Shown here one piece after another: positions 1-64,000 of a DNA stretch of 64,000 nucleotides; the stretch's first letter is position 1, and each line of letters opens with the position of its first letter. The position numbers and the translations under genes were made by a program. The stretch is from Bryobacteraceae bacterium (GTDB lineage Bacteria; Acidobacteriota; Terriglobia; Bryobacterales; Bryobacteraceae). The stretch covers positions 1 through 64,000 of the forward strand of contig JACZJQ010000098.1 in NCBI GenBank assembly GCA_014860455.1. The letters are read 5' to 3'. A model generated the notes under the pieces. The model was not told where the DNA came from and made no database searches. It worked only from the letters and a program-made list of their open reading frames with translations.

Positions 1-975
1 CTCCGGCGGGCGGAAGGCCGCCATATGACCGAACAGGCCCTCGGCGATCATCTCCACGGCGACCACACCGAAGCGGGTACACAACTGGCGGTCGACGGGC
101 GTGGGCGCCCCGCCGCGCTGAAGATGTCCAAGGACACAAGCCCGGGTTTCCTTGCCGGTACGGCGCTCGATTTCGCGTGCGACGACGGATGCGATTCCGC
201 CGAGGCGGGCTTCGCGGTCCGCTTCGACTCCGTGGGAAGAGATGTAGTCGCCTCCGTGTTCACGGGCACCCTCCGCCACGATGATGATCGTGAACTTCTT
301 GTTCTCCGCCTCCCGCGCCCGGATCTTGGCGCAGATGGAATCGAAGTTGAACGGTATTTCGGGTATAAGAATGACGTCGGCTCCACCAGCGATGCCGGCG
401 GACATGGCGATCCATCCCGCGTAGCGGCCCATGACCTCCAAGACCATGACGCGCTCGTGGCTTTCTCCGGTCGTGGTCAGCCTGTCCAACGCGTCCGTCG
501 CGCAGGCGACAGCGGAGTCAAAGCCGAAGGTGATGTAGGTGCCGTGCAGGTCATTATCGATAGTCTTTGGAATGGCGACAATCGGGATGCCGGCCTGCCA
601 GAGCTGATGGGCGATGGTTAGGGTGCCGTCACCGCCCAGGACGACAAGTGCGGTACAGCTGAGATCGCTGAGCGCCTGGTGCGCCTCGCGAACGATCTCG
701 GCGGGGACGGCGCGCACTTCGCCGTGGCCGATCTTTGCCGAAAAGCGGCCTTTGTTCGAGGTTCCGAGGATGGTGCCGCCACGATAGAGCAGGGCTCCCA
801 TCTGGCGGTAGTCCAGCACCTCGTAGCAGACAGGTGATAGGAGTCCCTCAAACCCGCCGTGAAAACCGAGTACTTCCCAACCCCGTAGCGCCGAGGCTTT
901 GACCACCGCGCGGATGACGGCGTTGAGACCGGGGCAGTCTCCTCCGCCCACTAGGATGCCGATGCGATTTCTCAT
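1..975 (-). CDS. pfkA: 6-phosphofructokinase, 3' end cut by window edge
   Basis: Phosphorylates fructose 6-phosphate in glycolysis. The frame is open from the ATG at 975 to base 1 (325 codons), so the C-terminus is missing. Visible family motifs are GGDC at 11-14, GGDGT at 114-118, PKTIDND at 136-142 and MGR at 182-184. The Gly in GGDG is the residue typical of ATP-dependent enzymes. The Lys in PKTIDND is typical of PPi-dependent and of group III ATP enzymes of the Streptomyces kind. Phosphoryl donor is therefore uncertain; ATP is favoured because of the Gly. The gene is convergent with nothing and lies just downstream (same strand) of the truncated kinase. Confidence 0.93.
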   Translation of the reverse strand, partial: MRNRIGILVGGGDCPGLNAVIRAVVKASALRGWEVLGFHGGFEGLLSPVCYEVLDYRQMGALLYRGGTILGTSNKGRFSAKIGHGEVRAVPAEIVREAHQALSDLSCTALVVLGGDGTLTIAHQLWQAGIPIVAIPKTIDNDLHGTYITFGFDSAVACATDALDRLTTTGESHERVMVLEVMGRYAGWIAMSAGIAGGADVILIPEIPFNFDSICAKIRAREAENKKFTIIIVAEGAREHGGDYISSHGVEADREARLGGIASVVAREIERRTGKETRACVLGHLQRGGAPTPVDRQLCTRFGVVAVEMIAEGLFGHMAAFRPPE

Positions 976-1031
976 ACTGATTGGGTTGTTGCAACTCTAC
1001 GGCCAAACTCACCGGCCAGGCGCAATCTCGC

Positions 1032-1632
1032 TCACTCCGATTTATCGACCAACTCCTCCGAAGGAATGATGGGAAGCTCACTGTGCCGCCGTTCTGCCCG
1101 GTAAGAGCATGACGGAGGCAGGTGTGTCTGCCACCATGCAGCGGCATTCGCCTGCGTCCACTCTTGAACGCAGGCCATGGACTCCAGCAACCCTTTCAAC
1201 TCCTCGGCCGACTGAGGCCGAGCCACAGACCGCTTATCGAGACACTTCATCAGGATTTCCTCCAATTGAGGAGGTATGGGAAGCTCGCTCCGATGCGAGG
1301 GCGGCGATGGGGCGGCCATCACGTGGGCCATGGTCATCGCAGTTGCCGTCTTCCGTTGAAAGACGAGCGCTCCGGTGAGCAGGAAGTATGCAACACACCC
1401 CAGGCTGTAGATGTCTGCCCGGCCGTCGATATGGCCATCGCCCAACGCAACTTCCGGCGCCATAAAGGCGGGGGTGCCAGCAATCGCGCCCTTCTGAGTC
1501 AGCATGAGGCTTTCCTCAGTGCTGATGTTCTTCACAAGCCCGAAGTCGAGGACCTTTACGAAATCACTATTCAGCCCGACCGAGCATAGGAAGATATTGT
1601 TCGGCTTGATGTCGCGGTGGATATCCTCGGGC
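1032..1632 (-). pseudogene. Ser/Thr protein kinase, C-terminal fragment
   Basis: This is the C-lobe half of a Hanks-type Ser/Thr kinase. It begins abruptly at the catalytic loop (IHRDIKPNN), followed by DFG, the activation segment and MAPEV (the APE motif), then the rest of the C-lobe up to a stop at 1032. The whole N-lobe (glycine loop, Lys, Glu) is absent. Immediately before IHRD the reading frame runs into the antisense of the recombinase 5' end, so the kinase gene was broken at about 1620-1633. No kinase activity is possible from this piece. It is either a host gene cut by the element or a cargo remnant. Confidence 0.85.
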
Positions 1633-2859
1633 ATGGCCGGCCAACTCATCGAACGCGGCAAGAACACATGGCTTGTCCGCGTCTACCTTGGTAGAGACGC
1701 CGATGGCAAGCGCCAATCCCTGAGCAAGACTATCCACGGCACCAAGAAGCAGGCCCAAACCTGGCTGAACAAGACGCTCACCGAGCGGGATGCGGGTGTG
1801 GCCATCAAGCCAGCGCAACAGACGCTGGGCGAGTACCTCGATCATTGGCTCGAATCCGCAGCCAAACCGAGGGTCCGCCCGAAGACCTTCGCCGGGTACT
1901 CCGACATGCTGAATCGCCACATTCGCCCAGCCTTGGGATTGCGGCCACTGTCCAAACTCACCCCGCTGGAGATCCAACGAGTTTTTCATGCCATGGCGGA
2001 ACGAGGACTGTCGGCACGCTCGATCGAGTACACCCGCATGATCCTCAAACAGGCGCTGAAGCAGGCCGTAAGTTGGAGACTGCTGGTCTTCAACCCCTGT
2101 GAGGGCGTTCAGATTCCCAGGCAGGAGCGGCGGGAAATGTAGGCGCTCGCGCCCGGACCAGGCGAGAAAGTTCCTGGCGGTTGTAAGGGGCACACAGCAC
2201 GGTGCCCTATTCGAATTGGCGTTGACAACGGGCCTACGCCCCTCGGAATACTGCGCTCTGAAGTGGGATGACATCAACTTCGAGCGCGGAACATTGAGTT
2301 TCGTGCGAAGCATCGACTTCCAGCCTGGAGGGGGCTGGCTTCTCGAGGAGACGAAAACCAAGGGTAGCCGCCGCGTAGTGAGATTGCTACCCAGCGCGCT
2401 GCATGCTTTAGCCGGCCACAAATTGCGTCAGGAGGAGGATAGGGAGCGAGCGGGAGACGATTGGCTCAACGAGGGGTTCGTGTTCACGAACGAAAGGGCT
2501 CTCCGGTGGACAGGTATGACCTTGCGAACCGGCATTTCAAAAGACTTCTGGTGGAAGCCGGACTGCCTCAGATCCGGCTCTACGATCTGCGCCATACGGC
2601 TGCGACGTTGTCGCTTTCGGCTGGAGTCCCGGTAAAAGTCGTGAGCGAAATGCTCGGGCACGCCGGTGTGGCACTGACATTGGATGTGTACAGTCATGTG
2701 CTCCCACACATGCAAGAAGAGGCGGTTCAGCGCGTGGCCTCACTACTCGAGGGGGAGGACGGTGTTAAACAGTCCGAGCACACAGGCGGCGCACAAGCAG
2801 AACCTCGGCACACAAGAGGCACACAAGGCAAGAAGGATGTTCGTTCAAGATTGATGTAA
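1633..2859 (+). pseudogene. Tyrosine recombinase/phage integrase, frameshifted
   Basis: A site-specific integrase broken into three frames. The N-terminal AP2-like and SAM-like core-binding parts read from ATG 1633 to an in-frame TAG at about 2140. Homologous reading then continues in the next frame from about 2153 (PDQARKFL), containing the first catalytic Arg in GLRPSE. It returns to the original frame at about 2499, in a G run, giving LYDLRHT (box II Arg) and LGHAGVALTLDVYSHV with the nucleophile Tyr. Apart from the breaks the protein would be full length, about 400 residues. A nonsense codon and two frameshifts suggest real decay, though sequencing error in the G run is possible. It ends 14 bases from the 3' end of tRNA-Arg. 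Confidence 0.88.
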
Positions 2860-2873
2860 CTTACTGATAAGAT

Positions 2874-2950
2874 TGGTAGGACCGGCAGGACTCGAACCTG
2901 CGACCCTCTGCTTAGAAGGCAGATGCTCTATCCAACTGAGCTACGGTCCC
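2874..2950 (-). tRNA. tRNA-Arg (anticodon TCT)
   Basis: A 77-base cloverleaf including an encoded CCA. The acceptor stem is GGGACCG paired with CGGTCCT (one G-U pair), followed by A73 and CCA. The anticodon stem TCTGC/GCAGA carries the loop CTTCTAA, so the anticodon is TCT and reads AGA. The T arm is GCAGG-TTCGAGT-CCTGC. Its 3' end faces the recombinase remnant, the usual arrangement when an element integrates into a tRNA 3' end. I see no second copy of the tRNA 3' end to the left. Confidence 0.97.
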
Positions 2951-2956
2951 TTACTG

Positions 2957-2984
2957 AAGAGGCGCGCAAGTCGCGCCTCTTTTT
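2957..2984 (+). terminator. Intrinsic terminator right of tRNA-Arg
   Basis: The stem GAGGCGCG (2959-2966) pairs with CGCGCCTC (2972-2979), with a 5-base loop and a T run at 2980-2984. The T run is on the + strand, so it would stop rightward transcripts coming from the recombinase across the tRNA. Leftward transcripts of the ABC operon would meet the same hairpin with only a weak T tract. Confidence 0.7.
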
Positions 2985-3008
2985 CAGTTTACGCGATGGG
3001 ACGCGGGG

Positions 3009-4085
3009 TCAGTCAGTGGCGTAGTCGATTTCGATTTTGCGGACGACGCGCGAGGCGGCGTAGAGGACCAGGGCGGTGAGGCCGAGCAGTCCCAAGACGG
3101 CCACCCAGACCGAGGACGGGGCGGCGGGCGACAGCAGCAGGCGAACCAGCGCGGGTGTGCCTTCCTCAACGGGAGCGGAGACAGGGCAGACCGACTGGAG
3201 GTAATACAGCACGCTGAGCTTCTGCAGCATCTGGGGCAGGAAGCCGATGATGCTCTCCCAGAACAGAACGATGACGATGGGCACGATGGGGTTGCGGACC
3301 AGCAGTCCGGCGGCAAGGAAGACGCTGCCGTATCCGACGCAGCCGAGCACAGTGGCCAGCAGGTAGCGGAACAGTTCGTGGCCGGCGGCGGTGTTCATAT
3401 ATTGCTGGACCTCGACCGGATCGTTGGCCCACAGCAGTGCGGCGAAACAGAGCACTGTGCCGAGGACGAAGATGAGGGAAGAGGCGACCAGCCCCGACAG
3501 ATACTTGCCCAGCAGCAGAACCTCCCGGCGGGCAGGGGCGAGCAGCCAGAAGTGGAGGGTCTTGTCGAGCATCTCGCCGCGGAACAGGTTGAGGAAGATG
3601 CCGAGGCAGCCGAAGAAGACGGCGACGCGGAGGAAGAAGAACTGGAAGACGCCGGCAAAGACCTGGCGGTCCTCGTCTAGGCTGGCGAGAGGGCGGGTGT
3701 GGACGGATTCGAGCAGGTCGTTGCGGAAGGTGAGGTCTGAGCGGCGGCGGCCGTCGAACAGCAGGACATGGCGCATCCTGACGGTATCGTCCTCGTCGCG
3801 GCGGCGGCGTTCCCATTCGAAGTCGCGGATGGGGGTGCCGGCGGCCTTGATGACTTCGTTGTAAGTCATGCCGCGATTGAGGCGGTCGAGCACGGCGGGC
3901 TGAACGGTGCCTTCTCGGGACCAGCGGTCCTGGCGGACCTTGACCTCGATGGCATGGCCGAAGAAGATGACCGCGGGGAACAGCGCGAGCAGGTAGACCC
4001 AGAAGGAGCGTTTGGAGAGAAAGGCGCGGCGGAGCTCGAGCCGCGCGATGACGCCGATCTGGCGAAGTTCAGTGGAGATGTTCAT
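3009..4085 (-). CDS. ABC-2 type transporter permease
   Basis: Integral membrane subunit of an ABC exporter, 358 residues. The N-terminus is cytoplasmic and basic, a first membrane segment lies at about 28-45, then a long polar region (about 48-150), and about five further hydrophobic segments fill the C-terminal half, ending with a basic tail. The ATG at 4085 overlaps the TGA of the upstream ATPase gene (ATGA), so the pair should be translationally coupled and form one transporter. It is the last gene of the six-gene operon starting with the ECF sigma factor. Substrate is unknown. Confidence 0.85.
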   Translation of the reverse strand: MNISTELRQIGVIARLELRRAFLSKRSFWVYLLALFPAVIFFGHAIEVKVRQDRWSREGTVQPAVLDRLNRGMTYNEVIKAAGTPIRDFEWERRRRDEDDTVRMRHVLLFDGRRRSDLTFRNDLLESVHTRPLASLDEDRQVFAGVFQFFFLRVAVFFGCLGIFLNLFRGEMLDKTLHFWLLAPARREVLLLGKYLSGLVASSLIFVLGTVLCFAALLWANDPVEVQQYMNTAAGHELFRYLLATVLGCVGYGSVFLAAGLLVRNPIVPIVIVLFWESIIGFLPQMLQKLSVLYYLQSVCPVSAPVEEGTPALVRLLLSPAAPSSVWVAVLGLLGLTALVLYAASRVVRKIEIDYATD

Positions 4086-5014
4086 CGGCCGCCTCCGATC
4101 AGGTATTCGTAAAGGGCGTCGACGTTTTCGTCGGCCGGGATGACGCCGTCGATTTCGATGCCGGCGATGGCGATGCGGGAGAGCGCGGCGGCGAGGTCGT
4201 CGCGGCGGCGGGTCATCACCAGCAGGCCGGCGCCGTCGTCGAGGATCTTCACCTCGCTCACGTGGGCGTCGCCGATGAGCATCGAGGCCACGCGGGCGGC
4301 ATCGCGGCAGTGCAGGATGAACTGGCTGGGGTGTTCGTGCATCTCCTCGCGAACGCTGCGGATCTGGCCCTCGGCCATGATGGCGCCGTTGGCGATGAGG
4401 ATGACCTGGTCGGAGAAGACATCCACTTCCTGAAGGACATGGCTGGACAGGATGACGTGGCGGCCCTGGTCGGCGTATTCGCGGAAGGCGGCGATGGTTT
4501 CGGCGCGGACCAGGGGATCGAGGCCGTTGAGGGGTTCGTCGAGGACAAGGACGTCGGGGTCGTGGGCGAGGGCCTGGGCGAGGCGGGCGCGTTGGCGCAT
4601 GCCTTTGGAGTAGGCGCCGACCTTGCGTTTGGCGGCGTCGGTGAGGCTGACGCGGTCCAGGGCAGCCCAGGCGCGGCGGGTGGCTTCGGCCTGGGTGAAG
4701 CCGTGGAGCATCAGGGCCATGGAGACGAATTCCAGGCCGGTCATGCCTCGCGGCGCGGCGTCGTACTGGGTGGCGTAACCGACGATGCGCATGAGTTGTT
4801 CGGGATGGTCGGGCGAGATGCCGCGGACGGTGAGTGCGCCGCGGTCGGCGCGGATGATACCGACCATGAGGTTCATCAGCGTGGTCTTGCCGGAGCCGTT
4901 GGGGCCGACAAGGCTGGTGATGCCGGGCGGGATGTGAAGCGTGACGCGGTTGACGCCCAGCACGTCGCCATAGAACTTGGAGACGTCGTCGAAGATGATC
5001 TCGGGAGCGGTCAT
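4082..5014 (-). CDS. ABC transporter ATP-binding protein
   Basis: Cytoplasmic ATPase of an ABC-2 exporter, 310 residues. The Walker A GPNGSGKTT is at 37-45, the signature is YSKGMRQRARLAQ, Walker B is VLVLDEPLNGLDP, and the H loop is SSHVLQE. The C-terminal third is the extension usual in ABC-2 drug/lipid/Na+ type ATPases. I chose the ATG at 5014 because it overlaps the stop of the preceding permease gene and starts the family N-terminus; an open frame continues upstream only as antisense noise. It overlaps genes on both sides by 4 bases and probably partners the permease at 3009-4085. Confidence 0.93.
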   Translation of the reverse strand: MTAPEIIFDDVSKFYGDVLGVNRVTLHIPPGITSLVGPNGSGKTTLMNLMVGIIRADRGALTVRGISPDHPEQLMRIVGYATQYDAAPRGMTGLEFVSMALMLHGFTQAEATRRAWAALDRVSLTDAAKRKVGAYSKGMRQRARLAQALAHDPDVLVLDEPLNGLDPLVRAETIAAFREYADQGRHVILSSHVLQEVDVFSDQVILIANGAIMAEGQIRSVREEMHEHPSQFILHCRDAARVASMLIGDAHVSEVKILDDGAGLLVMTRRRDDLAAALSRIAIAGIEIDGVIPADENVDALYEYLIGGGR

Positions 5015-5871
5015 TTCACCACCTCCACGGGGCGGAGCTTGCGCGTGAGGGCGGCCAGAAGGGTGAGTCCCATGAGGACGAGCACCATTGAGCAGGCCCA
5101 GGCTCCGGGGCCTTCGAGAGGCTCCATGTCTAGCATCGAGCGCCAGATCTGGTTCATGGCGAGGGCGGGGTTGACGGCGCGTCCCCAGTCGACGCGGAAG
5201 ACGGCATTCATGATGCTGGCGGCGCCGGCGAGGATGGTGAAGAAAGCGAGCACGAGAGCGCCGGCGATGACGCGCCACTTGACGTAAGCCGAGCAGGCCA
5301 TGGCGACCAGGCTGACGATGGCGATCCAGAGGGCAAAGCCGCCGAAGACGCCCCAAGCGTAGATCCAATGGTCAGCGAGCCAGCCCCAGCCGGCGAGGCC
5401 GACCTGCATGACGAACAGCAGGAGGGCGGGAATCATGGTGACCAGCGAGAGCATGCCGAGCAGGACGAGGAGGCGGGAGATGATGTAGTCGCCGCGTGTG
5501 AGCGGGCGGCTGAAGTAAAGCGGCAGGGCGTTGTTGGCGAGGTCGGGCGCGATCAGGCCGGGTCCGGCGACGGCGGCGAGGATCATGGCGAAGACGGCCT
5601 GGGTGTTCATGAAGACTTCGAAGAACCGGCCGTTGATGTTAAGAAACCTAACCATGTCTCCGCCCATGCCCTGCCAGAGCTCGGCGTGGTTGGCGACGTA
5701 GATGAACGCCGCGCACATCAGCGGCCAGACCATGGAGACGGCCAGCACGACGATGGTGATCTTCATGCCCATGAGGCGCTGCCAGGAGAAGCGGGGCATG
5801 ACCATGATGCGCGACAGATGCGATGTACGCGGGCCCTGATAGCGCTGGTATCCGCGTTTATAGACGGCCAT
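5011..5871 (-). CDS. ABC transporter permease (ABC-2 family)
   Basis: Membrane protein of 286 residues with about six hydrophobic segments (roughly 38-58, 88-112, 126-160, 170-196, 205-225 and 255-278). The short basic N-terminus contains the YQRYQGPRTS stretch common in acidobacterial ABC-2 permeases. The start at 5871 lies 14 bases inside the end of the ATPase gene 5858-6847, and its stop overlaps the next ATPase gene. It is therefore placed between two ATPases and most simply pairs with the upstream one. The transported substrate cannot be told from the sequence. Confidence 0.85.
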   Translation of the reverse strand: MAVYKRGYQRYQGPRTSHLSRIMVMPRFSWQRLMGMKITIVVLAVSMVWPLMCAAFIYVANHAELWQGMGGDMVRFLNINGRFFEVFMNTQAVFAMILAAVAGPGLIAPDLANNALPLYFSRPLTRGDYIISRLLVLLGMLSLVTMIPALLLFVMQVGLAGWGWLADHWIYAWGVFGGFALWIAIVSLVAMACSAYVKWRVIAGALVLAFFTILAGAASIMNAVFRVDWGRAVNPALAMNQIWRSMLDMEPLEGPGAWACSMVLVLMGLTLLAALTRKLRPVEVVK

Positions 5872-6847
5872 TGACGGTCACCTCCGTTTTCGCCTGGCCA
5901 GCCTCGCCGGGGGTGGCCCTGAGGTGGCCGACGGCCTTGAGGAAGATCTCTTCGAGCGAGTCGCGGCGGTGCGACAGCTTCCGGACCAGCAGGCGCTCGG
6001 AGGCGGCGACCTGCCAGAGTTGGCCGATTTCGACATCGGCGGGCAGAACGATACGCCAGCGGCCGCCGCCCTCGCAGACGCCGGATGCGCCGGCGCCGGC
6101 AAGAGCCTGGGCGAGCGAGGAGTCGTCGCCCTGGACTTCGAGTTCGACGAAGCGGCGGTTCATCTTACGCTCGGCTTCAAGGTCGGACTGGTGGACGACT
6201 ACGCCGTCCTTGAGGATCACCACCTCATCGCAGGTCTCCTCGACGTCCCGCAGCAGATGCGAGCAGAGGATGACGTTCATGCGGTGGGATTCCTTCATCT
6301 CGCGGATGAGCTTCAACATGCGTTTTCGGGCGGCGGGGTCGAGGCCGTTGGTGGGTTCGTCGAGGATGACGAGTTCGGGGCCGTGGATGATGGCCTGGGC
6401 CAGTTTCGCCATCTGTTTCATGCCGAGCGAGTAGGTGCCGATGGTGCGGTAACGGGCTTCGCCGAGTCCGACATGGAACAGCGTCTCGTGGGCCTTTTCG
6501 AGGGCGGCTTCGGCGGGCAGGCCGGAGATCTCGCCCATCAGCCGAAGGAACGCCACGGCGGTCATGTTGGCGATGAAGGAGTCGGTTTCGGGCATGTAGC
6601 CGATGCGGGCTTTGACCTCGCGGCTCTGCTTGTGGCAGTCGAAGCCGAGAATCGATGCCCTGCCGGCGGAGGGCAGGTGGAATCCGAGAAGGGTCTGGAT
6701 GAGGGTGGACTTCCCCGCCCCGTTGGGGCCGAGCAGGCCGATGGCCTTGCCTTCGCCGGAGGCGCCGAGCCGGCAGGAGATCGAGTGAAGGATCTCCCGC
6801 CGGCCCAGCTTCACGGAGAGCTGGTCGATGTCGATAACCGCTGGCAT
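5858..6847 (-). CDS. ABC transporter ATP-binding protein
   Basis: Cytoplasmic ATPase, 329 residues. Walker A is GPNGAGKST at 40-48, the Q loop lies in GYMPETDSF where the usual Gln is replaced by Glu, the signature is YSLGMKQMAKLAQ, Walker B is LVILDEPTNGLDP, and the H loop is CSHLLRD. The last 100 residues form the C-terminal extension of ABC-2 exporters. A strong ribosome-binding site (AGAGGA) precedes the ATG at 6847. It follows the FecR-like gene by 11 bases and overlaps the next permease gene by 14, so all belong to one operon. Confidence 0.93.
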   Translation of the reverse strand: MPAVIDIDQLSVKLGRREILHSISCRLGASGEGKAIGLLGPNGAGKSTLIQTLLGFHLPSAGRASILGFDCHKQSREVKARIGYMPETDSFIANMTAVAFLRLMGEISGLPAEAALEKAHETLFHVGLGEARYRTIGTYSLGMKQMAKLAQAIIHGPELVILDEPTNGLDPAARKRMLKLIREMKESHRMNVILCSHLLRDVEETCDEVVILKDGVVVHQSDLEAERKMNRRFVELEVQGDDSSLAQALAGAGASGVCEGGGRWRIVLPADVEIGQLWQVAASERLLVRKLSHRRDSLEEIFLKAVGHLRATPGEAGQAKTEVTVNGRL

Positions 6848-6858
6848 TGTTCCTCTAG

Positions 6859-9306
6859 TTAGTTGGTCTTGGCTGCCGTGGCCTCTGGATTGCTTGCGCC
6901 CGCTGCGAGGAGGACGTCGAAGACAAGGCTCGTCAATCGAGTACGACTCGCGGCCTCGATTCGTTCCGTCGAACCGTCGAAGACCACCAAAACCGGGTCG
7001 CGGTACTCGAGAAGCTGCTTGAGAGCAGCGTTCGACGTGAGGCCGGAGAGTTCGCTGAGGGCGCCCTTGGTGTTGATCCAGAGGAAGCCGGAGTGGTGAA
7101 CAGTGCCGAGGCCGGGCATCTGGGCGCGGAAGGCCGCCGAGCGCACGAGCGGATAGCCACTGGCGCGGGCCGCGATGGCGCGTTCGCCGATGGCGCGGTC
7201 CATGGTGACGATCATGTAGCCGTGATCATAGGTCCACATGAGCGGGGACTTGGCGGCGGCGGAGGCCAGAATGTTCCAGGTACGACCGCCGGATTCGGTC
7301 TTCGTGAGTGTCATTTTGAACTGCTGCTGGTCGGCGGGCAGTTTGGTGTTGAAGGCCTGGACGAAGCGCCCGGCCGCGGCGTCGATCGAATCGGGGCGGT
7401 AGGCCTCCATGGCGATGACCCAGCCGGGGATGGGGATGCGCGGGGTTTCGACGATGAAGGTGAAATCGGAGCCGAGAGCCGAGGCGAGGTCGCCGGCGAC
7501 GTTGACACCGGTTTCCGCCTCAAACTTGTCGAGTTCGGCGGAGAATTTCGGATCGACCTTGGAGATCAGTTCGACGAGTTCGTCGAAGGCCTGGCGGGGG
7601 TTCTTCGTTGAGGCCGACAGGGCCATGAACGTCTCAGCCGAGGCGTATTCGGCCGAGCCGCTGGCGCCGGGCTCGCCGAGCCAGGAGGCGACTCCGGTGC
7701 GGGCGCTCTTAAATCCGATGGAAGCTTTCACTTCGTCGGCGCCGTTCACCTGTTTCTGCTCGAAGAAGAGGTAGTTGACGCGTTCGATTCCAACCACGGT
7801 GGCCGAGGTGTTCTCGGCCCATGACTGATTGAACGCAGCCACGTCGAGTGCGAACATCCAACTGACGCCGCTGGTGTAGCGGGCCGCGATCTGGGCAGCG
7901 AACGGGGAGTTGGCGCCGGAGCCGAGTTTGGGCAGCAACGCGGCGAGGCTTTCCTTGGACTGAGAGACTGCCAGCAGCGAGCCGTTGATGGCGTAAGGCA
8001 GAGCGGCGCCGCCCTCGGGGACGATTTTGGCGATTGCCTGCTCGAGGTCAGCCTGCTTGCCGGGGGCGACCTGGGCAAGGATGAGCGGCGCGCCTTTGCC
8101 TGCTTCCACGGCGTCCTTGACCACCATGAAGACGATCTCTTCGCCGAGCATGGGTGAGATGTCCTGGACATGCCTCATGAGTTTGCGGGCGCCTTCGCCG
8201 TCGGGCGAATCCCACCATTCCTTGAGAGCCGCGCTTTCATCGGTGCGGTCCTCAATCATGGAGATGGCCTGGCCAACGGTGCCGCCGATGTTGGGCATGG
8301 CACCATAGGCGGCGGCGCCGGCGGGCAGATAGGGCAGAAGTTTGGCCTGGGTGCGCGGGGAGGGTCCGGGCAACTCAGCAAGCTTCTTCTCGATGGTGGC
8401 GAGTTCGGCGAGCAGGGCGAAGTACTTGTCGGCCTCGGCGCTCCAGGCGACGGCTTCGCGGACTTCGACGCCTTCCATGGCCGGGTTGGTGGAGGCGCGT
8501 TCGCCTGGTTTGAGCAGGGCTTCCCTGCCTGGCTGATTGACTTCAACGGAGCCTTCGACGACGCCGACCATCGAGCCGGCGAGTCCGGCGCGGACGGTGA
8601 AAATCGTGCCCTTGACAGTGGCTTCGGTGTCGTTGGTGACCACATGAAGTCCACCGCGGCGCTGTTTGGCGGCGGTAACGATGACATCGCCGCGGGACAG
8701 GCTGATGGTCTGACCGCTCCAGGCGGCCTTGACGGCGAGTTCGGTCCGCTCATTCATTTCGACCATCGAGCCATCGGCAAGCCGCAGCACGGCACGGGCT
8801 CCGGCGGCGGTGCGGATGGCTTCGGCTTCGGCGAGAGGCGCACCCGCCGAAACGGGACGCCCAGCGACGGTAAACAGGCCGCCGTTGAGTGCGGCAACAG
8901 TGGCGCGGGGTCCGGAGGGGGCCAGGGCCGAGTCGATGCGGTCGCGCGAGGCGAACAGAGCAATCGCGGCCAGCCCGGCGGCGACGGCCCAGCGGCGCCA
9001 CTGGCCCTCGGGCAGCCATTTGCGGCGTGGAGCCACGGGCATCTCAATCACGTTGCGGCGGCCTTCCAACTCATCCATGGCCTTGCGGCATTCGGCACAG
9101 CGGCTCATGTGGTCGGCCATGAGGATCTGGCGGTCGCCGGTGAGGCGGCCGGCGCGGTAGTCCTCGAACTGGGCCCGGAACTCGGCGCAGACCGATCCGG
9201 ACATCATCCGCCGCCACACACGCTCGCGCGCTTCCTTCAACTCCGCGGGCGAGGCCGTTTCCTCGCGCATCGCATCCAGGATTTCGTCAAACCGTTCGTC
9301 TTTCAT
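6859..9306 (-). CDS. Zinc-finger/FecR-domain anti-sigma-like protein with large C-terminal domain
   Basis: Likely membrane-bound regulator of the sigma factor next to it, 815 residues. Residues 66-73 hold an HxxxCxxC anti-sigma zinc motif (HMSRCAEC). A single membrane segment lies at about 105-121, followed by a FecR-type beta domain at about 140-260. The remaining 500 residues are an extracytoplasmic domain resembling DUF3352-type proteins; I cannot name it with certainty. ATG 9306 follows an AAAGGA site; an in-frame GTG at 9333 would add nine residues and overlap the sigma gene. Gap to sigma is 19 bases and to the ABC genes 11. The fusion of anti-sigma, FecR and a 500-residue sensor-like domain is unusual. 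Confidence 0.82.
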   Translation of the reverse strand: MKDERFDEILDAMREETASPAELKEARERVWRRMMSGSVCAEFRAQFEDYRAGRLTGDRQILMADHMSRCAECRKAMDELEGRRNVIEMPVAPRRKWLPEGQWRRWAVAAGLAAIALFASRDRIDSALAPSGPRATVAALNGGLFTVAGRPVSAGAPLAEAEAIRTAAGARAVLRLADGSMVEMNERTELAVKAAWSGQTISLSRGDVIVTAAKQRRGGLHVVTNDTEATVKGTIFTVRAGLAGSMVGVVEGSVEVNQPGREALLKPGERASTNPAMEGVEVREAVAWSAEADKYFALLAELATIEKKLAELPGPSPRTQAKLLPYLPAGAAAYGAMPNIGGTVGQAISMIEDRTDESAALKEWWDSPDGEGARKLMRHVQDISPMLGEEIVFMVVKDAVEAGKGAPLILAQVAPGKQADLEQAIAKIVPEGGAALPYAINGSLLAVSQSKESLAALLPKLGSGANSPFAAQIAARYTSGVSWMFALDVAAFNQSWAENTSATVVGIERVNYLFFEQKQVNGADEVKASIGFKSARTGVASWLGEPGASGSAEYASAETFMALSASTKNPRQAFDELVELISKVDPKFSAELDKFEAETGVNVAGDLASALGSDFTFIVETPRIPIPGWVIAMEAYRPDSIDAAAGRFVQAFNTKLPADQQQFKMTLTKTESGGRTWNILASAAAKSPLMWTYDHGYMIVTMDRAIGERAIAARASGYPLVRSAAFRAQMPGLGTVHHSGFLWINTKGALSELSGLTSNAALKQLLEYRDPVLVVFDGSTERIEAASRTRLTSLVFDVLLAAGASNPEATAAKTN

Positions 9307-9325
9307 CGCGCTTGCCGTCCTTTCA

Positions 9326-9841
9326 CTACTCACCGATCAACGCTCTCAGCGCTTCCCTGATCCTGTGCAGCCGGCTTGCCACCGTGCCGCGTTCGATTCC
9401 AAACATCGCCGCCAGTTCGTCGTAGGAGAAACCGTCGAGGTTTCTGAGGACAAAGAGTTCGGCGTCATCCTTCGGCAGTTTGGCCAGGGCCTGCCGGACC
9501 CTCTCTTTCTGATAGGCCGTGCTCTCCTTGCCCGAGTGCTGGCGGGCTTCGAGGTCCACCTCGCGCGCCGTGCCGCGGCGGCGCAGGACGTCGATGGCGG
9601 CATTGGTGGCCGCACGCCGGAGGTAGGCCTCGGGCGCCGCACCGGCCTGAAAACCTTCAGGCTGGTTCAGCACCCGCATGAAGACGGTTTGGAGAACATC
9701 CTCGGCATCGGCCATGTTCCCGGTCACCCGGAGCGCCGCCTTCAGCACCACGCCGGAGTGCTCTTCGTAGATCTGTTGAAAACCTTTCGGCAAACTCACT
9801 GGCACCGCCTCCATGGCCATCGCCAGATTTAGTGTACCCAT
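9326..9841 (-). CDS. ECF-type RNA polymerase sigma factor
   Basis: Promoter-recognition subunit of 171 residues with both ECF regions. Region 2 covers about 20-90 (QIYEEHSGVVLKAA, AEDVLQTVFMRV) and region 4 about 115-168 (LPKDDAELFVLRNLDG, then a helix-turn-helix with RGTVASRLHRIRE). I chose ATG 9841, which has AGAGG six bases upstream; a TTG at 9856 is possible. It heads the operon with the FecR-like protein and two ABC pairs, so it probably controls its own operon with the next gene product as its membrane anti-sigma. It is divergent from the esterase at 9943. Confidence 0.93.
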   Translation of the reverse strand: MGTLNLAMAMEAVPVSLPKGFQQIYEEHSGVVLKAALRVTGNMADAEDVLQTVFMRVLNQPEGFQAGAAPEAYLRRAATNAAIDVLRRRGTAREVDLEARQHSGKESTAYQKERVRQALAKLPKDDAELFVLRNLDGFSYDELAAMFGIERGTVASRLHRIREALRALIGE

Positions 9842-9942
9842 GCTGGCCTCTTTCAACCGGGATAACGATGCCGGGCGGGGGTTTCTTCCCTGGCTGTGTA
9901 AACAAACTCGACCCGCGGGCGGGTGATAGAATTTCTGACGCC

Positions 9943-10794
9943 ATGAAGCTTTTCGCTTTGTTCGCCCTGCTGGCGGCCGCTGCCGCCGCGCAGACGCAGA
10001 TCATTCCGCTCTATCCCGGCGCGGCTCCGGGGTCGGAGGCGTGGACGCACAGTGAATCGGAGGAAGTCGGGCCGAAGGACGACATCCGGCGGGTGAGCAA
10101 CGTCGTCAAGCCGGTTCTAATTCCGTACCTGCCGACGGCGGGGAGGGCGAACGGGACGGCGATGATCGTGGCGCCGGGCGGCGGATTCCGCATCATGGCG
10201 ATCGATCATGAGGGCCACGAAGTTGCTCGCTGGCTGAACTCGCTGGGTGTGGCGGCGTTCGTTTTGAAGTACCGGGTGATGCGGACCGGCGACGAGGCGT
10301 CGAAGGACCAGTCCGTGATGGCGGAACGCCGGAAGCAGGCCATCGCGATGGGCGTGGCCGACGGCGAGGAGGCGGTTCGTTTGGTCCGCAGGCGGGCGGC
10401 GGAGTGGAAGATCAATCCGCAGCGGATCGGGATCATGGGCTTTTCCGCCGGCGGATGGGTGACGGTGGGGGTGACGTTGACGGCCGACCCGGCGGCGAGG
10501 CCGAACTTCTCGGCGCCGATTTACCCGGCGGTCCAGCCGGAGTTGACCATTCCCGCAGGAGCGCCGCCGCTGTTCCTGGTGCATGCCGATGACGACACCA
10601 CCGTGCCGCCATCGAAAACGAGCGTAAGGCTGTACAACGCCTACAAGGACGCGAAGCTGCCCGTTGAGATGCACATCTACTCGAAAGGCGGCCACGGTTT
10701 CGGGATGCGGAAGAAGAACCTGCCGGTGGACACGTGGACCGACCGGCTGAGGGAGTGGCTCGACGTGCAGGGGTTGCTGAAGCCGGCGCAATAG
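9943..10794 (+). CDS. Secreted alpha/beta hydrolase, acetyl-esterase type
   Basis: Probable carbohydrate or xylan esterase of 283 residues. Residues 1-18 are a signal peptide (KLFALFALLAAAAAAQ). The alpha/beta-hydrolase oxyanion region VAPGGGFR is followed by the nucleophile elbow GFSAGG, then an Asp in HADDDTTVP and the catalytic His in GGHGFG. I chose ATG 9943 because it begins the signal peptide; earlier in-frame codons lack coding character. No clear Shine-Dalgarno is seen; a TAGAAT hexamer lies ten bases upstream. Neighbours are a deacetylase (convergent) and the divergent sigma operon. Confidence 0.88.
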   Translation: MKLFALFALLAAAAAAQTQIIPLYPGAAPGSEAWTHSESEEVGPKDDIRRVSNVVKPVLIPYLPTAGRANGTAMIVAPGGGFRIMAIDHEGHEVARWLNSLGVAAFVLKYRVMRTGDEASKDQSVMAERRKQAIAMGVADGEEAVRLVRRRAAEWKINPQRIGIMGFSAGGWVTVGVTLTADPAARPNFSAPIYPAVQPELTIPAGAPPLFLVHADDDTTVPPSKTSVRLYNAYKDAKLPVEMHIYSKGGHGFGMRKKNLPVDTWTDRLREWLDVQGLLKPAQ

Positions 10795-10805
10795 GCGATG
10801 CCGGA

Positions 10806-11606
10806 TCAGAATTTCTGACGCGCCTTGACCACCTTGGCGACATTGGCGATGGTGTCGAGCCAGACTCCGTTGGCCGGGTCGGCGGCGTACTTCAGAAACT
10901 GTTCGAGCGATTTCGATTCGGTCACCTGGCGGGCCGGCGCGCCGATGTCGTGGCCGGCAAAGACGACCCAGGCGCCGCGTTCACGGGCGGCATCGACGAG
11001 AGCTTTCATCTGTTCGAAGCTGAGACCGTCGGAGTCGATGCCCATGGTTTGGGCCAGGTCGACGTAGGTGGGGTCGTTGGCCACTTCGTCGCGGAAGCCG
11101 CGCCCGGCGATAAACACTTCGGCGATGAGCGGGATGTAGCTTTTGGTTTCGACGCCGCGGCCGACGAATTTCTGGCCGCAGGGGTAGGCGAAGGTGAGGG
11201 GCTTGACGCCGACGAGGCGCTCGATCTCATCGCTGGTGCCTTCGAGGTCGGCGCGCATTTTGGCGAGGGTGTACTCTTCGAGGGCGCGCTGGCGGGACCA
11301 GGGGAAGTTGCCGGTGCAGGGGTGCTGATCGGAGTGGTTGCCGATCTCGTAGCCGGCCTTGGCGGCGGCTTTCCAGGCGTCGAGGCGGTTGGCCATGTTG
11401 CGAGGGTTGACGTAGAAGGTGACCTTGGCGTTGTATTTGTCGAACAGCGGGACACCGGTGTCGACCTGGCTGGCGCGGGCATCGTCGAAGGAGAAACTGA
11501 CGGCGACGCGCTTGCCGCCGGGCCAGGGGAATCCGTGGTTGGAGGATTGCGCGAAACAGCAGCACGAGGCAAGGGCGGCAAGCAATGCCCAGATGGTGGT
11601 GTTCAT
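10806..11606 (-). CDS. Secreted polysaccharide deacetylase (NodB domain)
   Basis: Removes acetyl groups from polysaccharides, 266 residues. A signal peptide covers about 1-20. The NodB metal site is visible: motif 1 is SFDD (Asp 41-42) and motif 2 is HSDQH (His 91 and His 95). Motif 3 reads AYPCG instead of the common RxPxG. The C-terminal half contains VVFAGHDIG, matching the usual catalytic His region. The gene converges on the esterase with only 11 bases between, so both could act outside the cell on acetylated glycans. A TACGAT hexamer sits seven bases before the ATG, with no clear ribosome-binding site. Confidence 0.9.
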   Translation of the reverse strand: MNTTIWALLAALASCCCFAQSSNHGFPWPGGKRVAVSFSFDDARASQVDTGVPLFDKYNAKVTFYVNPRNMANRLDAWKAAAKAGYEIGNHSDQHPCTGNFPWSRQRALEEYTLAKMRADLEGTSDEIERLVGVKPLTFAYPCGQKFVGRGVETKSYIPLIAEVFIAGRGFRDEVANDPTYVDLAQTMGIDSDGLSFEQMKALVDAARERGAWVVFAGHDIGAPARQVTESKSLEQFLKYAADPANGVWLDTIANVAKVVKARQKF

Positions 11607-11654
11607 GCGGACGATCGTAGCACCGGCGCGGCGGCTGCGGTGCGGGGCGGGAAG

Positions 11655-11684
11655 TTGAACCGGGATACTCTACTCTTATATAGT
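11655..11684 (+). promoter_or_regulatory. Predicted sigma70-type promoter of hppA
   Basis: TTGAAC (11655-11660) and TATAGT (11679-11684) are separated by 18 bases, in an unusually AT-rich patch between divergent genes. The leader to the hppA start at 11789 would be about 100 bases. Prediction only. Confidence 0.45.
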
Positions 11685-11788
11685 AAGTCTTGGGTCACAC
11701 GTCATCTTCAATTTCAGACCTTAAACTCTCCGGTGGGCTGACCCTACCCGCCGGGCACCACAACCAACACCTCCGGGAGGATCTGTCC

Positions 11789-14293
<2,505 letters not shown>

Positions 14294-14322
14294 GCCAACC
14301 CGGCTCTCCCGGTTGAACATAA

Positions 14323-14349
14323 GGGCAGGTCTTCGGATCTGCCCTTTTT
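14323..14349 (+). terminator. Intrinsic terminator of hppA
   Basis: A 9-bp stem (14323-14331 with 14336-14344, one G-T pair) closed by a TTCG tetraloop and followed by five T at 14345-14349. It sits directly against the stop codon of the convergent glycoside hydrolase gene. Confidence 0.9.
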
Positions 14350-16815
14350 CTATGCCCTGACGATGGAGTAGACCGCGCCCGCCTTGGTTTCAAATTCAGC
14401 CACTCCAGCGTTTATCCGCACTGCGGCCGGCTGTCCCGCCGAGGTCACCGCGATCGATGCGCCAGGCCAGGGCGGGACGACTCTTGCCAGTCCGCCCTTC
14501 TCGCTTTCGATCCTCACGCCGCTGACCGACTTGCCGTCCCAGGCCGCCGACACCAGGAACGCGCCCTTGGCGCGCAGGTTGCGGAATCCCGCCGGGCCAA
14601 GTCCTTTGGTATTCGGGAAGAGCCGGATCACGCCCGCGGCGCTCTGCATCATGCATTCGTTCAACACGCCGGGCAGCGAGAGATTCTCGGTCCAGACGCC
14701 CATTTCGAGCATGTAGTCGAAGTTCGTCCCATCGCCGAAACGGCCGCCGATCTGGCGGACACGGTCGTTGGCGATGCCGTTCGGCATGCTGCAATAGCGG
14801 ACTTCGCGCTTGAACCAGTCGATATCCAACATGCCCAGCCGGGCGCGCATCATCGGCTGCCAGACCAGGTCGTTGCTGCCTTCCAGGCGGACGGTGGCGA
14901 TGGTTCGTCTGGCGAGATCGAGCATATCGCGGCGGCGGTCGAGGCCCACTTGCTCGGCCGGGAAGACCGGCGACGCTGTGACAGGCACGTTGTAGACGAA
15001 CTCCGGCGGCGCATCGGTGACATCGGCCCAGACCTCGCCATACGGGCCCTTCACGGTGGGGTAGGGCGCCAGATTCTCTCGCACCTCTTTCCACTTCGGC
15101 CGCAACCCGGCGTCGACGTTCAGCACAGACGAGGCCTCGATCATGGCATCGAGAAGGAATTCGGTGAGCGCGGTGTCGATGATGATGTCGCGGTTGAGGC
15201 GGTGATCGACGGTCAGGCCCCAGTTCTCGGGCGAGACGGACGGGTTCAGCCGGTAGCGGCCGTCGGCGCCTTTTTTCGCATAGGCGATGAGGAAATCGGT
15301 GGCGGCGCGCATGGGCTTGTAGGCGCGCTTGAGGAAGTCGATGTCCTTCGTGTACTCGTAGTGCCACCAGAGGCTTTGGACGGTCCAGGGCGTCTCGCAG
15401 ATCTCGTAGCCCCAGGGTGGAACCGGATACGGGTTCACCTTGCTTGGGACGGGGTAGGCTGAATGCGGAAAGTAGGCGCCGGGCAGGCCGAACTGTTCGC
15501 GGGCGTTCCATTCGGCCATGGGCATGAGCTTTTCAACCAGGTCCACGTAGGGCAGGTGCTGCTCGACGTGGTTGGACGAGAACACGCCCCACCAGACCTG
15601 TTGCGTGTTGTAGTTCATGTGGTAGTCGCCGTGCCAGGCGGTGCCGATGGAGCCGCGGGACCAATTGCCGAACAGTCCGGGAGCGGCGGCGCCCGGCTTG
15701 AGGCAGCAGGCGAGCCAGTACTGGTTTTGATACCAGATGCGTTCGAGCTCGCGGTCGGCGATGTCCACAGCCGACTTCGACCAGAACTCGCGCCAAGACG
15801 CGGCGGACCTTTTCCGCAGCTCGGCAAACGGGACGGCGGACAGGCGCGCGGCTTCGGATGCGGCGGATTCGCGATTGCGAGGATTGTCGCGCGGGGTGAG
15901 CAGAGAGATGTCGAGACGGAAGCCGGAGGCGGAGCTGTCTGCCCGGGTGTAGATCACGCGGCGGCGCGGCGGATTGGCCACGCCCTGCCAGCCGGGCGAG
16001 AGGCGTCCGGAGAGGGCGATGCTGGAATCGTCGGGCGACGGGCCCGGCAGCTTGACGGGATCGACAGGCGCGGTGGCGGGGCAGGGTTGAAGGCTGTCGA
16101 ACGAAAGGCCGTTGATGGAGAGTTCGGGTTCGGGCATCCGCGCGCGGGCTTCGAAGTGCGGATAGAAGGCGACGGAAACGAAGGGCGCATCGCCGTCGCA
16201 GGCGACGACAGCGTGGTTCAGGTCGCGGCTGACGAAGCAGCGCACCACGACCTGGCGCAGCGGCTTGCCGTGTTCAGCGACACGCAACTGTAACTCGTAC
16301 TGCCCGTCAACGATAGACAGTTTCTGTTGGCCGACGGTAACCCAGCGCGAATCCCAATGCAGCCAAACCGTTCCGCATGGCCAGGGCCGGGGCCAGGGCT
16401 TGGCGTAGGAACTGCGGACCTTCTGCTGGTAGGCCAGCAGTTCGGGGTCGGAGTTCTCGAGATAGGTGGCGTCGGGGCGGCCGGCCTTGCGGGCGCGCTC
16501 GGAGGCGCGCTCCCACATCTTCATCACCTCGGCGAAGGGCAGGACGTGCTGGGCGTGGTCTTCACTGACGCGGATGTCCCAGGCGTCTTCCTTGCCGAAG
16601 TGCAGGCCGAGGGCGTCGGGGCGGGCAGTGATGCAGAGGCCGAGATCGCCGTTGCCGAGCAGCATGCCTTGAAAGAAATTGGGCGTCGGGCCTTCGCGGA
16701 CGACAGAGTGGCGAGCGGCGATTGCAAGCGCGTCCGGAGCCGCCGATACCGGCGCCAACGGAGCGGCCGCGGCGGCGGCTGAGCCGGCGACAAACTCCCT
16801 GCGAGTAGTCGACAT
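14350..16815 (-). CDS. Tat-exported glycoside hydrolase, GH95-like
   Basis: Large secreted enzyme of 821 residues. The N-terminus has a twin-arginine signal (STTRREFVAG followed by an Ala-rich stretch). An N-terminal beta domain contains LLGNGDLG, then an (alpha/alpha)6-barrel-like region with tryptophan-rich stretches, and a C-terminal beta sandwich reading FRNLRAKGAFLVSAAWDG. This order matches alpha-L-fucosidase-like GH95 and related clan GH-L proteins; substrate is not certain. ATG 16815 is chosen because AGGAGG lies five bases upstream; the GTG just before it is also possible. It is 21 bases downstream of the amidohydrolase gene and probably cotranscribed. Confidence 0.8.
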   Translation of the reverse strand: MSTTRREFVAGSAAAAAAPLAPVSAAPDALAIAARHSVVREGPTPNFFQGMLLGNGDLGLCITARPDALGLHFGKEDAWDIRVSEDHAQHVLPFAEVMKMWERASERARKAGRPDATYLENSDPELLAYQQKVRSSYAKPWPRPWPCGTVWLHWDSRWVTVGQQKLSIVDGQYELQLRVAEHGKPLRQVVVRCFVSRDLNHAVVACDGDAPFVSVAFYPHFEARARMPEPELSINGLSFDSLQPCPATAPVDPVKLPGPSPDDSSIALSGRLSPGWQGVANPPRRRVIYTRADSSASGFRLDISLLTPRDNPRNRESAASEAARLSAVPFAELRKRSAASWREFWSKSAVDIADRELERIWYQNQYWLACCLKPGAAAPGLFGNWSRGSIGTAWHGDYHMNYNTQQVWWGVFSSNHVEQHLPYVDLVEKLMPMAEWNAREQFGLPGAYFPHSAYPVPSKVNPYPVPPWGYEICETPWTVQSLWWHYEYTKDIDFLKRAYKPMRAATDFLIAYAKKGADGRYRLNPSVSPENWGLTVDHRLNRDIIIDTALTEFLLDAMIEASSVLNVDAGLRPKWKEVRENLAPYPTVKGPYGEVWADVTDAPPEFVYNVPVTASPVFPAEQVGLDRRRDMLDLARRTIATVRLEGSNDLVWQPMMRARLGMLDIDWFKREVRYCSMPNGIANDRVRQIGGRFGDGTNFDYMLEMGVWTENLSLPGVLNECMMQSAAGVIRLFPNTKGLGPAGFRNLRAKGAFLVSAAWDGKSVSGVRIESEKGGLARVVPPWPGASIAVTSAGQPAAVRINAGVAEFETKAGAVYSIVRA

Positions 16816-16836
16816 CACTTCCTCCTGAGGGCTTTG

Positions 16837-17997
16837 TTATGAGCGGAGCGGCGGCAAGCCGAGAATACGGGCCGCGTTGTCGTAGTAGACCTTTTTCAGA
16901 ATCGAGTCCGGCAGCCCGATGCCGTAGATACGCCAGCGGCCCTGCGGCGGCACGGGCACGGGGGCGTAATCGAAGTACTCGTCCTCGGTTTCGAGGAAGC
17001 GGTAGTAGATCTTGTAGAGATCGTCGCCGAAGATCTGCTGGGGCGTGGAGTAGCCCTTTGGCACGGCGTCGGTGCCGAACATGATGCGGTCCTGATATTT
17101 CTCGAAGAACCTGCGCGAGGTGCGCGGCTGGCGGCCGAGTTCGCCGACGCGGGCGGCGAGTTCGACGGTCATGTTGGGGAAGCGGTCGAGCGAGCGCGAG
17201 ACATGGCCGAGGTTCTCTGAGAAGTGGCCGACATGGAGGGCGATGAACTGTGTCTTGGGGTGGCGGGCGAAGACGCGGTCGCGGGCTTCGAGGATTTCTT
17301 CGTTCGAGGGGAAGTCCTTGCCGTGGAAAGACCAGTCGGGGTGGTTGTTCAGCTCCTCGAAACGCTCGTTGAATTTATCGGTGGGCAGGAAGAAGGCCGC
17401 AGGGTCGGAGACGTGGATGGCGACGGGGATGTTCAACGCGGCGCAGGTCTCCCACATGGGGTCGAAACGGGGGTCGTCGACTTTGATCAGCTTGCCGGCG
17501 GAGTCGCGGACGACGAGTCCGAGGTTCTTGAGAACCTTGAGTCCGCGGGCGCCGGCCTTGTGGGCGGCGACGATCTGGTCGGCCTGCATCTTGGCGTAGC
17601 CGGGCTCGTTCATGCGGCGGTAGAAGGGCTGGGTGAAGGTGAGGAAGCGGCCCGGATAGGCGCGGTCCAGTGCGTCGACAAAGGGTTTCACGGCTTCGCC
17701 GGCGCCGCCGGTGAGGTTCACCAACATGCGGATATTGCGCCGATCCATCACCTGGAGCAGTTCGGCGGGCGGAGTGGGGAAGTTGACCGCAGGGTTGCCT
17801 TCACGGGCAAACGTGAGGTGGGTGTGGATATCGATGACGGGAAAGCGCGACTTTTCGACGATGTGTTCATCGACGGTCAACATGCTCTTGGGTTGGAAAT
17901 CGTTGATGTCGAGCGGCGGGGCTTTGCGGGTCTGGGCTTTGAGCAGGGGTGCGGCTGCGCCGAGCGCTGCGATCCATCCACGTCTAGTGAGCTTCAT
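16837..17997 (-). CDS. Tat-exported amidohydrolase-family TIM-barrel protein
   Basis: Metal-dependent hydrolase or decarboxylase of the amidohydrolase-2 family, 386 residues. The leader KLTRRGWIAALGAAAPLL is Tat-like. The metal-binding HxH is DIHTH (His 58 and 60); further ligands are likely in AIHVSDP, ALHVGH and FGTDAVP, the last being the usual Asp. The substrate is not identifiable. A TAACAT hexamer lies eight bases upstream of the ATG with no good ribosome-binding site, while the following GH gene has a strong one, so this looks like the first gene of a two-gene unit. Confidence 0.85.
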   Translation of the reverse strand: MKLTRRGWIAALGAAAPLLKAQTRKAPPLDINDFQPKSMLTVDEHIVEKSRFPVIDIHTHLTFAREGNPAVNFPTPPAELLQVMDRRNIRMLVNLTGGAGEAVKPFVDALDRAYPGRFLTFTQPFYRRMNEPGYAKMQADQIVAAHKAGARGLKVLKNLGLVVRDSAGKLIKVDDPRFDPMWETCAALNIPVAIHVSDPAAFFLPTDKFNERFEELNNHPDWSFHGKDFPSNEEILEARDRVFARHPKTQFIALHVGHFSENLGHVSRSLDRFPNMTVELAARVGELGRQPRTSRRFFEKYQDRIMFGTDAVPKGYSTPQQIFGDDLYKIYYRFLETEDEYFDYAPVPVPPQGRWRIYGIGLPDSILKKVYYDNAARILGLPPLRS

Positions 17998-18116
17998 GAC
18001 GATCCATGTTACCGGAATGAGATGGCTGGTTGGCTTCCGCCGCGTCTGCCGAACTGCGGTGAGTTTACCGAGAGCATTATCGGTTTTCTCTACAATAGGA
18101 TTAGGAGCTTCATTCC

Positions 18117-18503
18117 ATGAGTGTTTCCGAGACCATCAAAACGAATCTCTCCTACGGCAAGGAGATTGTCGAGTCCGGCATTGAAGGCGCGGCCGAGGCG
18201 CGCAAGACAGCGCTTGAATCGGCCGAGAACGCCGACATGGTGACGGCGGCGGCTCAGGAGTCGTGGCAAGCGGCGGCGCTGGGCGCGATGGTGGGCGCAA
18301 TCCTTGGCGTTGTGGCGGACGACCGCAAGCCGGTGCGTGGTGTGATCGCCGGAGGATTACTGGGACTGGCCGCGGGTTTCGCAGGCAGCTTCGCCTGGAA
18401 GACCCGCCCACTGACCGGCGCCATGGCGCGCGAAGCGGGCAGGCGGATCGGCGCGGTGCGCGATGAGCACTGGCTGGCCGAGAATCCCGTCAACTACGGC
18501 TGA
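18117..18503 (+). CDS. Small glycine-rich membrane protein, unknown function
   Basis: A 128-residue protein I do not recognise. Residues 1-50 are helical and charged, rich in Ala and Glu. Residues about 52-68 and 75-95 are two hydrophobic Gly/Ala segments with GxxxG spacing (AALGAMVGAILG and GVIAGGLLGLAAGFAG) separated by the short charged turn DDRKP, as in glycine-zipper membrane hairpins. The tail is charged. An AGGAG site is nine bases before the ATG and TACAAT about 20 bases further up may be its -10 box. Confidence 0.75.
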   Translation: MSVSETIKTNLSYGKEIVESGIEGAAEARKTALESAENADMVTAAAQESWQAAALGAMVGAILGVVADDRKPVRGVIAGGLLGLAAGFAGSFAWKTRPLTGAMAREAGRRIGAVRDEHWLAENPVNYG

Positions 18504-18629
18504 CCGGCGGCGGCATGGCGAGGTATGACGCGTCTGCATGGAGTTGACCGGAAATCCTAAGCATCGCCTGGGGGTTGTTTTTGCCCTGGCGATGGAAGAT
18601 AACGGTTAGGATTCCGGGAGGAGCGTGTG

Positions 18630-19841
18630 ATGACCGCTGAACCATCGAGAAGAGCGTTTGTTCTGACCGCCGCATCGACGGCGCGGGTGCTGGGCGCTAA
18701 CGAGAAGATTCGCATTGGCGTGATCGGCACGGGCGGGCGCGGGCAGTACCTGATGAAGGAACTGCTGCGCATCGGCGGCGTGGATGTGGTGGGCGTCTGC
18801 GATATCTACGACGCCAGGCGCGATCAGGCCGCGCAAGCCGCCGGACCACAGGCTGAGAAATACCACGACTACCGGCCGATGATCGACCGCAAGGACGTGG
18901 ATGCCGTCATCGTGGCCACGCCAGACCACTGGCACGCCCCGGCAGCCGTGGATGCGCTGAACGCCGGCAAAGATGTCTATGTCGAAAAGCCGATGGTCCA
19001 CACGCCGCAGGACGGGCAGGCGATCGTCAAGGCGGTGAGGGCGAACAAGCGCGTGTTGCAGGTGGGCATGCAGGGCCGGGGTATGGCGCAGTTTGTCGAG
19101 TGCAAGAAGCGATTTGTCGATTCGGGCGTCCTGGGCAAGACCGGGTTTGCGCGCACTTGGTATCTGTCGAATTCGGGCTACGTGCTGGAAGCGCCAAAGG
19201 GATTCGAGCGCAAACCGGACGGGCTGGACTGGGAGCGCTGGCTGGGGCGCGGGCCGAAGATCGCCTGGGACCCGGGCGTCTACTTCAGCCCATATAAATG
19301 GCTGCACTACGACGGCGGGATGATCATGGGCATCGGCATCCATGTGGTGGATTCGGCCCATCACATGCTGAATCTGAAGGCGCCGTCGTCGTGCGTCGCC
19401 GGCGGCGGCATTCACTTCTATGACGACGGCCGCGACACGCCTGACGTGGTCACCTTCATCCTCGAATACCCGGAGAAGTTGACGGTGACGTTCACGGCCG
19501 AGTGCCTGTCGGCGCCGGGTGTGCGGACCAGCGCCGGCGTCGAGTTGCGTGGCACGGGCGGGGTGAACTTCATCGAGCGCTACTCAAGGCCAGGCGAGGT
19601 TTCCTGGACCTACAAGCCGAACGCCAAGTTCTCGAAGACGCCAGAAGCGCAGGGCGAGGGCACGGGCCCGTCGGCCGAGGTGATCCTGCGCGACTGGCTG
19701 GATGCGATCAAGACACGGAAACGGACAATCTGCAATGAAGAGACGGGCTATTACTCCACCATGGCCTGCTTCATGGCGCTGGAGGCATTCCGCACCAAGG
19801 GCCGGGTGACGTGGCAGAAGGCGTGGGACCTGCCTGCCTGA
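18630..19841 (+). CDS. Gfo/Idh/MocA-family oxidoreductase, exported
   Basis: NAD(P)-dependent sugar or inositol dehydrogenase-like protein, 403 residues. The N-terminus has a Tat-like SRRAFV motif. A Rossmann fold begins IRIGVIGTGGRG, the family EKP motif appears as YVEKPMVHT, and the C-terminal substrate domain contains GIHVVDSAHH. GGGAGGAG upstream fits ATG 18630, though GTG 18627 is possible. Export of a folded cofactor-loaded enzyme fits Tat. It is flanked by secreted hydrolases, suggesting a role in carbohydrate processing. Confidence 0.88.
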   Translation: MTAEPSRRAFVLTAASTARVLGANEKIRIGVIGTGGRGQYLMKELLRIGGVDVVGVCDIYDARRDQAAQAAGPQAEKYHDYRPMIDRKDVDAVIVATPDHWHAPAAVDALNAGKDVYVEKPMVHTPQDGQAIVKAVRANKRVLQVGMQGRGMAQFVECKKRFVDSGVLGKTGFARTWYLSNSGYVLEAPKGFERKPDGLDWERWLGRGPKIAWDPGVYFSPYKWLHYDGGMIMGIGIHVVDSAHHMLNLKAPSSCVAGGGIHFYDDGRDTPDVVTFILEYPEKLTVTFTAECLSAPGVRTSAGVELRGTGGVNFIERYSRPGEVSWTYKPNAKFSKTPEAQGEGTGPSAEVILRDWLDAIKTRKRTICNEETGYYSTMACFMALEAFRTKGRVTWQKAWDLPA

Positions 19842-19856
19842 GGCGAGGCCGGCGCG

Positions 19857-20327
19857 TTAGGCCTTCATCTGTTGGGCGAGATAGTTGGGCAGACCCATCT
19901 GGCGGATCATGTCGAGCTGGGCTTCGAGGAAGTCGACGTGTTCTTCCTCGTCCTTCGTCATGCGTTCGAACAGTTCGCGCGTGCCGTTGTCGCTGGCTTC
20001 AACGCAGATGCGGACAGCGTTGTTGTACTGTGCCACGGCCTCGACTTCGGCCGCGAGATCGTTTTCGATCTGCGCCTTCACATCGACGCCGATCTTTGGG
20101 TCGAGCTTGATGTGAACGTTCGGCGTGCCATCCAGATAAAGGATGCGCTCGATCAATCCTTCGGCGTGCTTCATCTCGTCGATGGCCTGCTTCTTCACCA
20201 TGCCGCTGTAACGCGCCAGGCCCCAGTTGGCCAGCATCTCGGCGTGGACCATGTATTGCATGATGGCCATTAACTCGCTGCTGAGCGCGGCGTTCAATTC
20301 GGCGATGACTTTTTCGTTGCCCTTCAT
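19857..20327 (-). CDS. bfr: Bacterioferritin
   Basis: Iron-storage protein, 156 residues, the standard length. All diiron ferroxidase ligands known from bacterioferritins are at their classical numbers: Glu18, Glu51, His54, Glu94, Glu127 and His130. Tyr25 and the haem-binding Met52 are also conserved. ATG 20327 is preceded by AGAGGAG. The longer open frame upstream overlaps the divergent sialidase start and is not coding. No bacterioferritin-associated ferredoxin is seen nearby. Confidence 0.97.
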   Translation of the reverse strand: MKGNEKVIAELNAALSSELMAIMQYMVHAEMLANWGLARYSGMVKKQAIDEMKHAEGLIERILYLDGTPNVHIKLDPKIGVDVKAQIENDLAAEVEAVAQYNNAVRICVEASDNGTRELFERMTKDEEEHVDFLEAQLDMIRQMGLPNYLAQQMKA

Positions 20328-20366
20328 TGCTTGCTCCTCTAGGTCATGGTAGCCCGGATGGGTTGT

Positions 20367-20372
20367 TACAAT
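20367..20372 (+). promoter_or_regulatory. Candidate -10 box, TACAAT
   Basis: TACAAT ends seven bases before the ATG of the sialidase gene and there is no Shine-Dalgarno between. If used, transcription would start at or next to the start codon (leaderless mRNA). No good -35 is seen. Confidence 0.4.
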
Positions 20373-20379
20373 CCCAGGC

Positions 20380-21486
20380 ATGACGCGTCCTGGCATGTTG
20401 CTGATCGCCGCGGTGCTGACGCTGCAGGCGCAGCCACCGAGAAGATACTCGATTCCCCTGATCGACATTTCCGCGGAATCGTCGCGGCAGGTGGTGGTGG
20501 ACCGCGAGCCGGGTCAGTATCTGGGACACCCGACAACAGCCCTGATGCCCGACAACAGGACGATCCTCATCGTCTATCCCAAAGGCCACGGGCGCGGTCC
20601 GATCGTCTTCAAACGATCCGAAGACGGCGGCAAGACGTGGTCCCAGCGTCTACCTGTTCCCGAGAACTGGGCCACCTCGAAGGAGACGCCGACCATCCAC
20701 TTGATCACACCGAGGCGGCTGATCCTATTCTCCGGGCTCTATCCGATTCGCATGGCGGAGTCCACCGACGGCGGTCTCACCTGGTCCGGCCTGGAACCGA
20801 TCGGCGATTTCGGCGGCATCGTGGCCATGTCGGCGGTGGTTCCGCTGGCCGGCGGCGAACTGATGGCCGTGTTCCATGATGACGGCCGGTTTTTCCGCAA
20901 CGAGGGGAAGCCCGGCAAGTTCATCGTCTACAAGACCGTCTCCGCCGACAATGGCCGCTCGTGGAGCGAACCGGTCGAGATCGCCTCTCACGCTGACGCC
21001 CACCTCTGCGAACCCGGCATCATCCGCTCGCCCGACGGCAAGCAGCTGGCCATGCTGATGCGGGAGAACAGCCGTAAGTTCAACTCGTTTGTTTCGTTCA
21101 GCAACGACGAAGGCGCGACCTGGAGCCAACCCCGCCAGTTGCCGGGTGCGCTGACCGGCGACCGTCACGCAGGCGTCTATGCGCCCGACGGCCGGCTGTT
21201 CATCACCTTCCGCGACACCACGCTCGAAAGCCCGACGCGCGGCGACTGGGTGGCCTGGGTGGGCCGTTACGAGGACATAGTGCAAGGCAGGCAAGGCCAG
21301 TACCGCGTCCGGTTGATGGACAACACCAAGGGCGACGATTGCTGCTATCCCGGCATCGAGAAGTTGCCCGACGGGACCATCGTCACCACCACCTACGGCC
21401 ACTGGACGCAAGGCGAGCAGCCCTACATCGTCAGCATCCGGTTGAAGCTGGATGAACTCGACGCCAAGGCGAAATCGAAGCGCTAA
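20380..21486 (+). CDS. Secreted sialidase/BNR-repeat protein
   Basis: Exo-sialidase-like six-bladed propeller, 368 residues with a short signal peptide (MTRPGMLLIAAVLTLQAQ). Four Asp-box (BNR) motifs are visible: SEDGGKTW, STDGGLTW, SADNGRSW and SNDEGATW. The fold is well supported; true sialic-acid cleavage is not, because Asp-box propellers in these bacteria also act on other glycans. The gene is divergent from bfr and is followed 45 bases later by another exported protein. Confidence 0.87.
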   Translation: MTRPGMLLIAAVLTLQAQPPRRYSIPLIDISAESSRQVVVDREPGQYLGHPTTALMPDNRTILIVYPKGHGRGPIVFKRSEDGGKTWSQRLPVPENWATSKETPTIHLITPRRLILFSGLYPIRMAESTDGGLTWSGLEPIGDFGGIVAMSAVVPLAGGELMAVFHDDGRFFRNEGKPGKFIVYKTVSADNGRSWSEPVEIASHADAHLCEPGIIRSPDGKQLAMLMRENSRKFNSFVSFSNDEGATWSQPRQLPGALTGDRHAGVYAPDGRLFITFRDTTLESPTRGDWVAWVGRYEDIVQGRQGQYRVRLMDNTKGDDCCYPGIEKLPDGTIVTTTYGHWTQGEQPYIVSIRLKLDELDAKAKSKR

Positions 21487-21531
21487 ACGCTGGCCTCGGC
21501 CATGTGCGGATTCCGATATGATGGCGGCGTT

Positions 21532-22914
21532 ATGCTCACGCGCCGCTCTCTTCTCTCACTTCTCGGGGTCTCGCCGCTGGCCGCGCAATCGCGCACTGCC
21601 GGGTTGCCGAATGTGGGGCTCAAGGCCGAGACCGGGCCGCCGCGTTCTGAGTGCGGAGTCGGCGCGCTAATGCCGTGGGCGGACGTGCTCTGGGCGGTCA
21701 CTTATAACTCGCACATGAAGGCGACGGGGACCGGGCTTGGCCTCTATGCGATCGATGACCAGTTGAATCCGAAACTGATGCACGTGCACAACGGAACGCA
21801 TGCCAACCGGTTGGTGCATAAGGAGTCGAGCACGTGCTTCATCGGGCCTTACGCTATCGACGCGAAAGGCAATTGGAAGTTTATCAAGGAGTTCGAAAAC
21901 CACCGCCTGACTGCCACGATGCGCCATCTCACTGATCCGGCCAACCGGGTCTATATGCAGACCATGGAGGGCTTGTTTTTCGAGATGGACGTGAACGACC
22001 TGAAGCCCCGTCAGATGTTCGATCTGATCAAGGAAGTGAAACTGGCCAAGCGGCCGCATTTCAAAGGCGGGCATACGGGACAGGGCCGGGTGATGGTTGC
22101 GAATAATGGGTTCTACGAATTTGGCGAGGAGGGGGCGGGCCTGTATGAATGGGACGGGAAGAGTCCATGGAGGAAATTGAGCGGCAAGCCTCACATGGAC
22201 TGCGCCGGGCGGATGGATATGCACGAAGTCGTATTCTGTACCGGCTGGGATGAGTGTTCGGTTCTGTTTTGGGCGCTGGTAAAGGGAGAGTGGCAAAAAT
22301 ACCGGCTCCCGAAGGGCAGCCACGCATTTGCTCACGCCTGGCAGACTGAGTGGATGCGGATCAGGGAAGTGGAAACCGAACATTATCTGATGGACATTCA
22401 AGGCACGTTCTTCGAACTGCAGCCGATGGCGTTTGAGGGCCGGATCTGGGGGGTGAAGCCGATTTGCCAGCATCTTAGGATCATCCCGGACTATTGCGCT
22501 TTCCGGGGCCTGCTGGCTCTCGGCGGCAATCAGAACACTCCGAATAACGACAACAACCCGTTGGGCGGACAGCCGCAATCGGGTATCTGGTTTGGCAAGA
22601 CCGACGATCTTTGGTCGTGGGGCAAGCCGCAGGGCTGGGGCGGGGTGTGGCGCAAGACACAGGTCAGGGCGGGTGAGCCGAGCGCGCCGTTCCTGATGAC
22701 CGGCTACGACAAAAAGGTGCTGCATCTGAAGGCCGGGGCGGGGCAGGTGAAGGTGGAAGTGGATTTCTTGGGGGATGGGACTTGGGAAACCTATGAGACG
22801 CTGCCGGGCGGCCGATATGTCCATCACGAGTTCCCACAAGGGTTTTCTGCGCATTGGGTCCGTCTCACCCCGACGGCATCATGCACGGCCACGGCCGAGT
22901 TCATTTACACCTGA
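21532..22914 (+). CDS. Tat-exported protein of unknown function
   Basis: 460 residues; I do not recognise the family. The N-terminus MLTRRSLLSLLGVSPLAAQ is a typical Tat leader and fixes the start at 21532. The body is rich in aromatic residues and beta-strand-like repeats containing the words GLYEWDGKSPW and GLYAIDDQL, suggesting a beta-propeller. The C-terminal 60 residues look like a small beta-sandwich. No catalytic motif is evident. It lies directly behind the sialidase on the same strand and may share its substrate. TATGAT is nine bases before the ATG. Confidence 0.78.
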   Translation: MLTRRSLLSLLGVSPLAAQSRTAGLPNVGLKAETGPPRSECGVGALMPWADVLWAVTYNSHMKATGTGLGLYAIDDQLNPKLMHVHNGTHANRLVHKESSTCFIGPYAIDAKGNWKFIKEFENHRLTATMRHLTDPANRVYMQTMEGLFFEMDVNDLKPRQMFDLIKEVKLAKRPHFKGGHTGQGRVMVANNGFYEFGEEGAGLYEWDGKSPWRKLSGKPHMDCAGRMDMHEVVFCTGWDECSVLFWALVKGEWQKYRLPKGSHAFAHAWQTEWMRIREVETEHYLMDIQGTFFELQPMAFEGRIWGVKPICQHLRIIPDYCAFRGLLALGGNQNTPNNDNNPLGGQPQSGIWFGKTDDLWSWGKPQGWGGVWRKTQVRAGEPSAPFLMTGYDKKVLHLKAGAGQVKVEVDFLGDGTWETYETLPGGRYVHHEFPQGFSAHWVRLTPTASCTATAEFIYT

Positions 22915-22961
22915 ATGAATGGGGTCGCCCGATGCTTTAGGATAGGAGTTTGAGGTTTGCA

Positions 22962-23228
22962 GTGAGACTTTTGCTTTGTCTGGCCCTTCTGAGCGCGGGG
23001 ATCGTGTGTTCTCAGGAGGCCGGGCGGGAGCTTCCTCCTTCGAATCTCGATCCGCCGTCCCAGGCTAGTCCACCTCCGCCAGTGAATGAAGAACCACAGC
23101 AAGAACCAACGTGGTCAATATTCGATTACGTGGACCCAACCGAGCCCCGGTTTTATGCCAAGCTCGGTCTCCTGTTGGGATCCGTGCTGCTGGCCAGGAA
23201 AGCCTATCGCCAGATGAAGGCGCACTGA
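22962..23228 (+). CDS. Small exported/membrane-anchored protein, unknown
   Basis: About 88 residues from a GTG at 22962 (GAGG six bases upstream); a TTG at 22950 is an alternative. A signal peptide (RLLLCLALLSAGIVC) is followed by a proline-rich linker (residues about 25-50) and a C-terminal hydrophobic segment (YAKLGLLLGSVLLA) with a basic tail. It looks like a small envelope protein. No known domain. Confidence 0.6.
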   Translation: MRLLLCLALLSAGIVCSQEAGRELPPSNLDPPSQASPPPPVNEEPQQEPTWSIFDYVDPTEPRFYAKLGLLLGSVLLARKAYRQMKAH

Positions 23229-23260
23229 TTCGGCTGCCGGCGCGTTAAATTATCACGCAC

Positions 23261-23292
23261 TAATAAAATGAGGGGCCACAGCGGCCCCTCAT
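23261..23292 (-). terminator. Terminator between convergent genes
   Basis: A 10-bp perfect stem (23268-23277 with 23283-23292, ATGAGGGGCC) with a 5-base loop. On the minus strand it is followed by TTTATTA, so it best terminates the zinc-knuckle gene. On the + strand the following CGTTTCTC is a weaker T tract. Confidence 0.75.
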
Positions 23293-23321
23293 CGTTTCTC
23301 CCCTACGCCGGACGGCGTCCT

Positions 23322-23582
23322 TTACTTATCTGGACAAGTGCGACTGTTATGGCCGGGCCTGTGGCAAACTGAGCAGACGCGTCCACCCGCTTTGCGTTCC
23401 CGGCGCCCGGATGAGCCGCGGCCGCCGGATTCCACTAGTTCATAGTCAAATCCAAGGTCTTTGAGCGAAGAAAGCTGGGCTTCGATCGCTTCGAGAATCC
23501 CACTCTTCGTTGCCTCGAGAAGAGTCTTTCTCTCGGCGTCCAGTTTCTTCAGTTTTTCGAGGGTTACGCTTACGTCGGGCAT
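23322..23582 (-). CDS. Small zinc-knuckle (CCHC) protein
   Basis: 86 residues. The first 50 are a predicted coiled coil rich in Leu, Lys and Glu. A short Gly/Arg-rich basic linker follows (GGRGSSGRRERKAGGR). The C-terminus is a CCHC zinc knuckle, CSVCHRPGHNSRTC (C-x2-C-x4-H-x4-C), a fold known to bind single-stranded nucleic acid and common in eukaryotes and retroviruses but rare in bacteria. A role in RNA or DNA binding is inferred. It stands alone with its own predicted promoter and terminator. Confidence 0.8.
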   Translation of the reverse strand: MPDVSVTLEKLKKLDAERKTLLEATKSGILEAIEAQLSSLKDLGFDYELVESGGRGSSGRRERKAGGRVCSVCHRPGHNSRTCPDK

Positions 23583-23588
23583 ATCAAC

Positions 23589-23617
23589 ACATTATCAGGA
23601 ACCCAAAGCCGCGGCAA
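23589..23617 (-). promoter_or_regulatory. Predicted promoter of the zinc-knuckle gene
   Basis: On the minus strand TTGCCG (23617-23612), a 17-base spacer and TAATGT (23594-23589). The -10 box ends six bases before the ATG, so the transcript would begin at the start codon itself. No ribosome-binding site is present, consistent with a leaderless mRNA. Confidence 0.55.
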
Positions 23618-23725
23618 TCTTTATTTTGTGTGTTTTTTCTCGCTATTGAGAAGTACATCTCAGTTAGAAGACTATCAAGGATGCGGTTATGCGCTTCGAC
23701 GGAAAACCGCGCAGGAGTGAGTTTG

Positions 23726-24862
23726 CTACCCGTTGAGCGGCGTTTCAGAACCGAACTCGCGGGCGTAAGTGCGGCGGAAGAAACCGTCCGTCATACCGGC
23801 GATATAGTCGCAGGCGACGCGATGCAGCGGCAGGCGGGCGGTCCTACCCAGGTGCGGCTCCGGAAGACGTTCGGGAGACTGGACGTAGTGCTCGAACAGG
23901 CGCCATATCTGATCAGTAGCCCGGCGGCGTTCGGCCTGCAGCGGTTCAATGGAGTAGACCCGCCGGTGGAGAAAGTCCTTCAACTGGCGGGTCGCCGCCG
24001 CCGCGTCCTGGCGCATAGTCACCAGCCTGCGCCCGGCGCGCCGCACGTCCTCGACATCCTTGCAGCCGCTTGCCGCGACCGCATCGCGGGTGCCCTCGAT
24101 CAGCCCGGAGGCCAGCAGGTCGATGAGCTTCCGCAGCGCCTCCTGGAACAGGATGCCGTCCTGGGCTTCGGGATAGAGGGAGCGCACCTCTCCGAACAGA
24201 GACCCGTAGCCGGGCACGCTGGCGGCGATCTCCCCGATCGAGAAGAGCCCTGCCGAGTAGCCGTCGTCGAGGTCGGCGGTGTTGTAGGCGATCTCATCGG
24301 CGAGGTCGATCAGTTGGGCCTCGACCGGTGGACGCAAGCCTGGCAGGTATTCTTTGAACTCGGGGCGCTCGCCGGGCAGGAAGTCGCGGGAGTGTTTCAC
24401 CATGCCCTCCCTGACCTCGAAGGTGAGGTTCAGGCCGGGGAAGCGGGCGTAGCGCGACTCAAAGTATTCGACGATGTGCAGGGCGTGGACATTATGGTCG
24501 AAGGAGTCGCCGAAACGCTTCATGGCCGCGTTCAAGGCATCCTCTCCGGCGTGGGCAAACGGCGGGTGACCTATGTCGTGGGCGAGCGACAGGGCCTCGG
24601 TGAAGTCCTCGTCCAGGCCGAGCGCCGAAGCGGCGGTACGGGCGATCTGGGCAACCTCGATGGTGTGCGTCAGGCGGTTACGGAAATGGTCCGAAAAGCC
24701 CTCGCCGAAGACTTGCGTCTTATCCTCCAGGCGGCGGAAGGCGCGTGCGTGGACGATGCGGTCGCGATCACGCTGGAACTCACTGCGGAAGGGATGTGGG
24801 GCTTCGGGGTAGCGGCGCCCCGCGAGTCTGTCAACCGGAAAGCGGAAGGCTACAAGGCTCAC
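23726..24862 (-). CDS. dgt: Deoxyguanosinetriphosphate triphosphohydrolase-like protein
   Basis: HD-domain dNTP triphosphohydrolase, 378 residues, removes triphosphate from dGTP and related dNTPs. The metal site is visible as RLTHTIEVAQ (His66), LAHDIGHPPFAH (His95, Asp96) and a later Asp in DLADEIAYNTADL. RDRDRIVHARAFRRL is the family N-terminal signature. The GTG start at 24862 overlaps the stop of the upstream TPR gene (GTGA), so the two are coupled. Length matches the shorter bacterial dGTPase subclass. Confidence 0.93.
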   Translation of the reverse strand: MSLVAFRFPVDRLAGRRYPEAPHPFRSEFQRDRDRIVHARAFRRLEDKTQVFGEGFSDHFRNRLTHTIEVAQIARTAASALGLDEDFTEALSLAHDIGHPPFAHAGEDALNAAMKRFGDSFDHNVHALHIVEYFESRYARFPGLNLTFEVREGMVKHSRDFLPGERPEFKEYLPGLRPPVEAQLIDLADEIAYNTADLDDGYSAGLFSIGEIAASVPGYGSLFGEVRSLYPEAQDGILFQEALRKLIDLLASGLIEGTRDAVAASGCKDVEDVRRAGRRLVTMRQDAAAATRQLKDFLHRRVYSIEPLQAERRRATDQIWRLFEHYVQSPERLPEPHLGRTARLPLHRVACDYIAGMTDGFFRRTYAREFGSETPLNG

Positions 24863-25566
24863 TTGCCCTTGGAAAGGTCGGCCAGCAGGGTAAGGGCGGT
24901 GCGGCCGGCGGTGGTGTTCTCAGTTTTCAGCGGTTCGAGAAGCTTGCGCGCTTCTTCGGGTTTCGTTGGGGCGATCAGCTTGGCCAGTTCGATCGTGGCC
25001 TGTTGCTGACCCACAAAGGTGCTGGGGCTGTTGACCAGTTCTCTGAGCAGAGTCTCGGCCTCGGCCATCTTACCCTCTGACCTGGCAATGCCTGCCAGCG
25101 CCAGCTTGGCCAGCGAACCGTACTCCTTGCCGCCATCCTTGACGGCGTCGGAGAGGTACTTCCGGGCTTCGGCGATGTTGCCCTGGTCGGCAGCGTTGAC
25201 ACCCAGCAGGTAGCTGGCCACGCCCGCCTCTTCGCTGCCCGCGTTCCTGGAGATCAGGCCGGAGAATTCTTTCTTGATAGCCGCCTGGCGGGCCTCTTCG
25301 GTAGGATAGACCTTCATCCGCCCGCCCATGTCGTCGGCTCCGACGGTCGAGTTGTAGACTTCCATCGACGCCGAGAGTTCGGCGATCCGGGCCGCCTTGC
25401 GGGACTTCATGAAATAGAAGATTCCAGTGCCGGCGATCACCAGCGCGAGCACGATGGCGCCGTAGCGGATGAAGCTGCCGCGGTGCTTTTCGAAAAACTC
25501 AACAGAATGAGCGACTTCCTGGACAAACTTGTCGGACTTCAGGTCGTGACGGGTAGTGCGATCCAC
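24859..25566 (-). CDS. Membrane-anchored TPR protein, YfgM-like
   Basis: 235 residues. One membrane segment at about 34-52 follows a short cytoplasmic N-terminus, then TPR-like helical repeats (GVASYLLGVNAADQGNIAEA, LAKLALAGIARSEGKMAEAE) extend to the end. This is the layout of YfgM/BamB-associated anchored TPR proteins, which help envelope protein traffic. The GTG start at 25566 has GGAG six bases upstream. Cotranscribed with dgt. Function by fold only. Confidence 0.8.
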   Translation of the reverse strand: MDRTTRHDLKSDKFVQEVAHSVEFFEKHRGSFIRYGAIVLALVIAGTGIFYFMKSRKAARIAELSASMEVYNSTVGADDMGGRMKVYPTEEARQAAIKKEFSGLISRNAGSEEAGVASYLLGVNAADQGNIAEARKYLSDAVKDGGKEYGSLAKLALAGIARSEGKMAEAETLLRELVNSPSTFVGQQQATIELAKLIAPTKPEEARKLLEPLKTENTTAGRTALTLLADLSKGK

Positions 25567-25629
25567 AGATTACTCCAAACTACATAGTTTAGCACGCGCC
25601 TTTGCTCCCACCCCCTGTCGAGGTGCGCC

Positions 25630-26283
25630 CTATACCCCGATGATGCGGCGTTCGATGGCAAACTTCACCAGCCCGGCGATGTCGAAGATGCCCAGTTTCC
25701 TCATCAGGCTGGAGCGGTATGTGTCGACGGTCTTGCTGCTCAGGTTCAGACGGGCGGCGATCTCCTTGGCGCGCACCCCCTCGATGAGCAATGAGAAGAC
25801 CTGGTGCTCCCGCGCGCTCAGCGTGGCGAGCGGATCGTCGATTGCGCCCCGGGCTCTCTCCGAGAACAACGCCTGAACGTCGATTTCGGGCGAGACATAG
25901 ACGCCGCCCTCGGCCACCCGCTCGAGGCAGTCGACCAAGGCCTTGCCGCCGGCGGTTGCGACGAAATAGCCCTGAGCCCCGGCGCGTAACGCCTCGATAA
26001 CCGTCTTGCGGTCAGTCCGGGCGGATGTAAGGATGATGCTGGTTTCAATGCCCTCCTCGCGCGCCTGGCGCAGCACTTCAAGGGCATAAACGCGGGAGAG
26101 GGAGAGGCTGAGAAGCGCAAGATCAGGGGACACGCGGCGCAACGCGGCGAGCGCGGCTTCCCCATCGGCGGCCAACGCAGCCACGGTAAACCGGCCGGAG
26201 GACTCGCAGATGCTGGCGATTCCGTCGCGCAGCAGCGCCGAGTCCTCGGCCACGACAACCGTCGGCAGCGTTGTCCGCGTCAC
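25630..26283 (-). CDS. LuxR/NarL-type regulator with degenerate receiver domain
   Basis: 217 residues: receiver-like domain at 8-125 and LuxR helix-turn-helix at about 150-212 (LSAREHQVFSLLIEG, AARLNLSSKTVDTY). The acidic pair Glu13-Asp14 is kept, but the phosphoacceptor Asp is replaced by Ser59 (LALLSLSLS), and the conserved Lys after the GYF stretch is replaced (GYFVATAG). It is therefore unlikely to be activated by aspartyl phosphorylation. GTG start; four bases after the STAS gene, so it belongs to the RsbW-RsbV operon. DNA target unknown. Confidence 0.9.
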   Translation of the reverse strand: MTRTTLPTVVVAEDSALLRDGIASICESSGRFTVAALAADGEAALAALRRVSPDLALLSLSLSRVYALEVLRQAREEGIETSIILTSARTDRKTVIEALRAGAQGYFVATAGGKALVDCLERVAEGGVYVSPEIDVQALFSERARGAIDDPLATLSAREHQVFSLLIEGVRAKEIAARLNLSSKTVDTYRSSLMRKLGIFDIAGLVKFAIERRIIGV

Positions 26284-26287
26284 CAGC

Positions 26288-26635
26288 CTAGCTTTGGAAG
26301 CTGGCCAGGCCCGCGGCTTCGTCGTCGTAAACTTCGAAGACCGTGTAGAGCTTGGTGATCTGCAGCAGGTCCTGGATCCGCTTGGTTAGCGACAGCAGCT
26401 TCAGCTTTCCGCCGGCGTTGGCCACGGTCGTGAAGCCGGAAACCATCTCGCCGATGCCGGAACTGTCGATGTAGGTGATGTTGGCAAGGTTGACGAGGAT
26501 GTTCTTCTGGCCCTTCGCGACAAGACTCTTGATCGAGTCGCGAAAATCAGACGATCCTTCGCCGAGCGTGATGCGCCCCTTGGCGTCGATCACGGTCACG
26601 TCGCCGACCTGCCGGGTAGTTAGAGTAACGCTCAT
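26288..26635 (-). CDS. STAS-domain anti-sigma factor antagonist, RsbV/SpoIIAA-like
   Basis: 115 residues forming a single STAS domain. The phosphorylatable Ser lies in ITYIDSSGIGEMV. In partner-switching systems, this protein releases a target from the RsbW-like kinase when unphosphorylated. ATG 26635 starts the domain and has GGAGG about 13 bases upstream; the frame open further upstream lies within the rsbW end and is not needed. It sits between the RsbW-like kinase and the LuxR-type regulator. Confidence 0.92.
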   Translation of the reverse strand: MSVTLTTRQVGDVTVIDAKGRITLGEGSSDFRDSIKSLVAKGQKNILVNLANITYIDSSGIGEMVSGFTTVANAGGKLKLLSLTKRIQDLLQITKLYTVFEVYDDEAAGLASFQS

Positions 26636-26654
26636 TTTTTTACTGAGACCTCCT

Positions 26655-27125
26655 TCATTCTTCAGAAACCTGCGGCGGGCTTTCTGTTCCCGCCCTGACA
26701 AACTTACGCAAAACCGCTGTCGTGCCTCCGCCGTCGGCGGGAGCAACCAACAATTCATCGACAAAGGCCCGGATCAGCGCCAAGCCCCGGCCTGACTGGC
26801 TCAGCAGATTCTCTTCCGCCAGAGGGTCTGCTACCCCCTTTGTGTCGAACCCGTCGCCCTGATCCTGGATGCGTACTTCGATCTGCCCGGGGAACACGAG
26901 GATCCGGAATCCGACCGTCTTGTTCGAACTGTAGCGGTTGCCGTGGACCACGGCGTTCACCATCGCTTCGCGCACGGCGTATCCGAACCGGAAGACGTCC
27001 TCCTCGGGCATCCCGGCGCGCTCGGCCGCGGCGATCGCGTGGTTCTCGGCCACATCGACGCTTTCGAGGCTCGATTCGAGCACGAGTTCCGCTACCGGTT
27101 TCGGGCTGTGATTGCCGGCCGACAT
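26655..27125 (-). CDS. Anti-sigma factor serine kinase, RsbW/SpoIIAB-like
   Basis: 156-residue GHKL ATPase. The N box is EAMVNAVVHGN, the G1 box DQGDGFD and the G2 box GRGLALI. It would phosphorylate the STAS protein encoded 19 bases downstream and bind a partner, classically an alternative sigma factor. No sigma factor gene lies beside it; the third gene is the LuxR-type regulator. AGGGAAG just before ATG 27125 supports the start. Confidence 0.92.
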   Translation of the reverse strand: MSAGNHSPKPVAELVLESSLESVDVAENHAIAAAERAGMPEEDVFRFGYAVREAMVNAVVHGNRYSSNKTVGFRILVFPGQIEVRIQDQGDGFDTKGVADPLAEENLLSQSGRGLALIRAFVDELLVAPADGGGTTAVLRKFVRAGTESPPQVSEE

Positions 27126-27256
27126 CTTCCCTGCTTGTATTGGCGTTGAGCCGAACGAACTTAGTACGTTAAGCCACTGCTCCGTGCTACGTCAAGCCGC
27201 GGGCGGGGCGTGCAACCCGACACCGCGAGAGACCGTCAAAAGCCTCCCAACCTACT

Positions 27257-28039
27257 TTACACGACCTCGGCATGATGGTTCACGGGTCCGCAACCGTTCC
27301 CCAGCCCAGGGTTGGTCCGAATCGCGCTTGTGACATACCGCTTCGCCCGGCCGGCCGCATCGGGAAGAGCCATTCCCAAGGCCAGACAGGCGGTGATCGC
27401 TGCCGAGTACGTGCAGCCAGTGCCGTGCGTATGCGGCGTGCCGAGCCGCTCGCAAACGTACTCATGGAATGCCGCCCCGTCATACAGGACGTCCAGGGCC
27501 GCCCCTTCGAGATGGCCTCCCTTCACCAGCACTTTCGCTCCCGTGAGCCCATGAATCCGCCTGGCCGATTCCTTCATGTGCTCCACCGTGGAAACCTCGA
27601 TTCCCGCCAGCGCCGCGGCCTCGGGCAGGTTTGGCGTGACCAAAGCAGCATTGGGCAGCAACTCGCCTAAGAGCGCCTCGCGCGCCGAGGCGTCGACCAG
27701 AGGGGCGCCGTGTTTGCTGATCATCACCGGGTCAACGACCAGGGGGAATCTGAATTCCCTGGCCAGCGCGGCCACGGCACGCACAATGCCGGCGTTTCCA
27801 AGTGCGCCGGTCTTGGCCGCATGAGGCGGGATATCCTCGATCACAGCCAGGATCTGCTGGGTGACCAGATCCGGATCCAGCGTCTCGACACGGGCGACGG
27901 TCAGCGAGTTCTGCACGGTCAGCAGCGTGATGGCCGCCTCGCCATACACCCCAAACTGGTGGAAGACCTTCAGGTCGGCCTGGATGCCCGCGCCGCCGCT
28001 GGGATCGGAACCGGCAATCGTCAAGGCTACGCGTTTCAC
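27257..28039 (-). CDS. thiD: Hydroxymethylpyrimidine/phosphomethylpyrimidine kinase
   Basis: Makes HMP pyrophosphate in thiamine synthesis; 260 residues of the ribokinase fold. The N-terminal signature is TIAGSDPSGGAGIQADLK, followed by KTGALGN, VDPVMISKHG, LVTPNLPEA and the catalytic anion-hole sequence GTGCTYSAAITA with its Gly-Cys. The start is GTG 28039, 23 bases after the preceding gene; AGGA is close to it. No TPP riboswitch is visible upstream, since the gene is last in a four-gene row. Confidence 0.95.
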   Translation of the reverse strand: MKRVALTIAGSDPSGGAGIQADLKVFHQFGVYGEAAITLLTVQNSLTVARVETLDPDLVTQQILAVIEDIPPHAAKTGALGNAGIVRAVAALAREFRFPLVVDPVMISKHGAPLVDASAREALLGELLPNAALVTPNLPEAAALAGIEVSTVEHMKESARRIHGLTGAKVLVKGGHLEGAALDVLYDGAAFHEYVCERLGTPHTHGTGCTYSAAITACLALGMALPDAAGRAKRYVTSAIRTNPGLGNGCGPVNHHAEVV

Positions 28040-28062
28040 ATCCTCAGTTTAGCCGCCCGGCC

Positions 28063-29601
28063 TCAGAACCGAAGCAGGCCGGTGGTGGCGACGCCTTGTG
28101 AATTGGTGATGGAGACCTCGACGCTCTCAAGCTGCGACGCGTCGCCGGTGATCGGGAACTGGGCTCGCAACTGGAATGCGCCGCCCTGTAGTGGATTGGC
28201 CCGGAAGTAGTTGAAGAACGGCTCCGCCAGATCGACTTCATAGCTTCCGGCCACAAGGCCGTCCGAGCGCAGGAAGCGGAAGCCGGCACGAGAGGTCGAC
28301 CGCACGTTGTCGATACCCTGCACCACCACCTCGGCCAGGTTCGCCGACTTGGCGGCTCTTGGCGAAACGAACTTCACCGGCGCCGGGGCGATCCTGATCC
28401 GGTGGGTCAATTGGTGGGGGCCCAGAACAATCCTCAGCGTGATCGACCCCGCGGTCGAGCCTGTTTGAAACACTGCCTCGCGCTCGCCTAGGAACTTCGC
28501 CTCGCTTAGTCCGGCGGCTACGTTGAAACTGATCGACCTCGACGCCGAAGGCAGAAACGCCACAGCCGCGTCGTCGCCCAACGCCGACGATTCGGGCTGG
28601 AATTCGAGCCGCAGCGTGCCGGTGAGGTCCGCTTTCGCAGGGCTGGCCAGGACAATGCTGACTGCCCGCTGGATCCCGCTTTCGAGCGAGTCCGGAACTT
28701 GGACAAACGACGGCACCGGCGGCGGCTCGGCCTCGGCGGTGGCCGTCAGCGTCCAGGACGCTGATCCGGAGGTCAACTTCGCCGGGTAGGTTCCGGCGGC
28801 GTCAGACTTGAATACGATCCGGAAGCCCTCGCCGAACCAAAAGAGAGTGAAACCGGCGCCGAACACCTGCGGCGGCGTGGCGGGCGGTTTGGTGAGCCTG
28901 AACCAGCGGTCGGCTTCCTGGCCCGTCCGGACCGGGCCAAGCGTAACCGTAGCCCCTGGCGCGACCGCCTTCCACGCCGTTCCATCATAGGTTTCGAGAT
29001 CGCCTTCGCTGATCGAAGATCCAGTGAGGGTCCAGGCGCGGTCGTTCACCAGCAACTGGGCGTTGAACGCGCCCTCCGACTGTGGCGCGAACTGGACGCG
29101 GAACTCCCCGAAGCCGCCCGGCGCGAGCGTCCTGGGTATAGGGAAGACGTTGCTTGTCTTGATCGGGCTGCCCGGCGGAATGAAGACTCGGTTGATATCG
29201 ATAGCCGCCGTGCCCACGTTTCGGATGCGAAACCGCACTTCGGACACGGCGCCAACCGCGGTTTCCGGAAAAGCGTACGCCGAATCCACGGCGTCTTCCC
29301 GGCTGGGCGGGGTGAACACGGCCAGTTTCAGGTCAGCTGCGACATTAGGCACGATAGACCGCTCACCGCTTTCCTGATTGACCAGCACGATGCCCTGCTC
29401 TGTCCGCTCCACCGCCCAGCCGGGCTCAAGCCGTTCCCTGCTCTTGAACACCTGGCGCGTCTGAAGCGCCCCCGGCACGCCTGAAATCCGGATCAGCCGC
29501 CCTTGGGCGTCACGGACCTGCCCGATCACGGGCAGGTTGATCCCGCCCTGCCCGTATGCCACCGCTACCGCCGCTACGAACGCAAATAGGATCTTCTTCA
29601 T
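28063..29601 (-). CDS. Secreted choice-of-anchor-D (ASH-like) domain protein
   Basis: 512 residues with a signal peptide (MKKILFAFVAAVAVAYGQ). Residues about 90-180 match the choice-of-anchor-D/ASPM-SPD2-Hydin type: FPETAVGAVSEVRFRIRNVG followed by FGEFRVQFAPQSEGAFNAQL. The rest is a chain of Ig-like beta domains. No enzyme motif is seen; it is probably an adhesion or structural surface protein. It begins one base after the stop of the Ig-like gene upstream and is cotranscribed with it. Confidence 0.8.
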   Translation of the reverse strand: MKKILFAFVAAVAVAYGQGGINLPVIGQVRDAQGRLIRISGVPGALQTRQVFKSRERLEPGWAVERTEQGIVLVNQESGERSIVPNVAADLKLAVFTPPSREDAVDSAYAFPETAVGAVSEVRFRIRNVGTAAIDINRVFIPPGSPIKTSNVFPIPRTLAPGGFGEFRVQFAPQSEGAFNAQLLVNDRAWTLTGSSISEGDLETYDGTAWKAVAPGATVTLGPVRTGQEADRWFRLTKPPATPPQVFGAGFTLFWFGEGFRIVFKSDAAGTYPAKLTSGSASWTLTATAEAEPPPVPSFVQVPDSLESGIQRAVSIVLASPAKADLTGTLRLEFQPESSALGDDAAVAFLPSASRSISFNVAAGLSEAKFLGEREAVFQTGSTAGSITLRIVLGPHQLTHRIRIAPAPVKFVSPRAAKSANLAEVVVQGIDNVRSTSRAGFRFLRSDGLVAGSYEVDLAEPFFNYFRANPLQGGAFQLRAQFPITGDASQLESVEVSITNSQGVATTGLLRF

Positions 29602-29602
29602 G

Positions 29603-30190
29603 TCAGGGTTTCCCTATCGTGATGAGGGGTGCGCCCACGGTGGGGGCGGCAAGAGCAGGGCTGGCGACAAGGGGCGCCGATGTTGTGCCGCCCTTGCCTC
29701 CGGACACGGCCAGTCCTGCCAGCGCGCCGCCGGCGATCGCGGCAATTGCGATCCATTTCATGGAACCGGAACGGCCCCGAATGGTCCGGATCTCGCCGCT
29801 TGACTGCTGGACGCTGACGACATAAACGGCCGCGCCGGACTCGCCCTTGAGCGACGCCCTGATCTGGATGAGGGACTCGCCTTCGTGATCGTTCCAGGCG
29901 ATGCCGGAGACCGAGGCCCGGCCCTGGCTGTCGGTCATCGCACTCTCCGACGTCAATCCGCTCGAGAACCTGCCGCCGGGCCCTTCTCTGGGCAGCGAAA
30001 AGGTGACAGTGGCGCTCCCGGCGGGGCGTCCATCAGCACCGATCACCCGGACCTCGACCGGCCGCGAGGTGACTTCCCCGGCGCGGGCGACGAATCCTGC
30101 GTCCTGACGCACCAGGACGGTGAGTGTGTCTGCTGCCTGGGCGTTGCCCTGGCACAAGAGAGCGATGGATAGAACGACGGTGAATTTCAT
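29603..30190 (-). CDS. Secreted Ig-like domain protein with C-terminal membrane segment
   Basis: 195 residues. A signal peptide (KFTVVLSIALLCQGNAQA) fixes ATG 30190. Residues about 20-125 form a bacterial Ig-like domain (VRVIGADGRPAGSATVTFSL, TDSQGRASVSGI), resembling Big-1 repeats. A hydrophobic Gly/Ala segment (IAIAAIAGGALAGLAV) near 150-165 and a low-complexity tail follow. Function unknown; paired with the choice-of-anchor-D gene. Confidence 0.75.
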   Translation of the reverse strand: MKFTVVLSIALLCQGNAQAADTLTVLVRQDAGFVARAGEVTSRPVEVRVIGADGRPAGSATVTFSLPREGPGGRFSSGLTSESAMTDSQGRASVSGIAWNDHEGESLIQIRASLKGESGAAVYVVSVQQSSGEIRTIRGRSGSMKWIAIAAIAGGALAGLAVSGGKGGTTSAPLVASPALAAPTVGAPLITIGKP

Positions 30191-30238
30191 CCGGTCCGCC
30201 AACGGCCCCTGGTGGCATGGCGGCGCGGACTTCGCTGG

Positions 30239-30940
30239 CTAGAAGTCGACCAGAACGACTGTTATGTTGTCCGGCGCACCGGCCTGTATGGAGGCTTCAA
30301 TCAAATGGTGCGCGCAGGACTCCAATTTTCTCTCACTTTCGAGAATTTCGGCGATGGAATCGTCAGGGACGCAGCCGTGAAGGCCGTCGCTGCACAACAA
30401 CAGACGCGAGCCGGGCGCGGGTTCCAGTTGCTTCACGCGAACATCCAGCACGGTGTCCACGCCGATCGCCATCGTGATGACGTGGCGGAATGGGTGTTTC
30501 TTGAGGACATCCTCGGCCAGCCCGATCCGGCGGCCGACCTCCTCCACCCAGCTATGATCCTTGGTCAGCGCATGCAGTTGTCCGCCGGACCAAAGATACG
30601 CCCGGCTGTCGCCCGCGCTGGCCAGATCCACCCCATCCGGGCCCGCATGGATGCCCACCAGCGTGGTACCCATGCCGGCGCAGCAGAAATCGTCGGCTGC
30701 CTGTTTTCTTACCGCCTCGTGGGCGGCGCGGTAGGCCTCGTCGAGCCGCACTTCGCCGTCCGCGTCCCGGAAATGGGCGGCGACGGTTTCCAGGGCAAGC
30801 GCCGAGGCCCGTTCACCGGCCTTGGCCCCGCCCATTCCGTCGGCGACAAGATAGAGCCCGAGCTGAGGATCGATCAGGAACGCGTCCTGGTTGATTGGGC
30901 GCACGAGACCGCGATCTGTCAGGCCGAAGGCTTCAGGCAA
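30239..30940 (-). CDS. PP2C-family Ser/Thr protein phosphatase
   Basis: 233-residue metal-dependent phosphatase. Motifs: RPINQDAF, VADGMGG (metal Asp), AGDSRAYL, LLCSDGL and PDNITVVLVDF. It would dephosphorylate Ser/Thr-phosphorylated proteins in the cytoplasm. The start is a TTG at 30940. It heads a row with two secreted proteins and thiD (gap 48 bases to the next gene). The only kinase piece in the window is the broken one at 1032, so its partner lies elsewhere. Confidence 0.93.
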   Translation of the reverse strand: MPEAFGLTDRGLVRPINQDAFLIDPQLGLYLVADGMGGAKAGERASALALETVAAHFRDADGEVRLDEAYRAAHEAVRKQAADDFCCAGMGTTLVGIHAGPDGVDLASAGDSRAYLWSGGQLHALTKDHSWVEEVGRRIGLAEDVLKKHPFRHVITMAIGVDTVLDVRVKQLEPAPGSRLLLCSDGLHGCVPDDSIAEILESERKLESCAHHLIEASIQAGAPDNITVVLVDF

Positions 30941-30961
30941 TGGGTATGAATGCTCCTACTC

Positions 30962-33583
30962 CTAAAAGAGTAAGCGAAATCCAAGCTGGAAAACCCTCCC
31001 GTCGTTCAGCGTGTTTGTGATCTTGCCGAACGAAGGTGACGATAGGTTCCGCTGGGGTTCGTCGAACTGCGGCGTATTCGACAGGTTGTAGACCTCGCCC
31101 CGAAGCTGTGCCGTCCAGTCATGCGGCAGGCGGATCTGCTTGACGGCCGATCCGTTCCAATTCCAGATGCGGGCCCGCCGGAAAGTACCCCGGCCCAGGT
31201 TGCCGCGGACTTCGCCGGGCACGATAAAGGAGAATCTGTCCCGCCTGAGGACATCAGTCGCCGTGTCCGGGTGGGCGATCGTAGCGCCTAGGATCGACGG
31301 GTCAACGATGTTGGGACGGTCAGACGGGCCGCCATCCACGTTGCCAAACCCAGGTCCGTCGGCGCCGATATAGAGCGTCGAGGGCGTTCCTTTCTTCCAT
31401 AGATTTACGCCGGAGACCGTCCAGCCGCCCAGGATCGAGCGCATCCACCGGGCGGCGCCGCTCGAAAACGGCACCTCATAGGAATAGCTGGCGGTGAAGG
31501 CGTGCGGCGAATCGAAGTTCGAGTAGCCCTTGCGGTCCTTGAAAGCCTCATACTGCCACTGGCTGCGGCCCTTCACCAGGTCCTGGTTGGCGCCGGTAGC
31601 CGAGAAATCGGGTCCTTCGTCGAGCGCCTTCGAGAAGGTGTAGGCGAATTGGGCCATGAAGCCGCGTTTGGCGGGCAGGTCGAAGGCCAACTGGCCGGCG
31701 TCGAAATAGGCGTTGCCGCCGTTGAGGATGTTGTACGTCTCGAAGTAGCGCGGATCCGGGCGGCGCAGGTTGACCGTGGCCGTTGTCAGCGGAATGCCCG
31801 GCACAGGCTCGGCTCGGTTCTGAATGGTCGAGTTCAGCAGCTTGATGGTCCGCGATCCGATGTATGACGTTCGCATGACTCCGCCCCAACCGAACCGTTT
31901 CTCGATGGAGGCGTTGTACTGGTGCGAGTACGGGGTGGCCAGATCGGGCGAAATCCAGGTGGGGGTGCTCGGATCGGTGGGTTTGAGTGAAACTCCGCCG
32001 AGCAGGTCGGTCAGCACGGGCTGCTGCACGGTGACATACTGCACGCGCGGCATGTTGTTTCGCACCTGCTGATAGGTGACCGGCGGGATCTGCATGAACG
32101 TGGTCGTATACATGCCGCGCACCACCCAGCCGCGGCCTGCCTGCCAGGCGAATGAGAAGCGCGGCGAGAAGTTGTTGAAGTCGCCGTCATACGGGATTTT
32201 GTCGATGCCGTGGGTCTCCACGGGCCGCGAGTCGCCCATCCAGCGGACGCCGTAGTAGATCTGGAACCTGGAGTTCACTTGCCAGCGGTCCGCGATGTAA
32301 GCATTCATGGTGTAATTGGCGAACTCGCGGCTCAGATCGCCGATAGCAACTTCATAGATGGTCGGGATGCCGAGCAGGAAGTTCTCCACCGCCGAGCGGC
32401 CGAAGTTGTTCTGAAACTGGAGATAACCGCGGCTGTTGTTGGATTCGATGCCGGCCTGCCGGAAACGGGTGAAGTCGCCGCCATAGGTGATGGTATGCGA
32501 GCCGGCGCGGGTGGACAATGCCGCGGCGGAACGGATGGTATGTCCGGTGCGGTCGATCGGGAACATCGAATCCGGCCCCAGTTCCTCGATCTGGTGGCCG
32601 AAACGGACGCGCGGCCCGACGGCGTTGGGCTCCGACCGCAACAGCGAGACCCCACGCTGGTATGCGGCCGTCAGGGCAACGCTGGTGGACGGCGAAAGAT
32701 CCCGCGTCCAGGTGACGGCCGTTTTCGTGGTGTGAATATCGGTGTCCGGATTCTGGCCGGCGACGAACTTAAACGCCCGGATCCGTTGGCGGTCGTTCGA
32801 GTAGTTCGCCATCAGGCGCTGGCTGCGGGGCAGGATCAGATCGATGCGGCCCGTGAGTCCAAGGCTGTCAATGCGCTGCGTGGCGTTGGTGTTCAGTGCA
32901 CGGGGGTCGAAGTCGGGCCGGTTGGGGAGTTCAGCGGGGAAGGCGTCGAGGTAGCGCTGGACGATTGCCCGGTTGGCCGGGTCGAGCGAACGGGGTTGGC
33001 GCTCATTGGCCAGCGGTACCAGGACGTTGCCGTTCACCATGCCGCGGATGTCGCGCTGGCTGTAGGTGGTGGTCCAGAAACCGTTGACGCCGGGCAACGG
33101 TCCGGTGAGCCGTCCGCTCATGAGGTTGCGGTGCGAGGGCTTCACTCCGCCCACCTGGAAGAACGTGCGGGCATTGAAAATGCTGTTCTGGTGCCAGTAA
33201 GTCCCCTCGCCATGGACCGCGGATGGCGCCGCTTGCGGGCGCAGACCCGGAACCTCGGTCGCCGGCTGGCCGTGCTCGTTGCCGAAATGCTGCGATTCCA
33301 CGCGCGGCTCGGCGACGGCGGTCGTTGAAGCGCCGACGCGGATGTTGGCCTCCTTGATCGCGTTGGTATCGATCATGTAGACCACGACATTCTCGTTGCG
33401 CTGGGCGGCGGCGCCCATTCTCGGCCGTGACGCGGGTTTCGCCGCCTCCGTCCTGGGCGCGGCGGTGGCATGGCCGTTGGCTGCGGCCTGGCCGGCTGGC
33501 GCGGGCGGAGTCTGGCTGTGGGCTGTCTGGGCGGAAAGAGCGGCCAGCATGGCCAGGCCGACTCCGGAAAGAATTCTCTTCAC
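30962..33583 (-). CDS. Oar-like outer-membrane beta-barrel protein lacking the usual plug
   Basis: 873 residues with a signal peptide and an Ala/Pro-rich N-terminal 100 residues. From about residue 120 it matches the barrel part of acidobacterial TonB-dependent Oar-like proteins (HQNSIFNARTFFQVG, FSPRFSFAWQ, LDEGPDFSATG). It ends in Phe (FQLGFRLLF), as outer-membrane proteins do. The N-terminal carboxypeptidase-regulatory domain and canonical TonB plug are absent, so TonB coupling is doubtful. GTG start at 33583 with TAGAAT nine bases upstream. Confidence 0.85.
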   Translation of the reverse strand: MKRILSGVGLAMLAALSAQTAHSQTPPAPAGQAAANGHATAAPRTEAAKPASRPRMGAAAQRNENVVVYMIDTNAIKEANIRVGASTTAVAEPRVESQHFGNEHGQPATEVPGLRPQAAPSAVHGEGTYWHQNSIFNARTFFQVGGVKPSHRNLMSGRLTGPLPGVNGFWTTTYSQRDIRGMVNGNVLVPLANERQPRSLDPANRAIVQRYLDAFPAELPNRPDFDPRALNTNATQRIDSLGLTGRIDLILPRSQRLMANYSNDRQRIRAFKFVAGQNPDTDIHTTKTAVTWTRDLSPSTSVALTAAYQRGVSLLRSEPNAVGPRVRFGHQIEELGPDSMFPIDRTGHTIRSAAALSTRAGSHTITYGGDFTRFRQAGIESNNSRGYLQFQNNFGRSAVENFLLGIPTIYEVAIGDLSREFANYTMNAYIADRWQVNSRFQIYYGVRWMGDSRPVETHGIDKIPYDGDFNNFSPRFSFAWQAGRGWVVRGMYTTTFMQIPPVTYQQVRNNMPRVQYVTVQQPVLTDLLGGVSLKPTDPSTPTWISPDLATPYSHQYNASIEKRFGWGGVMRTSYIGSRTIKLLNSTIQNRAEPVPGIPLTTATVNLRRPDPRYFETYNILNGGNAYFDAGQLAFDLPAKRGFMAQFAYTFSKALDEGPDFSATGANQDLVKGRSQWQYEAFKDRKGYSNFDSPHAFTASYSYEVPFSSGAARWMRSILGGWTVSGVNLWKKGTPSTLYIGADGPGFGNVDGGPSDRPNIVDPSILGATIAHPDTATDVLRRDRFSFIVPGEVRGNLGRGTFRRARIWNWNGSAVKQIRLPHDWTAQLRGEVYNLSNTPQFDEPQRNLSSPSFGKITNTLNDGRVFQLGFRLLF

Positions 33584-33620
33584 TACTTCATCATTCTATC
33601 CGAGCCGGGCTGCTGATATT

Positions 33621-34805
33621 TCAATTGACCTCAGGTTTTGACGTGAAGAACTGTTTAAGCATGAGCCAGCCGGACTCGTCGTAACGGGTCTTCAACCGCT
33701 CCTGCCGCTCCGTGCGCGGGTCTCCGGACTGCGGACCCTGCCGGTCCTCGCAGCGTTCCAGCAGCAGCAGCGCGGCTTCGTCGTCGGGCGTACGTTCCAG
33801 CACTTCGTTGAGCCGCTTCATGGCCTCATCGAAGCGGCCCTTCCGCCAAAGGAAGTAGCCGGCGTTGAAGTAAGCAGCCGGGTCAGCCGGATCGGCCTCA
33901 ATGGCTTTGGCGAACGAATCCAGCGCCGATTCCTGGTCGAGCCGGGCCTGGACCGCGCCCAGGTTGTTGTAGACCTCATTCAACGGCGCCTCCGAGGCGA
34001 CCTTCTCCAGCAGGTCCCGGGCCGCCTGGAACTCGCCCAATTGATGGCGGCAAAGCGCGAGGTAGAAGGCGGCTTCACGTGCACGCAGCGCGCCTGGACC
34101 CACCTTCGAGAGCCATCCGGCGGCGGCCCGGTAGTCTTTCCGCTCGAGTTGATAGAGGCCGAGGCGGAGGTTCGGTTCGGGGTAATCGGGCGCCAGACGG
34201 GCGGCGGTGGAAAAATAACGGATCTGCTGCTCGGTGTCGGTGGCCATCAGGCCGCGGATATGATTCTCCATGGCATCAAGGCGGATGCCGGGCCGCGTGG
34301 CGAGGAACGCTTCCTCCGATAGAGCCGATCCGGGGCGAAGCGACTGGAGTAGCTTGTAGGCCAGACGGCTCTGGATTCGCGACAGCTCAGCCAGCGGGCC
34401 TGATTCATCCAACCGGGCGACGCGGCGCATCTGCCGGATGTCGACCACTGAGGCCACCACCCTGAGCCTTTGCCCCTCCTGTCCCGGAGCGGTGAGCGAG
34501 TATTCGCCATGCACCGCCACTCCGGCGCTCGAGTTGATTGCGAGTTCAAGTACGCTGGCTTGTGTCAGCCGGGCGCCCGCCAGGATGCCCATCGACAACA
34601 TGGCGGCCCGCCGCTCATCCGCCGCTACACGCAAGATTCCGTTGGCGGACAAGGCCTCTCCCATGTCCTCGGAGATGCTCTCGCCGATCCAGTTTATATT
34701 TTTAGAATTACTTGAATTGTAAAACGGAACTATAAGCACCGTTTCTGCAAAGATCGGCGCCGAAAGATATATGAACGCAAAAAGGATGCCGGGCAGCCGT
34801 GCCAT
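33621..34805 (-). CDS. Secreted TPR protein with FlgO/CsgG-like N-terminal domain
   Basis: 394 residues. A signal peptide (MARLPGILFAFIYLSAPIFA) is followed by a domain starting VLIVPFYNSSNSKNINWIGE, like the periplasmic CsgG/FlgO-type domain. The C-terminal half is TPRs (PNLRLGLYQLERKDYRAAA, PAAYFNAGYFLWRKGRFDEA). ATG 34805 is inside the loop of a perfect 16-bp inverted repeat whose one arm encodes signal-peptide residues 4-8. A TATACT hexamer is six bases before the ATG and no Shine-Dalgarno is present. Confidence 0.82.
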   Translation of the reverse strand: MARLPGILFAFIYLSAPIFAETVLIVPFYNSSNSKNINWIGESISEDMGEALSANGILRVAADERRAAMLSMGILAGARLTQASVLELAINSSAGVAVHGEYSLTAPGQEGQRLRVVASVVDIRQMRRVARLDESGPLAELSRIQSRLAYKLLQSLRPGSALSEEAFLATRPGIRLDAMENHIRGLMATDTEQQIRYFSTAARLAPDYPEPNLRLGLYQLERKDYRAAAGWLSKVGPGALRAREAAFYLALCRHQLGEFQAARDLLEKVASEAPLNEVYNNLGAVQARLDQESALDSFAKAIEADPADPAAYFNAGYFLWRKGRFDEAMKRLNEVLERTPDDEAALLLLERCEDRQGPQSGDPRTERQERLKTRYDESGWLMLKQFFTSKPEVN

Positions 34806-34838
34806 GGGGTGAGTATAGCAGAGCTGCCCGGCATCCTT
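34782..34838. repeat. Perfect 16-bp inverted repeat around a start codon
   Basis: Arms at 34782-34797 (AAGGATGCCGGGCAGC) and 34823-34838 are exact reverse complements, spacer 25 bases. The ATG of the TPR gene (34805) and the TATACT hexamer (34817-34812) lie in the spacer. On the minus strand the second arm runs into TTTTT, as in an intrinsic terminator. The outer six bases (34833-34838) can also pair with AAGGAT at 34843-34848, so two exclusive foldings are possible. Confidence 0.9.
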
Positions 34839-34871
34839 ATCGAAGGATCCCGTCAAACGGATTCCTATTCG

Positions 34872-35189
34872 CTAATTGAAGACTAGGGTTGTGTTGGTGC
34901 CGCCCAGACGGATCTCGCGGATCTTGTACTTGCCAGCTTCACTGGTGTACCGCACCGACGTGGTGCTGAACTTCGCTTCGCCGGTCTCAACCTTCACCGT
35001 TGCTTCAACTTTCTCTCTTCCTTTCTGAATGATAGCCTTGTCGCTTTCGACCTTCAGTTTGTAGTCGCCAGGCTTCAGTTCAGTGCCGCTCACTACGGAG
35101 GGCTGGAAAAGAGTGACGGTGTGCGTCGAGGCGCTGGCGATCGCGAGCGCGAGAATCAAGAGGGCAAACAGACGGAAAGACATTGTCAT
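34872..35189 (-). CDS. Small secreted protein, unknown function
   Basis: 105 residues. A signal peptide (TMSFRLFALLILALAIASA) is followed by a compact beta-rich domain (VVSGTELKPGDYKLKVE, KIREIRLGGTNTTLVF) of the kind found in many short acidobacterial secreted proteins. AGGAG lies eight bases before ATG 35189; a second ATG is two codons on. The upstream 160 bases to miaA are AT-rich and probably hold its promoter. Its stop is 34 bases from the inverted repeat, which may serve as its terminator. Confidence 0.72.
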   Translation of the reverse strand: MTMSFRLFALLILALAIASASTHTVTLFQPSVVSGTELKPGDYKLKVESDKAIIQKGREKVEATVKVETGEAKFSTTSVRYTSEAGKYKIREIRLGGTNTTLVFN

Positions 35190-35351
35190 CGTGGACACTC
35201 CTGTATGCATTATGGGCACATTTGCGTCATTTATTGCAGATAACTAAATTCAATACGAAGCACACTTTCTATTTGCGCTCCGACTGCCATTGCAACAACG
35301 CCGCAGGCTGCCATCATTTACTAAGACGCAAACAAAGGCCAAGTGTTCCAC

Positions 35352-36314
35352 TCAACAAACCTTCATGAATGTAAATTCGCAGAGGAACGCTGAAACCCGC
35401 GAGGCGGCCGCGCGCACGGTCTCGGGTGCATGGCCGAAGCCCTCGATCCATTCCACCCCGGACTCGCGCCGAAACCATGTGATCTGGCGCTTGGCGTACT
35501 GGCGGGTGCCGATGATGGTCCTTTCGATGGCCTCCGCCTCGCTCATCCGGCCCTGGAGGTAGGCCAGCGCCTCCTTGTAGCCCAATGATTCGAAAGGCTT
35601 GGCCCGAGGCGGGACACCCGCGTCGAGTAAGCCCCTGACCTCGTCCAGCAACCCGCCGCGCCACATCGCCCCGGCCCGGTTCTCGATGGCCCGGTGCAAC
35701 GCATCGCGCGGGGGATTGAGGACCAGCTTCAAGGCGCGATAACCCCGCAGTTCCGCTCGGCCTCCGGCAAAGACCGCCGAGGCGGGGCGGCCCGTGCCGA
35801 TGCAGATCTCGACGGCTCGGGTGAGTTTGTTCAAGTCATTGACGTGGATGCGGGCCGCGCTGGATGGATCCAGGCGGCGCAGCAGGCGGTGAAGAAATCC
35901 GTTGCGGCGCGCTTCCCGCAATGCGAGCGCCTTCCGCAGCGCCGGATCGCGCTCGGGTCCGGGGGCCAGACCCTCCAGCAGCGCCCGGACATAGAATCCT
36001 GTGCCGCCGGCGATCACGGGCAGCTTCCCGCGACTGGCTATATCCTCGACCGCCGCCGCCGCCATCCGCGCCCACTGCCCGGCGTTGGATTGCTCCGAGG
36101 GATCGAGGACATTGATCAAATGGTGCGGAACCTCGGCCAGCTCGGCGGCCGCCGGCTTGGCGGTGCCGATGTCGAATCCACGGTAGAGCTGGAGCGAATC
36201 GCAGTTGACGATCTCGCCGCCGAATTCGAGCGCCAGCCGGATGGCGAGGTGGGACTTGCCCGAAGCCGTGGGCCCGGCGACTACAATCAGGGGCAGTTGA
36301 CCCGATTCCGGCAC
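35352..36314 (-). CDS. miaA: tRNA dimethylallyltransferase
   Basis: Adds the isopentenyl group to A37 of tRNAs reading UNN codons. Motifs: P-loop GPTASGKS, DSLQLYRGFDIGTAKP, AGGTGFYVRALLEGL and near the end GTRQYAKRQITWFRRE. Length about 320 residues, normal for the family. The start is uncertain: GTG 36314 gives the expected N-terminus; a TTG at 36341 would add nine residues. Divergent from the TPR gene at 36436. Confidence 0.95.
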   Translation of the reverse strand: MPESGQLPLIVVAGPTASGKSHLAIRLALEFGGEIVNCDSLQLYRGFDIGTAKPAAAELAEVPHHLINVLDPSEQSNAGQWARMAAAAVEDIASRGKLPVIAGGTGFYVRALLEGLAPGPERDPALRKALALREARRNGFLHRLLRRLDPSSAARIHVNDLNKLTRAVEICIGTGRPASAVFAGGRAELRGYRALKLVLNPPRDALHRAIENRAGAMWRGGLLDEVRGLLDAGVPPRAKPFESLGYKEALAYLQGRMSEAEAIERTIIGTRQYAKRQITWFRRESGVEWIEGFGHAPETVRAAASRVSAFLCEFTFMKVC

Positions 36315-36435
36315 GAAACCAGTGTAGCTGGTGCAACCCAAAACGACTGATCCCGCATCAGATATAGTGATGATAAGCGGAGTCGCCGTGTATCCGGCGA
36401 TCCAACGGCTGAAGAGGGAAGGGTCCAGGACGAAA

Positions 36436-38493
36436 ATGAAGAGTCTTCACATTAAGATAGCCGTAGTGACGGCCCTGACGGTGGCCGTGGCAATCCCCTC
36501 TTCCGGGCAAACCGCACAACCGGCCGCGCCTGCCCAGCAGCCGGCGAAGTCCCAAGCCTACTACCATGCGGCTCTGGCCCATCTCTATGCCGAACTGGCC
36601 GCCCAGTACGGCGGCCGGGGCGAGTATGTGACCAAGGCGATTGAAAACTACAAGACCGCCCTGGCCGCCGACCCCGACGCAGCGTTTCTGGCCTCCGAAC
36701 TGGCTGACATGTATCTGCAGACCGGCCGGCTGCGCAGCGCCACCGCTGAGTTCGAGGACCTGGTCCGCAAGAATCCCAACGACCTGAACTCCCGCCGCAT
36801 CCTGGCCCGGTTCTACACAGCGCGTATCCGTGACGGCCAGCAGGGACGCCCGAATCAGGAGATGCTGAATTCGGCGCTGGAACAGTACCGGATCCTGGCC
36901 GAGAAGGCGCCTGGTGATGTGGACAATCTGGTCACGCTGGCGCGGCTCGAAAAGTTCGCTCTGAACAGTTCCGCCGCCGAAGCTGCCTACAAGAAGGCGT
37001 TGGCGGTGGAGCCGGAAAACGAAGAGGCCCTCACCGGCCTGGCCCTGGTCTACGGCGAGATGGGCAACAACGAACTGGCCAGCCAGATGCTGAGCCGGGC
37101 AGCCCAGAAGAATCCCAACCTGCGCACTCTCACCGCGCTGGCCAGCGCCTACGAGCAGATGCGCGATTACAAGATGGCCGCGGCCACTTATGGCCAGGCG
37201 CTGGATCTGAACCGCGAGAACACCGACCTGAAGCGCGCCTACGCCCAGGCGCTGTTCGTCGCCGAGGATATCGACAAAGCGCTCTCGGTCTTCGAGGAGA
37301 TCGTCACCGAGGAGCCCAACGATCTGCTGGCCAACCTCCGGCTGAGCCAGATTCACCGCCAGAAGCGCAACTTCGATAAGGCGCGCAGCTACGCCCGCAA
37401 GGCCCGGGACCTCGACCCGAGCAACATCGAAATCCGCTTCAACGAGGTCGGGCTCTTTGAGGCCGAAGGCAAGACGGCCGAAGCCATCTCCCTGCTGAAG
37501 GAACTGACCGAATCGACGCTGCGCACGCTGTCGATGCAGGAGCGCGGCAACGGCCTGATCCTGCTTGAACGGCTCGGCCTGCTTTACAGGTCGAACGAAC
37601 AGACACAGGAAGCGGTGGCGGCCTTTCAGCGCATGGCGCAGGTGGATTCAAACGCTGCGCCGAATGCCGCCGCGCAGATTATCGACACCTACCGGGCGGG
37701 CAAGGATTTTGCCGCGGCTGAACGCGAAATGCAGGCCGCTCTGGCCAAGCACCCCGACGACCGCATCCTCAAGAGCGTCGCCGCCACTTTGCTGAGCGAT
37801 CTCGGCCGCCACGCCGAAGCAGAGAAACTCCTCAAGTCGCTGTTCGACGGCAAGAACGACCGGGCCGTCCACATCGCGCTCGCCCAGGCGTATGACAAGG
37901 CCAAGGACTACAAAGCTGCCGACCGCGCACTGGACGAGGCCGAGAAGCTGTCGGAGACAAACGATGAGAAGGAACCCGTGCTGTTCCTGCGCGGCGCACT
38001 GTTCGAGAAGCAGAAGCGTTACGACGAAGCCGAAAAGGAGTTCCGCCGCGTCCTCGACGTGTCGCCCAACAACGCATCGGCGTTGAACTATCTCGGCTAC
38101 ATGCTGGCCGACCGCAACATCCGCGTCCAGGAGGCTCTGGCCCTGATCCAGAAAGCCGTCGACCAGGAACCGGCCAACGGCGCCTTCCTCGACAGCCTGG
38201 GCTGGGTGTATTACCGGCTGAACAAGTTGGATGAAGCCGCTGACTATCTGCGCCGCTCGCTCCAACGCGGCACGAAGGATCCGACGGTCCACGACCATCT
38301 CGGCGACGTCTATCTCGGCCAGGGGAACCTGAAGGACGCCATCAACCACTGGGAGATCGCAGTCAACGAATGGCGTAGCAACGCCCCCAGCGACCGCGAC
38401 GACGAGGCCGTGGCCAAGATCCAGAAGAAACTCGAAGGCGCGAAAGTCCGGCTGGCGCGCGAGTCCGCCGGCAAGGACCAGAAGCAGCGCTAG
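36436..38493 (+). CDS. Large secreted tetratricopeptide-repeat protein
   Basis: 685 residues. A signal peptide (KIAVVTALTVAVAIPSSGQ) and an Ala/Pro-rich linker precede TPRs running to the C-terminus, for example EALTGLALVYGEMGNNELA and SALNYLGYMLADRNIRVQEA. TPR proteins of this type act as periplasmic scaffolds; no catalytic domain is seen. ATG 36436 starts the signal peptide, with AGGA nearby; the frame open upstream to 36331 overlaps miaA and is not needed. Confidence 0.88.
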   Translation: MKSLHIKIAVVTALTVAVAIPSSGQTAQPAAPAQQPAKSQAYYHAALAHLYAELAAQYGGRGEYVTKAIENYKTALAADPDAAFLASELADMYLQTGRLRSATAEFEDLVRKNPNDLNSRRILARFYTARIRDGQQGRPNQEMLNSALEQYRILAEKAPGDVDNLVTLARLEKFALNSSAAEAAYKKALAVEPENEEALTGLALVYGEMGNNELASQMLSRAAQKNPNLRTLTALASAYEQMRDYKMAAATYGQALDLNRENTDLKRAYAQALFVAEDIDKALSVFEEIVTEEPNDLLANLRLSQIHRQKRNFDKARSYARKARDLDPSNIEIRFNEVGLFEAEGKTAEAISLLKELTESTLRTLSMQERGNGLILLERLGLLYRSNEQTQEAVAAFQRMAQVDSNAAPNAAAQIIDTYRAGKDFAAAEREMQAALAKHPDDRILKSVAATLLSDLGRHAEAEKLLKSLFDGKNDRAVHIALAQAYDKAKDYKAADRALDEAEKLSETNDEKEPVLFLRGALFEKQKRYDEAEKEFRRVLDVSPNNASALNYLGYMLADRNIRVQEALALIQKAVDQEPANGAFLDSLGWVYYRLNKLDEAADYLRRSLQRGTKDPTVHDHLGDVYLGQGNLKDAINHWEIAVNEWRSNAPSDRDDEAVAKIQKKLEGAKVRLARESAGKDQKQR

Positions 38494-38555
38494 ACCGCTG
38501 GCGCCAGATGGGCGCCGGTCGCCCATTCCAAGGCCCGAAGACGGATAATGGGAAG

Positions 38556-39008
38556 ATGCGATTGATTTTTGCACTGACCCTTTCCGCCGCCCTCATGCTG
38601 GCAGGCGAGTTGAAACTCGGAGCCCCCCTGACGCTGAAGAAGCAAACCCCCATCGCCGCCCTGGAGACCAAGCCCACCGACTTTCTGAACAAGACTGTTC
38701 AGGTGAAGGGCAAGATGGTCGAGGTCTGCGAAAAGGCCGGCTGCTGGATGAACCTGGCCGATGCCAAGTCGAACGCCAAGGTCCGCATCAAGGTGAAAGA
38801 CGGCGAGATCGTGTTTCCCAAGGAATCGGTCGGCAAGATGGCCGTCGCTGAAGGCACGTTCGTCAAAATCGATCTCACCAAGGACCAGTTGATCGCCCAA
38901 CTCAAGCACGAAGCCGAGGAGAACAACAAGAAGTTCGATCCCTCCACCGTGACTGAAGGCAAAACGATCTATCAGATCAAGGGCACCGGCGCCGTCGTGC
39001 TCGAGTAG
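38556..39008 (+). CDS. DUF4920 domain secreted protein
   Basis: 150 residues with a signal peptide (RLIFALTLSAALMLAG). The body matches DUF4920, an OB-fold-like domain: NKTVQVKGKMVEVCEKAGCWM with two Cys near the middle, then AKVRIKVKDGEIVFP. The CxxxxCW arrangement suggests metal or redox binding but the function is unknown. It lies between the TPR gene and the phosphatase gene on the same strand. Confidence 0.85.
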   Translation: MRLIFALTLSAALMLAGELKLGAPLTLKKQTPIAALETKPTDFLNKTVQVKGKMVEVCEKAGCWMNLADAKSNAKVRIKVKDGEIVFPKESVGKMAVAEGTFVKIDLTKDQLIAQLKHEAEENNKKFDPSTVTEGKTIYQIKGTGAVVLE

Positions 39009-39041
39009 CCGGATTTCTCAGTTCAGGAAGTACACACAACC

Positions 39042-40718
39042 ATGCGGAACCGACACCTGGCGGCCCTGTGCGCCGCCGCCCTCACCATCAGCGGCTTATC
39101 GCTTGCCTACGGACAGGCGCGCCCCGCCGCCAGGAAATCCGCTCCCGCCAAGGCGGCGCCGGCCAAACCGGTTCGGGCCAAGCCGGCAGCCGCGCCCGTG
39201 GAAGCGGTCAACGAAAGGCCCATGGAGCCGAAACTCGTTCTGCTGCTGGTGGTCGATCAGTTTAGAGCCGATTATCTCGACCGCTTCAACAAGCAGTACA
39301 ACGCCGGCCTGAAGCGACTGCTGGACAATTCGGCCGTCTTCGCCGACGCACACTACGACCACTCGCCGACTGTGACCGCTGTCGGGCACTCGATCACGCT
39401 CTCTGGCGCCATGCCGTCGTCCAGTGGCATTGTCGGCAACGAATGGTTTGACCGCGCCTCGGGCAGGCAGGTGACCAGCGTCAGCGACCCGGCGACCAAG
39501 CAACTTGGCGGCGAGGATGGCAAGGATGGCGCTTCGCCGCGCCGCCTGCTGGTTTCCACCGTCGGCGACGAGATCAAGTTAAGTGAGAAGTGGAATTCGC
39601 CCAAGGTCATCGGTATTTCGGTGAAGGACCGCTCGGCCATCATGATGGGGGGCCGCCAAGCCAATGGCGCCTTTTGGTGGGATGCATCGACGGGCAACAT
39701 GGTGAGTTCGACTTACTATTTCCCGCAACTGCCGCAGTGGGCACAAGACTTCAACAAGTCCCGCGCCGTCGACAAGTGGCTGGGCAAGACCTGGGGTCCG
39801 GCTTCCGGCGGCAGGCCGTTTATGATGCTGCCTTCAACAGCCGGCCCGGCTTACTGGTCCGGCGTCGTCGGAACATCCTACGGCAACGACATCCTGGGCG
39901 AATTCGCCATCGCCGCCATCCAGGGCGAAAAGCTCGGGCAACGCGACGCAGTCGATCTGCTGGCCATCAGCTTCTCCTCTTGCGACACCATCGGCCACCG
40001 TCTCGGACCGCATTCACCCGAGATCAACGACGTCGCCTTATCCACTGACAAAGTGGTCGGCGAGTTGTTCGACTACCTGGAAAAGACCGTCGGCATGAAT
40101 AACGTGCTGGTTGCCTATACGGCCGATCACGGCGTGGCGCCGATGCCTGAGTACATGATGGAACATAAGATGCCCGGCGGCCGGGCTCCGGCGAAGGAAG
40201 TCCGCGACACCGTTCAGAAGGCGCTTGCCGGCCGCTACGGCCAGGGCGAATGGGTGCTCGGCTACTCCGGTCCCGCACCCTACCTGAACCACCAGTTGAT
40301 CGCCAGCAAGAAGTTGTCGCTGGAAGAGGTCCAGAACACCGCCGCGGCGTCAGTAAGACAGTTACCTTACATCGCCCGAGTCTTCACCCGCGAAGACCTG
40401 AGGCGCGGAATGGCGCACGCCGACCTCACCGGACGCCGCGTCCAGAACGGTTTCTTCTACCTCCGTGCGTCGGACCTGTTCATCGTCGCCAATCCCTACT
40501 ACCTTTTCGAGAACTCCGGTACATCGCATGGCACACCCTGGAACTACGACACCCATGTGCCGCTGATGCTCATGGGTCCGCAGATCAAGCCTGGCCGTTA
40601 CTACAACCGCGTTCTTGTCGTCGACCTTGCGCCGACGCTGACGGCCATCCTCGGCGTCGAGATCCCCAGCGGCGCCGCCGGGCGCGTTTTGCATGAGGTC
40701 ATCCGCACAGGGCGCTAA
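39042..40718 (+). CDS. Alkaline phosphatase/phosphodiesterase superfamily enzyme, secreted
   Basis: 558 residues. A signal peptide and an Ala/Lys/Pro-rich linker (about 25-55) lead into the PafA/NPP fold. The first metal Asp is in LLLVVDQFRADYL, the nucleophile Thr is in SPTVTAVGHS, and later metal ligands are in DTIGHRLGP and TADHGVAP and in GTSHGTP. It hydrolyses phosphate mono- or diesters outside the cytoplasm. Likely cotranscribed with the DUF4920 gene (gap 33 bases). Confidence 0.9.
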   Translation: MRNRHLAALCAAALTISGLSLAYGQARPAARKSAPAKAAPAKPVRAKPAAAPVEAVNERPMEPKLVLLLVVDQFRADYLDRFNKQYNAGLKRLLDNSAVFADAHYDHSPTVTAVGHSITLSGAMPSSSGIVGNEWFDRASGRQVTSVSDPATKQLGGEDGKDGASPRRLLVSTVGDEIKLSEKWNSPKVIGISVKDRSAIMMGGRQANGAFWWDASTGNMVSSTYYFPQLPQWAQDFNKSRAVDKWLGKTWGPASGGRPFMMLPSTAGPAYWSGVVGTSYGNDILGEFAIAAIQGEKLGQRDAVDLLAISFSSCDTIGHRLGPHSPEINDVALSTDKVVGELFDYLEKTVGMNNVLVAYTADHGVAPMPEYMMEHKMPGGRAPAKEVRDTVQKALAGRYGQGEWVLGYSGPAPYLNHQLIASKKLSLEEVQNTAAASVRQLPYIARVFTREDLRRGMAHADLTGRRVQNGFFYLRASDLFIVANPYYLFENSGTSHGTPWNYDTHVPLMLMGPQIKPGRYYNRVLVVDLAPTLTAILGVEIPSGAAGRVLHEVIRTGR

Positions 40719-40739
40719 CTCTGATAGGATCTTGAAGCT

Positions 40740-41864
40740 ATGCTGATCACCGCAGCGATTCTCGCTATCTTCGTATACGGCATGATTGCCGCCATGCTGG
40801 GCACCATCCTGCCTGACCTTTCTAAACGCTTTTCGCTCTCGCCGAATCAGAACGGCAAGATCGCCATGATGCAGGCTGTCGGTCTCATGATCGGCTCGTT
40901 CTTCGTCGGACCGCTGATCGACGTCTATGGCGTCAAGATCGGCTTGTTAATAGGACTCGGCCTGGTCACCGCCGCCCTGTTCGGTCTGCGCGGCGCGGCC
41001 GGCTTCACCTCCATCGCCGGCTTCATGCTGTTGCTGGGTACCGGTGGCGGCGCGATCGTCGTCGGCGCCAACGGCCTTCCCCCGTTCATCAAGATCGAAT
41101 CACTTGAAACAGCAGGCGTCTTCAACCTGCTGAACCTGTTCTTCGGCCTCGGCGGACTCATCACCCCGCTGGTCGCAGCCAACCTGTTCAAGAACAATTC
41201 GGCCCGCCTGCTGATCTTCGCGGCCTCCATCACCGCTCTGACGTTCGCCTTCAGCGGCATCACCGGCATGCCCGCGCCCAGCGGCACTGTGGCGTTTAGC
41301 CCGGCCCAGGCCGGATCGCTGCTTGGCAACGTCCAACTGCTGCTGCTGGCGCTGTTCCTGTTCCTTTACGTCGCCTGCGAAGTCGGCGTCTGGAACTGGC
41401 TGGCGCGCCACCTCATCGCCCAGGGCCTGCCCGAATCGCGCGCCCTCACCATCCTGTCGCTCGGCTTCGCCCTTGGCTTGCTCTTGGGCCGCGTGGCGGT
41501 TTCGCCGGTGCTGTCCTCGGTGACGCCAGAGCGCGTCCTGCTGGCCTCGGCGGTCCTGATGGCCGTCACCACTTTCCTGATGCTGCAAGGCGGCAGCCCG
41601 ACGATGGCCTGGGCGCTGGTCTTCCTCGGCGGCATCGCCATGGCGCCGGTCTTCCCGACAACGCTCGCCGTGGTGAGCGCACGGTTTGCCGAAACGGCCG
41701 CCACCGCCACCGGCATCGCAGTCACCGCCGGCTGGCTCGGCCTGGTCTGCAGCTCGCCGATCATCGGCGGCATCGCCGGCGACGATCCGAAGCGGCTGAA
41801 GAAAGCCCTGCTGCTGTTGCCCGTGGCGTCGGTCCTGATGGCCATCGTCATGCTCGGCCTGTAA
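40740..41864 (+). CDS. Major facilitator superfamily transporter
   Basis: 374 residues with about 11-12 hydrophobic segments. The inter-helix loop DVYGVKIGLLIGLGLV resembles the MFS motif A region. Gly/Ala-rich helices and the length fit sugar or nucleoside-type MFS carriers such as the FucP-like group, but the substrate cannot be assigned. It follows the phosphatase gene by 21 bases and is closed by a strong terminator. TAGGAT lies nine bases before the ATG. Confidence 0.88.
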   Translation: MLITAAILAIFVYGMIAAMLGTILPDLSKRFSLSPNQNGKIAMMQAVGLMIGSFFVGPLIDVYGVKIGLLIGLGLVTAALFGLRGAAGFTSIAGFMLLLGTGGGAIVVGANGLPPFIKIESLETAGVFNLLNLFFGLGGLITPLVAANLFKNNSARLLIFAASITALTFAFSGITGMPAPSGTVAFSPAQAGSLLGNVQLLLLALFLFLYVACEVGVWNWLARHLIAQGLPESRALTILSLGFALGLLLGRVAVSPVLSSVTPERVLLASAVLMAVTTFLMLQGGSPTMAWALVFLGGIAMAPVFPTTLAVVSARFAETAATATGIAVTAGWLGLVCSSPIIGGIAGDDPKRLKKALLLLPVASVLMAIVMLGL

Positions 41865-41885
41865 CCTGACTCAGTACCAATCAAC

Positions 41886-41923
41886 GAGGGCCGCTGGAGC
41901 GAGTCCGGCGGCCCTCTTCTTTT
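41886..41923 (+). terminator. Intrinsic terminator after the MFS gene
   Basis: A 9-bp stem GAGGGCCGC (41886-41894) pairs with 41908-41916, followed by TTCTTTT. It separates the MFS gene from the convergent hemQ gene. Confidence 0.85.
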
Positions 41924-41944
41924 GTCTTGTCCCCTGCTTCAGGA

Positions 41945-42790
41945 TCAGGCGATTGCGTCGGCCACTTCGCCGGCCATGAACCCGGCGATGCCTTCGGCCT
42001 TCAGCCGCATAGCGATGTAGAACGGCCCGAACATGCCATAGACGGCGCTGGCCTCGTCGAAGCGCATCTCATAGACAAGCTGCTTGAACGCCAGCGGATT
42101 GCCGGCGAACAGGTCCACGCCCCACTCCCAGTCGTCATAGCCGATCGACCCGGAGATCACCTGCTTCACGATGCCCGCATACTTGCGCCCGATGGCGCCG
42201 TGCTCCTGCATCATCTTCTGCCGGGCGGCAAAGCCTTCCGAATACCAGTTGCGCTGCTCGCCACGCTTCTTGTCCATGGGGTAGAAGCAAAGGTAGCGCA
42301 TGTTCGGGATTTCCGGATAGAGCCGCACGGCCATCGCTTTGCGCTGGCGGTCGAGCGTCTCTTCAATCGCCTCGGCCCACGCCTCGGTGCCCTGCTCCAG
42401 GCCGCGGGCGCTCAGGTCGTCATACATCTTGCGCGTCGATTCGTAAAGGCCAAGCTCGACCACGCTGACGTAGGAATTCACCTGTTCGAGGTATTCGAAC
42501 AGACGCAGCTTTCTCACCTCCGCCTGCGCCGCCAGCAGCGACGGGAAATCGGGCCGGAAGTGCACCAGCATCAGATCGCCCTTGTGGCCCAGCATGGCAA
42601 AGGCCGCCGATTGCGAGCCGGCCGGGGCCTTGCCAGCCTGCTCGAACCAGGCGGCGGCTTCTTTCAACGTCTGCGCCCGGCAGGCGTCGTCGCATCCCTT
42701 CCACGCCTCCCAGCGTACGCGGAACATCTGGTGCAGGGCGGCCGAGCCGTCCAGCGTCATCGGGGCCATGGGCAATTGTGGTGTGGTCAT
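41945..42790 (-). CDS. hemQ: Coproheme decarboxylase / chlorite-dismutase family HemQ
   Basis: Catalyses the last step of the coproporphyrin-dependent haem pathway. 281 residues. Family signatures are MRYLCFYPMDKKR at 164-176, containing the catalytic Tyr region, and QEHGAIGRKY with His197 as the probable proximal haem ligand, followed by SGSIGYDDWEWGVDLF. The ATG overlaps the stop of the Gfo/Idh gene (ATGA), so translation is coupled. No other haem-synthesis gene is beside it. Confidence 0.93.
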   Translation of the reverse strand: MTTPQLPMAPMTLDGSAALHQMFRVRWEAWKGCDDACRAQTLKEAAAWFEQAGKAPAGSQSAAFAMLGHKGDLMLVHFRPDFPSLLAAQAEVRKLRLFEYLEQVNSYVSVVELGLYESTRKMYDDLSARGLEQGTEAWAEAIEETLDRQRKAMAVRLYPEIPNMRYLCFYPMDKKRGEQRNWYSEGFAARQKMMQEHGAIGRKYAGIVKQVISGSIGYDDWEWGVDLFAGNPLAFKQLVYEMRFDEASAVYGMFGPFYIAMRLKAEGIAGFMAGEVADAIA

Positions 42791-44034
42791 GCGAATGGAT
42801 GTTTGTAGGGCGCGCGGTATGGCCTCATCAGGTCTTTCGCGGCAGCAGGATCTCCTACGATTTTCGCACTTGCGGCGTCCCAGGCGATAGCCCGCTTATG
42901 GTTGTAGGCGATCATGCCGAGTTGCACCATCGCCGTCGACTTCCATGCGTCCTCCACCGTGCAGCCCGCCTTGCCCTGTCCGCGAACCGCCGCCAGCCAC
43001 TCCTGCATATGCTTCAAGCCCATGTCGGTGGCTGGTTTGATGTCGTGCGCCTGCCGCTCGGTGCCCTTCTCTCTCGGGATCACCACCCAGCGCTGGTCGG
43101 CGGCGAAGACGGTCGCTTTGTCGCCGTAGAAGAACACGCCGTTCTGCGTCTCCGGCGAAAATTCGGCCGATCCCCACAGCCGGTGACGCCACACGATGGG
43201 ACAGCGGTCGAATTCAAAATGCGCCGTCAACGTGTCGGGCGTTGTGATGCGCCCCTTGTACAGATACGTCCCGCCCGCCGCGTTCACCCACTTCGGCATG
43301 TCGAGGCCGAGCGCCTTTCTGGTCGCGTCCATGGGGTGGATGCCCCAGTCCACCAGATGGCCATTGCCAATGTTCTTCTCCAGCCGCCACGACTTGTGCC
43401 CCACGTTCGGCGAATAAGACATCTTCGGCGCGGGTCCAAGCCAGAGTTCCCAATCAAGCGTCGGCGGCGGCGCTTGCGGCGTGTTGTCGAGCGGGACCGC
43501 GGTGTAGTGGATCTGGACATCGGCCTGGACAATCGTGCCCGCTCCGCCCGAGCCGATGAAGTCGGCCGCCTGCTTGAACGCTTCGCTCTGCCGGCGCTGG
43601 AATCCCACCTGGACGATGTTGCCGGCCGCTTTCGCCGCTTTGATCATCGCCTGGCCCTCGCGGATATCGTAGGCCAGCGGTTTCTCCATATAGACGGGCA
43701 GTTTGCGCTTGCAGGCGGCGATGAACGGCAGCGCGTGCCAGTGCGGCGGCGTGGCGATGATGACGCCATCCAGCCCAGGCGTTTCCAGCACCTCTTCGTA
43801 ACGCTTGGTCAGTTTGGGGCGGCTGCCCTGCGCCTTTTCCATCAAAGCCGCCGCGTCGTCCAGCATCTTGGTGTCGGCGTCGGCCACGGCGGCAAACTCC
43901 ACGCCGCCCGCCTTGTAGGCCGCCTGGGCGTCGACGATCCCGTACCAGCCCGCGCCGATCAGGCCCAGTTTCAGCCGCCGTTCCTGGGCTATCAGCGCCG
44001 ATCCGGCAGTCGCAAGGAAGACTCTTCTGTTCAT
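42787..44034 (-). CDS. Gfo/Idh/MocA-family oxidoreductase, Tat-like leader
   Basis: 415 residues. The leader MNRRVFLATAGSALIAQ is Tat-like. The Rossmann motif is LGLIGAGWYG, the EKP motif is YMEKPLAYD, and the C-terminal domain contains DWGIHPMDATRK. NAD(P)-dependent sugar-type dehydrogenase by family. It is the upstream partner of hemQ with a 4-base overlap, an odd combination of an exported oxidoreductase with a cytoplasmic haem enzyme. Confidence 0.88.
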   Translation of the reverse strand: MNRRVFLATAGSALIAQERRLKLGLIGAGWYGIVDAQAAYKAGGVEFAAVADADTKMLDDAAALMEKAQGSRPKLTKRYEEVLETPGLDGVIIATPPHWHALPFIAACKRKLPVYMEKPLAYDIREGQAMIKAAKAAGNIVQVGFQRRQSEAFKQAADFIGSGGAGTIVQADVQIHYTAVPLDNTPQAPPPTLDWELWLGPAPKMSYSPNVGHKSWRLEKNIGNGHLVDWGIHPMDATRKALGLDMPKWVNAAGGTYLYKGRITTPDTLTAHFEFDRCPIVWRHRLWGSAEFSPETQNGVFFYGDKATVFAADQRWVVIPREKGTERQAHDIKPATDMGLKHMQEWLAAVRGQGKAGCTVEDAWKSTAMVQLGMIAYNHKRAIAWDAASAKIVGDPAAAKDLMRPYRAPYKHPFA

Positions 44035-44054
44035 GGGGAAACGCTCCGAATTGC

Positions 44055-44060
44055 TAACAT
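44055..44060 (+). promoter_or_regulatory. Candidate -10 box, TAACAT
   Basis: TAACAT ends six bases before the GTG at 44067; no ribosome-binding site is present. Spacing fits a leaderless transcript. No -35 seen. Confidence 0.35.
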
Positions 44061-44066
44061 ACCATC

Positions 44067-44987
44067 GTGCGGCAAACGGTGTCGGATTGGCGGGACTACC
44101 TGATTTCCCTGCCCGAGCGCGTCCTCAGGTCGGCATCCGGCCTGGCAGGTGGACTGCTGCATGAGATCGGCGAAGCCACCCTGCCTCCGGCTGTCCGCCG
44201 AACCCGACTCTACCGCTCCATGGTTGAGGCCATCCTGCGGTTTCTCATTGAGCAGGTGGGTCAGGTGGAGGGCGTCTTCCCCGCCGAGGGCAAACTGGCC
44301 GAGGACTTCCTGATGCGCCGCACCGCCGGCAACGGCATCGAAATGATCGGCGTGCTGACCTTCCGCGCCTCGCCCGTCTGGGTGCTGGCCGCACTGGCAG
44401 ACTTAAGCGGCGCAGGGGCCCACGTGATCCGCGAGATCGGCGAAAGCCTGAAACGCGAAGGCCTGCTCCGGGCCGATGCCGAACCGACGTCGATGGAGGA
44501 GATGCTGGCCGGCCTCGAAACCGCCGCCGGACAGACCGCCGAAGCCATCAACACGCCGCCGCTCGATGTCGCCCAACTGCGCCGGGAATGGCAGTCGATC
44601 AGGAGGTCCTGGACCGAAGTCCCGGCGCATAAACTCATCCCCGCATCGCGCATTGAATCGATCTGGAACAGGATCGCCAACACCGCGGGCAAGGAAAGCC
44701 GCTCGGTCTTCGATCTCTCATCGCTGCTCGCCCTTTCGACAGTGACCCGGTTGCCCGGAGGCTTCGTTTGGTTCGGACGCAGCACAAAGGTCGCCGCCAC
44801 ACGCGCCGCCGGCCTGTTCGCCGAGCAGATCCTCGACCACTATTCCCTGACGCTCGATTCCATCGCCGAACAGGGCTTCGCACAATGGTGGGCGGCCGAG
44901 TTCCGGCCCTATCTGGCCGCCGCCGCGAGCCAGTTTTCGCCCTCGCGCCGAGCCTGGTCGGAGAACCTGCTCGGCAAACGCCGCTGA
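44067..44987 (+). CDS. Protein of unknown function
   Basis: 306 residues from GTG 44067; I do not recognise the family. It is mostly helical, with amphipathic and moderately hydrophobic segments (about 85-110 and 215-240) but no clear signal peptide. A C-terminal WWAAEFRPYLAAAASQF stretch is notable. It is divergent from the Gfo/Idh-hemQ pair and convergent with the DUF3445 gene with nine bases between. Confidence 0.7.
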   Translation: MRQTVSDWRDYLISLPERVLRSASGLAGGLLHEIGEATLPPAVRRTRLYRSMVEAILRFLIEQVGQVEGVFPAEGKLAEDFLMRRTAGNGIEMIGVLTFRASPVWVLAALADLSGAGAHVIREIGESLKREGLLRADAEPTSMEEMLAGLETAAGQTAEAINTPPLDVAQLRREWQSIRRSWTEVPAHKLIPASRIESIWNRIANTAGKESRSVFDLSSLLALSTVTRLPGGFVWFGRSTKVAATRAAGLFAEQILDHYSLTLDSIAEQGFAQWWAAEFRPYLAAAASQFSPSRRAWSENLLGKRR

Positions 44988-44996
44988 ACGGATGGG

Positions 44997-45812
44997 TTAG
45001 TCCCGGCGCAGCCTGGCCGCAATCGCCTCACGGGTTCTCAGTACACCCTTGTAAGCCGCCTGCGCGGGAGTCATGCTCTCCAGCGCCCGCGCCAGAGCCT
45101 CCCGCTGCCCCTGAGTGAGCCGCTCCGCCGGAGTGTTCGACGGCCGGATGGTGAACAGCCAGGCCCCACAGCCGGCCAGCGGGTGCGTAGTCTGGCGTTC
45201 AACCCGGATGAACAGTGGCTCCGGCTGCACTTCGGCATGGGCCGGCGCATGCTGGTCCAGCACGTCCTCATTCGTCAGCCCCCAGGCAAACCGCTCGTAC
45301 GGCCCTTTCGAGGCCAGTGACCGGGCTATCGCGGCCGCCGGCGCGAGCTTCATCCCCGGCACCGGTTCATGGATCTCCGCGAACCCCCGCCCGATCTTCT
45401 CTTCCAACCGCCAACTGCTCGGCAGCGCAATCGATGCCGCAGCGAGATACTCCCGCTCCCCATCGATCTGGAATACAGCGGCGTCCTCGGCCACCTGCAG
45501 CAGCAGCGGTTCGAGGCAGCCGGAGTTGATTTCAACGGCATCCCCGGTGAGCCGGCAGTGCAACCGCCCTGCGGCGAGTTCAAAGAAGTCCGGATGTTCA
45601 GCGGCGAGCCGGGCGGCGATGAAACCGGCCGCAGCGGCCTTGGTCGCTTCAGGACAACCGCTTTCCATGTAGATGGTCCGGGAAGCCCGGGCGGCGAGCC
45701 GCTGGCGCCGGTAGAGGTCAAAACGGTCGAATAGAAACACCTTGCCGGTCAGCGGGCGCAGTCCGGGTGAAACGTCGTAGATGCCGCTTTCAAAGGGGAA
45801 ATGCGTGTCCAC
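44997..45812 (-). CDS. DUF3445 / haem-dependent oxidative N-demethylase-like protein
   Basis: 271 residues. The C-terminal part LFIRVERQTTHPL followed by AWLFTIRPSNTP is characteristic of DUF3445, the family of the haem-dependent oxidative N-demethylase alpha subunit. SSWRLEEKIGRGFAEIHEPVPG in the middle is also typical of it. Enzymatic function in this organism is unproven. It starts with GTG at 45812. Its position three genes from hemQ may be coincidence. Confidence 0.8.
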   Translation of the reverse strand: MDTHFPFESGIYDVSPGLRPLTGKVFLFDRFDLYRRQRLAARASRTIYMESGCPEATKAAAAGFIAARLAAEHPDFFELAAGRLHCRLTGDAVEINSGCLEPLLLQVAEDAAVFQIDGEREYLAAASIALPSSWRLEEKIGRGFAEIHEPVPGMKLAPAAAIARSLASKGPYERFAWGLTNEDVLDQHAPAHAEVQPEPLFIRVERQTTHPLAGCGAWLFTIRPSNTPAERLTQGQREALARALESMTPAQAAYKGVLRTREAIAARLRRD

Positions 45813-45851
45813 TGACCCATTAGGATCGCACGGCCAGGCGCCGCCGGCAGT

Positions 45852-47177
45852 TCAGTCGCGCTTGCGGCGGGACTTCAGCCAGGCCATGGCGGCCAGTCCG
45901 GCGCCAATCAGCGCGTAGGTGGACGGTTCCGGTACCGGCGTGATCGGCGGCGGCTCAAGCGGCCTCGGCGGCTCCGGCAACGGCGGATCGATGCCGGGCG
46001 GCGGCAGCGGGTTCGGCCCTGGCGGAATGATCCCGTTAGGGCTGGGCGGCGCCCCCGGCAGAGGAGGTTCGATGGGTCCAGGCGGCAGCGGCGATGGCGG
46101 GACGACATTGGGCTGCTCGGGCGAAGGCGGCGTCACAGGCGGAGTGGAAGGCACGGGCGGCGAAGGCGGCGTCGAAGGAGGCTCGGATGGCGTCGGCGGA
46201 TTCGAAGGCGGCGCACCCGGCCCGCCAGGCGGCGGATTTGGCGGCGGGTTCGAAGGCTTCGGCCCATCGCCGGGCGGCGCGGGCGGCGCGGTTGCCGGCG
46301 GCGCAGTGGGAGGTTTCGTGGACGGCGGCTCGGCCGATGGCGCTGGCGGAGTCACGGGCGGCTTCGGCGGCGGAGATCCGCCAGGAGGCTGTGTGCCGGC
46401 AGGCGGCGTCGTCAACCCCGAGGGCGGGACAACACCGGGAGGAACACCGCCGCCGCCGCCGCCCACAGGGACGAAGAAGGGCACGACTGAACCCCTCGAC
46501 GGCGCGGGTTCGGGCTTGGCCACCGGCTCTGAAACAACGGGCGCCGGCTCAGCGGGGTCCTCTTCAACAGGTTCCTGCGGTGGCCCGCCTGGCTTGGCCA
46601 GAGCTACCAACGGCTGCGGCAGCACGGCCGTGTCGGCGGAGACTTCGGGCGGATCCATCAGCGCCGTTGGCGCCATCGGCGCATCCGAGATCCGGTTGCC
46701 GCACCGCGAACGGATCAATTCCTTGCCGTCGGTGATCACTTTCTCGCCCTGCTTCAGTTCCACCTTGTTGCGGGTCCAGTAAACCTGGTCTTTCACCCGG
46801 TAGGAAACGTAGACCATCTTCGGCTGATCGAGCACCATCGTCCGGGCCAGGTCGGCGCGGAAACCCCGGTAGTGCGCTTCCACCACGGCATCCTGGCTCA
46901 ATACCCCGGCGATTTCCGCCGCCTCGATGCCCCCCGGCACCACTGAATAGGGAAAAACCAACCGCGGCATCCGAGCCTCGGCAGGCATCGACGGAACCGT
47001 CATTGAACCGCCGGCCCGTACCGAGGACTGCCCGTCTGCCTTCCATCCGCCTTCCCGCATTCCACCGATCACGGCACACACGGCGACGAGGACAACCGGC
47101 ACGGCCCATGCGCGCCAACTGCGGCGGCGGCCGGGCCGATCCACCGGTTTGCTGTCGATTTTGAGCCTGATCTTCAA
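45852..47177 (-). CDS. Proline-rich PEP-CTERM surface protein
   Basis: 441 residues. A membrane segment near 24-40 serves as signal anchor. Residues about 60-150 are a small ordered domain, and residues about 215-410 are almost only Pro, Gly, Ser, Thr and Ala. The C-terminus is a PEP-CTERM sorting signal: VPEPSTYALIGAGLAAM, a hydrophobic helix, then SRRKRD. Such proteins are cut by an exosortase and attached to or secreted from the envelope. The start is TTG at 47177 with GAGG seven bases upstream. The 280 bases before it contain a 6-bp hairpin (ACCCGG/CCGGGT) and no gene. Confidence 0.88.
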   Translation of the reverse strand: MKIRLKIDSKPVDRPGRRRSWRAWAVPVVLVAVCAVIGGMREGGWKADGQSSVRAGGSMTVPSMPAEARMPRLVFPYSVVPGGIEAAEIAGVLSQDAVVEAHYRGFRADLARTMVLDQPKMVYVSYRVKDQVYWTRNKVELKQGEKVITDGKELIRSRCGNRISDAPMAPTALMDPPEVSADTAVLPQPLVALAKPGGPPQEPVEEDPAEPAPVVSEPVAKPEPAPSRGSVVPFFVPVGGGGGGVPPGVVPPSGLTTPPAGTQPPGGSPPPKPPVTPPAPSAEPPSTKPPTAPPATAPPAPPGDGPKPSNPPPNPPPGGPGAPPSNPPTPSEPPSTPPSPPVPSTPPVTPPSPEQPNVVPPSPLPPGPIEPPLPGAPPSPNGIIPPGPNPLPPPGIDPPLPEPPRPLEPPPITPVPEPSTYALIGAGLAAMAWLKSRRKRD

Positions 47178-47456
47178 CTTCTCGCCTCGTCGGGAACTCC
47201 ACCCGGTCGCTGCCGGGTCGGCGGCCCACCCCGGCGCCTATTGCTGGGGCTATTGATCCAACTCCATGCTAAGCCGTTGAAATCAAAAGAGGAATCCGTC
47301 CCTGTACCGGAACCGCCTCACTAGTACAAACCGCATCGAATTGCGCATCGCCTCGATAGGGCCCATGTTTTCATCCACATAGGCGCGGAACCAGGCGCCC
47401 CGGCAGGACTCGGGCAGACTGCGAATCCGGGAGCGCCGAGCAGCTATCCTTGAAGT

Positions 47457-49475
47457 GTGGACCGTGAAAACCCCCTTCTGCGCTGCCCTCGCAGCCTTCC
47501 CTTCGACCGCGTCGAGGCCGATCAGATCCGTCCCGCGCTGGAAGCCCTGATCGAATCCGCCCGCGCCAGGCTCGACGGGATCGCGGCGCTCGCCGCCTCC
47601 CGGACGTTCGACAACACCATGGGCGCCCTCGACACTGCCACCGAGGATCTCGACATCGCCGTCTCCGTCGTCCGCCACCTCGAAGGCGTCGCCACCACGC
47701 CCGAACTGCGGGACGCCTGGAACGAGGTCCAGCCGGCGGTGATCCAGTTCTATTCCTCCATTCCGCTCAACGGGGCGCTGTGGGGGGCAATCAAGGAGTA
47801 CGGCGCAACGGACGAGGCCGAGGCGCTGACCGGCGTCCGCAAACGCTTCCTGGACAAGACGATCGAGAGCTTCCGCCGCCACGGCGCCGACCTCTCGGAG
47901 GAAGACAAGCAGACGCTCGAAGCCATCGATGTCGAACTGGCGACAGTCACCACGCATTTCGCTCAAAACGTCCTGGATGCCACGGCGGCTTGGGAATACG
48001 TCATCACGGACGAGTCGAAGCTGGCCGGGTTGCCTGAGTCGGCCAGAGCCGCGGCCAGGGACTCGGCGTCGTCGAAGGGCATCGAAGGCTGGCGGTTCAC
48101 GCTCCAGCAGCCCAGCTACGTCGCCGTGATGACTTATCTGGACGACGCGCCGGTGCGCGAACTGTTCTACCGGGCTTACAACGCCCGTGCGGCGGCTGAA
48201 AACGCGGAACTCATCCCTCGCATCCTCGACCTGCGCCGCCGCAAGGCGCAACTGGTCGGCTACGCCGATTTCGCCGATTTCGCCACCGCTGACCGCATGG
48301 CCGCCAGCGGGGCCTCCGCGGCCGGATTTGTCGAAGAAATGCGCACGAAGACTGAGGCGGCTTTCCAGCGCGAAAATTCCGGGTTGATCGAGTTCCGACG
48401 CGACCGCGAAGGAGCCTCCGCTGGAATGGAGCCGTGGGATGTCGGCTATTGGGCGGAGAAGATGCGCACCGCTCTCTATGATTTCGACGAGGAGGATCTG
48501 CGGCCGTACTTCTCGCTCGACACGGTCCTTGAAGGCCTATTTGGCCTGTGTTCGCGCCTGTTCGGCATCCGCATCGTCGCGTCAGGCGGCGCGCCGGTGT
48601 GGCATGAATCGGTCCGCCATTACCGCATCGAGGATGCCGGCGGCGAGACGCTGGCCCACTTCCACGCCGACTGGTTCCCTCGCGAAACCAAACGCGGTGG
48701 CGCCTGGATGGACTCCTTCATCACCGGCGGACCCTCCACAACCGGCTTCACCCCCCATGCCGGATTCGTTTGCGGCAACCTGACGCCGCCGCTGCCTGAC
48801 CGCCCGTCCCTACTCACCCACCGCGAAGTGGAGACCATCTTCCACGAGTTCGGCCACCTGCTGCACCATTGCCTGAGCCGCGTCGAGATCCGTTCACTGG
48901 CCGGGACCAATGTCGCCTGGGATTTCGTCGAACTTCCCAGCCAGATCATGGAGAACTGGTGCTGGGATCGTGAATCGCTGGATCTCTTCGCCCGCCACTA
49001 CCAGACAGGCGAGCCGGTTCCCGCGGAGATTTTCGCGAAAATGTCCAGGGCGCGCACGTTTCGCGCCGCCAATGCGCAGATGCGCCAGCTCGGTTTCGCC
49101 AACCTGGATCTGGCCTTGCACAGGGAGTTCGACGCGGGCCAGCCGATAGTCGCTCTGGCAAACCGCCTGCTGGCCCCGTTCGTCCCGGCTCCGCTGCCCG
49201 AGGGCTACGCCATGATCTGCTCGTTCTCCCACCTGTTCGCCGACCCGGTCGGCTACGGCGCAGGATACTACAGTTACAAATGGGCCGAAGTGCTCGACGC
49301 CGACGCCTTCACCCGGTTTCGCCTCGATGGCCTGTTCAACCCCGATACGGGACGCGCTTTCCGTCAGTTGATCCTCGAAAAGGGCAACAGCCAGGAGCCC
49401 GTGGAATTGTTCCGGTCTTTTATGGGACGGGACCCGGATCCCTCGGCGCTGCTCACCCGGCTCGGACTGAATTAG
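47457..49475 (+). CDS. M3-family metallopeptidase (oligopeptidase)
   Basis: Zinc oligopeptidase of 672 residues that degrades short peptides in the cytoplasm. The active site FHEFGHLLHH has His463, Glu464 and His467, and the third ligand is in DFVELPSQIMENW about 28 residues later. GAGYYSYKWAEVLDADAF near the C-terminus is typical of oligopeptidase A/Dcp enzymes. Start GTG 47457; the leader has little Shine-Dalgarno character. Confidence 0.95.
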   Translation: MDRENPLLRCPRSLPFDRVEADQIRPALEALIESARARLDGIAALAASRTFDNTMGALDTATEDLDIAVSVVRHLEGVATTPELRDAWNEVQPAVIQFYSSIPLNGALWGAIKEYGATDEAEALTGVRKRFLDKTIESFRRHGADLSEEDKQTLEAIDVELATVTTHFAQNVLDATAAWEYVITDESKLAGLPESARAAARDSASSKGIEGWRFTLQQPSYVAVMTYLDDAPVRELFYRAYNARAAAENAELIPRILDLRRRKAQLVGYADFADFATADRMAASGASAAGFVEEMRTKTEAAFQRENSGLIEFRRDREGASAGMEPWDVGYWAEKMRTALYDFDEEDLRPYFSLDTVLEGLFGLCSRLFGIRIVASGGAPVWHESVRHYRIEDAGGETLAHFHADWFPRETKRGGAWMDSFITGGPSTTGFTPHAGFVCGNLTPPLPDRPSLLTHREVETIFHEFGHLLHHCLSRVEIRSLAGTNVAWDFVELPSQIMENWCWDRESLDLFARHYQTGEPVPAEIFAKMSRARTFRAANAQMRQLGFANLDLALHREFDAGQPIVALANRLLAPFVPAPLPEGYAMICSFSHLFADPVGYGAGYYSYKWAEVLDADAFTRFRLDGLFNPDTGRAFRQLILEKGNSQEPVELFRSFMGRDPDPSALLTRLGLN

Positions 49476-49529
49476 ATGAAAATTTCTGAACCGCCACTGA
49501 AACGGTCTTCTGTTCGCGGGTTTTCCGCA

Positions 49530-49535
49530 TATAAT
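49530..49535 (+). promoter_or_regulatory. Candidate -10 box, TATAAT
   Basis: A consensus TATAAT ends ten bases before the ATG of the hybrid histidine kinase at 49546, predicting a leader of about four bases. The -35 region is poor. Confidence 0.45.
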
Positions 49536-49545
49536 CGCTGAAGGC

Positions 49546-52257
49546 ATGTCACTCCGCCAAGGGCGCCCTGTGCGGCGAAGGATGGCGGCTGTGTTCCAGC
49601 TTGCCGCCATCGCGGTGTTCACCCTTTGCGCGCAGGGCCAGGAGAAGCCCCGGGAACCCCGCCGCAACGTCCTGATTCTGAACTCCTATCACGAGACCTA
49701 CCCCTGGACCCAGGACCTGGTCGATTCGCTGACGGAAGTCCTATCGAGGGAATTCCCCGAACTCGAGATTTACAGCGAGTATATGGACTCGCGACGGTTT
49801 TCCGGTTCAGGCCACCTTCGACGCTTGCGCCAGCATCTTGAAGGCAAATACGGGACAACCCGGCTCGACGCCATCATCACCACTGACGACGCGGCGCTTT
49901 CGTTCCTCGCCGATCAGGGGCCCTCGTTTCTCGGAGGGCCGCCAGTGGTCTTTGGAGGCGTCAGCAGCGAGGCGCTCATCCTGTCCGCCGACCGCAGCCG
50001 ATTCACCGGAGTCAGGGAGAAGTTCCACTACTCTTCGCTGGTTTCACTGCTTCTCACGATGCGGCCGGAGACCAGACGAATCGCAGTGGTGTTGGACAAC
50101 TCCGAGAATGCCAGTTCCTTTCAGGTTGGCTTCGCCCGGGCCATCGGGGCAATCCCTTCAGTTGAAGTGGAGATGGTCGAGGGTGGCAGGATCGGCTTTG
50201 AAGGCGTGCTGGAACGGCTCGCCCAGCTTCCCCCGGACTCCGCCGTCATCTCCATGGCCTACGTGATCGACCGGGATGGAACACCCCTCGAACCTCGGGA
50301 GAGCATGGCCCGCATCGCCCGCGCGAGTTCGGCCCCGGTCGTCAGCCCCAATGTCAGCGAACTCGGGCAGGGCCTGCTCTGCGGCAATGCCAACGGCGCC
50401 AGGCAACACGCCGAATGGGTTTCGGGCCTCACGGCCAGCGTGCTGCGCGGCGTCGCGCCGGCGGATCTTCCCGTCATGACGGACGGCACATTCGGCCCCG
50501 TCGTCGATTACGCCGCCATGAGGAGATTCGGCATAGACGGCGCCACGTTGGCCGGGGGGGCCCAGATTATCAACCTCCCAGCCAATCCGCTGCAGCCGTA
50601 CCGTGGCTTGCTCATCGGGCTCGGCATCTTCCTGGCCGTCCAGATGGTGACCATTATCCTGCTGGTCAGCAACATCATCGCCCGCCGCAAAGCGGTCTTC
50701 CAACTCGGTGTTCAGGCCCAGGTGCTGGAAGAGCGAAACCGCTCGCTGGATAATCTCAACCGCTCGATCCTGAGCGAGTACTCCGCCCGTGAGAACGCTG
50801 AAAAGGCGCTCAGGGAGAGCGAACGGCGCTACCGGGATATGGTCGAAAACGCGCTCGACAGCATTTACAGCCACGACTTGAGCGGCCGGTTCACTGAGGT
50901 CAACCGCACGATGTGCGAATTGCTGGGCTACAGCCGGGATGAACTGATCGGATACCCCATCGAAAAGGTCCTCACTCCGGGATCCCGCGAAATAGCCCGC
51001 GAGATGACCGCCCTCAAACTCGCCGGAGCCTCCTCACCCCACTACGAGCTCACCGCCGTAACCAAGGCGGGCCGGCATGCCTGGATCGAGGTGAGTTCGC
51101 GCCTCATCTGGGCGCATGGCTTTCCGGCCGGAGTGGAGGGCATCGCACGCGACGTCACCAGCCGCAAGTCGCTCGAGGAAGAACTGCGGCAGGCACGTCA
51201 AATGGACGCGCTGGGACGGCTTTCCGGCGGTGTGGCGCATGACTTCAACAATATCCTCACCGTCGTCACTGGCTATTCGGACCTGCTTCTGATGACGCTG
51301 CCTGCCACGGACCCCTCCCGGGCCAAGGTCGAGGAGATCCACCGCGCCGGAGAACGCGCCACCGAACTCACCCGCAAACTACTCGCTTTTGGCCGGACCC
51401 AGGCTGCGCCGCATGTCAGCGGAGACCTTCACCGCACTCTCGCCGAGTGCGCCGAAATGTTGCGGTACCTGGCGCCGCCGCCGGTCGAAGTGAACATCAG
51501 CGCCGCGCCCGGCCCGGCGCCGGTTCAGTGCGACCCGGTCGAGCTCCAACAGGTCCTGCTCAACCTCTCCTTAAACGCCCGCGACGCCATGCCCAACGGC
51601 GGCCGGCTCGATATCAGCACCGGAGTGAACGACTCCATCGTTGAACTCACCGTCTCTGACACCGGCTTCGGAATGGACGAAGCCACCCGCGCGCGCGTCT
51701 TCGACCCGTTCTTCACCACCAAGGAGCCCGGCCGGGGCACGGGTCTGGGTCTGTCCACGGTCTATGGCATCGTGCGCAGGGCGGGAGGCCGCATCGAGAT
51801 CGAGTCGGCGCCGGACATCGGAACCACAGTCACCGTCCGGCTGCCTCTGGTCCAGCAACTGGCCGGAAAACCGCTGCAGGCCAGGACCGGCGAATCCCCA
51901 AGGGGCAAACTCGAGATTGTTTTTCTTGTCGACGACCAGGAGGAAGTGAGGTCTTACACCTACGAAGTCCTGAAGCAGCTCGGCTATACGGTCCGTGCAT
52001 TCGAGGGCGCCCGCCCCGCGCTCCAGGCCATGAACGAACGTCCGTCGCTGTTGATCACCGATGTGGTCATGCCCGGCATCGCTGGGCCAGAACTGGCCAG
52101 GATGGCACAGGAGCGCTACCCGAAACTGCCGGTCCTCTTCGTCTCTGGCTACCCGGGTCCAGAACAGCAGGCAACCGCCGGCCAGGCATTTCTGCCCAAA
52201 CCCTTCACGCCCGCACAACTTGCCGAGGCCGTCTCCAAAGCTGTCACTCCGTCCTGA
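49546..52257 (+). CDS. Hybrid sensor histidine kinase/response regulator with ABC-substrate-binding-like sensor
   Basis: 903 residues. After an N-terminal leader, residues about 40-340 form a periplasmic domain resembling ABC substrate-binding ([29 protein letters not shown]). A membrane helix follows at about 355-378, a coiled coil, and a PAS domain at about 420-535. The kinase core has the H box AHDFNN with His565, then N and G boxes ([15 protein letters not shown]). The C-terminal receiver has Asp839 in [10 protein letters not shown]. The end overlaps the convergent permease gene by 14 bases. The ligand is unknown. Confidence 0.93.
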
Positions 52258-53497
52258 GCGCCTCTGTGGGGTCGAGCCGCGCGGCCCGCACCGCCGGCGC
52301 CAGCCCCGAACACACGCCCACAAGCATCAGCACAGCCGCCGAGATCGCTACCGTCACCGGCTGGATGCCCAGGACAAGATCGCCCTTGCCTGAGTCGTCG
52401 TTGAACAGCGCGCCCAACATCGGCAACGGCGGCACGATCCACACGATCAGATAGGACAACCCCACCCCCAGAACACCGCCGGCCAGCGTGATCGCCAGAG
52501 CTTCCGACAGAAACTGCCAGGCGATGTGGCTGCGCCTCGCCCCAAGCGCCCGGCGCAGGCCGATTTCGCGCGTCCGTTCGTTCACCGAAACTAGAAGGAT
52601 ATTCATTAGGCCGATACCGCCAATGGCGAGCGTCAGAGCGCCCACAAACAGCAGCAGCACCTGCAAGCCGATCGTCAGGCCGTCGATGATCGGGCGGATG
52701 TTGGACGTCCCGAACCCTTCCAGCGCCCGTTTGTCGTTCGGCGAGAAGTTGAACCGGCGGGCGATGGCGGCCCGGAACTGCTCCTCGGCCTTCACTTCAA
52801 ACTGCGGGTGGATGGGCTGCAAAACGATGGTTGTGACAAAGCGGCTATTCCAGATATCGCCCGCTGCCGAGTAAGGGACGAACGCGCTGCGGTCGTCCGG
52901 CCCCTGGTAGTTGCCGAACGAGATCTTCTTATCCATGATGCCGATGACGGTGAACCGCACGCCCTGAATCGTCACCGTCTCGCCCACTGCCTGCCGCCCC
53001 GAAAACAGCTTCTTCTTCAAGAAATCGCCCAGGAACACCACCCGGCGTCGCTCGGTCTCGTCCTCAGCCGACAGCCAGCGGCCCTCCATCGCCACTTCCG
53101 ACCGGATTTCGCCATACTCCGGACACACGCCTCGCACATTGGCGCTGAACGTCTGATCCCCGTAAACCACCGGAACCCGCCGGATCGTCTCCGGACACGC
53201 CTTCCTGATCAAAGGCGACTCCATCGCGGCCATCTCGATGTCGGGCAGTTCGATCTGAATCCGCCGCCCGGCGCGTTCGCCGCCGGCCTGCATCGACGTC
53301 TGGCCGGGGAAAAGGACGATAGCCGACTTCGAAAAGTTGTTCAGCACCCCGATCATCAGGCTTCGGAATCCGCCGCCATAGGACATCAGCAGCGTCACCG
53401 CCGCGATGCCCCACACAATGCCCAGCATCGTAAGCAGACTTCGCGTTGGATTGCGCCGCAGCGAGTCCCAGGCCTGGATCAGGATCTCCTTCCACAT
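52244..53497 (-). CDS. MacB-type ABC transporter permease
   Basis: 417 residues. The N-terminal half is a MacB periplasmic core domain following a first membrane helix (LLTMLGIVWGIAAVTLLMS), and the C-terminal half is the FtsX domain with helices at about 290-320, 345-370 and 385-405. It contains the ERTREIGLRRALGA motif typical of the family. ATG 53497 follows the stop of the first permease gene by one base. The upstream open frame is an artefact. No ATP-binding domain is fused. Confidence 0.9.
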   Translation of the reverse strand: MWKEILIQAWDSLRRNPTRSLLTMLGIVWGIAAVTLLMSYGGGFRSLMIGVLNNFSKSAIVLFPGQTSMQAGGERAGRRIQIELPDIEMAAMESPLIRKACPETIRRVPVVYGDQTFSANVRGVCPEYGEIRSEVAMEGRWLSAEDETERRRVVFLGDFLKKKLFSGRQAVGETVTIQGVRFTVIGIMDKKISFGNYQGPDDRSAFVPYSAAGDIWNSRFVTTIVLQPIHPQFEVKAEEQFRAAIARRFNFSPNDKRALEGFGTSNIRPIIDGLTIGLQVLLLFVGALTLAIGGIGLMNILLVSVNERTREIGLRRALGARRSHIAWQFLSEALAITLAGGVLGVGLSYLIVWIVPPLPMLGALFNDDSGKGDLVLGIQPVTVAISAAVLMLVGVCSGLAPAVRAARLDPTEALRTE

Positions 53498-53498
53498 C

Positions 53499-54758
53499 TC
53501 AGCCGCCCGCCTCGAATCGCAGCGCCTCGATCGGATCCACCGACGCCGCCTTCGAGGCCGGGTAAAGAGCCGAAAGAAAGGCCACCAGCCCCAGCAGGCC
53601 CAGGCAAGTGAACGCCACTTGCCACGTGGCATACAGCCCGGCAAAGAACTGGGGCATCTCCATCGTGTTCACCAGCGCGCACACCGCATGGGCGAACGCG
53701 AAGCCCATGCCCCCGGAAAGAAAGACGATGAACAGCGTCTCGGTGAAGAACATCATCAGAATCGCCCGCCGCGTCGCCCCCACCGCCTTGCGGATCCCGA
53801 TCTCCCGCGTTCTCTCCCTCACCGCCACCAGCATCACGTTCATCACGCCGATGCCGCCCAGCAGCAGCGTCACCACGCCCATCGCACCAAGAAAATACTT
53901 CATGCCGTCGGTCATCGCCGCAAACGCCCGCGCCTCGCGCACCGTGTCCCAGATGTCGGCTGCGTCGTCATCCTCGGGATCGAATCCATGGATCTGCGCC
54001 AGGCCTCGCCTTACTTCCTTCATGCACGCGTCATGATGCTCGATCGACTTCGCTTTTCCTATCATTTGGTCGATCGTATTCGGTGGATACGGCGCCGGCT
54101 GCGGCAGGTCGCGGATGATCGCACCAAACGGAATGAACACCTTCTTCACGTCCCGGCCGTCATAGGAGGAGTCCTGGTCCTTGGTCTCCATCACACCGAT
54201 CACCTGGTAGGGAACTCCGTTGATCGAGATCTCCCGACCCACCGCCTCGCGCCCGGCAAACAACTGCTTTCGCGCCTCTGGTCCGATAAACGCCACCCGC
54301 CGGCCCTGCTTGTCGTCTTCCCACGAGAAGAACCGCCCCTCGGCGGCCGGTAGATGCCGGAGCTTCTGATACGGCGGCTGCGACCCGGAAATCAGCAACG
54401 TCGCCGAGTTATACGAACTGCGCACCGCCACGTTGCCGCGCGTCAGTTCCGGAATTACAAACTCGCACGACGGCACATAGGGTGCGATCCGTTCATGGTC
54501 CTTTGTCCCCCAGAAGATCACCCGCCCTGCCCGCTTGCCGCCCGCTTGCTTGCCGGTGCGGCCTCGGAAGACGATGAAAATGTTCTCGCCGAATTGTGCC
54601 GCCACCTGGCGCTGGCCCTCACGGAATCCCTCGCCGGCGGCCGTCATTAGCGTGATCGACACCACCCCCCACATCAGCCCGAACATCGTCAGTCCGGTCC
54701 TCAGCTTGTGGGCGGCCAGCGTCCGGAACGTGTCGGCCAGTAAGTCCCTCAGCGTCAT
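53499..54758 (-). CDS. MacB-type ABC transporter permease
   Basis: 419 residues, same layout as the next gene: N-terminal helix (LTMFGLMWGVVSITLM), periplasmic core and FtsX domain with RERTREIGIRKAVGA. The two permeases probably form a heterodimer. It starts nine bases after the adaptor gene. The ATPase expected beside such genes is absent; see findings. Confidence 0.9.
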   Translation of the reverse strand: MTLRDLLADTFRTLAAHKLRTGLTMFGLMWGVVSITLMTAAGEGFREGQRQVAAQFGENIFIVFRGRTGKQAGGKRAGRVIFWGTKDHERIAPYVPSCEFVIPELTRGNVAVRSSYNSATLLISGSQPPYQKLRHLPAAEGRFFSWEDDKQGRRVAFIGPEARKQLFAGREAVGREISINGVPYQVIGVMETKDQDSSYDGRDVKKVFIPFGAIIRDLPQPAPYPPNTIDQMIGKAKSIEHHDACMKEVRRGLAQIHGFDPEDDDAADIWDTVREARAFAAMTDGMKYFLGAMGVVTLLLGGIGVMNVMLVAVRERTREIGIRKAVGATRRAILMMFFTETLFIVFLSGGMGFAFAHAVCALVNTMEMPQFFAGLYATWQVAFTCLGLLGLVAFLSALYPASKAASVDPIEALRFEAGG

Positions 54759-54767
54759 CGGATTGCG

Positions 54768-55979
54768 CTACTGGAGGATTACCTTCTGGTCCTGCTTCAA
54801 CCCGGCGATCAACTCCGTCTTCACTCCATTCGAGATGCCCAGCGTCACTTCCACCTTCCGCCGGCCCTTCTCCGCCGCCGCATCCGGCACCTCCACAGAC
54901 GCTTTGCGCTGCTTGTCGTACACCACCGCCGCCTCGGGCACCAGCAGAACGCCGTGCTTTTCTTCCATGATGATCTCGGCATTGGCGCTCATGTTGGCCT
55001 TCAACTCGTTGCCAGGGTTGCGGATCGACACCTGCACCTCAAACGTCGTCACATTGTCCTTCTCCACGCCCAGCGGCGAGATCTTATAGACCTTGCCCTC
55101 GAACTTCCTGTCGCGGAAGCTCTCGACAACGATCCTCGCCGTCTGCCCGTCGTAAACCTTCCCGATATCGGCCTGATCCACCTTGCCGCGCACGAACACG
55201 TCTCTCACATCACCCAGTTTGAACAGCAGCGTCGCGTTCGACCCCAAAACCAGAATCGAACTCACCGCATTGCCGATCTCCACGTCGCGCGACAACACCA
55301 GCCCGTCGATCGGCGAAACGATCGTCGAGTTCCGCAGATCCTCATCGGCCCGCTCAAGCATCGCCCGCGCCTGCGCCACCTGTGCCTTGGTCCGTGTGAT
55401 GTCGGCCCGCGACACAGCCAACGCCCGCACCGCCGCCGACTTCTTGTTTAGCGCCATCTGATACAGCTTCTCGGCGTCTTCCACCAGGTTCTGCGCGATC
55501 AGCCCTTCCTGGTGCAGCTTTCGCGCCCGATCCAGCCCCGACTTCAGAAACGGCAGATCCGGTCCCTCCGCCTCCACCTTGTTGCGTTCGAGCGACGCCG
55601 TCGCCGCCTCCTCGGCCGCTTCTGCCGCCTGCACGTTGGCCTTCGACTCCCGCAACCGCGCCTGCAGCTCTTCCTTGTCCAACTCCGCCAGCACCTGGCC
55701 CTGCTTCACGAAGTCGCCGTAGTCGACATACAGTTTCTTGACGATTCCAGAAGCTTTGGATTTCACCTCAACCGTCGATCTTGGCTCGATCTTCCCCGTC
55801 GCCACCACCGACTTCGCGATGCTGCCCTTCTCAATCGATGCCAGCTTGGAGGGGTCGATTTCCTTCGACGGCTTCAGCGCCGCCCTCACTCCCACTGCCG
55901 CGCCCGCAAGCGCCAGCACCACAACCACCATCCAGAGCCACTTTCGTGATTTCTTTCCGTTCTTCCCGTTAGACGCCAT
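54768..55979 (-). CDS. MacA-like periplasmic adaptor (HlyD family)
   Basis: 403 residues. An N-terminal membrane anchor (WLWMVVVVLALAGAAVGV) is followed by a lipoyl/barrel-sandwich domain, a coiled-coil hairpin (about 110-225), then VSPIDGLVLSRDVEIGNAV and a beta-barrel region. It links an inner-membrane ABC permease to an outer-membrane channel. It is first of the three-gene unit and is divergent from the M20 hydrolase gene. Confidence 0.92.
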   Translation of the reverse strand: MASNGKNGKKSRKWLWMVVVVLALAGAAVGVRAALKPSKEIDPSKLASIEKGSIAKSVVATGKIEPRSTVEVKSKASGIVKKLYVDYGDFVKQGQVLAELDKEELQARLRESKANVQAAEAAEEAATASLERNKVEAEGPDLPFLKSGLDRARKLHQEGLIAQNLVEDAEKLYQMALNKKSAAVRALAVSRADITRTKAQVAQARAMLERADEDLRNSTIVSPIDGLVLSRDVEIGNAVSSILVLGSNATLLFKLGDVRDVFVRGKVDQADIGKVYDGQTARIVVESFRDRKFEGKVYKISPLGVEKDNVTTFEVQVSIRNPGNELKANMSANAEIIMEEKHGVLLVPEAAVVYDKQRKASVEVPDAAAEKGRRKVEVTLGISNGVKTELIAGLKQDQKVILQ

Positions 55980-56054
55980 GATGATTTCCTACTGTCCAGT
56001 CTCTTTCTGTACAACGAACTCCACCGCCTCGATGTTCCCGCTAAGATATGACGC

Positions 56055-57599
56055 ATGAGACGCCTTCCAGTTCTCCTCATCGCCGTAACTTGTTTCGCGC
56101 AGGCTCCCGACCCCAAGGTGGTCAAGCAGGCAGCGATGGAGATGGCCCAGGGCAGGGCGAAGCTCACCCAGCAGATGGTGGATTCCATCTTCAGTTTCGC
56201 AGAGCTTGGCTATCAGGAGGTCGAAACCAGCCGCTACCTCACCGGACTCCTTGAAAAGAACGGCTTCCGCGTCACCCGAGGCGTCGCCGGCCTCGACACC
56301 GGTTGGGTGGCCGAATGGGGATCCGGCAAACCCGTCATCGGCCTCATGGCTGACATCGACGGCCTGCCCGAAACCTCCCAAACCCCCGGCGTCGCCTATC
56401 ACAAGCCCCTTGTCGACGGCGCACCCGGCCACGGCGAGGGCCATAACGCCGGCCAGGCCCTGCAGGTGACAGCCGCTCTTGTCGCCAAGGACCTCATGCA
56501 ACGCTATAAGGTCTCCGGCACCATCCGTGTCTACCCCGGCGTCGCTGAAGAATTGATCGGTAGCCGGACTTATATGGTCAACGCCGGCCTGTTCAAGGAC
56601 GTCGATGCCATGCTCTCGGCCCACATCGCCAATGACTTCGGCGTCACCTGGGGGCCCTCCGGGACAGGCCTCGTCAGCGTTGAATACACCTTCCGCGGCC
56701 GCAGCGCCCACGGCGCAGCCCCTTGGAATGGCCGCAGCGCCCTTGATGCCGTCGAACTCATGAACGTCGGCTGGAATTACCGCCGCGAACACCTCCGCAC
56801 AGACCAGCGCTCCCACTACGTCATCACCGCCGGCGGCGACCAGCCCAACGTCGTGCCGCCCATCGCCAAGGTCTGGTACTACTTCCGCGAGTGGGATTAC
56901 GCCCGCATCCAGGAAATGCACTCCATCGGCACCCGCATCGCCCAGGGCGCGGCCATGATGACCGACACGACAATGGAAGAACGCGTCCTCGGCGCCGCCT
57001 GGCCCGGCATGTTCAACCGCTCGCTCGCCGAAGCCATGGGCCGCAACATCTCAGCCGTCGGCATGCCCAAATGGAGCGAAGACGATCAGACGATGGCCCG
57101 CGCCGCCCAGAAGGAGCTTGGCGTCAAGGAGTCCGGCCTCAAGACCGAACCCCAGGGCGTCCGCGACGGCAATCAGGGCGAACGCAGCTATGGCTCCGAC
57201 GACATCGCCGAGGTCGGCTGGAACGTCCCTACCGTCGTCCTGCGCTACCCCGGCAACATCCCAGGCATGATCGGCCACCACTGGTCAGCCGGCATCGCCA
57301 TGGCCACCCCCATCGCCCACAAGGGCACCACCGCCGGCGCCGCCGCCCAGGCCATGACGGTCCTCGACCTCATGCTCGACCCCTCCCTCCTCGCCGAGGC
57401 GAAGAAGTTCTTTGCCGAACAGACCCGCGAGACGAAGTGGAAATCCCTCATCCCCCTCGAAACCAAGCCGCCCACTTACCTCAACCGCGAACGCCAGCAG
57501 CGCTACCGCCCCGCGCTCGAAAAGCTCTACTACGACCCGTCGCGCTTCTCCACTTACCTCGAACAACTGGGCGTCACCTACCCGACTGTCAAGAAATAA
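56055..57599 (+). CDS. Secreted M20-family amidohydrolase, AbgB-like
   Basis: 514 residues with a short signal peptide (RRLPVLLIAVTCFAQ). Metal-binding positions appear as MADIDGLPE, PGHGEGHNAG and VAEELIGS. The insert domain contains GRSAHGAAPW. It resembles aminobenzoyl-glutamate utilisation protein B and related amidases rather than a general peptidase. TAAGAT lies seven bases before the ATG; there is no Shine-Dalgarno. Confidence 0.85.
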   Translation: MRRLPVLLIAVTCFAQAPDPKVVKQAAMEMAQGRAKLTQQMVDSIFSFAELGYQEVETSRYLTGLLEKNGFRVTRGVAGLDTGWVAEWGSGKPVIGLMADIDGLPETSQTPGVAYHKPLVDGAPGHGEGHNAGQALQVTAALVAKDLMQRYKVSGTIRVYPGVAEELIGSRTYMVNAGLFKDVDAMLSAHIANDFGVTWGPSGTGLVSVEYTFRGRSAHGAAPWNGRSALDAVELMNVGWNYRREHLRTDQRSHYVITAGGDQPNVVPPIAKVWYYFREWDYARIQEMHSIGTRIAQGAAMMTDTTMEERVLGAAWPGMFNRSLAEAMGRNISAVGMPKWSEDDQTMARAAQKELGVKESGLKTEPQGVRDGNQGERSYGSDDIAEVGWNVPTVVLRYPGNIPGMIGHHWSAGIAMATPIAHKGTTAGAAAQAMTVLDLMLDPSLLAEAKKFFAEQTRETKWKSLIPLETKPPTYLNRERQQRYRPALEKLYYDPSRFSTYLEQLGVTYPTVKK

Positions 57600-57619
57600 G
57601 AGACCCGCGCATCCGTTGA

Positions 57620-57625
57620 TATACT
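57620..57625 (+). promoter_or_regulatory. Candidate -10 box, TATACT
   Basis: TATACT ends six bases before the GTG at 57632. The same hexamer at the same distance precedes the ATG at 34805 on the other strand. Suggests a leaderless transcript. Confidence 0.4.
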
Positions 57626-57631
57626 CGCCTC

Positions 57632-59602
57632 GTGACCCTGACGCGTCTGGCCGCATGCGCGGCCCTTTTCGCCATGCCCTGCCTCGCTGAACTCGCAATC
57701 GTCGATGCCAACGGCCGCCTCGCAGCCATGCTCTATCGCGGCCAGGACGCCCAGATCCGCACCGATCTCGTCCTGCCATCCAAAGGCTGGGCCAAGACCG
57801 TCGGCCTGTCATCAGCCGAAGGCATGACAGTCACCCGCGGCGACGAATCCGTTTACCAGGGCCGCCTCGCCCTCGACGCCACCCAAAAACTCCAATTCAC
57901 CCAGCGCATCTCTGAAATCGACAGCAGGGTCCGCATCACAGTCGCCTACACAGCCCTCGCCGAACTCGCCGCCGAAGGTCTCTACTTCCGTGTCAACATC
58001 CCCTGGCGCGAGTTCAACTCAGGCACCGCGGAAATCGGCGGCCGCACCGTCACCCTGCCCACCGAACTGCCCGCCAACGTCAACCTGCTCTACAACGCCT
58101 CGGCCACTGAACTCCGCGCCATGAGCCCCGCCGGAGACCTCTGGTGGTCGGCCACGATGAACGCCGCCCTGCCCGTCAACCTACAAGACAAATCCACAGA
58201 ATCGCCCAAAGCTTTCACCTACTGGATCTACCTCCACCGCGGCACGCTGCCCTCCGGCACGCAAGGCTCGTTCACAATCGACCTCGCCATCGACGGCATC
58301 CCCGACACCACCTCCGCCGCCCTCTCCATCGAACCCGAATCCTCGCGCTACCTCTTCCACGGCTTCGGCGGTAACTACGCCTTCCAGATCGAATCCCCCG
58401 TCACCGCTTACACCCTCGAGCACATCAATTCCCGCTGGGCCCGCACCGAAATCACCCTCGTCGACTGGGAACCCGAAAACGAAAACTCCTCCACCGCCGA
58501 CACCGACTACGGCCGCTTCATCGAGAACGATAAGCCCGGCTCGCGCCTCCGCCACGAGTTCGAACTCATGCGGACGCTCAAGCGGAAAGGCATCCCCTTC
58601 GCCGCCTCCGTCTGGCGTCTGCCGGAATGGATGCTCGCCGACCGCGCCACCAAAGGCCCCAACGATCGCCAGCGCATCATCGATCCCGCGATGTTCGACG
58701 AGCTGATCGAATCCCTCACCGCCTACATCCTCTATGCCCGCGACTTTTACGGCGTCGAGCCGGACCTCTTCTCATTCAACGAGCCCGACCTCGGCATCCG
58801 CATCCTGCTCACCCCCGAAGAGCACCGAGACGCCGTCCGCCGCATCGGCTCGCACTTTGCGTCCATGGGCCTCAGCACCAAAATGCTGCTCGGCGACACC
58901 AGCCATGCCCGTGGCACCCACGAGTACGTCCTGCCCGCCGCCGAAGATCCCGAAGCCCTCCAGTACGCCGGCGCCATCTCTTTCCACTCGTGGAACGGCG
59001 CATCGCCCGAGCAGTATCAGGCCTGGGCCGATCTCGCCGAACGCCTCGGCCTCCCGCTCCTGGTCGCCGAACTCGGCACCGACCCCAGCGGCTGGCAGGG
59101 CCGCGCCTACGACTCCTACTGGTACGGCATCAACGAGCTTCAGCTCTATCAGGACATCCTCACACACGCCCGCCCGCAAGGCACCATGTACTGGGAGTTC
59201 ACCGCCGATTATTCCCTGGTCCGCCTTCAAGGTGATGAGATCATCCCCACGGGCCGCTTCTGGCTCACCAAACAGCTCTCCAACCTGACTCCGCCCATGT
59301 CCACCGCCCTGGCCTCGGCATCGAGCCACGACAAGGTCATGGTCACCGCCTTCCGCGCCGGCGATGTTTACACGATCCACATCGCCAACATCTCCGCCGC
59401 CCGCGACGCCGTCCTCACCGGCCTGCCCGCCGAGATCGCATCCTGGCGCGCCGTCCTCACCACCGAGGACTCGGGCTTCAAGGAACTCGATCCCCTCACC
59501 CCCGCCGATGGCAGCCTCTCTTTGCAGCTCCCTGCCCGCTCACTGCTGACCCTGACGAATCTGCCCGTGCCGCAAGCAGAGCCCGTCCCGCCTACCCCTT
59601 GA
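57632..59602 (+). CDS. Secreted glycoside hydrolase, GH30-like (clan GH-A)
   Basis: 656 residues. A signal peptide ([16 protein letters not shown]) precedes a beta-sandwich domain (about 20-240), then a TIM barrel. The acid/base Glu384 is in SFNEPDLG and the nucleophile Glu480 is in LLVAELGTD, as in GH30-type enzymes. A C-terminal beta domain follows. Substrate not identifiable. It starts with GTG and overlaps the convergent leuS by 11 bases. Confidence 0.8.
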
Positions 59603-62036
59603 CCACCAGGTTCAGCATCTTGCCCTGCACATAGATCGCCTTGACGACAGTCTTGCCCGCCGTGTGCGCCTGCACGTTGGCATCGGCCAGCGCAGCAGCC
59701 TTCACCTCGTCTTCCGACGACCCGTGCGGCACCGACACCCTGGCCCGCAGCTTGCCGTTCACCTGCACCGGGATCTCCAGCGCCTCCTCCATGGCCAGTT
59801 CGTCTGACCACTTCGGCCACGCCTGCTTGAACACAGGACCCGTGCGCCCCATCAGTTGCCACAACTCCTCGGCCGCGAACGGAGCAAACGGCGCGATCAT
59901 CAGCGTCACCTTCTCGGCGCACTCCTTGCGCACCGCCGGCGACAGCCCCGGCTCGGCCGCCAGCAATTCGTTCATCATCTCCATCAGAGCCGCAATCGAC
60001 GTGTTGAAATGCCACCGGTTGTCGAAATCGTGCGTGATCTTGCGGATCGTCTGATGGACTTTCCGCAGCGCCTTGGCATCGGTCTCGCCCGACCCCTCGC
60101 CGCCGTCCATGTTCCGCGTCACCCACCGGAACAGCCGTGAAAGGAACCGGTACTGACCCTCCACCGACGATTCGTTCCAGTCGATATTCTTCTCCGGCGG
60201 ACCCGCGAACAGCGTGAACAGCCGGCTCGTATCGGCGCCGTACTTGATCACCATCTCGTCCGGATCCACGATGTTGCCCTTCGACTTCGACATCGTCTGC
60301 CCGTTCAACTGCACCATGCCTTGCGTGAACAGGTTTTTGAACGGCTCGTCCACCGCCACCAGACCGATGTCGCGCAGGAACTTGCACCAGAACCGCGCAT
60401 ACAGCAAATGCAGGATCGCGTGCGTCACGCCGCCGATGTACTGGTCCACGCCGAACCACGGCTTCACCGTCGCCGCGTCAAACGGCAGGGATTCGTTCTT
60501 CGGATCGACATACCGCAGGAAGTACCACGACGAATCGACGAACGTATCCATCGTGTCCGTCTCCCTCTGCGCGTCGGCCCCGCACTTCGGGCACGCCGTA
60601 TTCACGAACGACGGCAACTGCGCCAGCGGCGACTTCCCCTTACCCGTAAACTCCACTTCCTTCGGCAGCACCACCGGCAGTTGGTCCTCCGGCACCGGCA
60701 CGATGCCGCACGCCTTACAGTGGACCACCGGGATCGGCGTCCCCCAGTACCGCTGCCTTGAAACGCCCCAGTCCTTCAGGCGGTACGTGATCGCCGCCTT
60801 GCCGAAGCCCTGCTCCTCGGCCCGCGCCGCCATCCGCTTTCGCGCCTCGGCCGAATCCAACCCCGACCACTCGCCCGACGCTTCAACCACGCCATACTCG
60901 CAAAACGCCGTCTCCATCGTCGCGCCATCGTCCAGCACGCCATCCACGGGCCGGATCACCGGCCTGACATTGATGCCGTACTTCCGGCAAAACTCGAAAT
61001 CGCGCTCGTCGTGCGCCGGCACGGCCATGATCGCGCCCGTCCCGTAGCCCCAAAGCACGAAGTTGCCCACCCACACCGGGATCTCCTCGCCAGAGTATGG
61101 GTTCACCGCTGTATGGCCTGTATCGAAGCCCTCTTTGACAAGCAGTTCAGGGTCTTTCCGGCCCTGGTCGTCGACCATCGCCTTCAGCTTCGCCGCCAGG
61201 TCGCCCGTGCAAAGCTCCCGCGACACGGGATGCTCCGGTGCCAGGATCAAGCACGTTGCGCCGTAGATCGTGTCCACGCGCGTGGTGAACACCCGCAATT
61301 TCTCGCCCGTCGTCTTCAGCGTGAAATCGATCTCGGCGCCCTCGCTGCGGCCGATCCAATTGCGCTGCATCGACAGCACCTGCGGCGGCCACCCGGCCTC
61401 GATCTGCGACATGTCGTCCAACAGTTGATCGGCATACGCCGTGATCCGCAGGAACCACTGCACCAGTTCCCGCTGCTCCACCGGCGTCGTCTCATGCCGC
61501 CAGCAGCAGCCCTCGACCACCTGTTCGTTCGCCAGCACCGTCGCGCACTCCGGGCACCAGTTCACCAGCGACGACTTGCGATACGCCAGCCCCCGTTCCA
61601 GCATCCTCAGGAAGATCCACTGGTTCCAGCGGTAATACTCCGGCTCGCAGGTCGAAATCTCGCGATCCCAGTCATAAGCGAAGCCCAGCCTCTGCAACTG
61701 CTTCTTCATGTGGGCGATATTGGACCGCGTCCAGTCGCCCGGATGCAGTCCGCGCTTGATCGCGGCGTTTTCGGCCGGCAACCCGAACGCATCCCATCCC
61801 ATCGGGTGCAGCACATCGCAGCCCTTCATCCACATGTAGCGCGCCAGCGTGTCGCCGATCGAATAGTTGCGCACGTGGCCCATGTGCAGCACGCCCGAAG
61901 GGTACGGCAGCATCTCGAGCACGTAATAGCGCGGCTTCGAGCCGTCGTCGGCTGCCTTATAAAGGGAGGAGTCCTCCGCCCAGGCGGCGGACCACTTCAG
62001 TTCAATCGCTTCGTGGGTATACGGGGTTTCGGGCAT
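59592..62036 (-). CDS. leuS: Leucyl-tRNA synthetase
   Basis: Charges tRNA-Leu. 814 residues, close to the usual length. The HIGH motif reads HMGH at 51-54 after PYPSG, and the KMSKS motif reads TMSKSKGN. The CP1 editing domain and the C-terminal anticodon-binding domain are present ([20 protein letters not shown] at the end). ATG 62036 begins the normal N-terminus; the frame continues 14 codons upstream to 62078 without need. No T-box leader is visible. Confidence 0.98.
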
Positions 62037-62157
62037 GGCGTGTTTCGGGTGGCGCAGCACTGTCGCGCCCGGCCGCAAACATGCCTGTTCAAACGATCCG
62101 CGCGCGCGTCAACAGCGCACCCTCATTGTCTCACGCCGCGCCCGCGCGCCTCACCCC

Positions 62158-62457
62158 TTATTCAAGCCCCAGTGGCTTCGGCGGCGGCTTCGACGGATCG
62201 TCTTCCTTGGCTTGTTTCAACAACTCGTCGAACTTCGCCGACAACACGTCCTTCGAACTCTTCACCTGCTCGAACGACTTCTTAAACGCCGCCTCGCGCT
62301 CGGCCTGCGCGTTCTTCAACTTCTCCAAGCCCGTGCTGATGTCGTCGATCGTCTTCGGCCGCGGCTTCTCCTTGTGGCTCAGCACGGCCTTCACCGTCGC
62401 GTCCACCTTCAGCGTCGCTCCGCAGCACGGGCATTCCACTTCAAATTGATTGGCCAT
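62158..62457 (-). CDS. Small CxxC protein with coiled coil
   Basis: 99 residues from ATG 62457. The N-terminus VECPCCGATLKVD is half of a zinc ribbon (one CxxC only), so zinc binding would need dimerisation. Residues about 40-85 form a charged helix (LEKLKNAQAEREAAFKKSFE), then a Pro-rich tail. Function unknown. It lies between leuS and the thioesterase on the same strand. Confidence 0.7.
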   Translation of the reverse strand: MANQFEVECPCCGATLKVDATVKAVLSHKEKPRPKTIDDISTGLEKLKNAQAEREAAFKKSFEQVKSSKDVLSAKFDELLKQAKEDDPSKPPPKPLGLE

Positions 62458-62496
62458 GGCTTTCAAGAGCTATTCTACGCCCTTGCCGCCGCGCGG

Positions 62497-62916
62497 TCAG
62501 TCTTCCACTCCCATCGCCCGCCTCAGTCCGTCCGCCAGTTCTCCGGGAAGCAGCACCGGACGCTCTGTCTCCAACGACACGCACACCGCCGTCACCCGCC
62601 CCCGCGCCACCGGCTTGCCGTCCTTCGACGCGTCGAAGTACAACGTGAACGCCGTCTCGCCCACCCGCTCAACGGTCACTTCCATATCCACCACGTCGTC
62701 ATACCGAAGCGGCGCAACGAACTGCGCCTCCACATGCACCCTCGGAAACGACACCCCCTTGGCCTTCTCCACCGCCGAATACGGCAACCCTAGCGATCGC
62801 AGAAACTCGTCCTCGGCCGCCTCCATGAACCTGAACATCGCCGAGTAGTGAATCCGCCCCGTCGAATCCGTGTCCGAGAACCTCACCCTCAGACGCCACA
62901 TGAACGCAGCCGGCAT
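62497..62916 (-). CDS. Acyl-CoA thioesterase, hotdog fold (YbgC-like)
   Basis: 139 residues, a single 4HBT hotdog domain. The family motif is SDTDSTGRIHYSAMFRFMEAAEDEF, with catalytic Asp in DTD and Glu in MEAAE. Hydrolyses acyl-CoA thioesters. ATG 62916 is chosen because the domain begins there; the longer open frame upstream runs through the structured intergenic region and is not coding. Confidence 0.9.
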   Translation of the reverse strand: MPAAFMWRLRVRFSDTDSTGRIHYSAMFRFMEAAEDEFLRSLGLPYSAVEKAKGVSFPRVHVEAQFVAPLRYDDVVDMEVTVERVGETAFTLYFDASKDGKPVARGRVTAVCVSLETERPVLLPGELADGLRRAMGVED

Positions 62917-62969
62917 GGATCTATTTTGCGACAATCCGGCCCGAATCCGCGAGTGAAAATCCGGCCTGA

Positions 62970-63091
62970 CCCGATAAATCGGCCCATCCGAGCTTGAGCC
63001 CGTCGGCTGAAGACAGCCCCTCCCCTGCGGATGGGCTCTCCACCTGCCGACCGGACACTCCGGCGGGACCGGATTTGCAGTCCGCGTCCGG
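62970..63091. other. Intergenic cluster of hairpins
   Basis: Within the 181 bases between the MBL-fold gene and the thioesterase gene. CCGAT/ATCGG lies near 62971-62982. GCCCATCCG (62982-62990) pairs with 63028-63036, enclosing GGCTG-AAGA-CAGCC (63005-63018). CCGGA-CAC-TCCGG is at 63051-63063 and CCGGA/TCCGG at 63069-63073 with 63087-63091. No T run follows on either strand. Confidence 0.55.
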
Positions 63092-63097
63092 CCCACA

Positions 63098-63847
63098 TCA
63101 CGACGGAGGCGGTGTTTCCTCCCGCCCCCGGTCGATCCGCGAAGCCAGTTCGCGGAGCAACCCCGCGCAATCTCCCCGGTAGGCGCTCCCATGCTGGCAC
63201 GCCAGCACCGACGGTTCGAGGTCGGCAAGGCGTTCCAGTATCACTGCCGTATTTGTTGCGTGCGCGTAGTAGTCCAGCATGCCGCGCATCGTTTCGCTGG
63301 CGCTCAGCACCTCCGATTCGGTCACCGGCGGCATATCCGCTCCCGGTTGCGTGAACAGATCGCCGCAGAGCAGCGTTTTTGTGGACTGGTCGAATAGAAT
63401 CCCGCAATCCCAACCATGCGGGACATGCGGCGTGTAGAGCCACTTCAGCCGCCGTCCGCCAATGGAAAACTCCTCTCCGTCCTTGAAGCCCCGCGCCGGC
63501 CGCGAGGCGAAGTCGTTGAGCGACGTCAGCACTCCGATCTCCGACCCGAACGGCGTCGCCTGGCTTGCTGCCCCCAGAAGATCGTTCATCGAGCCGAATT
63601 CGTCGCTCTCAAAGTGCGATCCGCCGATCCAGCCCAGTTTCCCAACCGGAATCACTGCGCTGATCGCCTCTGCCGTGATTGGAAACAGCATCCTCAAGCC
63701 CGTGTGGAACAGCAGCGGCTGTTCGTCAACGATCAGGTACGAATTGAACGTGAAACCTCCGGGCAGTATGTCCATCGGTGTCGAGATCCGGTAGATCCCA
63801 TTCGCAACCTCGTCCACTCGCGTGCCCTGCTGGTTGTTCGTGATCAT
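63098..63847 (-). CDS. MBL-fold diiron oxidoreductase-like protein (ODP/flavodiiron type)
   Basis: 249 residues. Metallo-beta-lactamase fold with the diiron ligand set of flavodiiron/ODP proteins: SHFESDE (His78, Glu80, Asp82), HVPHGWD (His144), CGDLF (Asp163) and ACQHG (His219). The flavodoxin domain of true flavodiiron proteins is absent. It may sense or reduce oxygen or nitric oxide; substrate not shown. Next gene upstream is a DinB protein. Confidence 0.83.
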   Translation of the reverse strand: MITNNQQGTRVDEVANGIYRISTPMDILPGGFTFNSYLIVDEQPLLFHTGLRMLFPITAEAISAVIPVGKLGWIGGSHFESDEFGSMNDLLGAASQATPFGSEIGVLTSLNDFASRPARGFKDGEEFSIGGRRLKWLYTPHVPHGWDCGILFDQSTKTLLCGDLFTQPGADMPPVTESEVLSASETMRGMLDYYAHATNTAVILERLADLEPSVLACQHGSAYRGDCAGLLRELASRIDRGREETPPPS

Positions 63848-63877
63848 CTTTTACCGTCCTATCTGACCTGGGTCCGC

Positions 63878-64000
63878 TCAACCCTGCTGCGTGTCTGCGC
63901 TCGGCCCGTAAATACCCGGGACGCTGCCGCCCATCGGACGCAGATAAGTGCTCAACTGGCCCCGGTGGTGGACCGAATGCTTGATCGCCATCGCCAGAAA
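63878..64000 (-). CDS. DinB/DUF664-family protein, 5' part cut by window edge
   Basis: Only the last 40 codons are in the window, ending at the TGA 63880-63878. HSVHHRGQLSTYLRPMGG and VPGIYGPSAD are the C-terminal signature of the DinB/YfiT-like four-helix metalloenzyme fold, with the metal-binding His in HHRGQ. The reading frame is open to 64000. Confidence 0.87.
   Translation of the reverse strand, partial: FLAMAIKHSVHHRGQLSTYLRPMGGSVPGIYGPSADTQQG

Follow-up and report, generated by a model that had tools for sequence, protein, structure and literature searches.

The exact inverted repeat at the start of the secreted TPR (tetratricopeptide-type) protein gene in the window, i.e. the whole 64,000-nucleotide stretch of DNA analysed from an apparently uncultured Bryobacteraceae bacterium, probably serves the upstream miaA-p115 unit as its intrinsic terminator, with the leaderless promoter and the start codon of the next gene lying inside the structure; on the sequence evidence set out below we give this reading a probability of about 65%. 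A polymerase arriving from upstream would transcribe both arms, a hairpin of 17–23 bp would form, and the RNA would be released at the U tract within the first signal-peptide codons of the TPR gene. The TPR gene itself would be transcribed from within the hairpin, where the extended −10 box TGCTATACT lies, and the spacing suggests a start at the A of the ATG or close to it. Because a leaderless mRNA carries no 5′ arm, the terminator would have no effect on this transcript. Any read-through RNA would in addition have its AUG hidden in the stem, both in the window species and in the species closest to it. We infer termination, its efficiency and the transcription start from this arrangement.

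On the minus strand the elements follow one another as AAGGATGCCGGGCAGC-TCTGCTATACTCACCCCATGGCACG-GCTGCCCGGCATCCTT-TTTGCG, and their positions are collected in Table 1. The original prediction of exact 16-bp arms, 25 bases apart and enclosing a TATACT box and an ATG, was confirmed in its coordinates; the box occupies 34817–34812 of the minus strand, is preceded by TGC and lies, like the ATG, between the arms. The 3′ arm spans the last part of codon 3 through codon 8 of MARLPGILFAFIYLSAPIFAE and is followed on the sense strand by TTTTT, again as described beforehand, except that the first two T's pair with the AA of the other arm. Three unpaired U's and then GCG follow the stem in the window species, a short to modest tract. 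Pairing on the minus strand exceeds the 16 bp of the exact repeat and amounts to 17 + 6 pairs around a 9-nt loop (−41.9 kcal/mol; extended arms of 24 nt with 88% complementarity), far enough for the stem to take in the AUG and half of the −10 box in the window species.

Table 1. Positions of the hairpin, the start signals and the neighbouring genes in the window
Feature	Position	Strand	Remark
Secreted TPR protein gene (394 aa + stop)	33621..34805	−	
Probable termination tract, TTTTT	34779..34783	−	First two bases overlap the stem
Hairpin 3′ arm, GCTGCCCGGCATCCTT	34782..34797	−	Within signal-peptide codons of the TPR gene
ATG of the TPR gene	34803..34805	−	Box spacing, conserved N-terminus
Extended −10 box, TGCTATACT	34812..34820	−	Ends 6 nt before the ATG; family-wide conservation at such spacing
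Hairpin 5′ arm, AAGGATGCCGGGCAGC	34823..34838	−	Pairing runs on inward to the TGC of the box
Alternative small hairpin, ATCCTT-CGAT-AAGGAT	34833..34848	−	Judged incidental
Upstream gene p115 (longest ORF 115 aa; small protein whose N-terminus resembles a signal peptide)	34872..35219	−	Conserved neighbour
miaA-type gene (IPP transferase), heads the conserved order miaA-p115-TPR	35352..36341	−	Pfam PF01715; synteny

The repeat is the sole perfect one of at least 12 bp with a spacer of up to 40 in the 64-kb window; in five first-order Markov copies made from it there were 0 or 1 such repeats, none longer than 13 bp. As RNA, the 106 nt of the region fold at −54.1 kcal/mol (z = −7.4), and none of 200 shuffles was equally stable. 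The RNA strand thus carries a G+C-rich hairpin of a stability beyond chance, and it does so just 3′ of a gene on the same strand, as is seen with intrinsic terminators: the stop codon of p115, the upstream gene already placed at 34872, occupies 34874–34872, 33 nt before the 5′ arm. Typical intrinsic terminators are shorter than stems of 17–23 bp with loops of 9–15 nt, and a simple terminator scan did not report this hairpin, its loop and tail rules excluding such a shape. The smaller ATCCTT/AAGGAT hairpin that had been put forward as a competitor does exist, but it is far weaker (about −11 versus about −42 kcal/mol) and is absent from the sister species G003; an attenuator switched by this fold was rejected for these reasons. 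A dispersed genomic repeat was rejected, as the 201-base region matches its own genome once only, and so was a known RNA family, the Rfam covariance models giving no match at E values up to 1.

The gene order miaA-p115-TPR is kept at many of the orthologous loci, and the first two genes are presumably transcribed as one unit. Orthologues of the TPR gene were found in 218 of the 237 genomes of the window's family. The closest named relative of the protein is that of Candidatus Solibacter sp. PR.3.38 (85% identity), the other named ones being labelled Bryobacteraceae or Bryobacterales (family within Acidobacteriota); named genomes scanned with the single TPR protein as query yielded no matches, and a six-row alignment used in its place yielded 51 named loci. 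A TTG at 34856 was rejected as the start of the TPR gene, as the resulting extension is not conserved and the box would fall inside the gene. Among the 71 loci with a callable start, the TGnTAnACT box ends mostly 6–8 nt before the start codon and retains at least six of its seven defined bases in 58, a count that is somewhat favourable since starts were picked partly by the box. The offset control, which shares the same start codons, gave 0, 2, 1, 0 and 0 boxes at 10 to 50 nt further upstream in the same 71 loci, and Shine-Dalgarno-like 4-mers occur in only 3 of the 58. As the extended −10 box stands family-wide at usually 6–8 nt from the start codon, the TPR gene is probably leaderless. Attenuation of the TPR mRNA by the repeat, one of the roles first suggested, is unlikely: with the probable promoter inside the hairpin the transcript would be without the 5′ arm. 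At a group of more distant loci, several of them labelled Acidobacteriaceae (L210, L212, L214, L222, L225, L230 and L231), a TATAAT box replaces TGnTAnACT at 6–10 nt before the called TPR start, and the leaderless-type spacing of the gene may extend beyond Bryobacteraceae.

The hairpin surrounds the box and the ATG at the same place in all four genus genomes compared, and it is also found in about a dozen further Bryobacteraceae genera with arm sequences that are largely different. The sister species G003 retains it with a single compensatory exchange (C-G to U-A), three changes that affect one side only and one outer pair disrupted. The arms of the other two genus members, G001 and G002, are largely different, GGCCGGCGATCCTCTGC/GCAGAGGATCGTCGGCC and CAGGCCGGtcCGCCTCTGC-type, and stand around TAAACT and the ATG; in the MAFFT alignment of the four genus members the arms of one sub-pair did not line up with those of the other, and covariation was therefore tallied by starting at the loop and moving outward. 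A Bryobacter genome has the arms GAGTGGCCTGGGATCGTTGC/GCGGCGATCCCAGGCCACTT, followed by TTATTTTTG. The compensatory changes that were to be looked for in relatives are present, once as a base-pair exchange in G003 and elsewhere as pairing kept with different arms. Because the same arrangement recurs in relatives with quite different arm sequences, these data suggest that the hairpin itself is what selection keeps.

In the test to which we give the greatest weight, the pairing was assessed by comparing the 32 bases 5′ of the box with the first 36 bases of the gene, either from the same locus or with the arms swapped between loci, and by scoring it as a gapless helix, which ignores bulges; this score replaced a duplex energy over long stretches that proved too noisy. 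A helix score of at least 30 was reached at 11 of 71 loci, against 0.83 expected from swapped arms (p < 5e-5), and one of at least 35 at 8 loci against 0.2 expected, while the mean score of the own arms was reached by none of 20,000 permutations; the loci are related, so that these p-values are optimistic, the events are not fully independent and the statistics ignore the tree. Another 42 loci with a called start, most of them from more distant relatives, included 3 that scored at least 30 against 0.12 expected (p = 0.0016), 18 of 60 loci having given no start call and some of the called starts being possibly wrong. Loci with a score of at least 25 span 13 genera, the window's own included. 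Swapped arms pair somewhat too (mean score 17), and many share GCCGC/GCGGC-like runs, as would be expected if a G+C-rich signal-peptide start merely happened to complement the sequence upstream of it. However, a score of 30 is attained by about 1% of swapped pairs, far from the proportion seen with own arms, the excess was repeated in the further set, and the window holds no other perfect repeat of such size, all of which makes coincidence very improbable. The same comparisons bear on the suggestion of an operator, in which a dimeric regulator would bind the inverted repeat as DNA. The repeat does surround the −10 box and overlap the promoter, but its arms are almost wholly different between species of the genus and between genera with complementarity kept, arm sequence being conserved among orthologues in the closest species only; in addition, one arm lies in coding sequence and T-rich tracts follow. 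We find such an operator barely credible.

Two further observations point to termination. A T-rich tract follows the 3′ arm in most of the strong cases and is longer in several relatives than in the window species, where the U tract comes directly after the stem and is modest. The best 9 bases contain 6.6 T at hairpin loci versus 5.0 T at the others (p = 1e-4), a difference to be read with the fact that all TPR loci encode hydrophobic signal peptides, for which T-rich codons are expected anyway. Secondly, a separate hairpin between the p115 stop codon and the promoter was found at 0 of 18 loci with a straddling hairpin versus 22 of 36 others (Fisher p = 5e-6), in a tally made by hand over loci with p115 upstream and a gap of at least 44 nt, with a straddling score of 25 as the divide and separate hairpins called at a shuffle p of 0.05 or less. 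Taken by itself the first set gave p = 6e-5 and the second p = 0.11, which is not significant. Relatives with a plain G+C-rich hairpin between p115 and the promoter instead include L004, L035, L036 and L047; many relatives have neither kind, and neither was found at loci with no more than about 40 nt between the end of p115 and the TPR start. Straddling and separate hairpins thus seem to substitute for one another, which would be expected if both terminate the upstream unit. A hairpin that is cut by a double-strand RNase, or that guards a 3′ end after termination elsewhere, and so separates the two messages, would also need a long, near-perfect double strand kept despite sequence change; the T-rich tracts right after the 3′ arm nevertheless point to termination, and we consider a processing or protecting role highly unlikely. 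Computation shows that the hairpin and the box exist, that the pairing is conserved while the sequence changes, and that separate terminators are excluded where the hairpin is present. Of the roles offered at the outset, that of a terminator for the gene upstream has good comparative support, from the pairing kept with changed sequence, the T-rich tail, the conserved tandem gene pair and the exclusion.

In the window species and in G003 the AUG is predicted to be unpaired at only 0–0.1 in read-through RNA and to be largely open in leaderless RNA. This would suit a hairpin whose main effect is to hide the start codon in read-through RNA, with little termination, so that the gene's own promoter alone yields protein, and phage T4 gene e offers a precedent (PMC3014915). 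In G001 and G002 read-through RNA, however, only the G of the AUG is predicted to pair, its A and U staying in the loop, and the hiding of the start codon therefore appears not to be the conserved part. Translational shielding would also leave the T-rich tails and the exclusion with separate terminators unexplained, and as the principal role of the hairpin it appears unlikely.

If the repeat is an intrinsic terminator, it could be one instance of a recurrent gene-boundary device, in which about 60 bases end one unit, start the next, silence read-through and encode a signal peptide, all invisibly to the gene's own transcript, and in which the straddling hairpin has been gained, lost or re-made repeatedly within Bryobacteraceae in exchange for a plain terminator; we hold this wider reading at about even odds. 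A junction as compact as this could close one unit and open another yet not attenuate itself, with signal-peptide codons in double duty as terminator stem and U tract, and it provides a testable model of how a leaderless gene stays free of read-through transcription. Surveys usually look for terminators in the non-coding DNA that follows genes, and a leaderless gene offers no 5′ leader for regulatory RNA; a terminator nested around a leaderless promoter would escape such surveys.

Several other repeats were noted. A second, weaker case on the plus strand of the window (57597–57670) has arms CCGCGCAT (57605–57612) and ATGCGCGG (57655–57662), right after a stop codon at 57599; they stand on either side of TGATATACT and of the GTG (57632) that begins the gene of a secreted 656-aa protein, and are followed by CCCTTTT; its fold alone is not significant (z = −0.69). 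Similar G+C-rich hairpins (GAGGGCCGCTGG...) stand just after an ORF at 41886–41916 of the window, there followed by TTCTTTTG, and at 48984–49026 of G003 contig 6 (in L122), and are probably the same conventional terminator. A very long, imperfect and intergenic inverted repeat, with arms of ~52 nt ending CCCCCACCTGACGGTGGGGG, lies at about 30990–31118 of G002 contig 9 (L109), and a related CCTGACGGTGGAGG repeat is found at about 241147 of the same contig.

The arrangement at the TPR gene can be set beside several known systems. With intrinsic (Rho-independent) terminators it shares a G+C-rich hairpin that leads into a T tract and comes after the preceding gene's stop codon; it differs in that the stem is longer than usual and encloses the next promoter and start codon, and in that the 3′ half and the T tract are coding sequence. 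One survey predicted that, in its three Acidobacteria genomes, 9.7–19.4% of genes are leaderless and have a TANNNT box some 12 bp ahead of the start (PMC3160421), and the TPR locus agrees with these genes in the type of box, in its distance of 12 bp, in having no Shine-Dalgarno sequence and in belonging to a phylum that uses such starts. The difference is that other leaderless-type sites in the window's genome have no surrounding hairpin: the pattern TGCTANACT-N4-10-ATG occurs at 16 sites there, versus 5 for the reversed control pattern, and the 15 sites other than that of the TPR gene have helix scores of 18 or less. Over 454 kb of the genus the TPR gene was the only one with a strong hairpin around a leaderless-type start, and a general feature of leaderless-type genes in the genus or genome was rejected on these grounds.

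The literature search found no case of this kind, which is weak evidence of novelty as subscription literature lay mostly outside its scope. Two systems come close. In E. coli, where the frd and ampC operons overlap, the frd terminator doubles as the attenuator of ampC (Grundstrom and Jaurin 1982, cited in PMC6045580). The upstream operon's terminator overlaps the control region of the next gene there, as it would at the TPR locus, but ampC is transcribed from a promoter within the last frd gene, ahead of the hairpin, so that its mRNA carries the hairpin and is attenuated, whereas at the TPR locus the promoter would lie inside the hairpin and the gene's own mRNA would be without the 5′ arm. 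When T4 gene e is transcribed from its late promoters, the mRNA is likewise missing the 5′ strand of the hairpin by which translation of the long early transcripts is blocked (PMC3014915). The leader hairpins of gene e and I-TevI are similar to the present one in that long incoming RNA folds and transcripts starting within the region of the 5′ strand escape; they differ in that the hairpin blocks a ribosome binding site and no termination is described (PMC3014915), whereas the TPR locus has no ribosome binding site, has a T tract after the stem and appears not to conserve the hiding of the AUG. The TPR arrangement would be a combination of the ideas seen in frd/ampC and in T4 gene e, joined to what is probably a leaderless gene.
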